The notes under the pieces: model-generated | The model's input: the letters and a program-made list of their open reading frames with translations, nothing else | Database searches by the model: none | What the model was told of the DNA's origin: nothing | Shown: positions 1 to 64,000 of the stretch, in pieces | How positions within the stretch are numbered: the stretch's first letter is position 1 | How the letters are laid out: each line of letters starts with the position of its first letter | Translations under genes and position numbers: made by a program | NCBI GenBank assembly: GCA_036426205.1 | Contig: CM071568.1 | Coordinates: 116,038,443 to 116,102,442 of the forward strand | Direction: 5' to 3' | DNA length: 64,000 bases | From: Ascaphus truei | Lineage: Eukaryota; Chordata; Amphibia; Anura; Ascaphidae

Positions 1-159
1 TATTGATTATCCTTCCAATAGCACTGGATGATTGATTGAAACCTGTTATGAATCTCAAAGACATAGGCGTATTAGGAGTATGACTTTTTATATACCTAGA
101 TGTATTATCCCTCTTAACTCTAGATTGTACCAAAAGTGTTGATCTATCTAACATGGTGA

Positions 160-930
160 AAATAAATGTGAACTAGCGCTAAAGTGTAAAACACAGTGTG
201 ATATTAAAAAAAACTTCTAATAAAGGATGGCTGCCCGGTGATACTGCCAGTACTAACAGAATAACATAAAATAGAGAAAAACCTGGCGCCAAATTGTCAG
301 TGGAATGTCCTGTACTCCTCAAGGGATCCGCACACTTGCTCGACAGACCATGCAAAGAAATAAACACAAACAAACAAAAATCATAGCGCAACACTGTAGG
401 GTGAGCAGTAATGCACTAATATAAGCAGACAATTAAGAATCCTAGCGACAATTAAAACAACTATTTATTAAAAAGAACAACTATGCCAAGACAAAGGACC
501 GCAGGTCATCTGGGACACAAAAATTGGAGCCCTACTTACAGACAGCAAGGCTTAAACTCGCATGGTAGGAACAAGTCCTAGATAGAGATGGTCTCCCTGC
601 CGGGTGATGTCTCTGCTCCACTGTGGCTCAAACTCCAGTCATTCCCTACGATGGTAGCCGGAACCTCTCCGGCCGTGGAGGCTGGTGTGCGGGGTCCACA
701 GCTCTGCACCGCGTGTAGACACACGCCTCACTTCCTCCTCCGGAGCAACGGGAAGTCTCTGCGCGCCCGCGCGCGATAGTACCCGTGGCCTTAAAGGGAC
801 AGCTGGCAGGCAGAATGAAAAGCAGGTCTCCAAAGCCAAACGACCATAAACGTCCAAAGTCAATCAAACAGTGGCTATGCCACTAGCCCTACGCGTTTCG
901 TAGATGTCACTCTACTTCCTCAGGGGCTGA
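160..930 (-). mobile_element. Penelope-like element terminal repeat fragment (probable)
   Basis: No coding frame of interest is seen. The segment ends in a hammerhead-ribozyme motif (885-928, minus strand). It includes a GC-richer part at 590-790 with CG-rich runs, followed by a sequence containing TTAAAGGG. The same order of a GC-rich stretch, a run reading CTTTAAGAG or its complement, and a hammerhead lies beside the PLE at 62.4 kb. I therefore read this as the pseudo-LTR of a PLE on the minus strand. The outer boundary near 160 is a guess, since no target duplication was identified. Confidence 0.4.
885..928 (-). ncRNA. Hammerhead ribozyme motif, family 1
   Basis: Read on the minus strand the parts are: stem I 5' strand AGCCC (928-924), core CTGAGGA (923-917), a 5-bp stem II GTAGA/TCTAC (915-911 with 904-900) closing a 6-nt loop, GAA (899-897), a self-complementary stem III strand ACGCGT (896-891), unpaired A (890) at the expected cleavage position, and stem I 3' strand GGGCT (889-885). 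Position 7 of the core, G instead of U, is the tolerant position in hammerheads. Every helix pairs perfectly. The palindromic stem III suggests action as a dimer, as described for PLE hammerheads. Confidence 0.75.
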
Positions 931-1149
931 AAACAATGATACTTCTTAGGTTTATGCGCTCGGTTAGGTTCGCAGGAGAGGGAAAAGGGAGACTCCTTGT
1001 GATGGGGGGAGGGGCGAGGAAGAAAAACAAGAGCAGAAAAGAGGAGGAGCGGGGGAAGAGGAGGTATGTAGTATCATTTTAAAAAAATAATGATGATCTT
1101 TCTATGAGACATATAGAGAAAGGTAGAAATATTGATATTTAAAAATAAA

Positions 1150-1409
1150 TAAAAGGATATCCCCGCCCTCTCCCCCCCCACCCTTACCGTCCGCCCCCCC
1201 TCTTTTTCCCCCCCCCGCTTATTGATCCGCCTTTTCTTGTTCTTATTTCTCTGTATGTGGTTCCTAGTGCTGTTAAGTCAACAGCTGTTCACCTAAAAAT
1301 GTGGTGCTGGTCTTAGTAATGTAAGCCTATGGGAGGGTGAGAGTTCTGTAATATATGCATTTCACCAATATAAAATAAAGTATGGAGAAAACAAAAAAAA
1401 AAAAAAAGG
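1150..1409 (+). mobile_element. LINE 3' end (3' UTR with poly(A) tail), 5'-truncated
   Basis: A C-rich run at 1160-1220 is followed by a sequence that recurs at 12360-12552 downstream of a LINE-like ORF end. Here it continues into AATAAA (about 1374-1379) and a run of about 14 A (1396-1409), the structure of a non-LTR retrotransposon 3' terminus. No ORF part is present in this copy, which fits 5' truncation. The element clade is not determined. Confidence 0.5.
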
Positions 1410-2369
1410 CAATAAAGTGTAACTATAGTGCAATCAGGTATAATTACATAAATAGAAAGTATATACAATTATGGGCAAAATCGCAAAACAGTGAGTGAAA
1501 AGCCAACAACGAGGGATTAGACAGGAGAAAGAAAAGAAAGAAAGAATATACATTAGCGCTAGCATTCTAAAAAAACTTGGATAGTGGATATGGAAAATCT
1601 GTACGTTGTGATCTTATATATTGCGTCGTTTTCTTTCCATGTGATCTGCGTGAATCTGAGTGACCATACCTTGAACTTTGAAAGTATCCGACATGAAGCT
1701 ATTCTACTATCAAATTCCCTCTCTGTGTCAAAACCCTAAACCGCACCTTCTGACAGAGTTAAGACCACTCTGCCTTCTGCTTAATCTTACCTGCTGTAGT
1801 AGGAATTGACCAATAGAGCCAAGATTCAACCATGCTTTCTATTATATGCACCATTATTGTATATATCTTTTATTTTCGGGTGGTGTTCCGGAGAATACCG
1901 CTCCCTTCCCCCCCCTGTGGATCAATGGGGGCCAAATTATACAAAAACTTAAAGAAATAAAAACAATTTGAAAACCTTGAAAAAAGACGTTTACATGACA
2001 TAATCTATTTACCTTAACCTTTAAGAAGAATTCACCCTCCAAAATCCCCATTGTCTCGCACAATCTCTCGTACCGCGACGTCTTCACCGCAATCCAACGC
2101 CCATGCATACACCTTGAAGACAAGCATCAGGTCTATTTAAAAAAAAAAATGTCGCCTTTCTTTTATCTATTCTCTATCACCGCTCTTCATCTGTCATATT
2201 TTTTCTTTCTTTAATCTTCTATCTTCATCTGTTCAATCTCAAAAACCAATGGTGAATCCAGAAAAGGGATGTTATCGGCTTGTGGCATTCGTGTGAGGTT
2301 TTAAATTAAATGAGGTACAGGCCTAAGTATGGGCCTGTGACATCAGCATTTTAGGGTTCAGATAGTTCG
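1410..2369. other. Unassigned AT-rich interval
   Basis: No supported gene. The end of this interval (about 2200-2260) has a TC-rich stretch resembling one near 23570 inside a foldback element, so part of it may be diverged foldback DNA. Otherwise I see nothing definable. Confidence 0.4.
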
Positions 2370-2680
2370 GCTCCACTTGATACAAGAGGGGGGGCCCCAG
2401 ACACCCACAGGGACCATTGAGGGGTCATCAAGACACCCGTGGGAAAAGGCAATCAGAGCCCTCAGACACCGGCATGAGTAAAACCAGCACCAAGGTGCCC
2501 CCCCCAGACACCCACGGGGACCACTTAGTTGAGGGCATTTGGACACCCGCAGGGACCGTATCGAGGGCCCACAGCTACCTGCAGGGACCCCATGAAGCAC
2601 CCCCATACAACATGAGGGACAACCTGAGGGTCCCACAGAACCTGTGGGGACCCACCTGAGGACCCCGTGGCCTCGGGGGT
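2370..2680. repeat. Degenerate GC-rich minisatellite
   Basis: Variants of the phrase GACACCC followed by GGGACC recur every 40-60 bp (for example near 2400, 2430, 2505 and 2545). The same vocabulary in both orientations forms the centre of the foldback element at 52.19-52.56 kb. Open frames across it are by-products of the repeat. Confidence 0.55.
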
Positions 2681-5600
2681 ATCAATCATATGTGGGTATA
2701 TAGGAAGTGGGGGTATATTAGGGTTTATTGTGGTAGTGGGGGTGGTTGATGGGGGTATTTGTCCTTGTGGGGGTTAGCGATATGGGGTAACCATTCAGCG
2801 GTTAGCCACCAAGGTTAATAAAGTGACTTAAATGATTTTTATTGCATGGGATTCTAAGTCCTGTTTGCCACTTCTCAGCAGCTTTTCACCAGCATCCAAA
2901 AACGTTTCTGGAGTTGAGATTGGGGGACAAAACTCACCATTCTAGCGTCGCAATTGAGCCTGATAACCTAATTGCGGCCTACTAGAATTGCACGAGTTAA
3001 GAACCTGCGATAGTGGCTTATCACCGCTAACAGCGTGATTGTCGTGACGGGTGAAATTTTTGGTTGAGCATGCATTTATCGCCACTTAGCGAGGCTGCTA
3101 ATTAGCAGTAGGCATTTTGGCTGATAAGTGCTCGATATGCGGCTTATCGACAACTTATAGCATAGGCACCCTAAGAGTGGAGGAATGATCAGTCACTCTC
3201 CCGGTGGTGCCTTTAACTGGCGATCGCAGGCTTGATTTTATTGTAATAACATATTGTAGCCGGTGGTCTCCCAAGTGACCGCATTTATTTCAGGGTCAGA
3301 GGATCCCTGCTTCATGAGTTACAGGCCCCACTATGGGGTGCCGTTAACCAGCCATGTTTAAATTCTCCCAATTATGGCCCACGATGAAGGGGGATGGATT
3401 ATCAAAGCAGCGGGGATACCCAGTACTCCCACATTCAAACGCCAGTACGTAAACCCCACTTGTGTTAATCCTGAAGGACCATTAGTTGGTTGTTTGTGGG
3501 CGTCAGCAAGAAACTTGGGAGAGGATGACGTCCGGGGGACCCGCGGCAAGAGAGAGGGCGCTCCCCCAAAGCCATCTGCTATTTGTAAAGTTAAAGAAAA
3601 AGCCAAAAATCAACCACATTCATATTCTACAAATTACCAGATACAGTATTACCATCAAAATATCTGTGGAAAAAAATTTTTGGTTCAATCAACTATAGAC
3701 AGAATATACGGTACACACAGTTCAATTGTTTTAACATTTATAGTACATCCCTTAGTTATTGACAGGATTCCAATGTGATGTGAAATGTTTTAAAGAAATC
3801 ATGCCCAAAAACACAAAAACAGTGTTTCAAAAATGTGAAACTGTATATGTACTTTCTGCCACAAAGCATTGGTTTTAGAAAATATAACTACTGTATGATG
3901 TATACATGTAGATGTTGTCCCCCGTGTATTAAATAAAGAATTACACAAAAGAAAGGCTAATATAGGGTTGATGAGGAGCACGATTATTTCTTACTCATAT
4001 ATCATAAGTGTGTACTGTATGTCTGCAACATGACGATGGACCAACACAAATTAAAAACAATTACTTTCCTTAAGCTACTTAAAATTTTCAAATGGGATCT
4101 ATACAGTGATGCTGCAGTAGGTTTCGGTCACGCAATAAAGGTGTGTGGGAATAAGTAAATCGGGGAATAATTTACTGCTATGCAACATGAACTGTGATTT
4201 TCCATCTGCCCTTTGTATGGAGAAGACTCTTGTTCTGCCATCATACCTCAGAGCCACACATTTCACTTATTTAAAATACAGGGAAGCAAGCAGGAGCTAT
4301 GTCCTTTTTACTTTATTTATCTATTGTGTGAATCTTCATTAACAGGCCAAGATTCGTGGGAGAAGAATGAGATATAAGCTTGTTTCTATGGCATAGAAAG
4401 CCTCCTCTTTGTACTATACGATACAGCTTCTTACATCTGAAACAGCAAAACCATGTATATCAATGGAATTTGGGTTTATAGACCAAATCATCAATGATCC
4501 ACCTTCCTTTATATTATAAATCATTGCTTTGCGTATAGAGGTAGTTTGGCCCAACTTTACTAAGCGAGGCGATATTCAATATATTCAATAAGACACCGTC
4601 CAGTGCCAGGACCCTCCCTGCCTAATTAAGTGGATGTGACCTAATTAGGATATCTGTTTTCAAGTATGTGTCCTGGAGGCACAGAGTCTGAAAACCTGAA
4701 TGTTACGCTTTAAATTAATTGAGGTTTTAAAAAATTCAATTCAAGAGTGGGTGTATGCGACAGTTTACTGTACAGTTTATAAATATGATTATGGGCGTAT
4801 GTAACATCATACAGACAAGATTAAAATGGGTTAGGAGAGGTAGGGAAGTGGAGGAGAGAGAAGGATTGAGAAGGTAGGAGGGAGCGACGAGGATGAAGGA
4901 TGTTAGAATAGAAGAGAGAAGAACAGAAGCCCTGCCTGATGAAAGGAGCCTTACAATACTAATAAAGGGTCCGGGTTTTGGTAAGGTAAGTCTACAACAT
5001 TGGACAGGGAGGGGGTGCGGTAAATAGGAGCGATGGAGAGGAAGAGAGGACCTGATCTGACCTAAGATGAGGGACTGCTAAAGTTCAGATTCCGCAAAAG
5101 AGCAAGACGTTAACAGTAACCAAAACATCTGAGCGACAGCAGCAACACGGATATCATACCCTTGCTGCCCCTATTTGGCTGTGCCGATTGCTGTGCTAGT
5201 GGTCTTTGAGGGTACGGGAAGAATGGAATGAAGCTGTGGCCCATTGTCACTTGGAACATTGTTTAAGTCTCTTTAGGAGTTCCTATTGTCGCTCCTTGGT
5301 CACATTAAAATTTTCAGTGGCGGGGTGGGGTTGAGAAGACACATAGCAGTACGCTAAGCAGCCACATCGATGTTTAACCCTTCGTTAGCAAGGCTCGTTC
5401 GGGGCAGAAGGGAGCAGCTCTGGAGAACCCTTTTTACGCATCCACCTTATGTGCTTGACCAGATTGAAGGAAGCCAGATCTTATGGACTTGCCCCCAATT
5501 AGTAAATATAATTGCCTTAATTTATGAGAGATAATTACAAATGCCCTGGGGATGGAGTTAGACCGCCAGGGGGGGTTGCGGTAGGTGGTACGGTGTAACC

Positions 5601-5744
5601 CCTTTTTTGCCTTAGCAGTTGGAAAGCTTTGAAGGCAAGATTTACTAGCCATGTAAGGTAGCAAAGGGGGGTAAGTAGTGTGATTTTACTAATGCCTGTG
5701 GGATATCTTGGGAGCCCGAGGAATCAAAGGGAGTTATCGTAAAT

Positions 5745-6010
5745 GGGCGACCAGGAATGGGGGGCGGGAAAGAAGGGAGTTCTGAGAAGGAGAACCCGGG
5801 GGGGGGTGGGGGGGCGGAGTGGAGAGGGGGGGGAGGAAAGGGGAAACGGGAGGGTAAGTGGGGGGGGAGGGGTGTGGGGGGGAGCAGGGTGTCGATGTAA
5901 AGCCGCGCTGGTGAGGGCGGCCGGGAGGGGGGTGGGTGCTGGGAGGAGGCGGTGTTAAGTGAAGGGAGCCGGGTGGGGTGGCGGTGGGGAGTGTCGGAGT
6001 TCGGGGTGAA
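5745..6010. repeat. G-rich low-complexity insertion specific to copy 1
   Basis: This stretch is almost only G with scattered A, T and C, including runs of 7-8 G. It replaces a normal AT-rich sequence that copy 2 carries at 15254-15330. Flanks on both sides align to copy 2. An artefact of a bad read region or a hard-to-sequence G tract is more likely than a real insertion. Confidence 0.6.
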
Positions 6011-6880
6011 AGGGTAAAGTTACAGCTGAACACAGGGGATATTTAGTTATATGTGAGTTATTTATTGTGTGGGATTGAACCCCCAGTTTATTACCCGAGT
6101 TTCTGTTAATTACCACAATATTTTTTTAGTTGTTTAAAAATAGCACACCTAGGCAATTTTCTATCTTGAGGCCAAAAAATTGCGCCTAATAAGAATAGAT
6201 ACAACAAAGACAGAGGTGCCAAGTGACAAAACATATATGGTAATAAGTATAAAGTTAAATATTTCAATAATAATATTTATTGGGTTTATTTTTTTTAAGT
6301 TAGATTCTTGGCCAAAAAGCATCATAAGCCGCATAACACGCCAACGGTATACCAATTTTTTGGTGCGTAATAACAATAGCGTCTTTTTTTTCCCATTGGG
6401 TGCTATAATAACTCCGTTGTACTGGAGATGATTTCACTCTAGACTTTTACAGGTCTTTTGTGCCTGATGCTAGCCACAACACTGGAAGTTCACTTTTCCT
6501 GGGCAATCCAAACACTTCCAGTGGGTAGCAGCAGATGTGTAGCCAGCTGGAAAATAATGTACAGTGGAGTGCACTGACATCATTGGGGTTGACTGTCGCA
6601 ATCACAAAGATTACCTTTGAGTCTTGAACTTAACTTCGCAAGACAAATCCCCAACAACTCAGGAAAAAATACTAAGCACTTCCAGGCCGCATCCTGCCCT
6701 TATTTTACAATCCCTTTTATTTCCCTCGTTATTGTGATATTGTTAACTTATTGCACATTCATGCCCTCGGTTGGTTCCGTGGACGACATGATCAAGTACT
6801 CACAAGGAGGGGGGAAAGACAAAGGCGAGGTGGGAGAGACAGAGTGACTAGAGAACATGAGAAAGAGAAGAGACATTAGA

Positions 6881-6956
6881 TATATATAATATACAACATA
6901 TATATATATAGTATATACACATATATAGTGTATATATATATATATAATATATACAG
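6881..6956. repeat. (TA)n-rich microsatellite
   Basis: Interrupted TA/TATACA repeat immediately outside the left end of the inverted PLE pair of copy 1. The equivalent in copy 2 is 16067-16174. Confidence 0.8.
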
Positions 6957-7046
6957 GTAAAACCAGGGACATACAGGCTAACAAAGTCGAGAGAGAACAG
7001 ACCCACCGAATAATGAAGTGAAATTAAAGTGTATAAAACACAGGGC

Positions 7047-7090
7047 AGCCAACGTTTCGGTCCTCAGAGTGGACCTCCTGCTAGAGGCAG
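7047..7090 (-). ncRNA. Hammerhead motif, family 2 (damaged)
   Basis: The minus-strand order of parts matches 16262-16301: GGACC, GAA and ACGT are present. The CTGAGGA core and one half of stem II are disrupted by small indels, in keeping with the noise of this block. Confidence 0.5.
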
Positions 7091-8217
7091 TGCAAACAGT
7101 GACAATCCGAGACCCCTTAATATACCCCCCACCAGTGAATCAAAAAACTAAACATGCACATAACACAAATGAAAAACAATCATGAATTGTGAATGAAAGA
7201 GGAAATTAACTACAACTGTATGAGCCACCGCCTAATCAGGCCAGCAGACCAAGAAAGGCAAATGGCATATACGACAGCCAGACAGTCCAATGCGAGAGCT
7301 ATGCCATGTGGCATCATGGGTATGCAAATGTCATAGTTGAGCCGGGGGGTCGATCTCCTAAGTGGCCAAAAACCACGGAAACTGGTACGGCAAGGGTGCC
7401 GCCCAGCACGTAAAACACTTTGTATCCCTTAAGATACAGCGGACAGAACAACAGCAGTGAGCTAAACGGAGAGAGAGACAGCAATGTCAAATGGAGGTTA
7501 GAACCCCAGAAATGACCCCTAAAAATGGCCCCGAGTATAATACAAAAGAACTATAGTATAACATAGGTTAACATTGTTTTTTGTAATTGTTTTATGGCCC
7601 TGCCTGCCTTTTCTTCCATACCACCTTGTGTTTTTACCATTTTCACTTCAATGTTGTTCACTTATTGCACTGCCAAGATGTTCCCATGCATTGTGTGTCG
7701 GGACTGCCATGTCCAACCTTCGTTCTTATGGTAACCCAAATGTATTGCAACATATTATACTATGTTTCTTTTGTGATAGTATACTCGGGCCCATTTTGTG
7801 GGGGGGGTTAAACCTACAGTAGTTGGACATTGCGGTCTGACTCTCTCATTTAGATCCTAAAAGGTATGTCTGGTGTGTTGGTCCGCATAGGCTAGTAGCT
7901 TTAAGGCGTTACAGTGTTTACTTGCTGAAGCGGCACCCTTGCCTTACCAGTTCTGTGGTTTGGCCACTAGATAGTCGAAGCCGCCAACTATTGACATCAT
8001 TGATACACATGATGCCTACATACAGCAGCTGATCGCATTGGACTGTCGGGACTGGTCAGTATCTGCATTTGCCTGTCATTGGGTCGGCTGCCTGAGTAGG
8101 CGGTGGCTCACACAAGTAGTGGTTAATTCATTGATTGTTTTTCATTTGGTCAGCTGGGTTTTTAAGTCACTGGTGGGCGTTATATTAAGGGGTATGATAT
8201 TAGGTCATGGTTGCATT

Positions 8218-8260
8218 GCCCTGAGGAAGAGTCCCACGCTGAGGACCGAAACGTTTGCTG
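8218..8260 (+). ncRNA. Hammerhead motif, family 2
   Basis: Core CTGAGGA (8221-8227), stem II GTCC/GGAC with one extra A before it, GAA (8248-8250) and palindromic ACGT stem III (8251-8254). Stem I is GCC before the core with a diverged 3' partner. It has one more indel than its copy-2 partner at 17374-17414. Confidence 0.55.
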
Positions 8261-9098
8261 CCCTGGTTGTTAATACCTTTTATTTACTCATATATTGCGG
8301 TGTGCTGTTCTCATTGTTACCTGGATTTCCCTGGTACCATGTACATGTTTCTATATGGGACGAGCATTCTGCCTTCAGTGAAAAGAACAGTGAGTTGCAC
8401 AAAACGAATTTTGTAATTGGACGACGATAGTTATATATATATATAGATATATTAGTATAATATATATAGAAACACACAAAAGAAATATACCGCCCTCAAC
8501 CACAGTATAGTAGTGTTGCCCAAAAACTGTCAATATATGGTTATAATTAACACTAGACGTGGTATGATAAAGGCTGATAGAATTAGTATAGAAACAAGAA
8601 AAGCAACCTGTAAAAGCACACGGGCGAGTAACAATTGAATATAACAAATGCATTTATATTGAAGGTTTAAAAAAAAAGGGAGAAAATTAAAAGAGGAGGG
8701 GGACTCACCAGCTACCAAGCATGTTATACCTAGAGTCAAAGGTACATAAATGAGGCAATAAAAGCCCCCCCCCCAGAGGATCACTTTCAACAAACACAAA
8801 AAGATCTGTAGCCAGATGCATTGTATATCCGATGCACAATCTGCAGAATTTGTGCACATTCCAACAAGAGATCACTATTTGTGGTAAATAAAAAATAAGT
8901 ACTGTAACTGCAAGAGTGGTGAGGCAATAATGCACATATGGAAGTCTTTATGTATTATACAATCACCACTAAAAGCGTACGGTATATATCTATAGATATA
9001 TACTCTGCGCTTCGTCTTGTTGCAAGGAGCATGCCTGCGCTGGTGAAAAGATTGGACCATACATAAGTGGAAAAAACAGGAAAAAAAAGGAATCCCAT

Positions 9099-9740
9099 GC
9101 ACTTCTCCCATGGGCTTAACAATAAAAGGGGGGAAATAAATATACATAGTGAAAACCTAAGTTCTGAAAGACTAGGAGACTTTGGTTAACATCCTTTGAC
9201 AAATAATGACAAGACATGTAACCAAGTAAGCGTAAGTCTCATAGTCATGTCCCTATGCTAAAGACGATACAGGGTGAATTAGCTAAATAAGATTAATCAC
9301 ACCTTAATAGCCTTTCTAATAATAAGTTTTATATATAATAATATTTCTAATCAACCTGTAACGTGCTTATTGAGGCACCTTGAGGGAGTTAGTCCCTCCT
9401 TTCAAGGTATGTAATCTCCCACCAAGGTCACGGAAATGCACTTTTACTTTACTTGCATTCATCGATAAGTTCTTCTACTGGCTATCCAAGTTTTTAACTG
9501 CACTAAATGAGCATAAGTGTATGCTTGGATATTAAACCCAGGGGAAGTCACAGAAACATTTGAATGATTTAGCATATGTATGCATTTTAGCATAGGAAAA
9601 TGCTCTGAGTCTACCTGACATTGGGTGCAGGCTTATTCATTATTGTTCAAAGGATGTAACCAAAGACTCCTTGTTTTACAGACTAGTTTCACTATGTATA
9701 TTTATTTCCCCATTTATTATTTAGCCCAGGGGGGAAGCGC
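9099..9740. mobile_element. Foldback element, copy 1
   Basis: Begins GCACTTCTCCCA and ends with the inverted GGGGGAAGCGC. The arms (~215 bp each) read as reverse complements with many indels and contain the mirrored phrase for TTAGCCCA. No coding capacity. It is equivalent to 18199-18848. Confidence 0.6.
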
Positions 9741-11571
9741 CATGATTTCAATTTCTGTTTTTATCACATTTACAATTAAACATGTTTTTGAGATGGTTTG
9801 ATTCAAAAGGCCATCAGTACAGTATACACTTTTGTGTTTTGTTATCTGGCAAGAAACTCGCAAAAATAAAGACACAATACTGCAAATTGATTTTTTTTTA
9901 ATTATTTTTGAGAAAAGTGAAATCAAGATTTCATAGCAATTATGTTGCATGTACAACTGTACATCAAAGCTATCTGTGGCACAATATATGCTATAAAAAA
10001 TAAAAAATATGGAAATATGCCACAGTATGGAGGCACAAGACAATTAGTTTAAGAAAATAAAAATAAATGCTTCATGATACAATGGGTCATGTAGGCCAAT
10101 AAATAATAATCTATTGATCCTAGGCATTCATTGATATTTAGGATAAACCTAGGTCATACCCCAGGCATCGTTGAATCCCCCAATTGTATTAGCCTTACCA
10201 GTTCTGTTGTGGAGGTGGGTGATGGAGCGGCCGTGGCGAGGTCTGTAAAGAGCTTCGACAGAGGGTTAAGCCTAACCTGAGTTTATTAGCCAGAAGACAA
10301 CTAAACAATGGCATCCTGTCCTTTTGAGGCCAAACTAAATCAATAAAATATAAAAAAAAATAGTCCCTATAGGGGAAACTAACTAAACTTTGCTGTGGCC
10401 CTTCTAATGGTGTGGCCAGCTAAACAGTTTCCAGCCCCACCAAACACATACTATCCTTTGCAAAAAAACAGTTTTTAAATCGCAAAGTCTCTATTTGTGG
10501 CTTATGATTTGCACAGGGGAATTCCTATCCTAGTGTTCTCGGGGTCGCTCCTTAAAATCCTTCAAGGAAAAACGCCGGTTCCAGGGACAGGCTGCCCAGT
10601 CCATGATGATCTTTAAAGCCTGGGTTGTGCTTCCAGCTTGGCCACTGCAGGCTGCTTCTTCAGTCCTAGGGTACATTAACAACAGGCTACTCATGGCTGG
10701 GAGAGAAGTTTCAATTCCTCTCTCTCTGTAGGGGCGCGGGGAAAACAGCCTCTCCTCTTGTAGCTTACTGCCTTTTATCATCGGTCAATCAAGGGATTTC
10801 CTATCAGGGTATTAAAAACCGACACCCCGTGCAGTCTCATGACCTTACATTCTCAGAAAGAAATATATTCCCTTCCTATTCTTGTGGAATCCCCCTATAT
10901 TGATTAGTTTTTTTTTTTTTTCAATCATCGCCCTCTCTTCAATTCTCTCCAAGCAGAGTACATCTTTAAGTCCTTTAGTCTTTCCTGATATCCCTACTAA
11001 ACAGTGGCTAGTACACAGATAAGAAACAAACACTGTGGTGATTATATAGTATATAGAAAAAGGGTTGCCATACATGACTTGGCTCTGCCGAACCGTGTTT
11101 CTTAGACTTCTCCTTTTGAATACCCCATTCCATTAGATTATTTACCAAGGACACCGAATTTTCACTTTTATTATATGGATTGGTTATCCCTAAAACATGG
11201 TCCGAAGAAGAGTTTTTAGAGCGGAGGAGGGAAGTTAGTAATAGATATAGACCATACAAATATTTACCAAGATTGTTCAAAAAAGGGTGGCGTCATTCCG
11301 TCAAAGTGGAATGTGGGACAAGGGATGGATATTCAGCCTTGCAAAGCTAAAGTGGATACCATTATCGTTCCTGTTTGCGGAAAGTAAGTTAGGGAAGTGT
11401 AAATGGATACTGGTATAATGTAGTGTTTTTCTGAGCTTATGAGTTCCTTCTTGTTTAAAGATAGAGACCAATAGGATGAAGAATACTAAAGGCAAAAAAT
11501 GCTCTTGTTATTGGCTTTCTGGAGGCTTTCATGGTAAGGTAATATCAAGACATGCACATAATACGACGATG
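9741..11571. other. Rest of duplicated block copy 1, no gene
   Basis: AT-rich sequence without usable ORFs, matching 18849-20593 with indels. No further element was identified. Confidence 0.5.
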
Positions 11572-12036
11572 TTAAAGCTGCAGTTCAGGCAATATCCTGC
11601 ATGTGTGTTTTTTTAAATAAATCAGTTCTGTAGTAAGAAAAAATACTTTTAGCATTTTCTGTTTTAAAAAAAAAACAACTTTGAAAGACCAATTTTCTTG
11701 TATTCTATTTTAACAACCATTTACTAAGGCACTGCCCCTTCATGTCCTGTCACAAGCCCTGGCACACCCCTTTGTCAGCCCTGCTCTCCCTCTTGCACAT
11801 GTCAGTGCAGGAGTGCTCATGAATATTCATGAGCTTCCACTGAGTGACAGAAACAGAGGAAATACATTCCCCATATTTAAAGATGTCGCCAAACTTTGCC
11901 GATCAATAGACGGAGAACGAATTGACCAGCAGCTATGCAGTTCTTTAGGCAAGTAGAGATTGCCCACATGAAACTATTGAAGTAAAAAAAAAAAAAACTA
12001 TAATTTTTTTTTTAAAAGCCTGAACTGCAGCTTTAA
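11572..12036. mobile_element. TTAA-flanked MITE
   Basis: A 19-bp perfect inverted repeat, TTAAAGCTGCAGTTCAGGC at the left (11572-11590) and its reverse complement at the right (12018-12036), bounds a 465-bp non-coding element. The outer TTAA on each side is the target site used by piggyBac-type and Xenopus T2-type MITEs. A perfect 20-bp palindrome lies inside at 11815-11834. No transposase frame is present, so it is non-autonomous. Whether it belongs to the T2 or piggyBac lineage cannot be settled here. Confidence 0.75.
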
Positions 12037-12073
12037 CTCCTTGTTACATTAGAATGTTAGTGCTGACGTTTAA

Positions 12074-12196
12074 AAGGAAGTTCAACAGTTGACGAGTTGG
12101 GTCAACGACTCTGGCACTAAATTTCTAAAAGTATGGGACCCTTGGCTGGAACAAGTTAACATTCCTGGGTTGGACGCCGCCTCAATTTTGCATTAA
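12074..12196 (+). pseudogene. C-terminal end of a LINE reverse transcriptase ORF (L1/Tx1-type, probable)
   Basis: An open stretch of 40 codons ends at TAA 12194-12196 and contains the phrase KFLKVWDPWLEQVNIPGLD. The W-D-P-W-L pattern close to the stop resembles the extreme C-terminus of L1/Tx1-clade ORF2 proteins. No catalytic domain remains. It is followed by the 3' UTR-like sequence 12197-12552, whose distal part (12360-12552) is shared with 1161-1380. The assignment rests on a short motif. Confidence 0.45.
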
Positions 12197-12552
12197 TAAC
12201 AATAGATGAGTTCTCCTTGGATGCGATAGACTAGAATCGGACGTAGGGACACGCTAGTCAGAGCCACCCAACGGTTATATTGTGCAACAGATTCGGGAAA
12301 GCTGATAACTAAACACTTAAGGATCGCTCGGACCCTCCTCCAGCGACACACGGGATCTTCCCCCGCCCTCTCCCCCCCCACCCCTAGTGTTTCCCCCCTC
12401 CCCAGTATTGTGAGTCAAGTATGTCTTGTCTTATTTCTCTGTATGTGGTTCGTCTAGTGCTGTTAAAGTCAACAGCTGTTCAACATAAAAATGTGGTTGG
12501 TCTATAATGTAAGCCTATGGGGGGTGAGATTCTGTATATATGCTTTACACAA
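12197..12552 (+). mobile_element. LINE 3' UTR, tail truncated
   Basis: Shares its C-rich run and the distal sequence with 1161-1380, but stops before the AATAAA and poly(A) seen there and passes straight into duplicated block copy 2. Confidence 0.45.
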
Positions 12553-15500
12553 ATTGTGGTAGTGGGGGTGGTTGATGGGGGTATTTGTCCCTTGGTGGGT
12601 AGCGAGATGGGTTAACCCTTAGCGGTTAGCCACCAAGGTAATAAAGTTGACTGTAAATGCATTTTTATTGCATGGGATTCTAAGTCCTGTATTGCCACTT
12701 CTCAGCAGCTTTTCACCAGCCTCACACCAACTTTTCTTGGAGTGAGGATTTGGGGAAAAACTCACCATTCTAGAGTCGCAATTAGCCTTGATAACCTAAT
12801 TGCGGCTACTAGAATTGCACGAGTTTCAGAACCTGCCGATAAGTGGCTTATCACCGCTCAACAGGTGATTTGTTCGTGACGGGTGAAATTTTTGGTGAGT
12901 CATGCCTTTATCGCCCACTTATCGAGGCTTGCTAATTAGCAGTAGGCATTTTGGCTGATAAGTGCTCGATATGCGGCTTATCGACACTTATAGCATAGGC
13001 CCCTAAGAGTGAGACTGAATCAGTCACTCTCCCTGTGTGCCTTTAACTGGCGATCGCAGGCTTTTATTTTATTTTAATAACATATTGTAGCAGGTGGTCT
13101 CCCAAGCTGAACCGCATTATTTCAGGTCCGAGGATCCCCTGCTTCCTGAGTTACAGGCCCCACTATGGGGTGCCGTTATCCCGCCATGTTTAAATTCTCC
13201 CACATTATGGCCCACGTGACCGGGAGATTTATACAAAGCAGCGGGATACCAATACTCCCCACATTCAAACGCAGTAAACCCCACTGTGTTAATCCTGATA
13301 GGCCATTAGTTTGGTTGTTGGGAGTCAGCAACTTGGGAGAGGATGACGTCCGGGACCCGCAAAGAGAGAGGGCTCCACCCAAATGCTCCATCTGTATTGT
13401 AAAGTTACAGAAAAAGCAAAAATCACCACATTCATATTCTACAATATTACCAGATACAGTATTACCATCAAAATATGTTAAAAATATTTTTGGTTCAATC
13501 AACTATATACAGAATATACTGTACACACATTTCAATTTGTTTTACATCTATATTACATCCCTATAGTTATTGGACAGGAATTCCAATGAAATGTTAAAGA
13601 CATGCCAAAAAAAAAGTGTTTCAAAAATGAAACTGTATTATGTCACTTATGCCACAAGCCTTGGTTTAGAAAATATAACAATGTATGATGTATACATGTA
13701 TATGTTGTGTGTATTTAAATTAAGAATTACAACAAAAGAAAGGCTAATATAGGGTTGCTGAGGAGACTGATATATTTATTATCATATATCATAATTGTTA
13801 CTGTATGTCTGCAACATGACTGATGGACAACACAAATTCAAAACAATTACTTTCCTAAGCTACTAAATTTCAAATGTGATCTATACAGTGATGCTGACAG
13901 TAGGTTTTCTGTCAGCAATAAAGGTGGCCTAATTCAGAGAATAATTACTGTATGCAAATGAATGTGATTTTCCACTGCCCTTTTATGGATGACTCTGTTC
14001 TGCCATTCATCAGAGCCACACATTTCACTTGTATTTAAAAATACAGAAGCAGCAGGAGCTATGTCCTGTACTTTATTTATTTAATTTGTGTTGAATCTTC
14101 ATAAACAGGCCAATATTTGAGAATAGATAAAGCTTGTTTCTATGGCATAGAAAGCTCTCTTTGTACTATTACAGTACAGCTCTTACACTGAACAGCCCAA
14201 CATTATATCAATGGAATTTTGGTTTATAGACCAAATCATCAATGATCCCCTTATATTATAAATTCATTGCTTTGCTTATAGGGTTAGTGGCCCATATTTA
14301 CTAAGCAGCGCTATTCAATATATTCAATAAGACACCTTCCAGTGCCAGACCCATCCCATGCCTAATTCAAGTGAATGTGCCAAGGTATATCTTGTTTTCA
14401 AGTATGTCCTGGGCACAGAGTTCTGAAAACTTAAGGTTACGTTAAATTAATGGAGGTTAAAAATTCAATTCACAGATGTGTTATGGACAGTTACTGTACA
14501 TATAATATGATTATGGGCGTATGTAACATCATACAGACAAGATTAAAATTGTGTTAGGAGAGGTAGGATAGGCCTGTGTTAGAAGAAGCCCTGCCTGAAG
14601 GAGCTTACAATCTATAAGGCCGGGTAAGTTACAACATTGGGTACAGGGGATGAGAGGACTGCTAAGTTTCAGATTGCAAAAGAGCAGCTTTAACATTACC
14701 AAACATGAGCGAACAGCAGCAAACGGCTCATACCCTTTGACTGCCCTTTTGCTGTGCCGATGCTGTCTGTCTTTGAGGTACGGGAAGAATGAATGCAGCT
14801 GTGGCCATTGTCCATTGGACATTGGTTTAGAGTCTATTGTCCTCCTTGGTCATTAACATTCCAGTGGGTGGGGTTGATGAAGCACATAGCAGTAAGCAGC
14901 CATAGATGTTAACCCTTAGCATGCTCGTTCTGTGCAGACGGGAGCAGCTCTTGGAGAACCCTTTTTAGCATCCACCTTTGTGGTGACGCAGATCTTATGG
15001 ACTTGCACCACTTAGTAAATATATATTGGCCTAATTTAGAGAATAATTACAAATGCCCTGGGGATGGGAGTTAGACCGCCGGGGTGCAGGTGGTGGTAGG
15101 TGTTAACCCCCTTTTTGCCTTAGCAGTTTGTAAAGCTTTGAAGGCAATGATTTACTAGACATGTAGGTAGCCAAAGGGGTAAGTAGTGTGGTTTTACTAA
15201 TGCCTGTGGTATATCTTGGGAGCCCGAGGCATCAAAGGGATTTATGTAATTTTCTACCATACGGTTCTGTAATAATTGATATAATAGAACCCTTTTTTTT
15301 AAAGGTTACCTTACCCTCACCCATGTGATAGTTATGCTGTGATTAACCCGTTATTACCAGTTCTGTTAATTACCACAATTTTTTTAGTGTAAAAATAGCA
15401 CACCTAGGCAATTTTCTATCTTGAGGCCAAAAAATTGCGCTAATAAGAATAGATACAACAAAAGACAGAGGTGCCCAATTGACAAAACATATATGGTAAT

Positions 15501-16066
15501 AAGTATAAAGTTAAATATTTCAATAATAATATTTTCTTGGTTATTTAGTTAGATTCTTTGGCCAAAGCATCATAAGCCTGCATAACACGCCAACGTATAA
15601 CCAATTTTTTTTGGTGGTAATAACAATAGGTCTTTTTTTCCCATGGGTGCTATATTAACTCTGTTGTACTGGAGACTGATTACTCTAGGACTTTTACAGG
15701 TCTTTTGTGCCTGATGATAGCACAAAACTGGAAGTTCAATTTTCCTGGGCAATCCAACACTTCCAGTGTAGCAGCAAGATGTGTAGCAGCTGGAAAATCA
15801 TGTACAGTAGGAGTGCACTGACATCATTGGGGTTGACTGTCAGCAATACAAAGATTACCTTTGAGTCTTGAACTTAACTTCGCAAGACAAATCACAAAAA
15901 TCAGAAAAAATACTAAGCACTTCCAGGCAGAATCCTGCATATTTTTAAAATCCTTTTATTTACATATTTAATTGTGATATTGTACTTATTGCACATCTCA
16001 TACATCTGTCTTGTTAAGTGAGACTACATTTACAATTAATCAATTCATGTAAAACAAATGCAGTGT

Positions 16067-16094
16067 GTATATACATATACATATACATATACAT

Positions 16095-16128
<34 letters not shown>

Positions 16129-16142
16129 ATATATATATATAT

Positions 16143-16174
<32 letters not shown>
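16067..16174. repeat. (TA)n/(TACA)n microsatellite
   Basis: About 108 bp of TATACA and TA units directly abutting the left end of the inverted PLE pair. Tyrosine/isoleucine-rich ORFs on both strands here are by-products. Confidence 0.9.
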
Positions 16175-16178
<4 letters not shown>

Positions 16179-16261
16179 GGTAACCAGGGAAATCCAGGTA
16201 ACAAAGAGACAGCCCACCGCAATATAATGAAGTAAATAAAGTGTATTAACAACACAGGGCA

Positions 16262-16301
16262 GCCAACGTTTCGGTCCTCAGAGTGGGACCTTCCTCAGGG
16301 C
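16262..16301 (-). ncRNA. Hammerhead ribozyme motif, family 2
   Basis: Minus strand: stem I GCC (16301-16299), core CTGAGGA (16298-16292), stem II GGTCC/GGACC (16290-16286 with 16277-16273) with an 8-nt loop, GAA (16272-16270), palindromic ACGT (16269-16266), T at the cleavage position (16265), and stem I partner GGC (16264-16262). This is the most complete family-2 copy in the window. The core differs from the consensus CUGAUGA only at the tolerant seventh position. Confidence 0.8.
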
Positions 16302-17373
16302 AGTGCAACCAGTGACTAATCCAGACCCTTAATATACCCCCACCAGTGACAAAAAACACACCTGCACCAAATGAAAAACAATCAATGAAATTAACTACAA
16401 CTGTATGAGCACCGCCTACTCAGGCCAGCAGACCAATGAAAGGCAAATGCATATACTGACAGCCAGACAGTCCAATGCGAGCAGCTCTGCATGTAGGCAT
16501 CATGTGTATGCAAATGTCAATAGTTGAGCGGCTCGATCTCCTAGTGGCCAAACCACAGAACTGGTAAGGCAAGGGTGCCGCCCAGCAAGTAAAACACTGT
16601 ATCGCCTTAAGATACTAGCAGGACAGAACACACAGAGGAGCTAAATGAGAGAGAGACAGCAATGTCCAACACTGGAGGTTAGACCCCCCAAAAATGGCCT
16701 AAAAATGGCCCGAGTATAATACAAAAGAAACCTATAGTATAAATAGGTTAACATTGTTTTTTGTAATTGTTTTATTTGCCCTGCTCTGCTTTTTCTTCCA
16801 TACCCCCTTGTGTTTTTTCCCATTTTTCCTTCACTGTTTTTCACTTATTGCACTTCCAAGATGTTCCCATGTCTATTTGTGTGTGGGACTGCCATGTCCA
16901 ACCTTCTTCTTATGGTAACCCCATAATGTATTGTTAACCTATTTATACTATAGGTTTCTTTTGTATTATACTCGGGCCATTTTTTGGGGGGTTAACCTCC
17001 AGTGTTGGACATTGCTGTCTCTCTCTCATTTAGCTCCTCTGTGTGTTCTGTCCTGCTAGTAGCTTAAGGCGTTACAGTGTTTTACTTGCTGAGCGGCACC
17101 CTTGCCTTACCAGTTCTGTGGTTTGGCCACTAGGATATCGAGCCGCTCAACTATTGACATTTGCATACACATGATGCCTACATACAGAGCTGATCGCATT
17201 GGACTGTCTGGCTGTCAGTATCTGCATTTGCCTTTCATTGGTCTGCTGGCCTGAGTAGGCGGTGCTCACACAGTTGTAGTTAATTTCATTGATTGTTTTT
17301 CATTTGGTGCAGCTGTGTTTTTAGTCACTGGTGGGGGTATATTAAGGGGTCTGGATTAGTCACTGGTTGCATT

Positions 17374-17414
17374 GCCCTGAGGAAGGTCCCACTCTGAGGA
17401 CCGAAACGTTTGCT
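17374..17414 (+). ncRNA. Hammerhead motif, family 2
   Basis: GCC, core CTGAGGA (17377-17383), stem II GGTCC (17385-17389) with GGACC (17398-17402), GAA (17403-17405), ACGT (17406-17409), then T. The first base of the stem I 3' strand is mismatched (T instead of G), otherwise it mirrors 16262-16301. Confidence 0.7.
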
Positions 17415-17569
17415 GCCCTGTGTTGTTAATACACTTTATTTACTTCATTATATTGCGGTGTGCTGTCTCTTTGTTACCTGGATTTCCCTGGTTACCCTGT
17501 ACATGTTTCTATATGGGACGAGCATCTGCCTTCATTTGAGAAACCGTGAGTGCAAACTATTTTTTCATT

Positions 17570-17571
<2 letters not shown>

Positions 17572-17612
<41 letters not shown>
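17572..17612. repeat. (TA)n microsatellite
   Basis: About 40 bp of pure TA some 70 bp outside the right arm of the inverted PLE pair. Confidence 0.9.
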
Positions 17613-17617
<5 letters not shown>

Positions 17618-18198
17618 ACACACAAAGATATACCGCATCAACACAGTATATTAGTGTTGCCCAAAAACTGTCAATATATGGTATAATAACACTAGACAGT
17701 GGTGCTAAAGGCTGATAGAATTATATAGAAACAAGAAAAGCAACCTTGTAAAAAGCACACGGGCGTAACAATTGAATATTAACAAATGCATTTATTATTG
17801 AAGGTTAAAAACAGGGGAGAAAATTAAAAGAGGAGGGGGACTCACATCTACCAAGCATGTATACCTAGAGGCAAAGGTACATAAATGAGGCAATAAAAGC
17901 CCCAGAGGATATTCAACAAACACAAAAAGCTCTGTATCCAGTATGCATGTATATCATATGCACAATCTGCAGATTTGTGCACATCCAACAGAGATCACTA
18001 TTTGTGGTAAAAAATATAGTACTGTAACTGCAAAGAGTGGAGGCAATAATTGCACATATGTAAGTCTTATATATACATCACCACTAAAAGCGTAGGTATA
18101 TATATATATATATATACTCTGCGCTTCTCTGTGCAAGGAGCATGCTGCTGGTGAAAAGATTGGCCATACATAAGTGAAAAAACAGAAAGGGAATCCCT

Positions 18199-18848
18199 GC
18201 ACTTCTCCCATTGGGCTAACAATAAATGGGGAAATAAATATACATAGTGAAACCTAAGTCTGAAAGACTTAGGAGACTTTTGGTTACATCCTTTGATCAA
18301 ATAATGACAAGCATGCTAACCAACGTCAAGGTAAGTCTCAATAGCAGGTCCCTATGCTAAATGCATACAGGTGAATTAGCTAAATAGATTAATCACACCT
18401 TAATAGCCTTTATAATAATAATTTATATATAATAATATTTTGCTAATCCACCTGTAACTGCTTATTGAGCACCTTGAGGGAGGTTAGTCCCTCCTTTTCA
18501 AGGTATGTAATCTCCCACCAAGGTCCCTGGAAATTCACTTTTCACTTTACTTGCATTCATTTAAGTATCTTCACTGGCATATACAAGTTTTTAACTGCAC
18601 TAAATTACATAAGCTTATGCTTAGGATATTAACCCCCAGGGTATATTTCACAGAACATTTGAATGCATTTAGCATACTGTATGCATTTAGCATAGGAACC
18701 TGCTACTGAGTCTTACCTTGACATTGGTTAGCAGGCTTATCATTATTTGTTCAAAGGATGTAACCAAAAGACTCCTTTGTTTTACAGACTTAGGTTTCAC
18801 TATGTATATTTATTTCCCCATTTATTGTTAGCCCAATGGGGGAAGCGC
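18199..18848. mobile_element. Foldback element, copy 2
   Basis: Left arm (about 18199-18410) and right arm (about 18640-18848) are inverted repeats starting GCACTTCTCCCATTGGGC and ending GCCCAATGGGGGAAGCGC. A smaller hairpin (CCTTGAGGGAGG with its partner, about 18473-18504) lies in the loop. No ORF. It is a MITE-like or foldback unit of unknown superfamily. Confidence 0.65.
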
Positions 18849-20593
18849 ATTGATTCACTTTCTGTTTATTCACATTTACAATTAAACATGTTTTTTGAGT
18901 GGTTTGTATTCAAAAAGGCCCTCATTACAGTATACACTTTTGTTTTTTTTTATCTGGCAGAACTCTTCAATAAATAAAAAACAATACTGCAAATTGATTT
19001 TTTTTTAATTATTTTTGAGAAAAGTGAAAATCAAGATTTCATAGCAATTATGTTGTCATGTACAACTGTACATCAAACTTATATGTGGCATCAAATATGC
19101 TATAAAAATAAAAATATGGAATACTGCACAGTATGTGATGTCAAAGACAATTAGTTAAGAAAATAAAATAATGGCTTCATGATACAATTGTGTCATATAG
19201 TATGCCAATTAAATAATCTATTTGATCCTAAGCATTCATTTATATTTAGGATAACCTAATGTATACCCCAGGCATCTTTGAATCCCCATATTGTATTAGC
19301 CTCTACCAGTTCTGTTGGGAGGTGTGATGGAGCGGCCTGTAGGCGAGGTCTGTAAGAGCTTTAGACAGAGGGTTAAGCTTAACCGGATTGGTTTATTAGC
19401 CAGAAGACAACTAAACAATAGGAATCCTGTCCCTTTGAGGCCAAACTAAATCATAAAATAAAAACATATTCCCTATAGGGAAACTAACTAAACTTTGCTG
19501 TGGCCCTTTCTAATGGTGTTGGCCAGCTAAACTAGTTCCCAGCCCAAAACATACTATCTTATGCAAACAAACAGTCTTTTAACATCGCAAAGTTCTATTT
19601 GTTGCTTATCTGTATTTGCAGGGGATTCCTATCCTAGGTTCTCTGTGTCGCTCCTTCAATACTTCAAGGAACGCCGGTTCCAGGGACAGGCTGCCCAGTC
19701 CATGATGATCTTTATCCTGGGTGTGATTCCTAGTTGGCCCTGCAGGCCTGCTTCCTTCAGTCCTAGGGTCCATAACAACCAGGCTACCTCCTGGCTGGGA
19801 GAAGTTTCACTTCCTCTCTCTCTGAGGGGAAAACAGCCTCTCCTTCTCTGGTAGCTTCCTGCCTTTTATCCTGGTCAATCAGGGATTTTACCTATCAGGT
19901 GTATTAAACCCGACACCCGTGCAGTCTCATGACACTTCACTTTCTCAGAAATATATTTCCCTCCTATATCTTGTTGAATCCCCCTATATTGATAGTTTCA
20001 ATCATATCCCTCTTCTTCATTCTCTCCAAGCAGTACATCTTTAAGTCCTTTAGTCTTTCCTGATATCCCTAAACATGGGCTAGTACACAAAATAAACACA
20101 CACTTGTGAATTTATATAGTATATAGACAAAGGTGCCATACATGACTTTGTCTTGCCTAAACCAGTGTTTCTTAGCCTTCTCCTTTTGACTACCCAGTTC
20201 CATTAGATTATTTACCAAGCACAGATTTTCACTTTTCTTATATTGATTGGTTATCCCTAAAACATGGTCCGAAGAGTAGAGCGAGGAGGGAAGTTTAGTA
20301 ATAAGATAAGACCATAAATATTTACCAATATCTGTCAAAAAGGGTGGCGTCAAAGTGGAATGTGGGACATAGGGATGATATTCAGCACTTGCAAAGCTAA
20401 AAAGTGGATACCATTATCTTTTCCTGTTTGCGGAAAGGTAAGTTAGGTAATTGTAAATGTATACTGTATACTGTATGTGTTTTTCATGAGCTTATGAGTC
20501 CTTTAAAGATACAATAGGAGACTAAAGGCAAAAATGCTCTTGATATTGGCTTTCTTGGAGGCTTCCATGGTAAGGTATCAAGACATGCACATA

Positions 20594-21842
20594 TATAGAC
20601 TTGTCAAAAGAAGGTCAACTATGTGTCAGATCATGAGAAGTAGATGTGTTAGCAAATAAAATAAATAAAAAAGATATATATACAGTATATAAATATTACA
20701 TTTGATCATATATTACCTACTGTACATACTAGTAATGCAGAATATTTTATTATAATGCAAAATATCACCAAGTTTCCATATGATTCAATGGCAGTGATAA
20801 TACTGAATCTCATAATATTCCAGCTTAATGCACCTTCTGGAGCAGTATGCTTTGCTACATCTGTATATATGCATATTTAAATACACATATCATATATTAA
20901 CAAAACTGAGATAACAAACAAAGACAGCGCCAACAGATAACAGACAATTATATAGTCAGAAATTTTTTCAGCATTTCCATATAATGCTTCCTTTTATGAC
21001 AGCAACATGATGTCATTGTCAATCACTAAAAGCAGAAGCTTCTACATGTCAAGAAATATTCCAACAAAAAGTACAGTAGAGATTGATTTTTTATGCACAT
21101 CTTTCACAAAAGACATGAAGGTAATGTTATTTTGTTTAATTCTTGTTAATGTTTCATGGTGAATATTTTATGAAAAAGTGGATAATTCTACTTTCTAAAT
21201 GGCATTTAGCAATCAGTGCCTTATTGCAACAATTATATATCCTTCTGTGGTTTTAACAAATACAACTATGAACGATATTTGTTTTATCATGTCTGAATAA
21301 AGTATGGAATGGTTAACTGATTTTATTGGATGAGCTAAACGTTGTGAAGTGAAGACTTCAACTATACTTTGGGACCTCTTTGGTTGTGTTTGTGTTTTTG
21401 TTCATGTGTTCTCTCTCCACGGGCCAAACACTTTTGAGGGTACCTTTCTGCCATCCTAACTTACACCTGCAGAAGTTTCAAATAAATAGTTTTTTGAAGT
21501 GATAAAAAAAAAACCAGACTGTTGATACAGACATTAAATTTATTATTTTGCAACTTGTAGTACATTTCCAGAATATTTTCTTGAAACCATCTCAGAGACG
21601 TTAAATATTTAAAATGAAAATCAATTGGTAACCACAGTAACAAACCACACTGTTCATTCTAATAGGTACATCAATGTAGATGTACATACTGTACATGCTC
21701 AGACTCCACAAGTAGTTTTTGGATACAGTATGTATTTACTTAAACATTTTCAATTTCAGACATTTTAATCCCCCCTTTTTTATTATTGTTACCAATACAT
21801 TTTTTACTTTCTTTCTATAATCTCTTACTAAACCTGTCTATA

Positions 21843-21845
<3 letters not shown>
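20594..21845. other. AT-rich interval, no gene seen
   Basis: Unique-looking AT-rich DNA to about 21369. From about 21370 it matches 24363-24885 (see that entry). No coding or structured RNA feature was identified. Confidence 0.5.
21370..21845. repeat. Segment duplicated at 24363-24885
   Basis: Shared phrases in the same order include TTTTGTTCATG, GAAGTTTCAA, TCAATGTAGATGTACA, AGTAGTTTTTGGATA and ACCAATACATTTT. Differences include several short indels. The two copies bracket the (TA)n run and the foldback complex at 22.1-24.36 kb. Confidence 0.75.

Positions 21846-21899
<54 letters not shown>
21846..21899. repeat. (TA)n microsatellite
   Basis: About 54 bp of uninterrupted TA. Confidence 0.95.
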
Positions 21900-21902
<3 letters not shown>

Positions 21903-22577
21903 AGAGGTATATTGATAGATATATCGATAGATAATCTGTCCAGGTTTTGTGGGGTAAAGTTGTGATCTAAGATCTCTTATGTAAGAATCATGTGTATGTA
22001 CGGTAACAGCTGTTCATTTATTAATAACATATGCTCAGGTTAATTGAACAAGTAGGCCAATTGTTGGAACTATATGTATCGACGCGAAATTTTATGATCA
22101 AAAGAAAATCGCCAATTGAGCGGCGATCAGCCACTTATCGACCATTTTCGTGAGGATCATAAACTCGCGCGATTCAGATAACCGCGAGCCGGCTGTCGCG
22201 GCCTATCGCAGCCCTAAAAGGCGTTCTTCTCCCCAAATCCAATTCACCTCAAACTTTAGGTAAATTGGTGGGGAGATTGCCTCGATGAGCTGCGATGTGC
22301 TGGGACTTAGAAAAAAATCAGGCCCTTTTCCTGCCTCGGATTGATGCCGGGGGTCTCCAGAGCTGATAGCCATTAATAGCAGCTCCGGAGCCCCGCGGCA
22401 TGCATCCGGTGCAGGAAAAATGCATTTACAGCAACTTCATTACCTTAGCGGCTAACCGCTAAAGCAATGAAGGGGTTAAACACCCATGCCAGGCTTACTG
22501 TGGCTAGCGACGGTGGGTGAAGGGGGAATTTGGCCCTTAGTGGCTGTTTAGGCCTCGCAGGGGAGTTGCGGGGGGAC

Positions 22578-22631
22578 TTAACCCCTTAATTACCTTAGCG
22601 GTTAATACCGCTAAGGTAATAAAGGGGTTAA
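22578..22631. repeat. Near-perfect hairpin palindrome
   Basis: TTAACCCCTTAATTACC is mirrored by GGTAATAAAGGGGTTAA around a TAGCGGTTAATACCGCTA centre. The same words recur at 59370-59410 and 59765-59815, marking a shared repeat family. Confidence 0.85.
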
Positions 22632-23839
22632 CCCAACCGCTAACCACCCGCAAGGTCTAGACACCCATCCTTAGGGCTAATACCCCCTTCACCCATCCGT
22701 GAGGCCTAAGTACCCACCCCGGACTGACTAGTATACCCACCCTATACCCATTGAGTAGTATAGTGGTACATCATACCCATATAATAATAATATGGGCATG
22801 ATAAGCCTCTATAGCACTTATATGGGCACCCTAATTACAATACATTAATACACAAGACACACAATAATAAAACATAAGTAAACTCCAAAAAAACACACTT
22901 CACTAAATAAAAACAGTAGCCAGCTAATTCAATCAATACAAGCAATAACAACATCAACAATGAATTAATTAAACCATTAACCAATCAAACAAATTAATTC
23001 CTAAACCAACTCAAAATGAATAGCAACACTAACCAATCAAAACAATGAATTACTACAACATTAATGAATTTAAACAGTAAAATAGAAAGAAAGAAAGTCT
23101 AACAATATCTGAACTAACCATAAAACGCATTAGCTAACATAATACAATATTAACTACAAACGAACACCAATCGCAAACATTTTAGTACCATTAAGCAGGA
23201 AAAAACAAACAATCACATCCACATAATAAACTGAAATGAAAAAAAACAACAGCAATACCAAGCCAGAAATGCCCCCCAAATATTGTCATAATAATGTATT
23301 AATCTGTACCCTAAAGAGGTACAGATTAATATATTATCAGTCAATGTGCCCCCCCCCCCAAAAACAAACAAACACCTCCAATGAAAAAACCTGTTAAAAG
23401 AGACATTTACAAACATTCAATATATTACTTACTATTAGAAGCTGTGGCCCTCCAACTCCCGGGGTAACAGGAAGCTCACGTACCTTGAAGCCCTCCAACA
23501 GCATCCAATGCCATCCGCCATGAAGATCCGGATCAGGTACCCAAATCTTCTTTTTTCTTACTTTAATCACCTTCTTCTATCTTCATCTGTAACCATTTCT
23601 TGATTTTTCTTTGGATGTGTTTTTGATTTTTTGGGGGAGGCACATTGACTGATAATATATTAATCTGTACCTCTTTAGGTCACAGATTAATACATTATTA
23701 TGACAATATTTGGGGGGCATTTATCGCTTCGTATTGTTGTTGCTTTTTTTTCATTTCAGTTTATTATGTGGACGTGATTGTTTGTGTGCTTTTCGTGTAT
23801 TGATGTTTATTACAATATTTATTAATATACATTTCTTTC

Positions 23840-24100
23840 ATAGTGTAGATGTGCAGGGGGTCTCCAGAGCTGAACCACGTTAGTTTTATGTCCGGGGACC
23901 CCCTGCTTCCCGAGATATAGGCACCTTTATGGGGTGCCGGTATCCCTCTGCATTGAAATGTCCCGCGTCACGTGACCGGGACATTTCCTTGCATAGGAGA
24001 TACCGGCACCCCATAAGGGGCCTGTATATCGGAAGCAGGGGTCCCTGGACCTGAAACCAACACGGTTCAGCTCCAGAGACCCCCTGCACATCTATACTAT
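23840..24100. repeat. Palindromic MITE with CACGTG centre, copy 1
   Basis: Arms of about 125 bp mirror each other from ATAGTGTAGATGTGCAGG to CCTGCACATCTATACTAT. The centre contains GCGTCACGTGACCGGG, with the 10-bp palindrome GTCACGTGAC (E-box type). Related copies are at 51826-52062 and 52572-52816, and half-like pieces lie at about 3250-3360 and 13080-13180. Confidence 0.8.
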
Positions 24101-24362
24101 TAAAGAAATATATATTTAAATAATAATTTTCGGCCGACATTCACGCTGTGAGAGGCAAGCCGCTCTCTCTACAGCAGAAATGAATTGCCGGTTTAGGCCT
24201 TTTCAGAGGCTTGATGCTCTCGCTGGCAGCAACACGCCCGTTTTGGGAATTTTGCTATCACAGGTAATCGAGCCTTTCTGAATACCGTGATAGCAACACC
24301 CAAAAAAACGGCATTTTAAAAGCAATCGCGATAATTTTTATCAACCCTCTCTGAATGAGGCC

Positions 24363-24885
24363 CTATGTTTTTGTTCATGTTTTCTATCTCCACAGGCCAA
24401 ACGCTTTGACCGATTCTGCAATCCTAACTTAGATCTGCCAGAAGTTTCAACCAAATCGGTGCAGCCCTCCTTTTCAAATCAGTGTTTTGTTTTTTGAAGT
24501 GATAACATTTTTTATCAACGGTACATCTAATCGGCCGAACTCTTAATACGAAACATTAAATGAAAAATGTTGCAGCGTTTACTACATTTTCAGATGATTC
24601 GCTTGAATCGTTTCAGATATTAAATATTTTAAATGAAAATAAATTGGTAAACAAGGTAATAAACAACAGTGTACATTCAATAGGTACCTCAATGTAGATG
24701 TACACACATACTCAGATTCCACGAGTAGTTTTTTGGATATGTATACTATTATACATTTTCCACTTTGGCCATTTTAATTTCCCTTTTTATAATTATTATT
24801 ACCAATACATTTTAATTCAATTTTCTTTTCTTTCTTTAAATAATCTCTTGTGATGTTCATGATCTGTCTATACTGGTTTAAATGC
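24363..24885. repeat. Second copy of the 21370-21845 segment
   Basis: See the partner entry. This copy is slightly longer and appears better preserved. Confidence 0.75.
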
Positions 24886-24974
24886 TAAAAGCTGCTGGTT
24901 GGTTAATAATCCGGCTTGTGGTGTTTTAGAAAGAACAGAACACTGACTATGCGCGCATAAGAGCAATGTTTACT

Positions 24975-26309
24975 TGTATAGCCAGGTCCACTCTGGGTCC
25001 CCCTTGTTCACCTTGTACCCCCCTCTGTCCCCACACACCTCCGATGCAGCTTCGGCTAGTGCAGGTGCTGCCGGAGATAGAGGCGGACCCGGCGGGAGGC
25101 AGAGAGGAGTGCTCCACGGTGCACCCAGCTAGCAGCGGTAAGTTGTCCAGCGGACATGCGCAGAGATGCCCGGAGGTGCGTCGGCTACTACAGAAGCACG
25201 CACGTGCGCAGGTTGCGACGGTCATGTTACATATTAGCTCTGTAGGGGAACTACAGTTCCCAGTAGACGAAGGGGCTGCTAGTCAGGTTCAGGTACAGAG
25301 CCAGTAGGGCTGCAGCAATCCCCTGCCATGCCAGTTGGAAGGGCAGCAGAGACAGACCAGGTAGTGTACAGGGAGCTGTGATTCCCTGCCTTGGCGTTGG
25401 CTCAGGGGCTTACAACAATTTTGGCCAAAAATGTCAAACTAAAAGACCATTTACTTATTAGATATTTATCCATATATATTTAGGCACTGTACCGTGTATG
25501 AGTCTCACTAGATGTGCTAAAAACTGAGCTTTGTCTGTGTTTTATGTTATGTCTCTGGTTTTAATTCCCTGGACTAGGCCTAATTTGCCCCCTTAGGCCC
25601 CATGTAGACCCTGAGTCCCCAATCAGCACGTGGGTGCTTCAGGGACGAGCCCTTAGATAGGGACAATGCCCCTTTATATCTATAGTGTCAGGGACACAGT
25701 GATGACGCCGCACAGTACTTGCGGCCTGTGGTCCAACGGGAGTCCACCCCATGCAGAGGTGGATGCCATCGCGGGCGATGACTACGTGGGACCAGACTGA
25801 TCCTAACCTCAGCCAGCGGTACCCGGGTGCTGGAGCACATGGCAGATATCACGCTCAACAAGTGCACCAACATATCACACACATTCTGGGGGTAGTGCTA
25901 CCACATCCTTTGGGGTGGGTTGTGGCTCCTTTGAACATCGGGTGGTTAGGTGCCATGGGCACCTCAGTACTTTGGGGGAAACCTCACTAGGGTGTGGACA
26001 AAGGTGTTTGGACCATGGGGCACTGTTGAGGGTAAGGTCGTGCGAGGCTTGTATGATATGCGTTAGTGTGTTATTACTATATCTATGTTCAGTAAACCTG
26101 TTGTTATATACCCGTGTGTATTCTTTGTATTGGGTCCTGTGAAGGTGTTATCCAGTGCTGCTAGGATCCCTCACTGGTGGAGGTGCTGTCATCAGATCGA
26201 ATCAGGTACACCCCAAGCTCCCTGCAGCAGAGGATCAGGCCTCCTGTGAGCCTATCAGTTAACGCACCACACATAGTCACCCTAGACACAGGGGGGAAAG
26301 GGGCTACAC
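24975..26309 (+). mobile_element. LTR of an unclassified retrotransposon, copy A
   Basis: Starts TGTATAGCCAGG and ends AAAGGGGCTACA, giving TG...CA termini. It shares four long blocks in the same order with the element at 29959-31032: the GCAGTC/GAGATAG region, CCCTTAGGCCCC, CAAGTGCACCAAC and GTCCTGTGAAGG. No internal coding region or second LTR is adjacent. No clear target duplication is visible (left ACT, right CTC). It is assigned as an LTR mainly by comparison with copy B. Confidence 0.55.
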
Positions 26310-26639
26310 TCGCTTATCCCACAATGCGGTATAAAATATAATGTTTTCCTATATGTCAGAGTAATGCGGTATACACAAAGATAAACCATAGTGGGGAAAG
26401 TGTCCCATGACAATTTTTTTTATATATTTGTTGCCATTTAAGTCACATTTTGTAAGTCCATTTGACCCTACATAACTTAGCACCACAGTGCACCAAGTGC
26501 AAGTGATTGTGTCCCAAGGGCATGATAACTTAGAATTTAGGAAGTATAAATAGAAGTAATTTAGGAATAATTAAGTTGGCAATATTATAATGGTCTGTTT
26601 TACATTCCTCCTCTCTCTCTCTCAGATTTTGGTGTTTGT

Positions 26640-27500
26640 TCTGCTTTGAATCAGGTATACTTACGCACAAGCTCCTGCATGCAGAGGAATCAGGCGCCTC
26701 GTCCGGTGAGAAAGCGATATCATTTTGTAATCGCACCAGAACATGTCACGTCTTTCCACCCGAGACCACATTGGGGGAAAACGGGGGGATAAAATAGGGG
26801 GGGGGGGGATTAAGGGGTATGGGGTGAAGGAAAGGGGCTGGTGGAAAGGGGGGGGGGTGGGGAAAGGGGGGGGTGAAGGAAGGGGGGAAAGGGGGGGCAG
26901 ATGAGTGAATAAATGTGGTGGGGAAAGGGGGGGACACTCTAGGGAAGGGTGGGGGCTCTGCGTGCGATTGGGGTTGGTCATGCAGGGGATGGGAGAAAGG
27001 GGTATGGCTGGAGCTCAATCGGTTTCGCAAGAGTTATAGGGCGCGGGTGGGGGGGGTGTTCTGTTGGGAGCAAATATAGGAAAAGGGGGGTCTTGTGGGG
27101 GCTGGCGGGGCTGGGGCTTGGCGGGGGTCTATTGGCGGGCCTGGCTGGGAAGGGCTACACTCGCTTATCCCACAATGAGGTTTATGTATTAATAAAATAT
27201 AAAGGGGGTATAGAAACAAACTATAATGGTTTTCTATAATTAGGTGGAGTAAGTGCGGTTCGTTGTGGTGTTGGTTTGTGAGCACATATGAGTTAAACGA
27301 TATGGGTGAAAGTTGTCCCATGGTACAATATTTTTTATTTATAGAGTTTGTTTGCCATTTAAGTAAATTTTCGGAAAGTCATTGACCTACCATATCATTG
27401 GGAGCACCACATTTGCACGCATGCAAGTGATGTTTGTGTCCCAAGGGGGCATGATAACTTAGAATTTAGGAGAGTATAAAAATAGAAGATAAGTAGGGTG
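26640..27500. repeat. Noisy repeat of the LTR tail and its flank, with G-rich fill
   Basis: 26640-26700 resembles 26190-26245. 27145-27500 resembles 26300-26580, including the flank past the LTR end (CGCTTATCCCACAATG). Because non-LTR flank is duplicated as well, this is a tandem duplication or assembly artefact, not a second insertion. The interval 26765-27140 between the two parts is G-rich low-complexity sequence. Confidence 0.65.
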
Positions 27501-28255
27501 TCCGTGGAGCGTAGAACGAGCGAGAGGGAAAGGGGACGGGGGGAAAAGCAGAGGGACGGACAGGGTGTAGGGGCGGTGTTGTGAGGGGTCGGAAACGGGG
27601 CGGGTAGGGATGGTAGAGAAGATCGGCGTATACGGGTGGGGGACGCGGCGGAGGTGGATACAGGATAGTGGCGGGGGTAGTGGCAGGAGGGGGGGGGGGT
27701 GTGGGCGGGGTGTGAGGGGAGAGAGAGTGGGGGTTGAGGAATACTGCGGATAGGAGGGAGGGGGTATACTGCGGGTAGAGGGAAAGGAGTGAACGAAGTG
27801 AAGGATGGAGTGAGGGGGGGAAGGGGGGGGGCTGGGGAGTGAGAGGGGGGAGAGGTGAAGATGGGACTGGGGGGGCGGGGAGGGGGGGGTGGGAGCGGGC
27901 GGAGGTTGGGAGGGGACGAAGGAGGGAGAGGGGTGGGAGATGGGGAGAAGGGTGGAGTAGAGGGGCGAGGTGGTGGGTGGAGGGGAGGAGAGGGATCCGC
28001 GAGAGGGGGAGTGAGGGTGGAGGGGGAGAGTGGGGGGGGGTTGGAGAGAGTACGCTAGGGTAGGATTGAGGGTGCGGAGGGAGGATACAGGGGGTATAAA
28101 GAAGAGAGAGGCTGAGAGGTGGAGGGGGAAGAGAGAGGAGGGGGGCGAGAGGGGAAGTGAGTGCGAAGAGGTATGGAGGTGAGGGGAGTTAGAGGAGAGG
28201 AAGGAGGAGGGAGGGTGAGGAGAGAGAGGGGAGGAGTAGAGGAGATTTCTGTGGG
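27500..28255. repeat. Purine-rich (G/A) low-complexity tract
   Basis: About 750 bp in which the plus strand is nearly all G and A with long G runs. Glycine/arginine-rich and proline-rich frames here are meaningless. It is followed by a pure (CT)n run. It could be a real purine satellite or a base-calling artefact. Confidence 0.7.
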
Positions 28256-28287
28256 TTTCTAGCTTATATCTATATATTAGTCATCGG

Positions 28288-28312
28288 TCTCTGTGTCTCT
28301 CTCTCTCTCTCT

Positions 28313-28364
<52 letters not shown>
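28288..28364. repeat. (CT)n microsatellite
   Basis: Almost uninterrupted CT for about 70 bp with two GT interruptions at the left. Confidence 0.95.
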
Positions 28365-28367
<3 letters not shown>

Positions 28368-28369
28368 CT

Positions 28370-29950
28370 TGTCATGTAATTTTTTTAAAGAAATTATAAA
28401 CTGTTTGGGATACAAATGTACAGTATACTAAACAATTGAACCATAAAGCCAGGGATGAAATGGTATCTAAAGCTCTATAGAGGCTTAGGAAAATTGGCTA
28501 ACTAGGTGGCCAAGTGATCCTTACCTGCCAACAATGTCTATGTTTCCATTGAGTAGAAAAAACATGTGATGCAAAATGAAAAGCAAAGCATCAAGACATG
28601 CCCTTATAATAAATGCACACTTTCAGCCTCATTTTGCAGACCACATATTGTTGTACTACGCAAATAGAGATGTAATTATAGAGTCTAGCTGCAAGAAATT
28701 ATCGTCTCACGTTCAACTTTCTGACTCCCATTACCATGAACATTTACATTCTCCTTAACCCATGGTTTTAAGAAGCTGTTTCCATAGAAGAAATGTTATC
28801 TACCAAACCAGATGCCTGTCACCACTTCCCATCACATGCCTGGTAATTAAAGTCTGACTGATTTATTGACTGACACCCAACAAATCCTAACCCAGGTTTT
28901 ATGACATACATACTTCCCGGGGCTAAATTTACTCAAAACGACAGCCCAGCTAAAAAGAAAAGGAGCGATAGAAAAAGAAAAATCTGGCATAAGCAGACAC
29001 AGACACATTTTCTTAGGGCATTAAAGAAATAAAAAAAAAGTCTCAACAAATCTCTCTCAGATTCAACCTAGGAAAAAATAGAGAATGAAGTAGCAAACAT
29101 CATTACTTCTGCTTTAAGATTCATTTAAAATACCTCACGTACAGAAAAGCTCGGAAGGGGGGAACAAGACGTGCTTGCAGCTAATATTACAGTCAAGTCC
29201 CAATTTTACCTAGGGGAAGGCAGGTTTATTAAAACTCATGACTGAAATTGCATGACAGGTGCCAATATTCTCCACCCTGACAGATGTGTCAGTTTGTGAA
29301 TGCCATTTTCTTGTCAGCAGTCCCTAGATGGAGTTGCTCCCATCACCATTTGTCTCTCTTCCAGCTAGATCACACATGCCCGTCGTTTGCCTCCAAGCTG
29401 CGCTACGTGGTTTGATGTGTGGGATCTTCACAATGAGACTTATTAAAAGACAGTCCATTATTTTTATTTAGAGCATTTCCAAAAGAAGCAGAGCGCTCAC
29501 AGAGATAATTTAAAAAAAATAATGTGGCGGGTCATCTCCAGGCCAATGCAGTTTAGTTTGAAATGCATATGAAAGCACATTCCCCCTTTATTTTCTTGTT
29601 CATAATAAGCATGATTTGAGTGGCATTTAACTCAGGTGTAATGGGTCTTACAGTTTATTATCGGTATAATTCGTATATACGGTTATTCATTTTGCACTCT
29701 TTGGCACATCGTTTCTCCTTTTTTTTTTTGGACCTGCTAGTGATATGGGTTTTCACATTGCAGCAATTTAGGCAACATGCTGCATTCATAGATCAGAAAC
29801 ATTAATGAAACATTTTCCTTTTGTAAGTATTTAAGTACAATGAAAAGCATGCCTTCACAATCTTGTCAAGAATGGACATCATGTGAAGCTTCAGCAGCCA
29901 TACTCTATCACTACAACCTCTGATGTTTTATTTACTTATTCATCATTAAA
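28370..29950. other. Unique non-repetitive interval, possible conserved non-coding DNA
   Basis: This is the longest stretch without recognisable repeats, palindromes or indel noise. 29230-29560 has a balanced composition with TGACAGATGTGTCA (a paired TALE-type TGACAG site), CTGTCAG-like words and ATGCATATG, in contrast to the decayed DNA around it. No open frame over 61 codons looks coding. Conservation cannot be tested without alignment. Confidence 0.3.
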
Positions 29951-29958
29951 TGTATATG

Positions 29959-31032
29959 TGTAGCCAGGTTCCCCGGTCTACCCTTTACTTCCGCTGCAGT
30001 CGGGAGCATCAGGCAGTTTCCCGCATACGCAGGGAGCGAATCAGTACTTTGGAGGCTCCACGGCGGCCCGAACGTTCAGGCCACCCCCATTTTGAGGGTC
30101 GCGCTTGCGCAGTCAGAGCAATACGCGACGGCACAATCCGATAGCTCGCGCATGCACAGATGTTACCGCGTGAAGCCCGGACCTATCAGAGAGGGTTAGA
30201 GCAGGGGACTACACGTCCCATAAGGTTTAGGACCGACCACCTGATGCCAGGGAGCCAAGAGGGCATTAGGATCATTGCAGGAAGGGAATAGGAGGTTGCG
30301 CAGGGGAGCACGCTGTTCAGTCAAGTCCAGGAAGGGAAGAGGGTAGGAGCTGCATGTGTAGAGAGTTAAGTAGCCTCTACACTAGGCCAGATAAATCCCC
30401 TTAGGCCCCAGGCAGGCCCTGAGTCACATACAGCTTGTGGTTGCTGTAGGGACAGGCCCTAAAATAGGGAGCCTTCCCCATTAGGTTTATAGTTCAGGGA
30501 CACAGCGGTTTCGGACCAGGCATCTTCAGAGACAGAGATAATATCTGGGTGGGATAGCCCCGGAAGGACGACGTGGAGGGGATTGTGTGTCTGCGGATTG
30601 TTTTTGAAGTTGTCTGCTGGCCCGAGCGCAGGAGCGCTCAGCAGGTAACCCAACACACCAAGTGCACCAACTATAACACTTTTCATAGTGGCCGCACAGT
30701 CACCACACACTGGTGGAAGGTTGCGTCCTGCGAGACGCTTTGGGTAGTTGTGTCTCTAAAGGGAAAGAGTATGTGATGTTATGCATATGAATTTATTGCG
30801 GTATATAAGTAAAGGTACTTGTTATTTTACATCAAGTGTGTATATCATTGTAATTGTGTCCTGTGAAGGGCAACTCCCACTCCATTGGGATCCCTCCCAG
30901 GTGGAGGTGCTGCATGAAGTAGAGGTAATATATTGCCCCAGGCTCTCCGTGGCAGAGGCTCAGGCCCTGCGAGCCAACAGGTTAACAACATTATCAGTAG
31001 CCATTCTGTATTCAAGGGGAAAAGGGGCTAAA
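29959..31032 (+). mobile_element. Solo LTR, copy B
   Basis: A 1074-bp element starting TGTAGCCAGG and ending GGGGCTAAA, where copy A has GGGGCTACA. It is flanked by the direct repeat TATG (29955-29958 and 31033-31036), extendable by T. It contains the LTR blocks listed for copy A. No internal region follows, so this is a solo LTR left by recombination. Superfamily unknown; the 4-5 bp target duplication fits gypsy- or retrovirus-type integration. Confidence 0.65.
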
Positions 31033-31250
31033 TATGTATATGTCATGGGAGACCAGGTCTTTCAACAAATTCATACTGGGATCATTCAATAGGCAAAACA
31101 AGGTAGTGAAATAAAATGGGATTTATTTGGATAAAAAACCTCGAAAACAAAACAGAAATACAAAAGACAGAAATATACACACTTACTGGGGTCTGGGGGT
31201 TGAAATCTAGCCTTTCCTAGGTGCAGGGCACCTGCTTGCAAGTGCTAACC

Positions 31251-31403
31251 CTGACCGGGACCTCATCACGGATGTCCAGGAATGAAATTCGGAAGAAAAT
31301 CCTGACCGGGACCTTGTCCTGATCGTTCTGAAACTGATTTTGGCCAAAAATTCTGACCGCGACCGTTACGTTCGATTTGTAGAAATTGGCCGCAAAAGAC
31401 AGG
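31251..31403. repeat. 51-bp tandem repeat, three units
   Basis: Units start with CTGACCGGGACC, CTGACCGGGACC and CTGACCGCGACC at 31251, 31302 and 31353, a period of exactly 51 bp. It lies between the solo LTR and the Harbinger terminus. Confidence 0.8.
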
Positions 31404-31895
31404 ACTATGGGCTCTATGCAGAAAGCGCCGAAAAAGTGCAATCGCCAAGGGTACCTTATCGGCATGATTCTGGCGATTTTCCCTCTCCTTATGCAATAAG
31501 TGCCGAATGCCTTCTGAATCAAGCCGAAAACATTTTCTCCCACTCTGCCGATGATTTGCCGATCACACACAGGTGTATCGGCGTGCATGGTGAGGTGGTG
31601 TTAGGTTCCCCAATGAAACTTCTTGCTGAATCTGCCGAAGCAAGCATGTTTTGGATTGAGCGGCCCATTTAAAGGCAGCATGTATTTTTATTCATTCTCT
31701 GTGTTGTTGGGAGAGAGAGAGAGACACACAGAGCTGGCCGATTTACATATTTCATATTGACTGAGACAGTTGTGGTGTATTGTGAGAGGTTTGGCCTGTG
31801 TTGTTTTGTTTACATCTTTGTCTTGTTTTCACTTTGTAAGTGTTCAGTGCGATTGGCTTTAAATTTATTTTCTGTTCTTTGTGAGTGCTAGAGGT

Positions 31896-32308
31896 ATGGC
31901 CGCAAGGCGTGGGAAGAGTGATGCTGGTGTGAGTGGTACTGGTAGTCATGTGAGTACACGTCTGAGTGAACGTAGGATTCAGGGGAGTGCTGTTGATGTG
32001 AGTGCGAATGGTGTTGCTGGGAGTGTGAGTGGTGATGCTGTGAGTGCGAGTGCTACTGGTGGCTCTGTTGCTGGTGCTGCTGGGGTGTCTGGAGGTGGGG
32101 TGGTTGCTGGTGGCCCGCTTTTGGAGTCTCTTCCATTGGAAGAAGGAGAGTCCAGTCAGCAGCAGCCAAGCTCTGGGCCTGCACGTATTCGGAAGAAACG
32201 TGTGGAGCGGCCACATAATCCTCGGTTCAATGAAGAGGAAAAACTACAGCTTCCTCTTGCTCACATGGATTCTGGAGCACTATGACTGTCTGTATGGGCA
32301 TTTACTAG
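31896..32308 (+). pseudogene. Harbinger Myb/SANT accessory gene, exon 1
   Basis: The ATG at 31896 begins a Gly/Ser/Val-rich low-complexity N-terminus of about 90 residues, then a basic segment (RKKRVERPHNPRF) and the first helix of a Myb/SANT-like DNA-binding domain. A one-base frameshift at about 32245-32255 moves the frame. In the new frame the helix continues as TWILEHYDCLYGHLLG and reaches a consensus donor (G|GTAAGT, 32308/32309). In this superfamily the Myb-like protein carries the transposase to the nucleus and to DNA. The frameshift makes this copy inactive unless it is a sequencing error. Confidence 0.7.
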
Positions 32309-32657
32309 GTAAGTCTATCTTTGCATTCATTCTTCAAAGACATGTTATCCTAGGTCATGTGAGATGTCGAATATCAAAATATTATTATCTAATATCTATC
32401 AATTAAACTTAATTGTTACACACATATTCCTTCATGCTTTAGAACGACCATAACAATCAGTCTAAAAATTTGGCCAAAGTTCATACAATATTCATGCAAG
32501 CTTCCTTACATTTCTATGTTTACACGTAAATGCTCATGTGGTACACATATTACACCTAAACCAGTATGTTTGGTATCTCTTGGAACAGGTAGCAGTTTAG
32601 GAAACTGATCGTTTATATAATAATAATTAACGTCATATATTTTGTATGTATTTCAAG

Positions 32658-32963
32658 GGCGGACAAGTTCAGCATCAAAAAAAGAAATGTGGGATCAAAT
32701 AACCTTGGCTGTGTCTGCGTGTGGGAATCATGTCAGGGACCGGGCGAATTGTCGGAAGAGATTCGATGATATCAGGGTAAACTTAAAGAAAAAAATACAA
32801 GCACAACGGATGCATGCATCTGGCACTGGAGGTGGGACGCCAGCACAAGCTCTAATCTTAACACCATTAGAGGATCAGATGCGGGAAAAAATTCTTCCTG
32901 TCGTCGTGGAGGGTTTGCCCGGGGACAGAGATATCGGAATTTATTCGGCTCCATTTCCACCAG
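32658..32963 (+). CDS. Harbinger Myb/SANT accessory gene, exon 2
   Basis: The acceptor (TTTCAAG, ending 32657) joins exon 1 in phase to give LLGRTSS. The exon encodes the second half of the Myb/SANT-like domain, with the conserved W in EMWDQITLAV and the basic helix CRKRFDDIRVNLKKK. A linker follows with TPLEDQMREKIL and EGLPGDRDIGIYS, a pattern I recognise from Myb-like proteins of vertebrate Harbinger elements. The donor is CCAG|GTGACA (32963/32964). The frame is open throughout. Confidence 0.75.
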
Positions 32964-33095
32964 GTGACAAATGTTACTGTACTAGGCGTGTCGTAGGTTA
33001 CAGTTCTTATCTATATTTCCGCAGCTACTTATACTTTCTTCCCAATATAATCATACCTACATATATATCTGTATATATGTCTCTCTCTCTATATG

Positions 33096-33130
<35 letters not shown>

Positions 33131-33171
33131 ATATCTTTATATCTAGTTGTCCTACAAAAGTAACAATTAAT

Positions 33172-33332
33172 ATATATGGTGGCAAAAGGTGGCACTGAGT
33201 GCTCATTTGCATGTCATTTCCCAGAATCTCTTGCTGCAGTGGAAGCGCTGTATGCTGGGCGATAATGGAGAAAGACAGGGTTGCAGACCTGTCTAAGACA
33301 TGCAAATGAGCATACAGTAATATTTACAGTTG

Positions 33333-33379
<47 letters not shown>

Positions 33380-34220
33380 AAAATTGCGCTATGCTCATCT
33401 GCATGTCTTAAGGCAGGTCTGCAACCCCGCCTTCCCCATTATCACCCAGCATACAGCACTTCCACTGCAGCAAGGGATCCTGGGAAATGACATGCAAACG
33501 AGCACACAGTGTCACTTTTTGCCTCAATAACCATTAACCCTGGCTGTGCTCGAAGCTGTGACCATGCAGCAAGCTTAAGCCTATAGGGAACCATGTTAAA
33601 AATGGTTATTGAGGCAAAAAGTGACACTGTGTGCTCTTGCATGTCATTTCCCAGGATCCCTGCTGCAGTGGAAGTGCTTATGCTGGTGATAATGGGGAAA
33701 GGCGGGTTGCAGACCTGCCTAAGACATGCAGATGAGCATACATATATTATATTTGCATATTTGCTTTCCTGTGGAGGGTTTTTGTCACTTTTTTTACTCA
33801 CCATAACTTAACTCGTATTATGGTTTGGCCTATCCCATAAGCCTCTCTTGCATTCCCAGTAAAATCAACCCCACAGCTGATGAGACCCATCAAGGTCGAA
33901 ACACCTGTCTGTGGGTGGTTTTCTGGGTATGCACCTTAACCCGGCTGTGCTCGAAGCTGTGACCATGCAGCAAGCTTAAGCCTATAGGGAACCATGTTAA
34001 AAGGTTATTGAGGCAAAAAGTGACACTGTGTGCTCGTTTGCATGTCATTTCCCAGGATCCCTTGCTGCAGTGGAAGTGCTGTATGCTGGGTGATAATGGG
34101 GAAAGGCGGGGTTGCAGACCTGCCTAAGACATGCAGATGAGCATACAGCTATATTTGCATATTGCTTTCCTGTGGAGGGTTTTTGTCACTTTTTTACTCA
34201 CCATAACTTAACTCAGAGTA
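33172..34220. mobile_element. Array of ~400-bp hammerhead-bearing repeats (retrozyme- or PLE-like)
   Basis: Four copies of one unit occur. Copy 1 is at 33172-33333 (plus), copy 2 at 33377-33533 (inverted), copy 3 at 33534-33935 (plus) and copy 4 at 33936-34220 (plus). Copies 3 and 4 are in direct tandem with a 402-bp period (TTAACCC at 33534 and 33936). The hammerhead lies at the end of copy 3, directly before copy 4. Each unit has POU octamer-like words (ATTTGCAT or ATGCAAAT variants) near the edges of its ~130-bp core. A fifth copy is at 43056-43432. Tandem units separated by hammerheads are the layout of metazoan retrozymes and PLE pseudo-LTRs. Confidence 0.7.
33870..33915 (+). ncRNA. Hammerhead ribozyme motif, family 3, copy 1
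   Basis: Canonical core CTGATGA (33877-33883), stem II GACC/GGTC (33884-33887 with 33894-33897) with a 6-nt loop, GAA (33898-33900), stem III strand ACACCTGT (one base off the palindrome ACAGCTGT), C at the cleavage site (33909) and stem I 3' strand TGTGGG. Stem I 5' strand CCACA precedes the core but with one extra G (33876), which is absent in copy 2. The core is fully consensus. Confidence 0.8.
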
Positions 34221-34234
34221 TTATATATATATAG

Positions 34235-34297
<63 letters not shown>

Positions 34298-35371
34298 TTT
34301 TTTTTTTTATATCTTTATATACACACATATATTAGTGATAATCTATGTTACACCTATAAACAGGCCATTACTGCCTGGCATGGAAGATAGTGCATTCAAA
34401 GGCGAACATTCATAATTTGCACAAACACATTTCGTTATGTTTAATTAAAGATCTTTTTCGCTTCATGTGGTATAATGAGAGCATAAATAGGAACATGTAC
34501 CATATGGTATTTAATTGTGTTCATATGTAGCAAACTTCAGATTTGTCTTTCGCTCATGTACTGGTGTGTGAAACCAGCTGCAATTAATATGTCATCACAG
34601 CATAGAGGAGAACACAGGGGGTGGGGTTGGGCACCGAGCCAGATCACAGGGTCATGTTACGGTCAAGTCTTGTGAGACGCCTTACAGGTGGTAGAAACAA
34701 ATAAAAGGTCAGGGTGCTGTCACGTCTTGGGGGAGGGACTACAGTTGTTAGAAGCTGACAAGGTGAGCAGAAGTTCATCACATTCATTTGAAATGGTAAT
34801 TCTATGAAAACTTTCACCCACCAGGCCACTATATATGAAAACGTACGTTACTCATTCTTTCACTCATATCTTCTTTTAACTTTATAGATACGCCACATTG
34901 TCACACCAGTAGCATCTGTGAGCGACACACTGCATGTGTTGATGAGTGTCAGCCACATTGAGTGCTACACCTGCTTCTCTTAAATGTTCACACAGATCAC
35001 TAAAAACATTCATTCACATTTCCACAATTAGGTACTGAATTATAAGCAGAGTAAACTTTGCTGTCATGGTAGTGATGTACATTATTATTGTTAGATTACT
35101 ACACAACATATGCAGTGTATGTCCAACAGAACACTTAATTTTACAACACATTCCTGCATGAACATTGTATGTTGTATGGTTTTAACAATAAATGTGCCAA
35201 TTAGGTTCACATGTACATTGATGTTAAGATGGATAATGTACAGCTTGGCAGAAACATATTGTCATTTCCTTATGTGATGCTGATATTTAGCCATAAATAC
35301 TCCCACTACACAAACTTTATTTTAATTATGTACACATGTCAATAAAATTCTTATGTTATTCTTCTATATAG

Positions 35372-36043
35372 TTGCTCCTCAAGCTCATGTGTCACCTGAC
35401 ACTGAACATGTCTCATCACCTGGCTCATTAAACTCATCATCAAGCATGGAAGGTGAGTCTTTATGAAGCAATCGAATTAACGCCAGAGAAAAGTGCAAAC
35501 GTGGCCAAAATCTATGACTTGATCGAAAAGAAATATCCATACTACTAACAACCTGACATACAACGAAATTTTAAAACTTCTGTACGATTTACTTTATCCG
35601 CAAATGACTGTTTTGAGCATGTCCATGATCGCCTATATCAACGATATGAATGCTGGCATGTTGCGCCATCATTTAAACTTACCATGGAACATGGAACATA
35701 TCTTCTGTTAAATAGCATATTTTTGCCTAATACCAGTGACACTGAAACCGCACCGACTGTCGCGTCTGCTGATCTACCTGCACCCTCCATTCAGCCAGAC
35801 CAGATGCAAGATGGACATAACTACTATGATATGTATCCAAACTTATATGGGCAATACCAATGTGGATGGGAAAACAACCAACAACTGTACGTACCTCCGG
35901 ACGTCTTGTTTGAAGAAGCCACTGCAGATCCATATGACGCCATCATGGAGATGTGTGTGATTCAGGATTCAACGGTTGCCTCAACCATGGATGATACTGT
36001 TATGCCTTCCTGCAGCGAGCAGTTGCAGCCAAATCAGTTTTGA
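35372..36043 (+). pseudogene. Forkhead-like winged-helix domain, 3' part of the Harbinger accessory gene
   Basis: From the acceptor at 35371 the frame in phase with exon 2 encodes a Ser/Pro-rich linker (VAPQAHVSPDTEHVSSP) ending at a consensus donor-like AAG|GTGAGT (35452/35453). Directly after, one frame over, the sequence reads as a forkhead domain in order: AIELTPEKS (compare the FOX xAIxxSPEK), KIYDLIEKKYPYY (FOX IYxxIxxxFPYY), SVRFTLSANDCF (FOX SIRHNLSLNxCF), CWHVAP (FOX YWxLxP), then TMEHGTYLL (FOX MFENGSFLR). An in-frame TAA at 35546-35548 interrupts it, and the N-terminal PPYSY motif is not recognisable. The frame continues through an acidic/Gln-rich tail to TGA 36041-36043. A frameshift or alternative splicing must join it to the linker. 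I know of no forkhead domain in Harbinger proteins. Capture from a host gene or convergent helix-turn-helix evolution are both possible. Confidence 0.65.
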
Positions 36044-37102
36044 CTTCTACAAGAATGGTAAATACAAATTTCGTTATGCCTTTACTCAAATTATATATGT
36101 CTACATTAATAATATACACCATTTGTTAGCCAAATGAGTGGATACAGCTTAACATTGCAGACAGGCTTACATGTAGCGTGCACAAAGACATTATTTCCTA
36201 TAACAATATACTACATGACGAACCATTAGTACACATTGGTGACGGAGTCCTAAATCCTAGATTATTATCGCTTTTAAAGTATCATTTCAACATGTTACAC
36301 TAACTGTAACACACACACACACACACCTCATTGTTTAGCATTCAACATATAAAAACAAAGTGTCGCCCACATATGACGTGGGACCGTGGTCATGTCCCAA
36401 GGCGTCCTTAAAAAGGTTTACCGATTCAATCCCCGCCCTCAACCGATGTGTGCGCGTGAAACCGTATTGGCTGTGCCCGTAGCTTATTTTTACGGTCAGT
36501 GCAGTGTGTCATGCACGAGCGTCGGTGGGGCGGTGCGTGCACAGCGCTGGAGGCCAATGTTAATTCAGTGAGAGGGGTGTTTGCGTGCATTTCACGGTGC
36601 CTTAACATGACGTTACACGTATTTTGTTCGCTCATTGGCTGATCGTCCATTTTTTCCGTGGGCACACGTCCGTTTACAAAGTTTAGATATGTACGTGTGT
36701 AGAAGTGATTTTGTTTCGCTTCCATATCATAACTTCCAGCCATGATATGCGTACTGCTAGCAACACCATGGAGGGACATGTATTGAATGCATAGCGTACA
36801 CATCGTTTTGCACATGCGCTAAGACTTAGTCCACACATTCGTGACGTGCGCGCGCAACAGACGTTGTGCGCACACATTATTATGTATACAGGCACCGGAA
36901 AAATCATATCTGTAGTAATGCCAGCAACGTCATTTGAAAAATGACACAGTTCTGTATCTGTAGTTTTATCCTTGCAGTTTAAACATATACGTTACTTATG
37001 CGTGAATATCCACAATCATATAGAGATGTGTTAAGCGTTGTCATGCTGAGACATATATAAATGTGCCATCTTTGAACATCATGTGTTTGCTGTATTTCAC
37101 AG
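36044..37102. other. Harbinger non-coding interval with a GC-richer patch
   Basis: 36380-36900 is richer in CG (runs such as GTGCGCGCGCAAC) than the AT-rich rest and resembles the CG-rich patch at 56500-56780 in vocabulary. A (CA)n run lies near 36309-36326. No frame was supported. Confidence 0.4.
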
Positions 37103-37207
37103 ATGTCGCGGATGAATACATGGGACCAATGTATGATTTCAGATGAGCCAATCGTTATATTAGATGATTGTGACGGCGAGCGAACAACTATTATAATAAA
37201 TATGTAA
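37103..37207 (+). CDS. Possible terminal exon, 34 codons, with SUMO-interaction-like motif
   Basis: An acceptor-like TTTCACAG ends at 37102, right before an ATG. The 34-codon frame contains EPIVILDDCDGE, a run of hydrophobics followed by acidic residues as in SUMO-interacting motifs. It ends at TAA 37205-37207, overlapping AATAAA at 37195-37200. Acceptor, short coding part and poly(A) signal together look like a last exon on the same strand as the Myb/forkhead gene, but the 36043 stop means it would need another splice form. Weakly supported. Confidence 0.3.
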   Translation: MSRMNTWDQCMISDEPIVILDDCDGERTTIIINM

Positions 37208-39023
37208 AAATGCTTTCAATGATTGGTGCGCAGATTAACAATCACTACATAATGTTATCCTCTTATGCAAATATTTACTATGCACTTAATTAACATAATG
37301 ATGTTGCTAAGCACTAAAGTTAGAACTTATATTGTTTTTTGGTTATTTTCTACTAACATTATATGTATTGCCATGTGATATATGCAACCAACATTATCAC
37401 TCAGCAAACACATGAATCTACTATATATTATAATCTCACGTGTGACTTGTCAAAGAATGTAAATGCTACATAACAACTCATAGACATTGTATCTGAACGT
37501 ACACAATAACAATAGGGAGGTGATAGAAACTGTTTAGTCGTGTGCATTTTATATTTTCACCTAAGTTGTAGTGCTAACCTAACATGCATGAGCTAATGAA
37601 TGTTAGTTAAAGATCATGAAACCATGAACATTTGTGTGTACATTTTATTCACACGACTAACTATAGTTTAGTGTTATTAGTAAACGTTCAACACATACAT
37701 AGCTAAGTGAGGCCGATGATAAAAGCAACATTATTATGTTTGTTTATATTATTTCACGTAGAAATACATGCATCAGACAAAAACTACAACACACACACAC
37801 ACACACACACTGTTGCTGAAATGTGTGCGTATGCAAATGTCCACTTCATTTATGTTCATATGTTGACATTAGTTATAAAGGATCATGATCATTATGAATA
37901 ACTAACGTGAATGAAATAAAAATTATATTAACAACATTGTCACTGTGTTGAATGAATTAGGAAAAGTTGAGAAGCCAAAGAACTATACTTTGGAATGGTG
38001 TTAACATTTTGACACATGTTACATGTACGTCAAATCAACACACATCTTTGACTTATACATACACATGTGACAATGTAGTAATCAACATGAAGATGAAGTG
38101 ATACAACAACTAATCACATACATTGCAATGTTAATGATGTTTAAAACATTGGTGTCTTTTCATACAAACATGCATCGAGTGTTAACATCGCTCATGTGCA
38201 TCAATGGATGTTCTCCTCCCATAATCAATAGCTGAGCAGGGTTTATCCCCTTCTCTCCACCCACCCCTATATTCCATGAATGGATGTTGTTACGTTTGCT
38301 AAATTACATGTTATGTAATGTCCCTAATGATTTTAAAAGACACTGCACAATAACCAGCAAGTGTAGCTAAACGCACGTACACAATACAGAAACGACATGT
38401 TTCAATTGTCACATCTTTTTCATTACGTTCTGTTTATACATCTTGTAACTATACCTGTATCGAGGTTTGCACATCTTATGACAGATGTGAATTGAAATAC
38501 ATACCATGCGCAGTCATTGAAATGATATACCTTGAAAAAGAAAACATGAATGAATATAAATCATTGTCATGACATGTTCATTAAGGTAAGCAACACACAA
38601 AATTGACCATTTTGTGTGTGATATGAAACAACATCTAGAATACGTCAAATATGATCAGAAATACACAATAGTGTACACATCATTGTGACTCACATGTCAC
38701 ACTGCAAAAGAAACATTGTATGTAACCATACTGCACTAGCTATTGACTATCGACATAGTAGGTTTATTGTGTATGCATAACCAAAAAGAGCATGTACATA
38801 AAATATAGATTTAGTACACATTATTTCTTCACGTACACACAACACCTTTTATTGGTAAGATGTATAATACAACCTGTTGATGAATGACATACCGGTGCCA
38901 CATGCAATTGTCCACACAGCAGATTAGAGAAAGGTGTGCGAATCATATTCATCTGTTTCCTAAGTGAATGGTATTTGGACAAATGTATTAATCATAACAA
39001 AGAATGAATACATCTATGTAGTA
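37208..39023. other. Harbinger AT-rich spacer between convergent genes
   Basis: About 1.8 kb of AT-rich DNA with a (CA)n run near 37789-37811. No coding frame or inverted repeat stands out. Confidence 0.5.
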
Positions 39024-39418
39024 CTATGAACATATATGTATTTGCTTACATGAAAAAAATGTGTTTATGACATTCAGACGTGTCTCAACACCACTGGCTG
39101 TTTGGTCATTGTCAGCTGGTAAATTGACGGGATGCTCCTCCTCCAAACCCTGACATATGTCTGTTTGTACATTATTGCGGAGTGCCACATTGTGCAAAAT
39201 GCAACATGCAATTATAATATCAGACACTTTAGCAGGCTTATATTGAAGTGCCCCACCAGTTCTATCGAGACACCTAAATCTTGTCTTGAGAAGCCCAAAT
39301 GTCCTCTCTATGACGGATCACGTAGATATATGGGCAACATTGTACCTCTCCTCTGCGTCACTTTGAGGGTTTGCCACAGGGGTCAACAGCCACGGCCTAA
39401 TTCCGTATCCTGAGTCAC
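39024..39418 (-). pseudogene. Harbinger transposase, exon 2
   Basis: The acceptor ATTATAG ends at 39419. The exon starts inside the codon joining exon 1 as LVGDSGYGIRPWLLTP, the conserved block after the second catalytic Asp. The third catalytic residue is E in SVIERTFGLLK, just after an in-frame TGA at 39318-39320. That position is Arg in the family consensus (STRSVIER), so CGA to TGA is typical CpG decay. A helical region with CCILHNVAL follows, and the stop is at 39024-39026. Exons 1 and 2 total 1221 nt, a whole number of codons (406 residues), so splicing preserves the frame and the TGA is the only visible lesion. Confidence 0.8.
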
Positions 39419-39527
39419 CTATAATCCATCATGCACAAATATGAAACAATTAGTTTTAACATTATTACATACAACATTTCCTAGAAAACCAAGAGTTGTT
39501 TGTTAACACATCATAATATGTACTCAC
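39419..39527 (-). other. Intron of the Harbinger transposase
   Basis: 109 bp, GTGAGT at the donor side (39527-39522) and ATTATAG at the acceptor (39425-39419). Removing it fuses two conserved halves of the DDE domain in frame. Confidence 0.85.
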
Positions 39528-40353
39528 CCACCAGCCGACCAGGTCCAAAATAGCCTTCTTCGAAAGCATGGAAGATTGATAAGTTTCTCAGGATAGAGGA
39601 ATCGTGACTGGAACCAGGGAATTTGGATACCACATGCATAATCTTCATCGTGGCATCGCATACCACCTGTACATTCAGGGAATGGTAGTGCTTACGGTTG
39701 TGGTAAGCATGCTCACTCTGACTAGGCGGGATCAAAGCAACATGGGTGCAATCGATTGCACCCATCACACATGGTATCCCGGCTATGGTATAAAAGCCAC
39801 TCCTGACTTCCAGCCACTCTGTGTGCTCTGTAGGAAAATGAATATAATTCCTATAGCGTCTATTGAGTGCACATAGAAACTGGGTAAAGGCCCGCGAGAA
39901 TGTAGATTGCGAGACCCCGCCCACTATGCCCACAGTTGTCTGGAATGACGCGGAAGCAAGATAATGTAATGAGCACAGCATTTTAACAAGCTCAGGGACT
40001 GCACGACATCTGGCTGTCACAAAATCGAAACCTCCCCGTATCTTTTCATAAAGAGCTAAGATTGCTGCTGAACTCAAATGATAGCGACTTACAATCTCCT
40101 CCTCACTCATCCCATCTAACAGGGTTCTCTCCCTGTACAAACGAGGATGATGCACATCTTCTCTCCGCTCTCTTTTCCTCTCATCTGCTTGCCCTCTCCC
40201 TCTCCCTCTCCTGTCCGCGTGCCTGTCCCTGTCACTGTCCCTTCCACTGTCCCTGCCTCTGTCCCTGTCCCTTCCTTGGCCTGTGACATCCCCTCCATCA
40301 GCAAGCCTCTCCTCCAATAGAATGTTCCTCCGTCTCATAAACTTTCCCATCAT
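39528..40353 (-). CDS. Harbinger (PIF/HARBI1-like) DDE transposase, exon 1
   Basis: Encodes the first 275 residues of a nuclease of the DDE_Tnp_4/HARBI1 family, which cuts and joins the transposon ends. Residues about 26-65 form an Arg/Asp/Gly-rich insert (RDRDRGRDSGRDSDRD-type) made by a 6-bp DNA repeat. Then come the N-terminal helix region (GMSEEEIVSRYHLSSAAI), a helix-turn-helix-like part (GGVSQSTFSRAF), the first catalytic Asp in GAIDCTHV and the second in SSHDSSILR. No stop or frameshift is seen in this exon. The start at 40353 gives MMGKFMRRR, and a second Met at residue 2 is an alternative. Transcription runs toward the convergent Myb/SANT gene. Confidence 0.88.
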
Positions 40354-41408
40354 TTTCAGGTCTGTAGCTGTGAATGCGCAGGTAATTGCCCTCCTTTAAA
40401 TACCTATGTGATGATGTCAGGTGACTTGCTGAAGTGCAAGGTGTTACATTAACATATCCAAGTAGTTCACTCCCAACGTGTATGCATTAGCAATTAAAAT
40501 AATTATGTATGTGTGTTCACCAGGCAATCATGATATTTGAGAATGATGTAACGTTAAGCTTTGTACAAGCATTTATTGTCAAGTATTTCTGGAATGTGTA
40601 ATGCATGTACCACTTCTGAACGCAACACTAATTGGGATACAACCATGACATTGATGTTGAGAAACTACGTTGCAACATGTGTAATTTGGCATGTTATTGT
40701 CACCTGTTCACATGAAGTTATTTTAATGTGCATATGCATAATTTAATGGCATCAGGATAGTTGCTATTGATTCAGTTTGAATCGTGTAAAAATGAGTAAC
40801 TATTATAGATGTGTGTATAAGTTAGCATGAAGTGATTGTAATGCATCGTGTACAATGTAAACATGCAATATTATTGAGTATCCAATTGCGGACCTCATGA
40901 AAAGAGGGAGGTCACAAAGTACATGTAAACATGAAAACAAACAGCTACATTTACGTTTTGTCATGCGTTACACATTACACGCATTGTATAATGTATAGCA
41001 ACATTACTATACGCTGGATGTGTTAGATGTGTGAAATGTGTTACATCATATAATTAATTGAAGCACACTTAAGTAACATGTTTGATATGATGTGACCTGT
41101 TCCTTTAAGGGTTAAGTATAGGATTTTCCCTTGACACATCATAACATTAAGACTAATGTGACACGCAAATCATCATAACATTGAAAAGTACAATGTTATG
41201 CAAATAATAAACGTAAGGGGTGACACGATGAAGTGAATGACCTCGACACTGTAATGCCAAGCACATTTGTATTATGAGCAATAGAACGTAAACACTACTA
41301 TAATGTTATAAGTCCCCGCTCCATTGACTCCATTGATGTAGAGATGAGGTTTTTTTTCTAAGTGCCGTCCCGGCAACCTTCACGATCGTTCTCCCCTCCA
41401 ACTTGCCA
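40354..41408. other. Harbinger upstream region of the transposase
   Basis: AT-rich, no ORF. It is expected to hold the transposase promoter, but I cannot point to a specific TATA box with confidence. Confidence 0.4.
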
Positions 41409-41667
41409 ACTTTAGTTGGCGGGACCAATTGCCAATGAAATCTCCATTTCTGAGTGCCGATCAGCACCGATAAGCTGATCGGGGCTACTTGAATTCTGCC
41501 GATTTCAAAAAGTGCCGAAAAGTGCCGATAAGCCGCATGCCGATAATTTTTTATCGGCAAGAAAAACTCCCTATTTTGAGCACTTATCGGCGCTTACTGA
41601 ATCTCAAATCCAATTTTGGCAGGAAAATGCCGATAAAAGCCTTATCGGCGCTTACTGCATGAGGCCC
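41409..41667. repeat. Harbinger right terminal region with clustered CTTATCGGC words
   Basis: At least eight copies of TTATCGGC, GCCGATAA or GATAAG variants occur in 260 bp in both orientations, ending in the terminal inverted repeat. The left end (31409-31660) has fewer and more diverged copies. Confidence 0.75.
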
Positions 41668-42764
41668 TTAGTCTTAGTCTTAGTCTAATTTCCTAGTTTC
41701 AAAACGAAGCTGGTTGCTCTGCTATTTGTAACAGAGCAACTTTGAAACTCCGCCCTAGCTTCATCGACATAAGTCACTGGATAGCTTGGTTCTCTGACTT
41801 GGCCAACCCCTTAAATACCTTCCCCTGAGCTATATTCAGCATGGAGGAAGGAGGGAGTTCTTCCCCGCCAACCAGTAGGAATAGGGGCTCATCCTTTGGC
41901 TGATGTTAGAGGAGGAGGCTTGCCAAGCCGGCTCGAAAACCGGGTGAAATATGATTTAGCCAATGGGAGAAGCGCCTACAATCTGTATCTCCCCCAGCTA
42001 ACTCATTGCCACCCGCTGGACATGCTCCACAAAGTCTGGCAGATACAAAAGGTTTCCCCACAGGGTGCCTTTTGTTATCTGGACCTGGCAATTTTCCCTT
42101 CTTCGCCCACCAAACGGTCTTCTAACCTCTGGTTAGCCTCACCTCTTTGAACTACGGACCGTATACAGACATGCCGGAGTCTATGCAGATGCCCTGGCTG
42201 ACTGTATAGTCTTTTAACAAATGTATAAAACATTACAAAGTACACTTTAATAAAGTATGGACTTTGGGGAACCTCATACTTACAAGGGCAATGGGTTTGG
42301 GATATTTGAACTCGAAAGTCAGGAGTCTGGGGGACCCTGGGTTGCCCCAGTGTAAATCACCCTGCGTACCGACCGTCAAACCATGCCTGCTCGCCGGGGA
42401 GAATTAAAGGACTACTGGTAATTTCGGCCCCCAAACACCTGCAAAGAAAATAATTGCATTTCTACCCAAATATCCCACCTAAAACTTGTATATATGAAAT
42501 TTCACAGTTCTAGGGCACAGGAAACATGTAAACAGGAAAAGCAGGGTTCACTTTATTTTTGACGTGTATAATCCCTGGTCCTTGGCTTATGGTGCTATGT
42601 AGCTACCAGGGAACCCACGGTCTCAGGGGTAACCATATGGGCTTAAACCTTTATTGTATAGCCTGGTTACCCCCTCCTGTCACAGTATCCCCCGGATAAG
42701 CACAGATAACATTCCTAGAGACACTGTCTTTAAGTAAAACCCTTGCTTGCTTTATTCATTGTAA
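41668..42764. other. Unclassified interval, possibly retroelement-derived
   Basis: Contains a CTTAGT triplication at the Harbinger border, a hairpin around 41712-41752 (CTCTGCTATTTGTAACAGAG) and AATAAA near 42250. No coding frame with family features was found. Confidence 0.35.
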
Positions 42765-42892
42765 CACCGCCGGAAGAAGAGATCAGTGTATCTCGATAGC
42801 TCGCACAAATAAAAGCATTTTGTTAGCCACAGAACGGTATCGTCTATTCATTTTGATTATTAAGCTCGGCTAACACGGTACAGGCATCTCTC
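42765..42892 (+). mobile_element. PLE 3' tail with degenerate hammerhead
   Basis: The hammerhead at 42768-42806 is followed by GTTAGCCACAG, a tail sequence and GGCTAACACGGTAC, then passes directly into a (TC)n run. I recognise this tail arrangement (self-cleaving motif, GTTAGCC, GGCTAACACGG) from widespread aquatic-vertebrate repeats of PLE type. No protein part is attached. Confidence 0.55.
42768..42806 (+). ncRNA. Hammerhead-like motif, family 5 (degenerate)
   Basis: CGGAAGA in place of CUGANGA (second base changed), perfect 5-bp stem II GAGAT/ATCTC (42779-42783 with 42790-42794) with a 6-nt loop, GAT in place of GAA, and self-complementary AGCT (42798-42801). The changed core bases make activity unlikely. 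Confidence 0.5.
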
Positions 42893-42909
42893 TCTATCTC
42901 TCTCTTACA

Positions 42910-42960
<51 letters not shown>
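42893..42960. repeat. (TC)n microsatellite
   Basis: CATCTCTCTC-type run, pure TC over its last 50 bp. Confidence 0.95.
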
Positions 42961-42961
<1 letters not shown>

Positions 42962-42965
<4 letters not shown>

Positions 42966-43434
42966 AAGCATATAGCAAATGGAAATATAACTGTATGCTC
43001 ATTTGCATGTCTTAAGGCAACAGTTATATTTCTATTGCTATATGCTTTGCTGAGGAGGATTTTTGCACTTTTTACTCACCATAACTTATCTAATATGGTA
43101 AACCCCATCTTCATTGCTTCAGCTTTGCATAGCCAGTGTAACCAACCCCACACTGATGAGACCCATTAAGGTCGAAAAAGCTGTCTGTGGGTCGGTTTAC
43201 TGGCAATGCATCTTAACCCTGACTGTGCTTAAAGCTGTGACAATGCAGCAAGCTTAAGCCTATAGGGAACCATGTTTAAAATGGGTTTGAAGCAAAAAGT
43301 GGCACTGTGTGCTCATGTGCATGTCATTTCCCAGAATCCCTTGCTGCAGTGGAAGTGCTGTTTGCTGGGTGATAATGGTGAAAGGCGGGGTTGCAGACCT
43401 GCCTAAGACATGCAAATGAGCATACAGTTATATA
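42962..43434 (+). mobile_element. Hammerhead-bearing repeat, copy 5, interrupted by Tc1
   Basis: A ~95-bp inverted repeat (CAGCAAAGCATATAGC mirrored by GCTATATGCTTTGCTG) is followed by a full unit of the family seen at 33.2-34.2 kb, including the hammerhead at 43147-43191. It is cut at 43433-43434 by the Tc1-like element (TA target). A possible continuation resumes at 50569. Confidence 0.75.
43147..43191 (+). ncRNA. Hammerhead ribozyme motif, family 3, copy 2
   Basis: Stem I CCCACA (43147-43152) pairs with TGTGGG (43186-43191), core CTGATGA (43153-43159), stem II GACC/GGTC (43160-43163 with 43170-43173), GAA (43174-43176), stem III strand AAAGCTGT (one base off ACAGCTGT), cleavage C at 43185. 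The core is fully consensus and this is the best-paired family-3 copy. Confidence 0.85.
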
Positions 43435-43462
43435 CAGTTAGGTCCAGAAATAATTGGACACT
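43435..43462 (+). repeat. Tc1-like left terminal inverted repeat
   Basis: 28 bp, mirrored at 50539-50566 with one A/G difference. TA outside. Confidence 0.92.
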
Positions 43463-43493
43463 GATACAAGTTGTGTTATTTCGGCTGTGTACC

Positions 43494-44493
43494 TGTAATG
43501 TCTGTATGCCCGCAGACCTGGCCAGTCCCGAGTACTGAGGTGGGTAAGGGTATAACACGCACCCACTGCAGTGAGGGCATGCCCGGAGTGTGCTAAGTTG
43601 CGTTGTCAGGCCTGGAGAGTAAGGGTTAACGCTATACTTGCTGAGTCCGGGATGCCAGAGGTCAGAGGGTTAATGTCCAAAAGCCAGAGTTCAGGGGCAT
43701 GAGAGAGCAGCGTAGTGATGTCCAGAAGCCAGGGTTCAAGGGCAAGAGAAGGCAGCGTAGTCAAGTCCAAAGCAGAGTCCAAGTTCAAACCAAGGGAAAT
43801 ACAAACAGGGGCAGGGACAGGAACCAGAGCTGAAACAGACAAGGGAGCTAGGCATAGACACTGCACACACAGGAGCTACAGGAAAGCTATGCAGAGCAAG
43901 GAATGAAAGGACAGAGTAGGGTTATAAGGGAAGAAGGGCCAATAGAAGCAAGGGGTGGAGCAGGGGTTTGTCTGGATGTTTGCAGGGATAGGTTCAGGTG
44001 AGCAGCGGAGGAGACAGGGGAAGAATCCACCGCAATAGCCTGCAGCTGGTGAGGGGTGGAGCCACGGTTGCAAAAGGGCTGGTAAAAGGATCGGGTGCGC
44101 GCGCCCTCTGTAAGGCTGCCGTGCGCGCGCACCGATCGTGTGCCTGGGCGTGTGGCATGCACTGCGGAGGAGCGGCTCGGCATGGAGGAGGTAAGGGAGC
44201 GAGAGGGAGAAGGAGAGGAGCAACCAGGAGCGGTGGGAGCTGAGGTGATGGGGACACACTGGGAGATGCGTGTCCCCTGATCCGTCACCGATGATTGGGT
44301 ACGCGCGCCTTCTGCGAAGCTACTGCGTGCACGGTCCGATCGCGTGAGTGGATGTGCAGCGTGCGCCGTGGAGGGACGGCTATGTGAGGAGGGGGTAAGA
44401 GATTAAGGAGGCAGGGAATCAGGGCAGGAGAGCAGAGTGGGGATTGAGGTGGAGGGGACGTGCTACGAGGCACTTGTCCCCCGATCCGTTACA
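43494..44493 (-). repeat. 3' LTR of the gypsy element
   Basis: 1000 bp. It carries a TTATAA box (43922-43927) and the 5'-end segment TATGCAGAGC (43888-43897, plus strand reading). Two ~195-bp modules in U3 (44092-44287 and 44292-44493) each end in a GATCCGT phrase. Tandem ~46-bp units of the AGCCAGAGTTCAGGGGCA type lie at 43675-43780. It is longer than the 5' LTR by a ~60-bp segment near 43530-43590. Confidence 0.9.
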
Positions 44494-45330
44494 GTACCCC
44501 CCCCCCTTGAGGATAGCGAACTCTGCCCAGGGTAAAAAATCCACCCAGTTGAGATTCTGAGACGAAGCATCTGAGATACTGTTCCAATGTCTGATTCATT
44601 CTTTCCGTCTGGCCGTTGGTCTGCGGTTGATAACCCGAGGAAAAGAGAAGAGAAAGGCCAAGTCTCTGAAAGAACGCTCGCCAAAACTTAGAAATGAATT
44701 GAGTACCTCTGTCTGTAACAATGGAAAGTGGCACGCCATGTAACCTGAAAATTTCCTTAGAAAAATTGTCAGCCAAGGTAGCTGAGTTGGGAAAACCCTT
44801 GAGGGGTATAAAGTGTGTGTGCTTGGAAAACCTGTCCACTACCACAAGGATCGTATTCATCCATTTAGAATTTGGAAGTTCCACAATAAAGTCCATGGAG
44901 ATATCCTCCCAAGGCTGTTCTGGAATGGGAAGAGGCAGGAGGAGACCCGAAGGTTTGTGGCGGGCGGACTTGCTCTGAGCACAGATTGGACAAGCTCTGG
45001 TGAAATCAAAGATGTCTTTGTTCATTTTAGGCCACCAAAAGGTCCGTTTGATAAGATCTACTGTCCTCTTGAAGCCTGGATGGCCAGTGGATCTAGAAGA
45101 ATGCCCCCAGTGTAGGATTTTATGGCGAAAACATGGTGCAGCATACAACCGTCCTTCTGGCACCTTAAATCTCCTAGGGACATGGGACTGAGCCTTATTG
45201 ATCTCATCCAAGATATCAAAGTTATTAACAGAAATAATATACTTAGCGGGAAGGATTGTTTCTGACGATTCGTTAGATCCTTCCTCCAATGAGAATTGAC
45301 GAGACAGGGAATCGGCCTTGATATTCTTGG
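44494..45330 (-). pseudogene. Gypsy integrase, C-terminally deleted
   Basis: Zinc-binding HHCC part: H in HWGHSSRSTGHPGF and CPICAQSK. Catalytic core: Asp in ISMDFIVELP, Asp in VTDRGTQF and Glu in NGQTERMNQTLEQYL. Shortly after, a one-base frameshift occurs near 44550. The sequence then runs straight into the polypurine tract, so the C-terminal DNA-binding part and any chromodomain are missing. The catalytic triad itself is intact. Confidence 0.88.
44497..44507 (-). promoter_or_regulatory. Polypurine tract of the gypsy element
   Basis: Minus strand AAGGGGGGGGG directly before GTAC and the 3' LTR. It is the primer for plus-strand synthesis. Confidence 0.85.
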
Positions 45331-45718
45331 TACCTGGGATGTAAGAAATCGTGTAATTGAAACGAGAGAAAAACAATGCCCAACGTACTTGACGGGATCC
45401 TAGACAACGAGCTCCCTCAATGTACAATAAGTTTTTGTGATCGGTGAGAATAGCCACTGGCTCTTTGGTACCCTCGAGTAGATGTCTTCATTCTTGGAGG
45501 GCTAATTTGATAGCCAAAAGTTCACGGTTCCCGACATCATAATTTCTTTCGGCCAAAGAGAACTTCCTGGAAAAGAAACCACACGGATAGAGTTTCTCTT
45601 GTGGAGACGATCTCTGATAGAGTACTGCCCCAGCTCCCACATCTGAGGCGTCTACTTCCAGGGTGAAAGGAAGGGAAGTATCCGGATGTCGAAGGATGGG
45701 GGCAGAGACTAAAGCTCT
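45331..45718 (-). pseudogene. Gypsy RNase H region
   Basis: Continues from the reverse transcriptase after a frameshift at about 45720. It reads [13 protein letters not shown] (first catalytic Asp), [17 protein letters not shown] (catalytic Glu) and ILTDHKNL (Asp). An in-frame TGA at 45488-45490 stands where the family has Trp in a W-H-L-L-E-G phrase. The domain degrades template RNA and would also cut the self-primer. Confidence 0.82.
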
Positions 45719-46560
45719 TTAAAGGAACTCGAAGGCTTTGATGGCTTCAGGGTACCATGCTGTCGGGTCAGCACCTTTCTTGGTCAGAGCGGTAATGGGG
45801 AGAGCAATAGTAGAGAAATTACGGATGAACTTCCGAAAGTAGTTTGAAAAGCCAAGGAAACGTTGAACAGCTCTTAGGGAATTTGGCAACGGCCAATCGA
45901 GAACAGACTTCAATTTCTCGGGGTCCATGGTAAAACCTTTATCAGAGATTATATAACCAAGGAAGGCTGTAGAGGATTGGTGGAAGAGACATTTCTCCAT
46001 TTTCGCGTAGAGGCGATTAACACGGAGCCGAGAGAGAACCACCTTGGTGTGACGAATGTGCTCTTCCAGATTCTTGGAGAAAATGAGGATATCATCTAAG
46101 TACACGATGACAAAGGTTCCCAGAATGTCCCGGAAGATATCATTCATAAATTCTTGGAAGACGGCAGGGGCATTGCAGGGGCCGAACGGCATCACGAGGT
46201 ATTCGTAATAACCCGAACGTGTGCTAAATGTGGTTTTCCATTCGTCACCGTCTCTTATCCGAATAAGATTGTAAGCTCCTCTCAGGTCGAGCTTGGAAAA
46301 TAAAGAGGCTCCTTGGAGCCGGTCAAAGAGTTCAGAAATTAGCGGAAGAAGATACCGGTTTTTAACAGTAATTTTGTTGAGCAAACAAAAGTCGATACAG
46401 GGTCTTAGAGAGCCATCCTTCTTTTTCACGAAGAAGAAACCTGCCCCTGTGGGTGAGGTGGAATTCCGAATAAAGCCTTATTCGATGCTCCTGGATGTAG
46501 GTTGCCATCGCCTCAGTCTCGGGCACTGATAAGGAATAGGACTTAGACTTGGGAAGTATG
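45719..46560 (-). pseudogene. Gypsy reverse transcriptase
   Basis: Fingers motif [13 protein letters not shown], first catalytic Asp in [10 protein letters not shown], the active-site YLDD in [12 protein letters not shown], and thumb/connection [21 protein letters not shown]. The frame is open for 236 codons (46429-45719) and ends at a TAA made by a frameshift. An upstream stop at 46575-46577 and a frameshift near 46440 separate it from the protease. Active-site residues are preserved. Confidence 0.92.
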
Positions 46561-46574
46561 GCTCCAGGAATTAG

Positions 46575-47087
46575 TTAGATGGGGCAGTCGTATGAACGAT
46601 GAGGGGGTAGAACCTTTGCCTGGGTTTTGTTAAAGATATCTAGGAACTCATGATATACCTTCAGCAAGGTGGAGAGAGAAGAAGAAGGAGTGGTGTCGAG
46701 GCCAGGGAGCACGGCAACGGGAGAAGTGACCGTCTTCTCCACAGTAGAAGCCCATTGGATCGGTAATTCATTGGTCCTATCCACACGTGGGTTGTGAAGC
46801 TGGAGCCACGGCAATCCCAGAATAACCTGGACAGTAGGAGAGTGGAAAATATCGAAAATGATGACCTCAGTATGACCATCCGCGGTGGTCAGGGTAAGCG
46901 GGATAGATTCCCAAATGATGAAAGCAGGTTGGAGCGGTCGACCGTCTGTAGCCTCCAGGCCGATGGGAGACTTTTTCTTGACTAACGGGATTTGGTTGGT
47001 GCTGGCAAAGTCGTGATCCAGGAAGTTACCACCAGACCCGGAGTTGATGAAGGCTTCAACCTCTACCTTAAGATTAGGACCCACCAA
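46575..47087 (-). pseudogene. Gypsy aspartic protease region
   Basis: The active-site triad that should read Asp-Ser-Gly is Asn-Ser-Gly in AFINSGSGGNFLD. The flap/C-terminal motif VILGLPWLQLHNP is present. An open 170-codon stretch ends at TAA 46575-46577, in the DCPI phrase that leads into reverse transcriptase. The D-to-N change alone would abolish Gag-Pol processing. Confidence 0.82.
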
Positions 47088-47199
47088 AGTTATGGGGAGC
47101 AGGATCGTCTTCGGTAGTTCTTTGGGGGGAGAGGGGCAAGGAGAAATGGTACCCAGTAGAAGCCCCTCTACCTTTACTGGGCGTTCTCATTTCCCGGTT

Positions 47200-48084
47200 T
47201 CACAAGGCAGTGACGAAGTTGGTGTTCCGGGGAGCCGCAGTAGTAGCAGAGACCCTCTTCGCGGCGTCATGCTCTCTCAGTGGCCTGGACCTGTTGGCTA
47301 CCGATTTGCATCGGTTTGGGAGCATCCAACGCAGGAAACGCCAAAGGAGGGGACCTAGGGGAGACAGGCAAGGACGAGAGAGAACAGGGACGGTGACGCT
47401 TGTGGCGTCGTTCTTGAATGCGTTGATCCATCCGGATGCTAAGGGAGATGAGATCCTATAGAGATGAGGGACAAACATGAGCTGCAAGGTCACCTTCGAG
47501 GGATTCAGACAGACTGTGCCAGTATGCGGCGGCGAGAGCTTCATCGTTCCACTGGGTCTCTGCGGCGATGGTGCGGAACTCCACCGCATATCTTGCAGCC
47601 GACCTGCGAGCCTGGGAGAGATGAAACAAGGAAGAAGCTGCAGTTTCCCTACGCCCTGGTGTGTCAAAGACCTGCTGGAACTCCTGCCGGAATTTGGGGT
47701 AATCTTGGGTTATGTCAGGTCTGTGTTCCCAGAGAGGGGAAGCCCAAGCGATAGCATCGCCAGTGAGCAGGGCATAGACGTATGCTACTTTAGTACGCCC
47801 AGAGGGAAAGTGAGACGGGACATTTCAAATTGGACGTCACACTGATTCAGGAATCCCCGGCAAGTAAGGGGGTCCCCATCATACCTGTTGGGAGCTCGAA
47901 TACGTGGTTCCGGATTGCCCATAGGTATTGGGGCCGGGGGTGAAGGTACCACTGCGGGATCCCGTAGTGTGAGATTGGAAAATCTTTGGGTAACAGTGGT
48001 GAGTTGATCACTTAAAAATTGCCAATTTTCCATAGAGACACCTTGGCCCACCTCAGGGGGGTCTGCATTTGTTGGGCTCTGCAT
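47200..48084 (-). pseudogene. Gypsy Gag (sushi-type)
   Basis: The ATG at 48084 lies two bases after the 5' LTR. 99 codons are open (MQSPTNADPPEVGQG..., then IRAPNRYDGDP), followed by a frameshift near 47790. The capsid-like block RYAVEFRTIAAETQWND is readable at about 47490-47600. A zinc knuckle with C-x2-C-x4-H-x4-C spacing (CYYCGSPEHQLRHC) is at about 47207-47250, again in another frame. This matches the Retrotrans_gag type of vertebrate sushi elements and their domesticated RTL genes. Confidence 0.85.
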
Positions 48085-48085
48085 A
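48076..48085 (-). promoter_or_regulatory. Self-complementary primer-binding site of the gypsy element
   Basis: Minus strand TATGCAGAGC, one base after the LTR end. No tRNA-type TGG start. It is exactly complementary over 10 nt to the predicted 5' end of the element's own RNA, GCTCTGCATA (48441-48432), and it contains the Gag ATG (48084-48082). Confidence 0.8.
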
Positions 48086-48086
48086 A

Positions 48087-49021
48087 TGTAACGCCTGTAT
48101 GCCCGCAGACCTGGCCATTCCCCAGTATGGAGTGTGGTAAGTTGCGTTGCCGGGCCTCGAGAGTAAGGGTTATCGTTATACTTGCTGAGTCCGGGGTGCC
48201 AGAGGTCGGAGGGTTAATGTCCAAGACCCAGAGTTCAGGGGCAGGAGAGAGCAGCGAAGTGATGTCCAGAAGCCAGAGTTCAAGGGCAGGAGAAGGCAGT
48301 GTAGTCAAGTCCAAAGCAGAGTCTAAGTTCAAACCAAGGGAAATCCAAACATGGGCAGGGACAGGAACTAGAGCTGAAACAGACAAGGGAGCTAGGCATA
48401 GACACTGCACACACAGGAGCTACAGGAAAGCTATGCAGAGCAAGGAATGAAAGGACAGAGTGGGGTTATAAGGGAAGAAGGGCCAATAGAAGGGAGTTGT
48501 CTGGGAGTTTGCAGGGATAGGTGCAGGTGAGCAGGGGAGGAGACAGGGGAAGAATCCACCGTAATAGCCTGCAGCCGGTGCGGGGCGAGCCACGGTTGCG
48601 AGAGGGCTGGTAAAAGGATCGGGTGCGCGCGCACTCTGTAAGGCTGCCGTGCGCGCGCACCGATCGTGTGCCTGGGCATGCGGCGTGCACTGCAAAGGAG
48701 CGGCTCGGCATGGAGGAGGTAAGGGAGCGAGAGGGAGAAGGAGCAGAGCAACCAGGAGCGGTGGGAGCAGAGGTGACGGGGACACACTGGGAGATGTGTG
48801 TCCCCTGATCCGTCACCAACGATTGGGTATGCGCGCCTTCTGCAAAGCTAATGCGCGCGTGGCCCGATCGCGTGAGTGGATGTGCGGCGTGCACCGAGGA
48901 GGGACGGCTATGTGAGGAGGGGGTAAGAGATTGAGGAGGCAGGGAATCAGGGCAGGAGAGCGGAGTGGGGATTGAGGTGGAGGGGACGTGCTGCGAGGCA
49001 CTTGTCCCCCGATCCGTTACA
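48087..49021 (-). repeat. 5' LTR of the gypsy element
   Basis: 935 bp, TG...CA. Minus-strand TTATAA at 48471-48466. The predicted transcription start at about 48441 is 30 nt downstream. Two U3 modules lie at 48615-48815 and 48820-49021. It matches the 3' LTR closely apart from indels. Confidence 0.9.
48466..48471 (-). promoter_or_regulatory. TATA box of the gypsy 5' LTR
   Basis: TTATAA, 30 nt upstream of the GCTCTGCATA segment. The spacing is identical in the 3' LTR (43927 to 43897). Confidence 0.75.
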
Positions 49022-49326
49022 ATACCAAAATAAATTCAAGTTACAGTTAAATAATGAATATGGGCTTAAAGTGCATTCTATCAGCTTTAATTTGAGGGTA
49101 TTCACATCCAAATTGGAGAAAGGGTTTAGGAATTACATCGCTTTAATATGTAGCCCCCTCTTTTTCAAGGGACCAAAAGTAATTGGACAATTGAATCTAA
49201 AGTTGTTTCATGGACAGGTGTGGGCTATTCCTTCAATATTTTATCATCAATTAAGCAGGTAAAAGGTCTGGAGTTGATTCCAGGTGTGGCATTCGCATTT
49301 TGAAGCTGTTGCTGTGAACCCACAAC

Positions 49327-50360
49327 ATGCGGTCAAAGGAACTCTCAATGCAAGTGAAACAGGGCATCCTTAGGCTACAAAAATATAGAAAATCCATCAG
49401 AGAGATAGCAGGAACATTAGGAGTGGCCAAATCAGTTTGGTACATTCTGAGAAAAAAAGAACGCACTTGTGAGCTCTGCAACACAAAAAGGCCTGGACGT
49501 CCACAGAAGACAACAGTGGTGGATGATCGTAGGATCCTTTCCATGGTACCGAAAAACCCCTTCACAACATCCAGCCAAGGGAAGAATACTCTCCAGGAGG
49601 TAGGCATATCATTATCCAAGTCTACCATAAAAAGAAGACTTCACGAGAGCAAATACAGAGGGTTCACCACAAGGTGCAAACCATTCTTAAGCTTCAAGAA
49701 TAGAAAGGCCAGATTAGACTTTGCCAAACAATATCTAAAAAAGCCAGCCCAGTTCTGGAACTGCATTCTTTGGACAGATGAAACTAAATCAACCTGTACC
49801 AGAATGATGGGAAGAAAAAAGTATGGAGAAGGCTTGGAACGGCTCATGATCCGAAGCATACCACATAATCTGTAAAACACGGGGAAGGCAGTGTGATGGC
49901 ATGGGCATGCATGGCTTACAATGGCACTTGGTCACTAGTTTTTATTGATGATGTGACAGAAGACAGAAGCAGCTGGATAAATTCTGAAGTGTATAGGGAT
50001 ATATTGTCTGCTCAGATTCATACAAATTCAGCGAAGTTGATTGGACGACACTTCACTTTACAGATGGACAATGACCCAAAACATACTGCGAAAGCAACCC
50101 AGGAGTTTTTTAAGGCAAAGAAGTGGAATATTCTGCAATGGCCGAGTCAATCACCTGATCTCAACCCGATCGAGCATGCATTTCACTTGCTGAAGGCAAA
50201 ACTTAAGGGAGAAAGACCCACGAAAAAACAACAACTGACGATAGCTGCAGTAAAGGCCTGGCAACGCATCACAAAGGAGGAAACCGAGCGTTTTGTAATG
50301 GCCATGCGTTCCAGACTTCAATCAGTCATTGCCTGCAAAGGATTCTCGACAAAGTTTTAA
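49327..50360 (+). pseudogene. Tc1-like DDE transposase
   Basis: An N-terminal paired-type helix-turn-helix with SIREIAGTLGVAKSVWY and the GRPQKT hook precede a second HTH (SLSKSTIKRRLHE). Catalytic residues are Asp in ILWTDETK, Asp in LQMDNDPKHTA and Glu in SPDLNPIEHAF, with 34 residues between the last two (DD34E, the Tc1 signature). Two lesions are visible: a one-base deletion in an A run just after DETK (about 49786-49790), and a TAA at 49866-49868 in the frame of the second half. Otherwise full length, about 345 codons. It is inactive as read. Confidence 0.92.
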
Positions 50361-50538
50361 AAATGAACATTTTATTTATGATTGTGTTAATTTGTCCAAT
50401 TACATTTGAGCCCCAGAAATAAGGGGACTGTGTATGAAAATAGTTGCAATTCCTAAACGTTTCATACGATATTTTTGTTCAACCCCTTGAATTAAAGCTG
50501 AAAGTCTGCACTTCTGCACTTCTATTGCTTCTCGGTGC

Positions 50539-50566
50539 AGTGTCCAATTATTTCCGGACCTAACTG
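50539..50566 (-). repeat. Tc1-like right terminal inverted repeat
   Basis: Mirror of 43435-43462, flanked by TA (50567-50568). Confidence 0.92.
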
Positions 50567-50568
50567 TA

Positions 50569-51560
50569 TATATAGTTGCTGTTCAGAATGCAGGGAATAG
50601 ACACAGATCATACCAGTATGAGACAAAATTGGTGTGATTTGGGGTAATTCTACAGAATACTAATAAATGTGGTCCTTTGAAATTGTCATGTTTTGTGCAC
50701 TGCGTGAAGCTGCTTATGTGATATCAGTAAAAATGCTTTGTACTGAGTGACATCATTTAATACTAATCCCCCCTCAAAATACTACGTCATGCAGTAGAGA
50801 AATCTTGTTATGAAACCTAATTTAACTAAATTTAACTAACCTGATTTAACAAAAGTTTCATTAACCCTTAAGTGAAGCAGTAATTTTTACGGAATATATT
50901 TCTTGCCATGCTCATAAAAACTGTTTTGAACTTACTGTCTGCTTAATGTAGTAACTTATTTTCAGTTTCTATTTCCGAAAATATTTGTGTGAAAAAATGC
51001 GAGTAGCAGGAAAGTGGAGCTTCAGTCATCACCTAAATCAGGCAAATGTCGACGGGTAGATGGTTATACAAATTCCCCATTGACTTATTTCCTTGGACAC
51101 AGATTATTTACAGCTTCTTATATTATGATACATATATATATACTGTATAATGTACAACGTTACCAACTCCATTCCTATTCTTTGGGGGATCTCGTTTGGG
51201 GAGCTTGTCAGGTGCCTTATTACTATGTTAGATATATGCAGACCTGCTGTATATCAAGCTACCATTTCTTATATTTTTGACTTAAAACACATGAACGGAG
51301 GAAACACTGGGATTTTTTTTTGAAGGGTACAGCAGTAATTTAAGTCTCATAGGCGTGAAACATTTAACAACAGCAAACAATTTGTAATAGGATCAATCTG
51401 ACTTTCCTTTAAAAAGCTGCTCCATTTCTATCTTATTACGCACATTAAATATCTTTACAAAAAAAATTGGAACAACCCTCCAATCCTGAAAGTCTTATTT
51501 ATCCACAGGGTCAATTAACAGCAATATCCCTAGCTGACATTGAACAAGATTGTTGTGAAA
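50569..51560. other. AT-rich interval after the Tc1 element
   Basis: The first ~20 bp may continue the hammerhead-bearing repeat split by Tc1. The remainder shows no gene or repeat that I can define. Confidence 0.45.
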
Positions 51561-51825
51561 TACAGAAGCAGCGGCTGTTATTCGAACAAACCTCAAAATT
51601 GATTTCGAGATTTGTCCGTGGTCCTCACTAGTTTTGCCAGGGCAGACAATAATGGTCCATCAGATTAACACAGCAGGGATCCCTGCTGTGTGAGTCCTAC
51701 CGGGGTCTGCCTGTCTGTAAGAGACGCGCAGTAAGAGAAAGGCTAAATCAGTCACTCTAACTGCGCGCCTCTCACAGGCGATCGCGGGGGTTTTATTTAA
51801 TTTTAAACATTACAGTAATGAAGCA

Positions 51826-52062
51826 GGGGGTCTCTGGAGCTGAACCGCATTGATTTCAAGTCCGGGGACCCCCTACTTACCGAGATACAGGCCCCGTTAT
51901 GGGGTGATGGTATCTCCTATGCATGTCAATGTCTCGCGTCATGTGATCGGGACATTTCCATGCATAGGAGATACCAGCACCCCATAACGGGGCCTGTATC
52001 TCAGGAAGCAGAGGGTCCCTGGACCTGAAACCAATGCGGTTCTGCTCCGGAGACCACCTGCT
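51826..52062. repeat. Palindromic MITE, copy 2
   Basis: Arms AAGCAGGGGGTCTCTGGAGC... mirror each other, with GCGTCATGTGATCGG at the centre (the E-box word of copy 1, one base changed). Confidence 0.8.
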
Positions 52063-52185
52063 CACATACACTAGTCATAACATTTAAATTAAAATATATA
52101 GTAAGCACCAATACACAACCCACCCCGTGCCCCCACATACTGTAAAACCAATATTTATTTTTATAGACACAGGATTAATACAACA

Positions 52186-52553
52186 GGCCGGCAGGGGTCC
52201 CCGGGTGGTCCCCATGGGTGTCCGCAGGCCCCACTGTGCACCCCAGGGGGTTCCCACAGGTGTCTGGGGGCCCCCGGGTGGTCCCTGCTAGACTCTGTGG
52301 CCTCCAGGTGGTCCCTACGTGTGTCCGTGGGCCCCAGTGGGGGCCGCTGTGGGTGTCTGGGGCTCCCCGGGTCATCCTCATGTGTGTCTGGGGGCTCTTG
52401 GGTGGTCCTTGGGGCCCACAGAGACCACCTGGAGGCCCATGGAGCCTAGGAGGGACCACCCGAGGGCCCTCAGACACCTATGGGTACCCCCCGGTTGCAC
52501 TGTGGGGCCTGCGGACACCTGTTGGGACCACCCGGGGACCCCTGCCGGCCTGT
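52186..52553. repeat. GC-rich minisatellite in inverted arrangement
   Basis: Units built from GGTGGTCC and GTGTCTGGGGGCC occur in the left half, and their reverse complements in the right half. Same vocabulary as 2370-2680. Confidence 0.75.
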
Positions 52554-52571
52554 AATGTTATTACTTGTGTA

Positions 52572-52816
52572 TTGTAGCGGGTGGTCTCTGGAGCAGAACC
52601 TTGTTGATTCGACATCCGGGGACCCCATGCTTCCCGAGATACAGGCCTCATTATGGGGTGCCGGTATCTCCTGTGCATGTAAATGTCTCGCGTCACGTGA
52701 TTGGGACATTTCAATGCATAGGAGATACCGGCACCCATAACGGGGCCTGTATCTCGGGAAGTAGGATGCCCCCAAACCTGAATTCAATGCGGTTCAGCTC
52801 CGGAGACCCCCTGCTA
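52572..52816. repeat. Palindromic MITE, copy 3
   Basis: GTAGCGGGTGGTCTCTGGAGC mirrored by CTCCGGAGACCCCCTGCTAC-type ends. Centre GCGTCACGTGATTGGG retains CACGTG. Confidence 0.8.
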
Positions 52817-53083
52817 CATTACTGTAATGTTTAAAATTAACTAAAACCCCCGCGATCGCCTTTGAGAGGTGCGCAGTTAGAGGGACTGATTCAGCCTCTT
52901 ACTGCGCGTCTATTACAGACAGGCAGACCCCGGTAGGACTCACACAGCAGGGACCCCTGCTGTGTTAATATGATGGGCCATTATGCCTGCCCCAGCAAAA
53001 CTAGTGAATATATCTCAACCTACACGCGGCATAACGCACCATTTACCAAGGTAAATGTTCGAATAACGTCCGCTGCATCTGTA

Positions 53084-55379
53084 CTTTGTCACTGCAACTG
53101 CATTACCTTTGTTCACAGCACTGTGCCAAAGAGATGTTTTTTCATTAGATATAGCTTTGGGTAAACTTGGACTAACTACAGTAACTGCATGGGGTTATGA
53201 TGTGATAACTAGGTAGGCGTGTTTAAAATATACTGTTCTTACTCCAGTATTTTAGATCTATAGAAGAAGCACTTTTTTTCTCTCTTTAACTTGAGCAATG
53301 CTTTTTAAGTTTGTTTTTTTCTTTCAAATTGCTTCTCTGTTGTTCATTAGTAAAAAAAATCACAGAAAAGAACAGCTATCAATAAGTAAATACACATTTA
53401 CAATTAAAACATATTGATATAGACAATCTTACCTACTCTGTATGCTCATCTTTAATACTTTCCTAAAACTATGATCTTACTTGATCTTTTATTCTTTATA
53501 TGTAATTTATTTTCTAGCCAAGTATTTTTGCCTTGTGATTAAGCCACCCGTTGTATTACTGTATCATATTTATCTCCACCACGTCTGCTGGAAGGCTGTT
53601 TTATGTGTGACCAGCCATCTTGGCCCAAAAATCTAGTTCAGTTATCCTCCCTGTAGCACATTCTAGCAAGAGGAAGTGGTTTAGATTCGTTCATAAACAG
53701 TTATTCTAGAGAATTAGGATCACCCAGGGGGTTAAACAAGAACAGGAGTGACCAGAGTAGTGCTCCTGCTGGAGAGCCAGATCTGTGGGCTAAAGGACAA
53801 ACTGTGCTTTGGGAGGACAGGGACAAAATATGGATCTGGTAGTAAGATGGGTCCTTAGGGACCATGGCTCAATTAAAGTTGAAGGGATCACCCTAATCAA
53901 GCTCTTGAATAAGACTCCACTTGGGTAACCTCCCTGACACCCAAAACCAGTGCCCCTGCCAGGGGGGAAACATAGGAGCCTTCCTTTCAGGAGAAGTTGA
54001 ACTGTTTGCTGTTGTTGCTGATACTTCTTTTTATAAAAGTCAATGGCACCCTGTTTTTCCTCATGACACCCTCACCCTATGGTACTGTAAGCCAGTCTAT
54101 GACAACAAACCAGCACACCTAACCAGTTGTTACAGTACACAGAAGCCCTTGTGGCTATTGAACGCATACCAATGAACCTGTCCATCAACTGTATAACTAC
54201 ATAAGACACCGCCCATGTTCCCCTCAGTATACTCTAGTAGTGACTACAGCCCAGTTTTCCTGCTGACCTACCCTGTACTGGCGGTATGCCTCTGACTAAT
54301 AAGCTGTATTTTGGTGAGTTTGGTACAAAATTAAGGTTCTATTTATTTTTGGGACTTTCTTACCACTTTTGTACTGTTTTAGAAGAAGCTTGCCAGTTCT
54401 CCAAGTTTTTCTACCATTTTAGAGACGGTTTGCAAAAGTTTTGTGAAATTTGAAACTCAAGTATGGAACTCCCGCTAACTTCAGTGAAAGTTTATACTGA
54501 TTTGTAGAGAGTTGTGAACATTTAGAAAAATATTAGTATTAGCAAAAGTCATATTGGCAGCTTTAACTGTGTCCTAAACTCAGTACTTGTGTCAAATGTA
54601 CTCAAAATTCAAGTTCTTTCCAGAGACAAAATAAATATGGCAAAAACACAGAGGCATGCCATTTGCATGTTGGTATTTTTAGTGATAGTAGATGGCAACT
54701 GAGCACTAGGGACACAGTGGCTTCTGCCTGTCACTAGTGTTGTTGTCACTGCCAGCCAATACATATCTAATATCTAACTAAGTAAGTTATGTAGGCTTCT
54801 GCACTGCTGTCTTTGTGCTGCAACTGGTGGAGCCTACTGTGCCTTTAATGCTGTCTCTGCCTTTTCTGTTTTTTGTAATATGAGAAATATGAAAAAAAAA
54901 ATGTTTTTATTATTTTTACATTGTGAATATGGTTAAGCTCAATGAGGCAGATTCACATGTACCGGTATAGGTTAGCACATCCGATATGGTGTTATCTCCC
55001 ATTGACTTGAAGGGGAGCTACTGTCGTTGTGGGTGCGCTAACCCATACTGACACCTAATAAATCTGCTCCTATGTATAGTATGTTGCAGTGGAGAGTGGT
55101 GACACAGAAGTCGTTCATTTGCATTGCAGTGCTCCATGCAGTATGTTTTGAATACGTGTATACTACATCAGCAGCTTTAATGAGCAACAGGAAAAATGCA
55201 TAACATAAATTCAGATATAAAATTAAATGAACACTCTTTGTAGCTATGGGGGGGGTCATGTCACAGAATCATAAGAGAAGAACAGGACAGACAGAGAGAA
55301 GATGGTTGGCACAGAAAAGAAAATGAGAGGAAGCAGAGAATGGGACATGCAACAATATTTTTTTATTTGATTCAAATTA
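53084..55379. other. Interval without identified genes
   Basis: Mixed composition. 53580-54200 is GC-richer and could be an old LTR or repeat, but I find no termini, ORF or paired copy in the window. Confidence 0.4.
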
Positions 55380-55560
55380 TTATTTGAAAATGTGTAGTAC
55401 AGCTATGGGTACCCGTTTGGGCCCCCATTTCGCCAACTTATACATGGGATGGTGGGAGACTTCCTCCATTGATCGTGTATCTCCTCCACAGCTCAAAATG
55501 TGGAGGAGACACATCGATAACATCTCTAAATGGGATTTATATAATTCAGAATCCATTTTG
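55380..55560 (+). pseudogene. Penelope-like reverse transcriptase fragment
   Basis: The frame reads STAMGTRLGPHFANLYMGWWE, the PLE RT motif (GTxxG..xAPxxANLFMGWWE), and 35 residues on MWRRHIDNISKWD, corresponding to the catalytic WxRYIDDI motif. The second catalytic Asp is Asn and Tyr is His, so it is dead. Upstream and downstream domains are missing. A stray remnant unrelated in position to the 62-64 kb PLE. Confidence 0.8.
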
Positions 55561-57550
55561 TTTACCCATACTCGATTTTGTAATGTCATTCAGACTGAAC
55601 TGCGAGAGATTGTGGAATGCTAGAAAAAGACATTTAAGGAAAACAACTGATTTGTAGGAACGTTAGAACAAGTGAATTGTTTATTGTACATTTTGAGTAC
55701 AGAATGGAGTATACCAATATTATAGGCTTTATGCCCAGATGAGAATATGTGATTGTTTAATGGTATTCACACCAAACTAGAATTCCAGGAGGTTTTAAGG
55801 GCCATATTGAATTGACACATTTTTCAAATAAATCTGCCTTTTATTAATATTGTGTTTAAATTATTAGATTTCTTTATGAATATTAATTTAAATATATTAA
55901 GTTATGTAAATTATATTGTGTAGTGGATACTAGTACAAATCAATTAATTACCTCATAAACGTAGGAATAGTATTTGATTTATGCAACATCAATATACAGT
56001 ACACACATATTTACAGAATTTATTTATTTTTCATTATTTACACTTTCAAATTCATTAATGTAGTTAATAAATAATTAATTATTCATAATGTCACTACATG
56101 TATGCATCGCCTCAATATATTATATATTAAAATTGACATGTACTTAGTAATATATATCTACTGAAACTATCCAAACCTATATACAGTATGTTCATAAACT
56201 ATCTTTACTATTACTTTTCCCTTTCGTATGTGATTGCATCCATGGTTGCATCACTATCCCTTCTTTTTACCGTATAAGTGTTTTTTCTAATGTATCAGTG
56301 CTTACAGTATTTAAAAGGGGTTGGAGGAGTGGCACAACGTTGTTTATAGAAAAAATATATAACAGTACTTCCTCCCTTGTGCTCACCCTCCGCTGATCCC
56401 AGCGTCTCAAAGCTGCATCCAAGTGGACATGTAGAAATTTGAATGATGGAAGAAGCACACAGTAGCCTTTCTGTAAGTGCACAGTATATGTATACTGTAA
56501 GTGTAAGGCTGCATCCATGGTATGGACGACCGCTCGGACGTGTCCGCACACTGAGCGATCAGACTGCCTAAAGGCAGTGATCGCGTCTATATGGCGTGCG
56601 GGCGCGGGCGCACGAAAGTGGGAGGGGGCGCACGTTGCGCAAGAAATCATTTAAAACTGATTTGTTGGCGCGACAGGCCGGTTATGTGAGCGGTTCGCCT
56701 AATGAGGGCGACACAGCTCTGTGACGTCACTGGCACGCCCCTAGACACGCCCACGGACGGTGCACGTACCATGGCCAGGGCAATATATATGGACCTCATG
56801 TAAACATGTCATTTTATACACAACATTGAAGATCAGAACAAAGATTACTGTATTATTTGAAGTGCAGTCACACATACAGGTGTTGAGTCTTTTGCTAAAT
56901 AATGCATGTGACATGCTGAGATGTGTGCTCTCATAAGATTAGATGACTTGCACATTGCCGTAAAGTAGTAATCAGTATAAAGTAATCCTTGGCCTATTTT
57001 AGGAACATATAGCTGCTCACTAATCACAGTAACACTAGTTTACTAAAACAGTAAAATAGTCTTAATATCTCAAAGAGTTAATGTAAAACAAGATGAATCA
57101 CCTTATTTAAGCTATCTAAACACTCACGGTACGCTGCAATTATTTCCTAACATCCACCATCAACAACTTGCTTATAATATTAAGGTTCACTGAAGAATCT
57201 TGTTGCTATTACTTCTGCTAAGGATCACCCCTTGCTTTAGCTATTTACCTGTATCCCTCAACTCAGCATCCTATCAAAAATCATTCCTGACTTCTGATGT
57301 TTGCCATTTCAAACACGTAATTAATAGTCAATTTTAAAGTAATTAATGGAAATTTGTGCCCAGGACATACTTTAATATGAGAGGCAACTCTAAACGTAAC
57401 CGATCCACAAAAAAACATGGTGTTAAGCTGTAGCATGTCTCAACTCTCGTTCATGTTCATGGGAGTAAAGGCCTTCTAAAGTTTAGCACTACAGTCGTTT
57501 GACCAGAGCCTCTTTTTTTTGTCCTGCAACAAAATTCAATAAATTAAGAG
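55561..57550. other. AT-rich interval with a CG-rich hairpin patch
   Basis: Mostly AT-rich unique DNA. 56500-56780 is CG-rich and contains the perfect hairpin 56555-56584 (GCGATCA...TGATCGC). No coding frame. Confidence 0.45.
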
Positions 57551-57639
57551 ACATGGTTAAAAATGGCTGCTTAGGCAAACCCATTCTCTCAAAATGTGTT
57601 TATATGTACCACATTTTGTATGACTATATTTGACTATAC

Positions 57640-58480
57640 AATGTACATTTTCAGGACCATCAAGCTCTTGCCAGAGGCTGGAGAAGGCATTGAGGAAGAT
57701 CAGGGTGAGGAGGCTAATCCTCACCGAGGTTCCTTCAGAGGAGGAGTACAGTATAAATGTAAGGATTCTGCTCGATCCGTGCCGGGTTTTCACTACGATG
57801 CAGGTTTTCTGTCTCTCCTGCCCTTTCTGCTCACTGTAGCCATTTTGGGTACTGGAAGCCTGCTTTATAAGGCTGCAGTTACTATAGGGAGTCGCTGAGC
57901 CAAGTTCTACCATTTGCAGCTCCTGTTTGTCTTTGCAGTTATGGCTTACCCTCTGGCCTGTCTTGATTTCCTGTTGCTGAACCCAGACCGCGGCCCTTTC
58001 TCGCTGTCTCCCGCCTGCCCTGACCTCCATCTGTCTCCTGGACTTTGCAACTCTGCCACCAGCCCTGACCCCTGCTTCCATACCGACTATGGATACTCTT
58101 ACAGGACTGTCCCTGGGCCCAGGTCGTTTTTTTTTATCCATACCTCAGCCCTGCGGGTCAGCTTCCTTATTTGAGATGAGCACCATCACAGTGAGGTTCC
58201 TCCTCCAGCTGCCCCTGCTGCCACTGCAGCTGCTCCATCAGCTGCCCGGGTTTACGCTCTTGCCATAGCTCCAGCTGCTCTTGCCACTGCTCCATATGCT
58301 GTTAATGACTCTGCTGCTCCTGCAGCCTACTGCAGCATAAAGAGGAGCTATTGCGGATGCAGATGGCAGGGTTCTGCAGCATCAGGAATAAGGTGTTGAG
58401 GCACACATCCTGGAGACAATTCTGCATCATCTGCATCATCACCTACCGTGTTGTCACAAATAGGCTTGGCCAGCTGATGG
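57640..58480. repeat. LTR-like or decayed repeat with CTG-rich patch
   Basis: 57900-58180 has the CCTGACC/CCTGCC-rich texture of amphibian gypsy LTRs. 58200-58340 is rich in CAGCTG words, which on the minus strand read as a Gln/Glu-rich helix with stops. No LTR termini were found, so this is left unclassified. Confidence 0.3.
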
Positions 58481-59229
58481 TAAAGTTAATGGCTTGACTT
58501 GGGCTGTACTAATGGAGATGGTTCAAGAGCTACCTCTAAGCTCACTACCCCAGCTGCATCAAGTAAGTCCCTTTCTACATTAGGGGTCTCCTATGTGGTT
58601 GGTACTCTACCTCCTTCTCCTCCTCCATTCCTGTGGAGTCACTCACCCCACCTGTGGAGCCACTACTCCAATCTATATTGAGGCATTTTACTGTATGCAA
58701 TCTTATGTAAATGTATACTTACCTTGATAAGACATCTTGAAAGTTGAAAGACCGATTGTTGATGCAAGGGGTGTTTTGTATGTATATGCCCGAGTCCATC
58801 ACGTAGTTGGGATGTAGGTTCATCTCGTTTTCAGAGTTTGTGGGTCCCTAATTGTATTGGGACAGGCACTTAGGTTGGAGCAGGTACTCGGGAGGATGCA
58901 GATTGGAGTTACTGGAGGGACCTGTTTTGATTACTCAACCTATTGGCCCCAACCAATATCTTTCTCCTCCAAAAGTTGCCATGAAAAAACATACCAATCC
59001 ACGATGCGTGCAGTACCCAGCACCCACCCTTCTTATTGGGACGTGGAGGTGGGGGTGTTCTAATAAAGCCAGCATTCATGCTTTAATTATGTCAAATAGA
59101 ATTCCTTTACCCTTTTTGGTTTACCCTTTTTGGTTTGGTGTTTCTCTGTAGAATTTGTACTTGTCAATGATATACTCATAGATTTCATCTATAGTTGCTC
59201 TCTTATCTATCCCAACTTCAATGGCACAA
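58481..59229. other. Interval without identified genes
   Basis: Nothing definable beyond short shadow frames. Confidence 0.4.
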
Positions 59230-61080
59230 AATATCAAGTGGCAATGAAGGGGTTAAGGCACAATAGCTGGTTTATTGGGGGTAGAGGGAGTAAGTGAAGG
59301 GGGTACTTGGCCCTGGGTGGGTTGTTAGGCCTACCAAGAAGGTTGCAGTATGAGTTAACCGCTTAATTACTTATCTCTGCTGTGGTAATTAAGGGCTAAA
59401 CCCCCCGCTACCCACCCGGTAGACCTAACCGCACACCCTTAGCCAAGTACCCCCTTCACTCACCCACTCTACCCCCAATAAACATTAAATTACCTACTAC
59501 TTAGCAATGCAAAACACACCCCCTGAACCCCTAACAACCCTACAGCTAACACATACAGTACAGTAATGGGCATCATTACTATGATCCAGATATGGATAAT
59601 AGTGCATTTTCATAATTAAAAATAAAACCAGCCTGCATGAAGTCAATGAAAGTTCTACATACCTCTGCCAGGATAAAGGCTGTCCTCGTCTTCCTCCTCG
59701 TACTCATTACCGTCCTCAGTTAGCAGCAACATTCCATTAAAAAAAACGAACTACTGGCCACTAACCCTTTAATCACCGTAGCGGTTTGTAACCGCTATAG
59801 TAATTAAGGGGTTAACCCCCCTCCCCTACTTTCACCCAGGTGGCCTGACAACCTTCCCCATGTCAACTACCCCCCACCCCCAGCCCTCTACCCAATGATT
59901 GGCACAGTGGTAAACCATCCCCATGGGCATGGATTTGCCACACTTACAATGAATGGGCAATCTAAAAAAACAGGCATAAAATAAAACACATTACATTTGA
60001 ATAAAACAGGCATTGGCCAATAAAGCCATTGATTAGTACAGTGGTACATCATGCCCATATAATAATGGGCAAGCTCCAAAGAAAAACAAGCACTGAATAA
60101 AATAAATAACATTGCAATAAAACAAAGAAAATGCCAATAAATCAATTCATTGGTACAGTGGTACACCATGCCCATATAATATGAGCATTGTTTGCCATTA
60201 TGGTAGTCAATGGGCTACCTAAAAAAACAATCAACAAAAATACAAAACAATTCAATAAAAACAAGCCCTAAAAATACAAAATAATTAAATAAAAACAAGA
60301 ACCAAAAATACAACACATAATAATTAAATTAAAAAAAATTGCCAAAAAATATATTGCTTGTCACTATGCTTATCTATAGCCATAAAGTGGCATAGATAAA
60401 CACATTGGCAGTCTATGGGCATTCTAAAAACAAAAAATACAAAAAAAAATACAAAAATAACATACAATCAATTTTTTTCTAACCTTTAATGTCTTCACCC
60501 TCCAATTCTGATGGCAGCAGGAACCTCTTGATCCTCGACACAATGCTCCTCAACAGCCAATGCTCCTCCAGTAAGTTCTTCTTTCTTTTCTTCTTTATTT
60601 GTAATCCAATTGTGGGAGGATATTGCCCCGTCATCGTCTTGGCTTCAACTGAGACTGAACAGGACTTATATAAGGGCTGTGACATTACATATGAGTGTCA
60701 AACGGTACACCCCCAATCCGATTGGCTGGTGTATCATGTGACAGATTCTTTTATTTTATTTTTTAAAGGATGTGACTTCATTAAAAGGGAGGGAAGCCAG
60801 CCAATCATGGCTTTGCTTCCCTCCCTTTATGATTACCTCACAAAAAATGGCTGACATCACATGTTACTCCAACCAATCGGATTGGGAGAAATACCATGTG
60901 AGGCATCACATGGTACACCCCATTATGATTGGTTTTAGTATCATGTGACAGTTTCCATTTTTTTAAAAAGGATGTGATGTCATCTTATCCTTTAAAAAAT
61001 GACAGCTGTACGATCTCCGGTGGTCCACGTAGGTTTCCGGGTTGTCCCCGCCTGCCTCCGGTATCAATCCTATGCAGTAA
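59230..61080. mobile_element. Foldback/palindrome-rich repeat complex
   Basis: Shares CCCTTAATTAC and GCGGTT words with 22440-22640. Contains three or four ~100-bp spaced copies of TACAGTGGTACACCATGCCC (59895, 60035, 60155) that also occur at 22750, an A-rich ACAAAAATAC stretch (60220-60480), and the hairpin 60784-60828. CCAAT-box-like words (AACCAATCGGATTGG) occur around the hairpin. No ORF. Confidence 0.55.
60784..60828. repeat. Perfect-arm hairpin
   Basis: AAAGGGAGGGAAGC mirrored by GCTTCCCTCCCTTT around a 17-bp centre that itself contains AGCC...GGCT. Confidence 0.85.
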
Positions 61081-61444
61081 AACTAAAAGAAACTGCTTTT
61101 ATCTATCTTGCAATATCTTTAGCGCCAGCCTTTAGCTTGTGAGAAAACATTGAAATTTTTAAATTATGCTATGATTATTACTGTTTAGTGAATAGCAGTT
61201 TCTGGTTAAAAAAAATGCATTTTCAGGCATTGTTTGGCTTATAGTATGGCTTTTTTTTTTTGCCAGAGAGCTATAATACTATAAAAAGCAATTTCAGCAC
61301 GATATTGCACTATTATCAGAGCTTTGTGAATAGCTATACAGGCAATATCGCACTTTAAGGAATTTATAGTGCTATAAGACACTTATCGAAGGTTAGTGAA
61401 TACGCCCCATAGTGTTTTTTAAATAAAGTGTGAAACAGCAATAG

Positions 61445-61472
61445 TATATATATATATATATATATATATATC
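61445..61472. repeat. (TA)n microsatellite
   Basis: About 28 bp of TA at the outer end of the PLE at 61.5-64 kb. Confidence 0.9.
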
Positions 61473-62404
61473 TGGAACACACAATAGATGCCGCAATCAA
61501 ATCACCCTTGTGTGATTAAATAATCAGTTAACCAGAAGTCAAGGTAAAAGGTAACCCTCTGGTGGTGCTACCGACCCAAGGGAATAATATGACTAAAAAG
61601 GAGGGAGAGTAGGGTCAAAAAGGTGCACTCAAATGCTGAATTATGAAAAATAGAAATGGACTTTATTAACAAAGAGTATAAAAAACACAAAAGACAGACC
61701 CACACAATTCACATGTCAGATCGCTATGCGACACAGCGTAAAAACATCAAAGAGGTACAATTGGTCTGATAAGAGCCAAAGCAGGGTAACAATATATCAT
61801 TACAAATATAACATAACAGAACTAGGGGAAAAATATTTCTCCCCAAGTAATGTTTACTGAGATCGGCCGATCCAGAACAAGAGTAGCAATGAATATAAAT
61901 GGTAAGTAGATAAAGACCACAAGAGAAAAATTGGATATATATTGTAGTAAATGTACATAAACCTCTTAATGATGATGAAAGATAATTAGACACATAGCTA
62001 GAAATACATACAGTTGTGACCCTTAAATATGCTGTAAATCAGCTGAATAAAGTGATGCCCAAATTGAGCTGCACATGTAAAATAAGTAGCAGCAGTGGTA
62101 GATCTATAAAGTGCACTGGTAGCGCTCATACAGTATAAAGTCCCCTGAGATACAGAGCTCAAAAATAATGAGCAGTGGTGGTGTGTGAATAACACAGGGA
62201 CATAGAGCACTGCTGTGTGTGGTGTGCACAAGGCACTGGGGAAATCCAGTGATAAATACCAGCGTTACTCAGTCAGGCAGCAGGAGAATCAGATGATAAA
62301 GACCAAAGTCTTGCAGTGGGACATCAACAGTAAAACGGAGGAAAGTCTCACGCAGTATGGTAAGGCACACGGGTCACAGGATGGAGGGGTGCTGTCACAG
62401 CTCT

Positions 62405-62445
62405 GCTCCTACGGCCGTTTCGCCAAAAAGGCTTCTTCCGGGAGC
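62405..62445 (-). ncRNA. Hammerhead-like motif, family 4
   Basis: Minus strand: stem I GCTCC (62445-62441) pairs with GGAGC (62409-62405). Core CGGAAGA (62440-62434; second base G instead of U), stem II GCC/GGC with a 5-nt loop, GAA, palindromic stem III strand ACGGCCGT (62418-62411), A at the cleavage position (62410). All helices are perfect, but the core change may reduce or abolish cleavage. Confidence 0.65.
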
Positions 62446-62934
62446 ATACAGTGTCAGCATAAACAAACACTCTTAAAGGGCTCCGTTTTCCCGCCAAAAG
62501 TTCACTCGTGACCAACAGCCAATAAGAAATTCTGAAAAATAGAACCGTGTCAGCTGTTGCTATGTGGAAGTGAGCAGAAATTTGGAGGCAGTAATCCTTA
62601 AAGAGACAGACATAAAAAGACACAGGAAGTGGCATAATGTGATTAAAAATCAGCATAATTGCTAAGCAGAGTGTTATAAAGCAAGGAGGCATGAAAAATA
62701 TAAGTAAAGCTAATTTAAAGAGTGATTAAATTGACAATATCTTGAAGAATGTCCAATGAAATGGCATTATACTAAGTTAGATACCAAGTATTGACAATAC
62801 TACACAGAGACATAAAATATGGAGGATCAAAGGAGAGATGAACTATAATCTGTGATTGAGACTTAATAAAAGATTTCTAGGGAAAGCAGGGTAAGTTACA
62901 TAAAACAAGACAGAGTCTCTAAATGAGTGAAAAG

Positions 62935-64000
62935 CTAAAGGAACATTGCAAAACTGAGGTAATCATTTAATCCAGTTGGAATCATGGTCCCTAATTGAAC
63001 TATCCATCTGCATTCTTTTTGCAGTAGGAGCTGCTCCACATTACCGCCGCGGATGCCTATGTTGATTTTATCAATGGCAAAGGCCACCAGGGATGAGGGG
63101 TCAGAGTTGTGCACATCACGAAAATGGCGTGCCACACTGGTGATTTTTTTGAAGCACGCCAGGTCTTTAGTTGCATTTTTAATGTTACGTGTGTGCTCCA
63201 AAACCCTTACACGAAATTCCCTGGTGGTCATGCCAATGTAAATCAGACCGCAGGGACAGTTCAGATGGTAGATGACATTCTTGGATTTACAATTTAAAAA
63301 ATAAAAGATTCTGAAGTTTCTGGTGCCTTTAGAGTTATGAAAGACATCAGTCTGCTTCATGTGTCTACACGCGGAACAATGTCCACATTTGTAGAAACCT
63401 TTTAAGTTTACTTGGTTGAGGAAAGTAACTTTTGGAGGGGTAGTGTAATGACTCCTGACCAGTAGGTTCTTTAGGTTAGGTGCTCTCCTACTAGTGAGGC
63501 TAACTCTGTCACCCAGAATAGCCCGGAGATCTTGATCTGCCAAAAGTATGTCCCAGTGTTTTTGAAGGATGTTTTTGAGACTGTTCCATTTATTATTGTA
63601 AGTTCCAATGAACCTTATTGTTTTAGTTGGTGTTGGTTTAGGTTTAGGTTGCAATAGAGTTTGTCTGTTTAGTTTTTGACTGTTGTTAAGACCCCGTTTT
63701 ATGGCCGATTGGCTATAACCCCTTGCCTTAAATCTTTTGCTCATATCTATGGATTGGGTATTAAATGTCTCCATAGTTGAGCAATTACGGCGAAGTCTGA
63801 TAAATTCGCCATTGGGGATGCCCCTTATCTGATGAGCAGGATGAAAGCTGCTGGCGTGCAGTAGGGTGTTACAAGATGTCGTTTTACGGAAAATGTCAGT
63901 CACTACACGACCATCAGAGGCAATGCTAATACTGAGGTCAAGATATTTAACATTAGTAGTACTCGAGGTGTAGGTGAGCCTGATGTTAATGCTGTTGTGA
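62935..64000 (-). CDS. Penelope-like polyprotein, C-terminal part with GIY-YIG endonuclease
   Basis: The frame is open from the window edge to TAG 62935-62937, so it is 5'-partial (about 354 codons visible). Near the edge, KYLDLSISIASDGRVVTDIF followed by YxK-type HASSFHPAHQIRGIP and GEFIRLRRNCS match the thumb region of PLE reverse transcriptases. A Cys/His cluster (YKCGHCSACRHM) comes next. The nuclease has GLIYIGMT (GIY-YIG), FRVRVLEH (catalytic Arg) and a late Glu in NVEQLLLQKECRW. PLEs use this nuclease for target nicking during reverse transcription. No stop or frameshift is visible, unlike every other transposon gene here, so this copy may be young. Confidence 0.88.
   Translation of the reverse strand, partial: HNSINIRLTYTSSTTNVKYLDLSISIASDGRVVTDIFRKTTSCNTLLHASSFHPAHQIRGIPNGEFIRLRRNCSTMETFNTQSIDMSKRFKARGYSQSAIKRGLNNSQKLNRQTLLQPKPKPTPTKTIRFIGTYNNKWNSLKNILQKHWDILLADQDLRAILGDRVSLTSRRAPNLKNLLVRSHYTTPPKVTFLNQVNLKGFYKCGHCSACRHMKQTDVFHNSKGTRNFRIFYFLNCKSKNVIYHLNCPCGLIYIGMTTREFRVRVLEHTRNIKNATKDLACFKKITSVARHFRDVHNSDPSSLVAFAIDKINIGIRGGNVEQLLLQKECRWIVQLGTMIPTGLNDYLSFAMFL

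Follow-up and report, generated by a model that had tools for sequence, protein, structure and literature searches.

A PIF/Harbinger element with a forkhead frame beside its Myb exons

The window, a stretch of 64,000 nucleotides of DNA from the tailed frog Ascaphus truei, contains a PIF/Harbinger element that extends from about 31.4 to 41.7 kb (Table 1). A DDE_Tnp_4 transposase, a Myb/SANT second gene and imperfect terminal inverted repeats are all present, which makes the element a member of this group; inspection by eye of the flanks at the presumed ends revealed no clean 3-base repeat, and so no clean TWA target-site duplication. Harbinger3_DR-type elements share with the window the DDE_Tnp_4 transposase, the Myb/SANT-like gene and the inverted-repeat ends, and differ in that here a forkhead open reading frame (ORF) replaces the C-terminal half of the accessory gene. 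Both parts of the transposase exceed the Pfam cut-off for DDE_Tnp_4 of 24.8, and a Pfam scan of the three minus frames of 31800-41642 returned transposase families alone. Exon 2 of the Myb gene is identical to two related proteins, P0003 and P0004, at 82/92 (89%) and 85/97 residues respectively, and of 4989 candidates in a search with translated Myb exons 1-3, the 40 proteins listed at E ≤ 0.001 all come from Ascaphus truei (Anura). The window copy itself is dead, all three of its genes being broken: the frame of Myb exon 1 is interrupted between about 32243 and 32273, the forkhead ORF carries two stops and the transposase carries one.

Table 1 Features of the PIF/Harbinger element (positions are those of the window).
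Feature	Position	Strand	Evidence and remarks
Left end, imperfect terminal inverted repeat	31396-31434	+	32/40 columns equal the reverse complement of 41642-41681
Myb accessory gene, exon 1	31896-32308	+	tblastn of P0005 and P0002 in two frames; donor CTAG/GTAAGT
Myb accessory gene, exon 2 (SANT part)	32658-32963	+	PF13873 (Myb_DNA-bind_5) 26.6 bits, cut-off 21.7
Myb accessory gene, exon 3	35372-35452	+	Ends AAG/GTGAGT; tblastn of relatives and splice signals
Forkhead ORF	35453-36058	+	No ATG at start; stops at 35546-35548 and 36041-36043
Forkhead domain	35462-35677	+	Pfam PF00250, stop read through; first 11 profile positions missing
Acidic tail, common to P0042	35729-36058	+	tblastn 54.5% over 110 residues, E 2.6e-35
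Transposase, second part	39189-39434	-	DDE_Tnp_4 57.9 bits; TGA at 39318-39320
Transposase ORF, first part	39511-40395	-	Pfam DDE_Tnp_4 55.8 bits at 39547-39756
Right end, imperfect terminal inverted repeat	41642-41681	-	Pairs with left end, 32/40 columns

Other repeats lie within the element and beyond it. A repeat of about 400 bases occurs as several direct and inverted copies in Myb intron 2 (33167-34230), and recurs outside the element at 43014-43439. Further along the window we noted, by eye, Gypsy-like retrotransposon pol ORFs at 44489-47186 (minus strand), Tc1/mariner-like transposase ORFs at 49318-50360, and a long ORF at 62935-63999 (minus strand) which has a GIY-YIG-like stretch at its end and looks Penelope-like.

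The forkhead domain and its reading frame

An earlier note on this DNA, made from the letters alone, had recognised a forkhead-like domain inside the transposon, on the same strand as the Myb/SANT exons, and both Pfam and tblastn bear this out. The landmarks on which it relied (YEAI..TPEK, IYDLIEKKYPYY, SVRFTLSANDCF, CWHVAP and MEHGTYLL) all lie in one plus-strand frame, and the Pfam Forkhead search that it proposed was positive, with a score of 52 bits (E = 7.8e-14, cut-off 27) when the stop within the domain is read as Gln. The match covers positions 12-84 of the 88 in the profile, whilst the part 3' of the stop, scored alone without read-through, reaches 18.5 bits (E = 0.0022), which is below the cut-off. 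The domain also emerged from a scan in which no region was chosen beforehand: across the three whole plus frames of 31800-41642, with X placed at every stop, Pfam reported Forkhead (43.5 bits) and Myb_DNA-bind_5 (21.7 bits) and nothing else at E ≤ 0.1. None of eight shuffles of the domain's 91 residues matched Forkhead in Pfam, and three of the eight matched other families at E between 0.03 and 0.13. The forkhead domain is therefore real, though broken by one stop.

Searching the PDB with this domain retrieved 41 distinct chain sequences at E ≤ 1, mostly named forkhead proteins, the best being 1vtn (HNF-3/fork head; 7.1e-7). FOXA, FOXC and FOXG chains were near-equal in score (32.6 to 29.6 bits), and such close scores hamper a placement any finer than 'class I-like'. 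The window shares with FOXA and FOXC, which we take to be class I FOX transcription factors, the forkhead core and a post-wing stretch matching FENGCYLR; it differs from them in lacking the first 11 profile positions, in two replacements (Asn to Thr and His to Phe), and in sitting within a transposon. For the tail that follows the domain, the sole relative found in protein searches is the gene model P0042 described below.

Outside the domain, the claimed span of 35372-36043 needs correction at both ends. Its first part, 35372-35452, is not forkhead at all but Myb exon 3 in another frame, and the comparison with P0042 moves the original end of the ORF from 36043 to 36058. The absence of a PPYSY-like start has the same cause, because the bases upstream of the match, which opens at profile position 12 and only nine bases beyond the end of exon 3, belong to exon 3 and its different frame.

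Two stops interrupt the forkhead ORF, a TAA within the domain and a TGA near the end of the frame, whereas 5000 dinucleotide shuffles of 35453-36058 averaged 12.4 stops and 0.04% of them had two or fewer. By eye, this frame has a coding-like base pattern by codon position, and the forkhead part and tail share it, with one stop inside the domain. Since the ORF has no ATG of its own, its translation would require an upstream exon. A protein search with the 197-residue ORF alone gave no match at E ≤ 0.001 among 22 candidates, and pattern searches for the module gave no match in viral contigs and 12 pattern matches in prokaryote genome contigs, none of which was confirmed. Downstream of the ORF, at 37103-37206, we noted by eye an acceptor-like ttcacag; the short open frames behind it, which read VADEYMGPMYDFR or MSRMNTWDQCMISDEPIVILDDCDGERTTIIINM, may be a last exon.

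The exon 3 junction and the usual C-terminus

Exon 3 of the window is identical to that of P0003 at 24/28 residues, and its pattern occurs in 36/40 relatives and, as two copies, in P0042. For most relatives the tblastn match extends to 35439, at which point the sequences diverge; six (P0003, P0004, P0007, P0008, P0016 and P0034) reach 35451, one reaches 35454 and two reach 35463. The exon boundary is supported by P0009 and P0017, which lack exon 3 and, judged by eye, join the next stretch in frame. The forkhead ORF begins at the splice donor of exon 3, a site preserved in the window; in this copy the forkhead part is out of frame with exon 3. Matches of the relatives (tblastn) located a single exon 3 in the element and no second one.

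In the relatives, exon 3 leads into a stretch that we labelled coiled-coil-like by eye, recognised by motif in 36/40 and in 37 when P0006 is added by eye. Near the C-terminus, 15 of the 40 (including P0004, P0012, P0017 and P0019) carry QLL[IL]TSFW or QLQITSFW, which in these Ascaphus Harbinger Myb proteins resembles a PCNA-binding PIP box. At E < 0.1, tblastn detected no counterpart in the element of the usual C-terminal stretches of P0003, P0004, P0019 and P0036, and whole-protein tblastn of the relatives (> 26 bits) matched nothing in the element 3' of exon 3.

A location of the usual exons in another part of the window was also considered and rejected, as matches of the C-terminal stretches were either low-complexity or weak and scattered. 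Among the best 40 matches, those of P0004, P0019 and P0036 at E < 0.1 were just low-complexity sequence at about 5.7-6.0 and 26.8-28.1 kb; weaker, scattered ones at E 0.1 to 0.7 included one in the transposase ORF and one in exon 1, both low complexity by eye, and the P0003 stretch was absent from these best 40. We likewise rejected a reading of the tail as a disguised form of the usual Harbinger C-terminus: its best similarity among the 40 relatives was E 2.4, and none of the tail words tested was matched.

Harbinger copies without the domain had been named in the earlier note as evidence that would speak against its proposal, and the relatives provide it, with the forkhead tail present in 0/40 and the usual end in 36/40 by motif. 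The forkhead form is thus a minority variant and not the standard protein.

A second gene model with the same tail

A second Ascaphus gene model, P0042 (LOC142490705, 509 residues), came from a protein search in which the forkhead ORF formed one part of a longer query and the candidates had the length expected of a Myb-forkhead fusion; it was the sole match at E ≤ 10 among 144 candidates (E = 5.7e-24). Global alignment of its tail with window 35729-36058 gave 60/111 identities and a score of 288, as compared to a maximum of 18 in 1000 shuffles. Both tails share the same C-terminus, the match running past the window TGA to the TGG before 36059, and this TGA is therefore a second premature stop. 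In P0042, exon 3 leads into the usual end (coiled-coil and PIP-like), after which come a second exon 3 and then the forkhead tail; the forkhead domain itself is absent, the second exon 3 passing straight to the tail. With two sets of exon 3, P0042 may be a chained gene model.

The proteins whose C-termini were compared belong to lineage A (P0003 and P0004) and lineage B (P0010, P0012, P0019, P0035 and P0042). The second exon 3 of P0042 is identical to P0010, of lineage B, at 22/27 residues and to the window at 17/27, whilst exon 3 of the window groups with lineage A. The usual C-terminal stretches of A and B are 51-58% identical in 10 pairs, and the two tails (54.5% identity) have diverged to a similar extent, as would be expected of a module that the family already possessed when A and B parted. 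This comparison of one tail pair is suggestive only, and points to a forkhead module that is probably old in the Harbinger family; recombination between lineages may instead account for the tail.

P0042 bears on how the module came to lie here. One reading is that a host FOX fragment or retrocopy landed by chance in a single copy and is unrelated to the transposon, which would suit the out-of-frame junction between exon 3 and forkhead, the loss of the usual exons from the element and the lack of the tail in the 40 listed relatives. We regard this as quite improbable, since the same tail also follows a second exon 3 copy, one of the other lineage, and two protein searches (22 and 144 candidates) turned up no host relative standing on its own.

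It is also unlikely that the tail alone was joined to Myb, with exon 3 spliced over a forkhead part that is now an intron and the remnant of a captured gene. The P0042 gene model does proceed from exon 3 to the tail, and the AAG/GTGAGT donor survives in the window; against this, the forkhead part of the window is a recognisable domain, in frame with the tail and with one stop, and neither of two acceptor-like AGs viewed by eye (ending at 35715 and 35736) is in the phase of exon 3.

A third arrangement, which we consider rather doubtful, is that each element made two accessory products, the usual Myb protein and another from a duplicated exon 3 with the forkhead module, either as a tandem gene or through alternative 3' exons. 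The window copy would then be a derivative lacking the usual C-terminal exons, perhaps through recombination between exon 3 copies. The order of parts in P0042 is what such an element would contain, and the exon 3 that precedes the tail is A-type in the window and B-type in P0042, both lineages also having the usual end; P0042 may nevertheless chain two neighbouring elements, and the window element yielded a single exon 3.

Predicted working of the two halves

In zebrafish Harbinger3_DR, the Myb-like protein binds the transposase, with which it enters the nucleus, and recognises a 9-base subterminal motif (PMC9710019, PMC9179366). As the Myb/SANT exons are kept in the window, this role would be kept too: the Myb/SANT half would bind the subterminal repeats of the element and bring the transposase to the nucleus. 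The forkhead half would take the place of the part of the accessory protein that is usually coiled-coil and PIP-like, and may provide a further point of contact, either with DNA or with another protein, that could alter where or with whom the transposition complex assembles.

The usual forkhead site is probably not what this half would read. According to a study of FOXN1, the residues facing the bases are Asn317, Ser318, Arg320 and His321 (PMC7062188), and alignment with FOXA chains places Thr, Ser, Arg and Phe at these positions in the window. Two of the four members of the conserved helix 3 Asn/Ser/Arg/His set of FOX factors are thus replaced, and the exchange of Asn for Thr and His for Phe in the recognition helix makes reading of RYAAAYA unlikely. 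Judged from these residues, the domain may instead read an altered site, bind the DNA backbone or contact a protein. Two single-sequence AlphaFold models (mean pLDDT 29.6 and 38.2) were uninformative on the fold.

Discussion

We give an even chance to the reading that this is a dead PIF/Harbinger copy in which the forkhead ORF and its tail of about 110 residues, following exon 3, formed an alternative C-terminal half of the accessory protein. Forkhead and tail would stand in place of the usual coiled-coil end after Myb exon 3. In support, the forkhead ORF abuts exon 3, the usual end is untraced, and P0042 has an exon 3 copy with the same tail; a simple fusion is opposed by the frame mismatch between exon 3 and forkhead, the two stops in the ORF, the lack of a forkhead domain in P0042 and the absence of the tail from all 40 relatives. 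The two-module accessory protein suggested in the earlier note therefore fares unevenly, with the exon 3 copy and shared tail of P0042 for it and the frame mismatch and the missing domain of P0042 against it. An intact Myb-forkhead fusion was seen neither in the window copy, nor in P0042, nor in the 40 relatives, and a Myb/SANT-forkhead protein from this gene is a prediction from sequence. It is likely that a helper combining two types of DNA-binding module was produced by some of these Harbinger elements.

As to origin, the module would be a capture from a host FOX gene, made at a time when lineages A and B of the Ascaphus Harbingers had yet to diverge. The old capture that had been proposed fits in so far as a host FOX gene is a suitable source, but protein searches did not find the donor. 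We presume that the captured gene was probably of class I, because the match extends into the stretch equivalent to FENGCYLR of FOXA.

Exchange of partner proteins has a parallel in ISL2EU, Harbinger relatives whose second ORF has a different domain, YqaJ (PMC4482050). In both cases the partner protein varies within the superfamily; in ISL2EU the whole second ORF is another, whereas in the window Myb exons 1-3 remain. The word forkhead occurs zero times in the main text of the surveys PMC4482050 and PMC9179366 and of the domestication paper PMC9710019, and among papers retrieved from the open-licence PMC literature titles and abstract openings name no forkhead in an accessory protein of Harbinger or other transposons, which is weak evidence of novelty.

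Taken together, the analysis leads us to propose, tentatively and at a little under even probability, that a vertebrate Harbinger lineage long ago took up a host FOX gene and kept it through a lineage split as an alternative end of its Myb helper, giving either one protein with two DNA-binding modules or two isoforms, one coiled-coil and one forkhead. If true, the two-module helper would be a new helper design for the Harbinger transposon family. Vertebrate genes gain DNA-binding parts from transposons, and host-transposase fusions join a transposon DNA-binding module with a host module, the host gaining the transposon domain; the window pairs the same kinds of module, but here it is the transposon that holds the host-type domain. 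A transposon that gained and kept the DNA-binding domain of a developmental regulator would, if this is correct, represent such traffic in the reverse direction.
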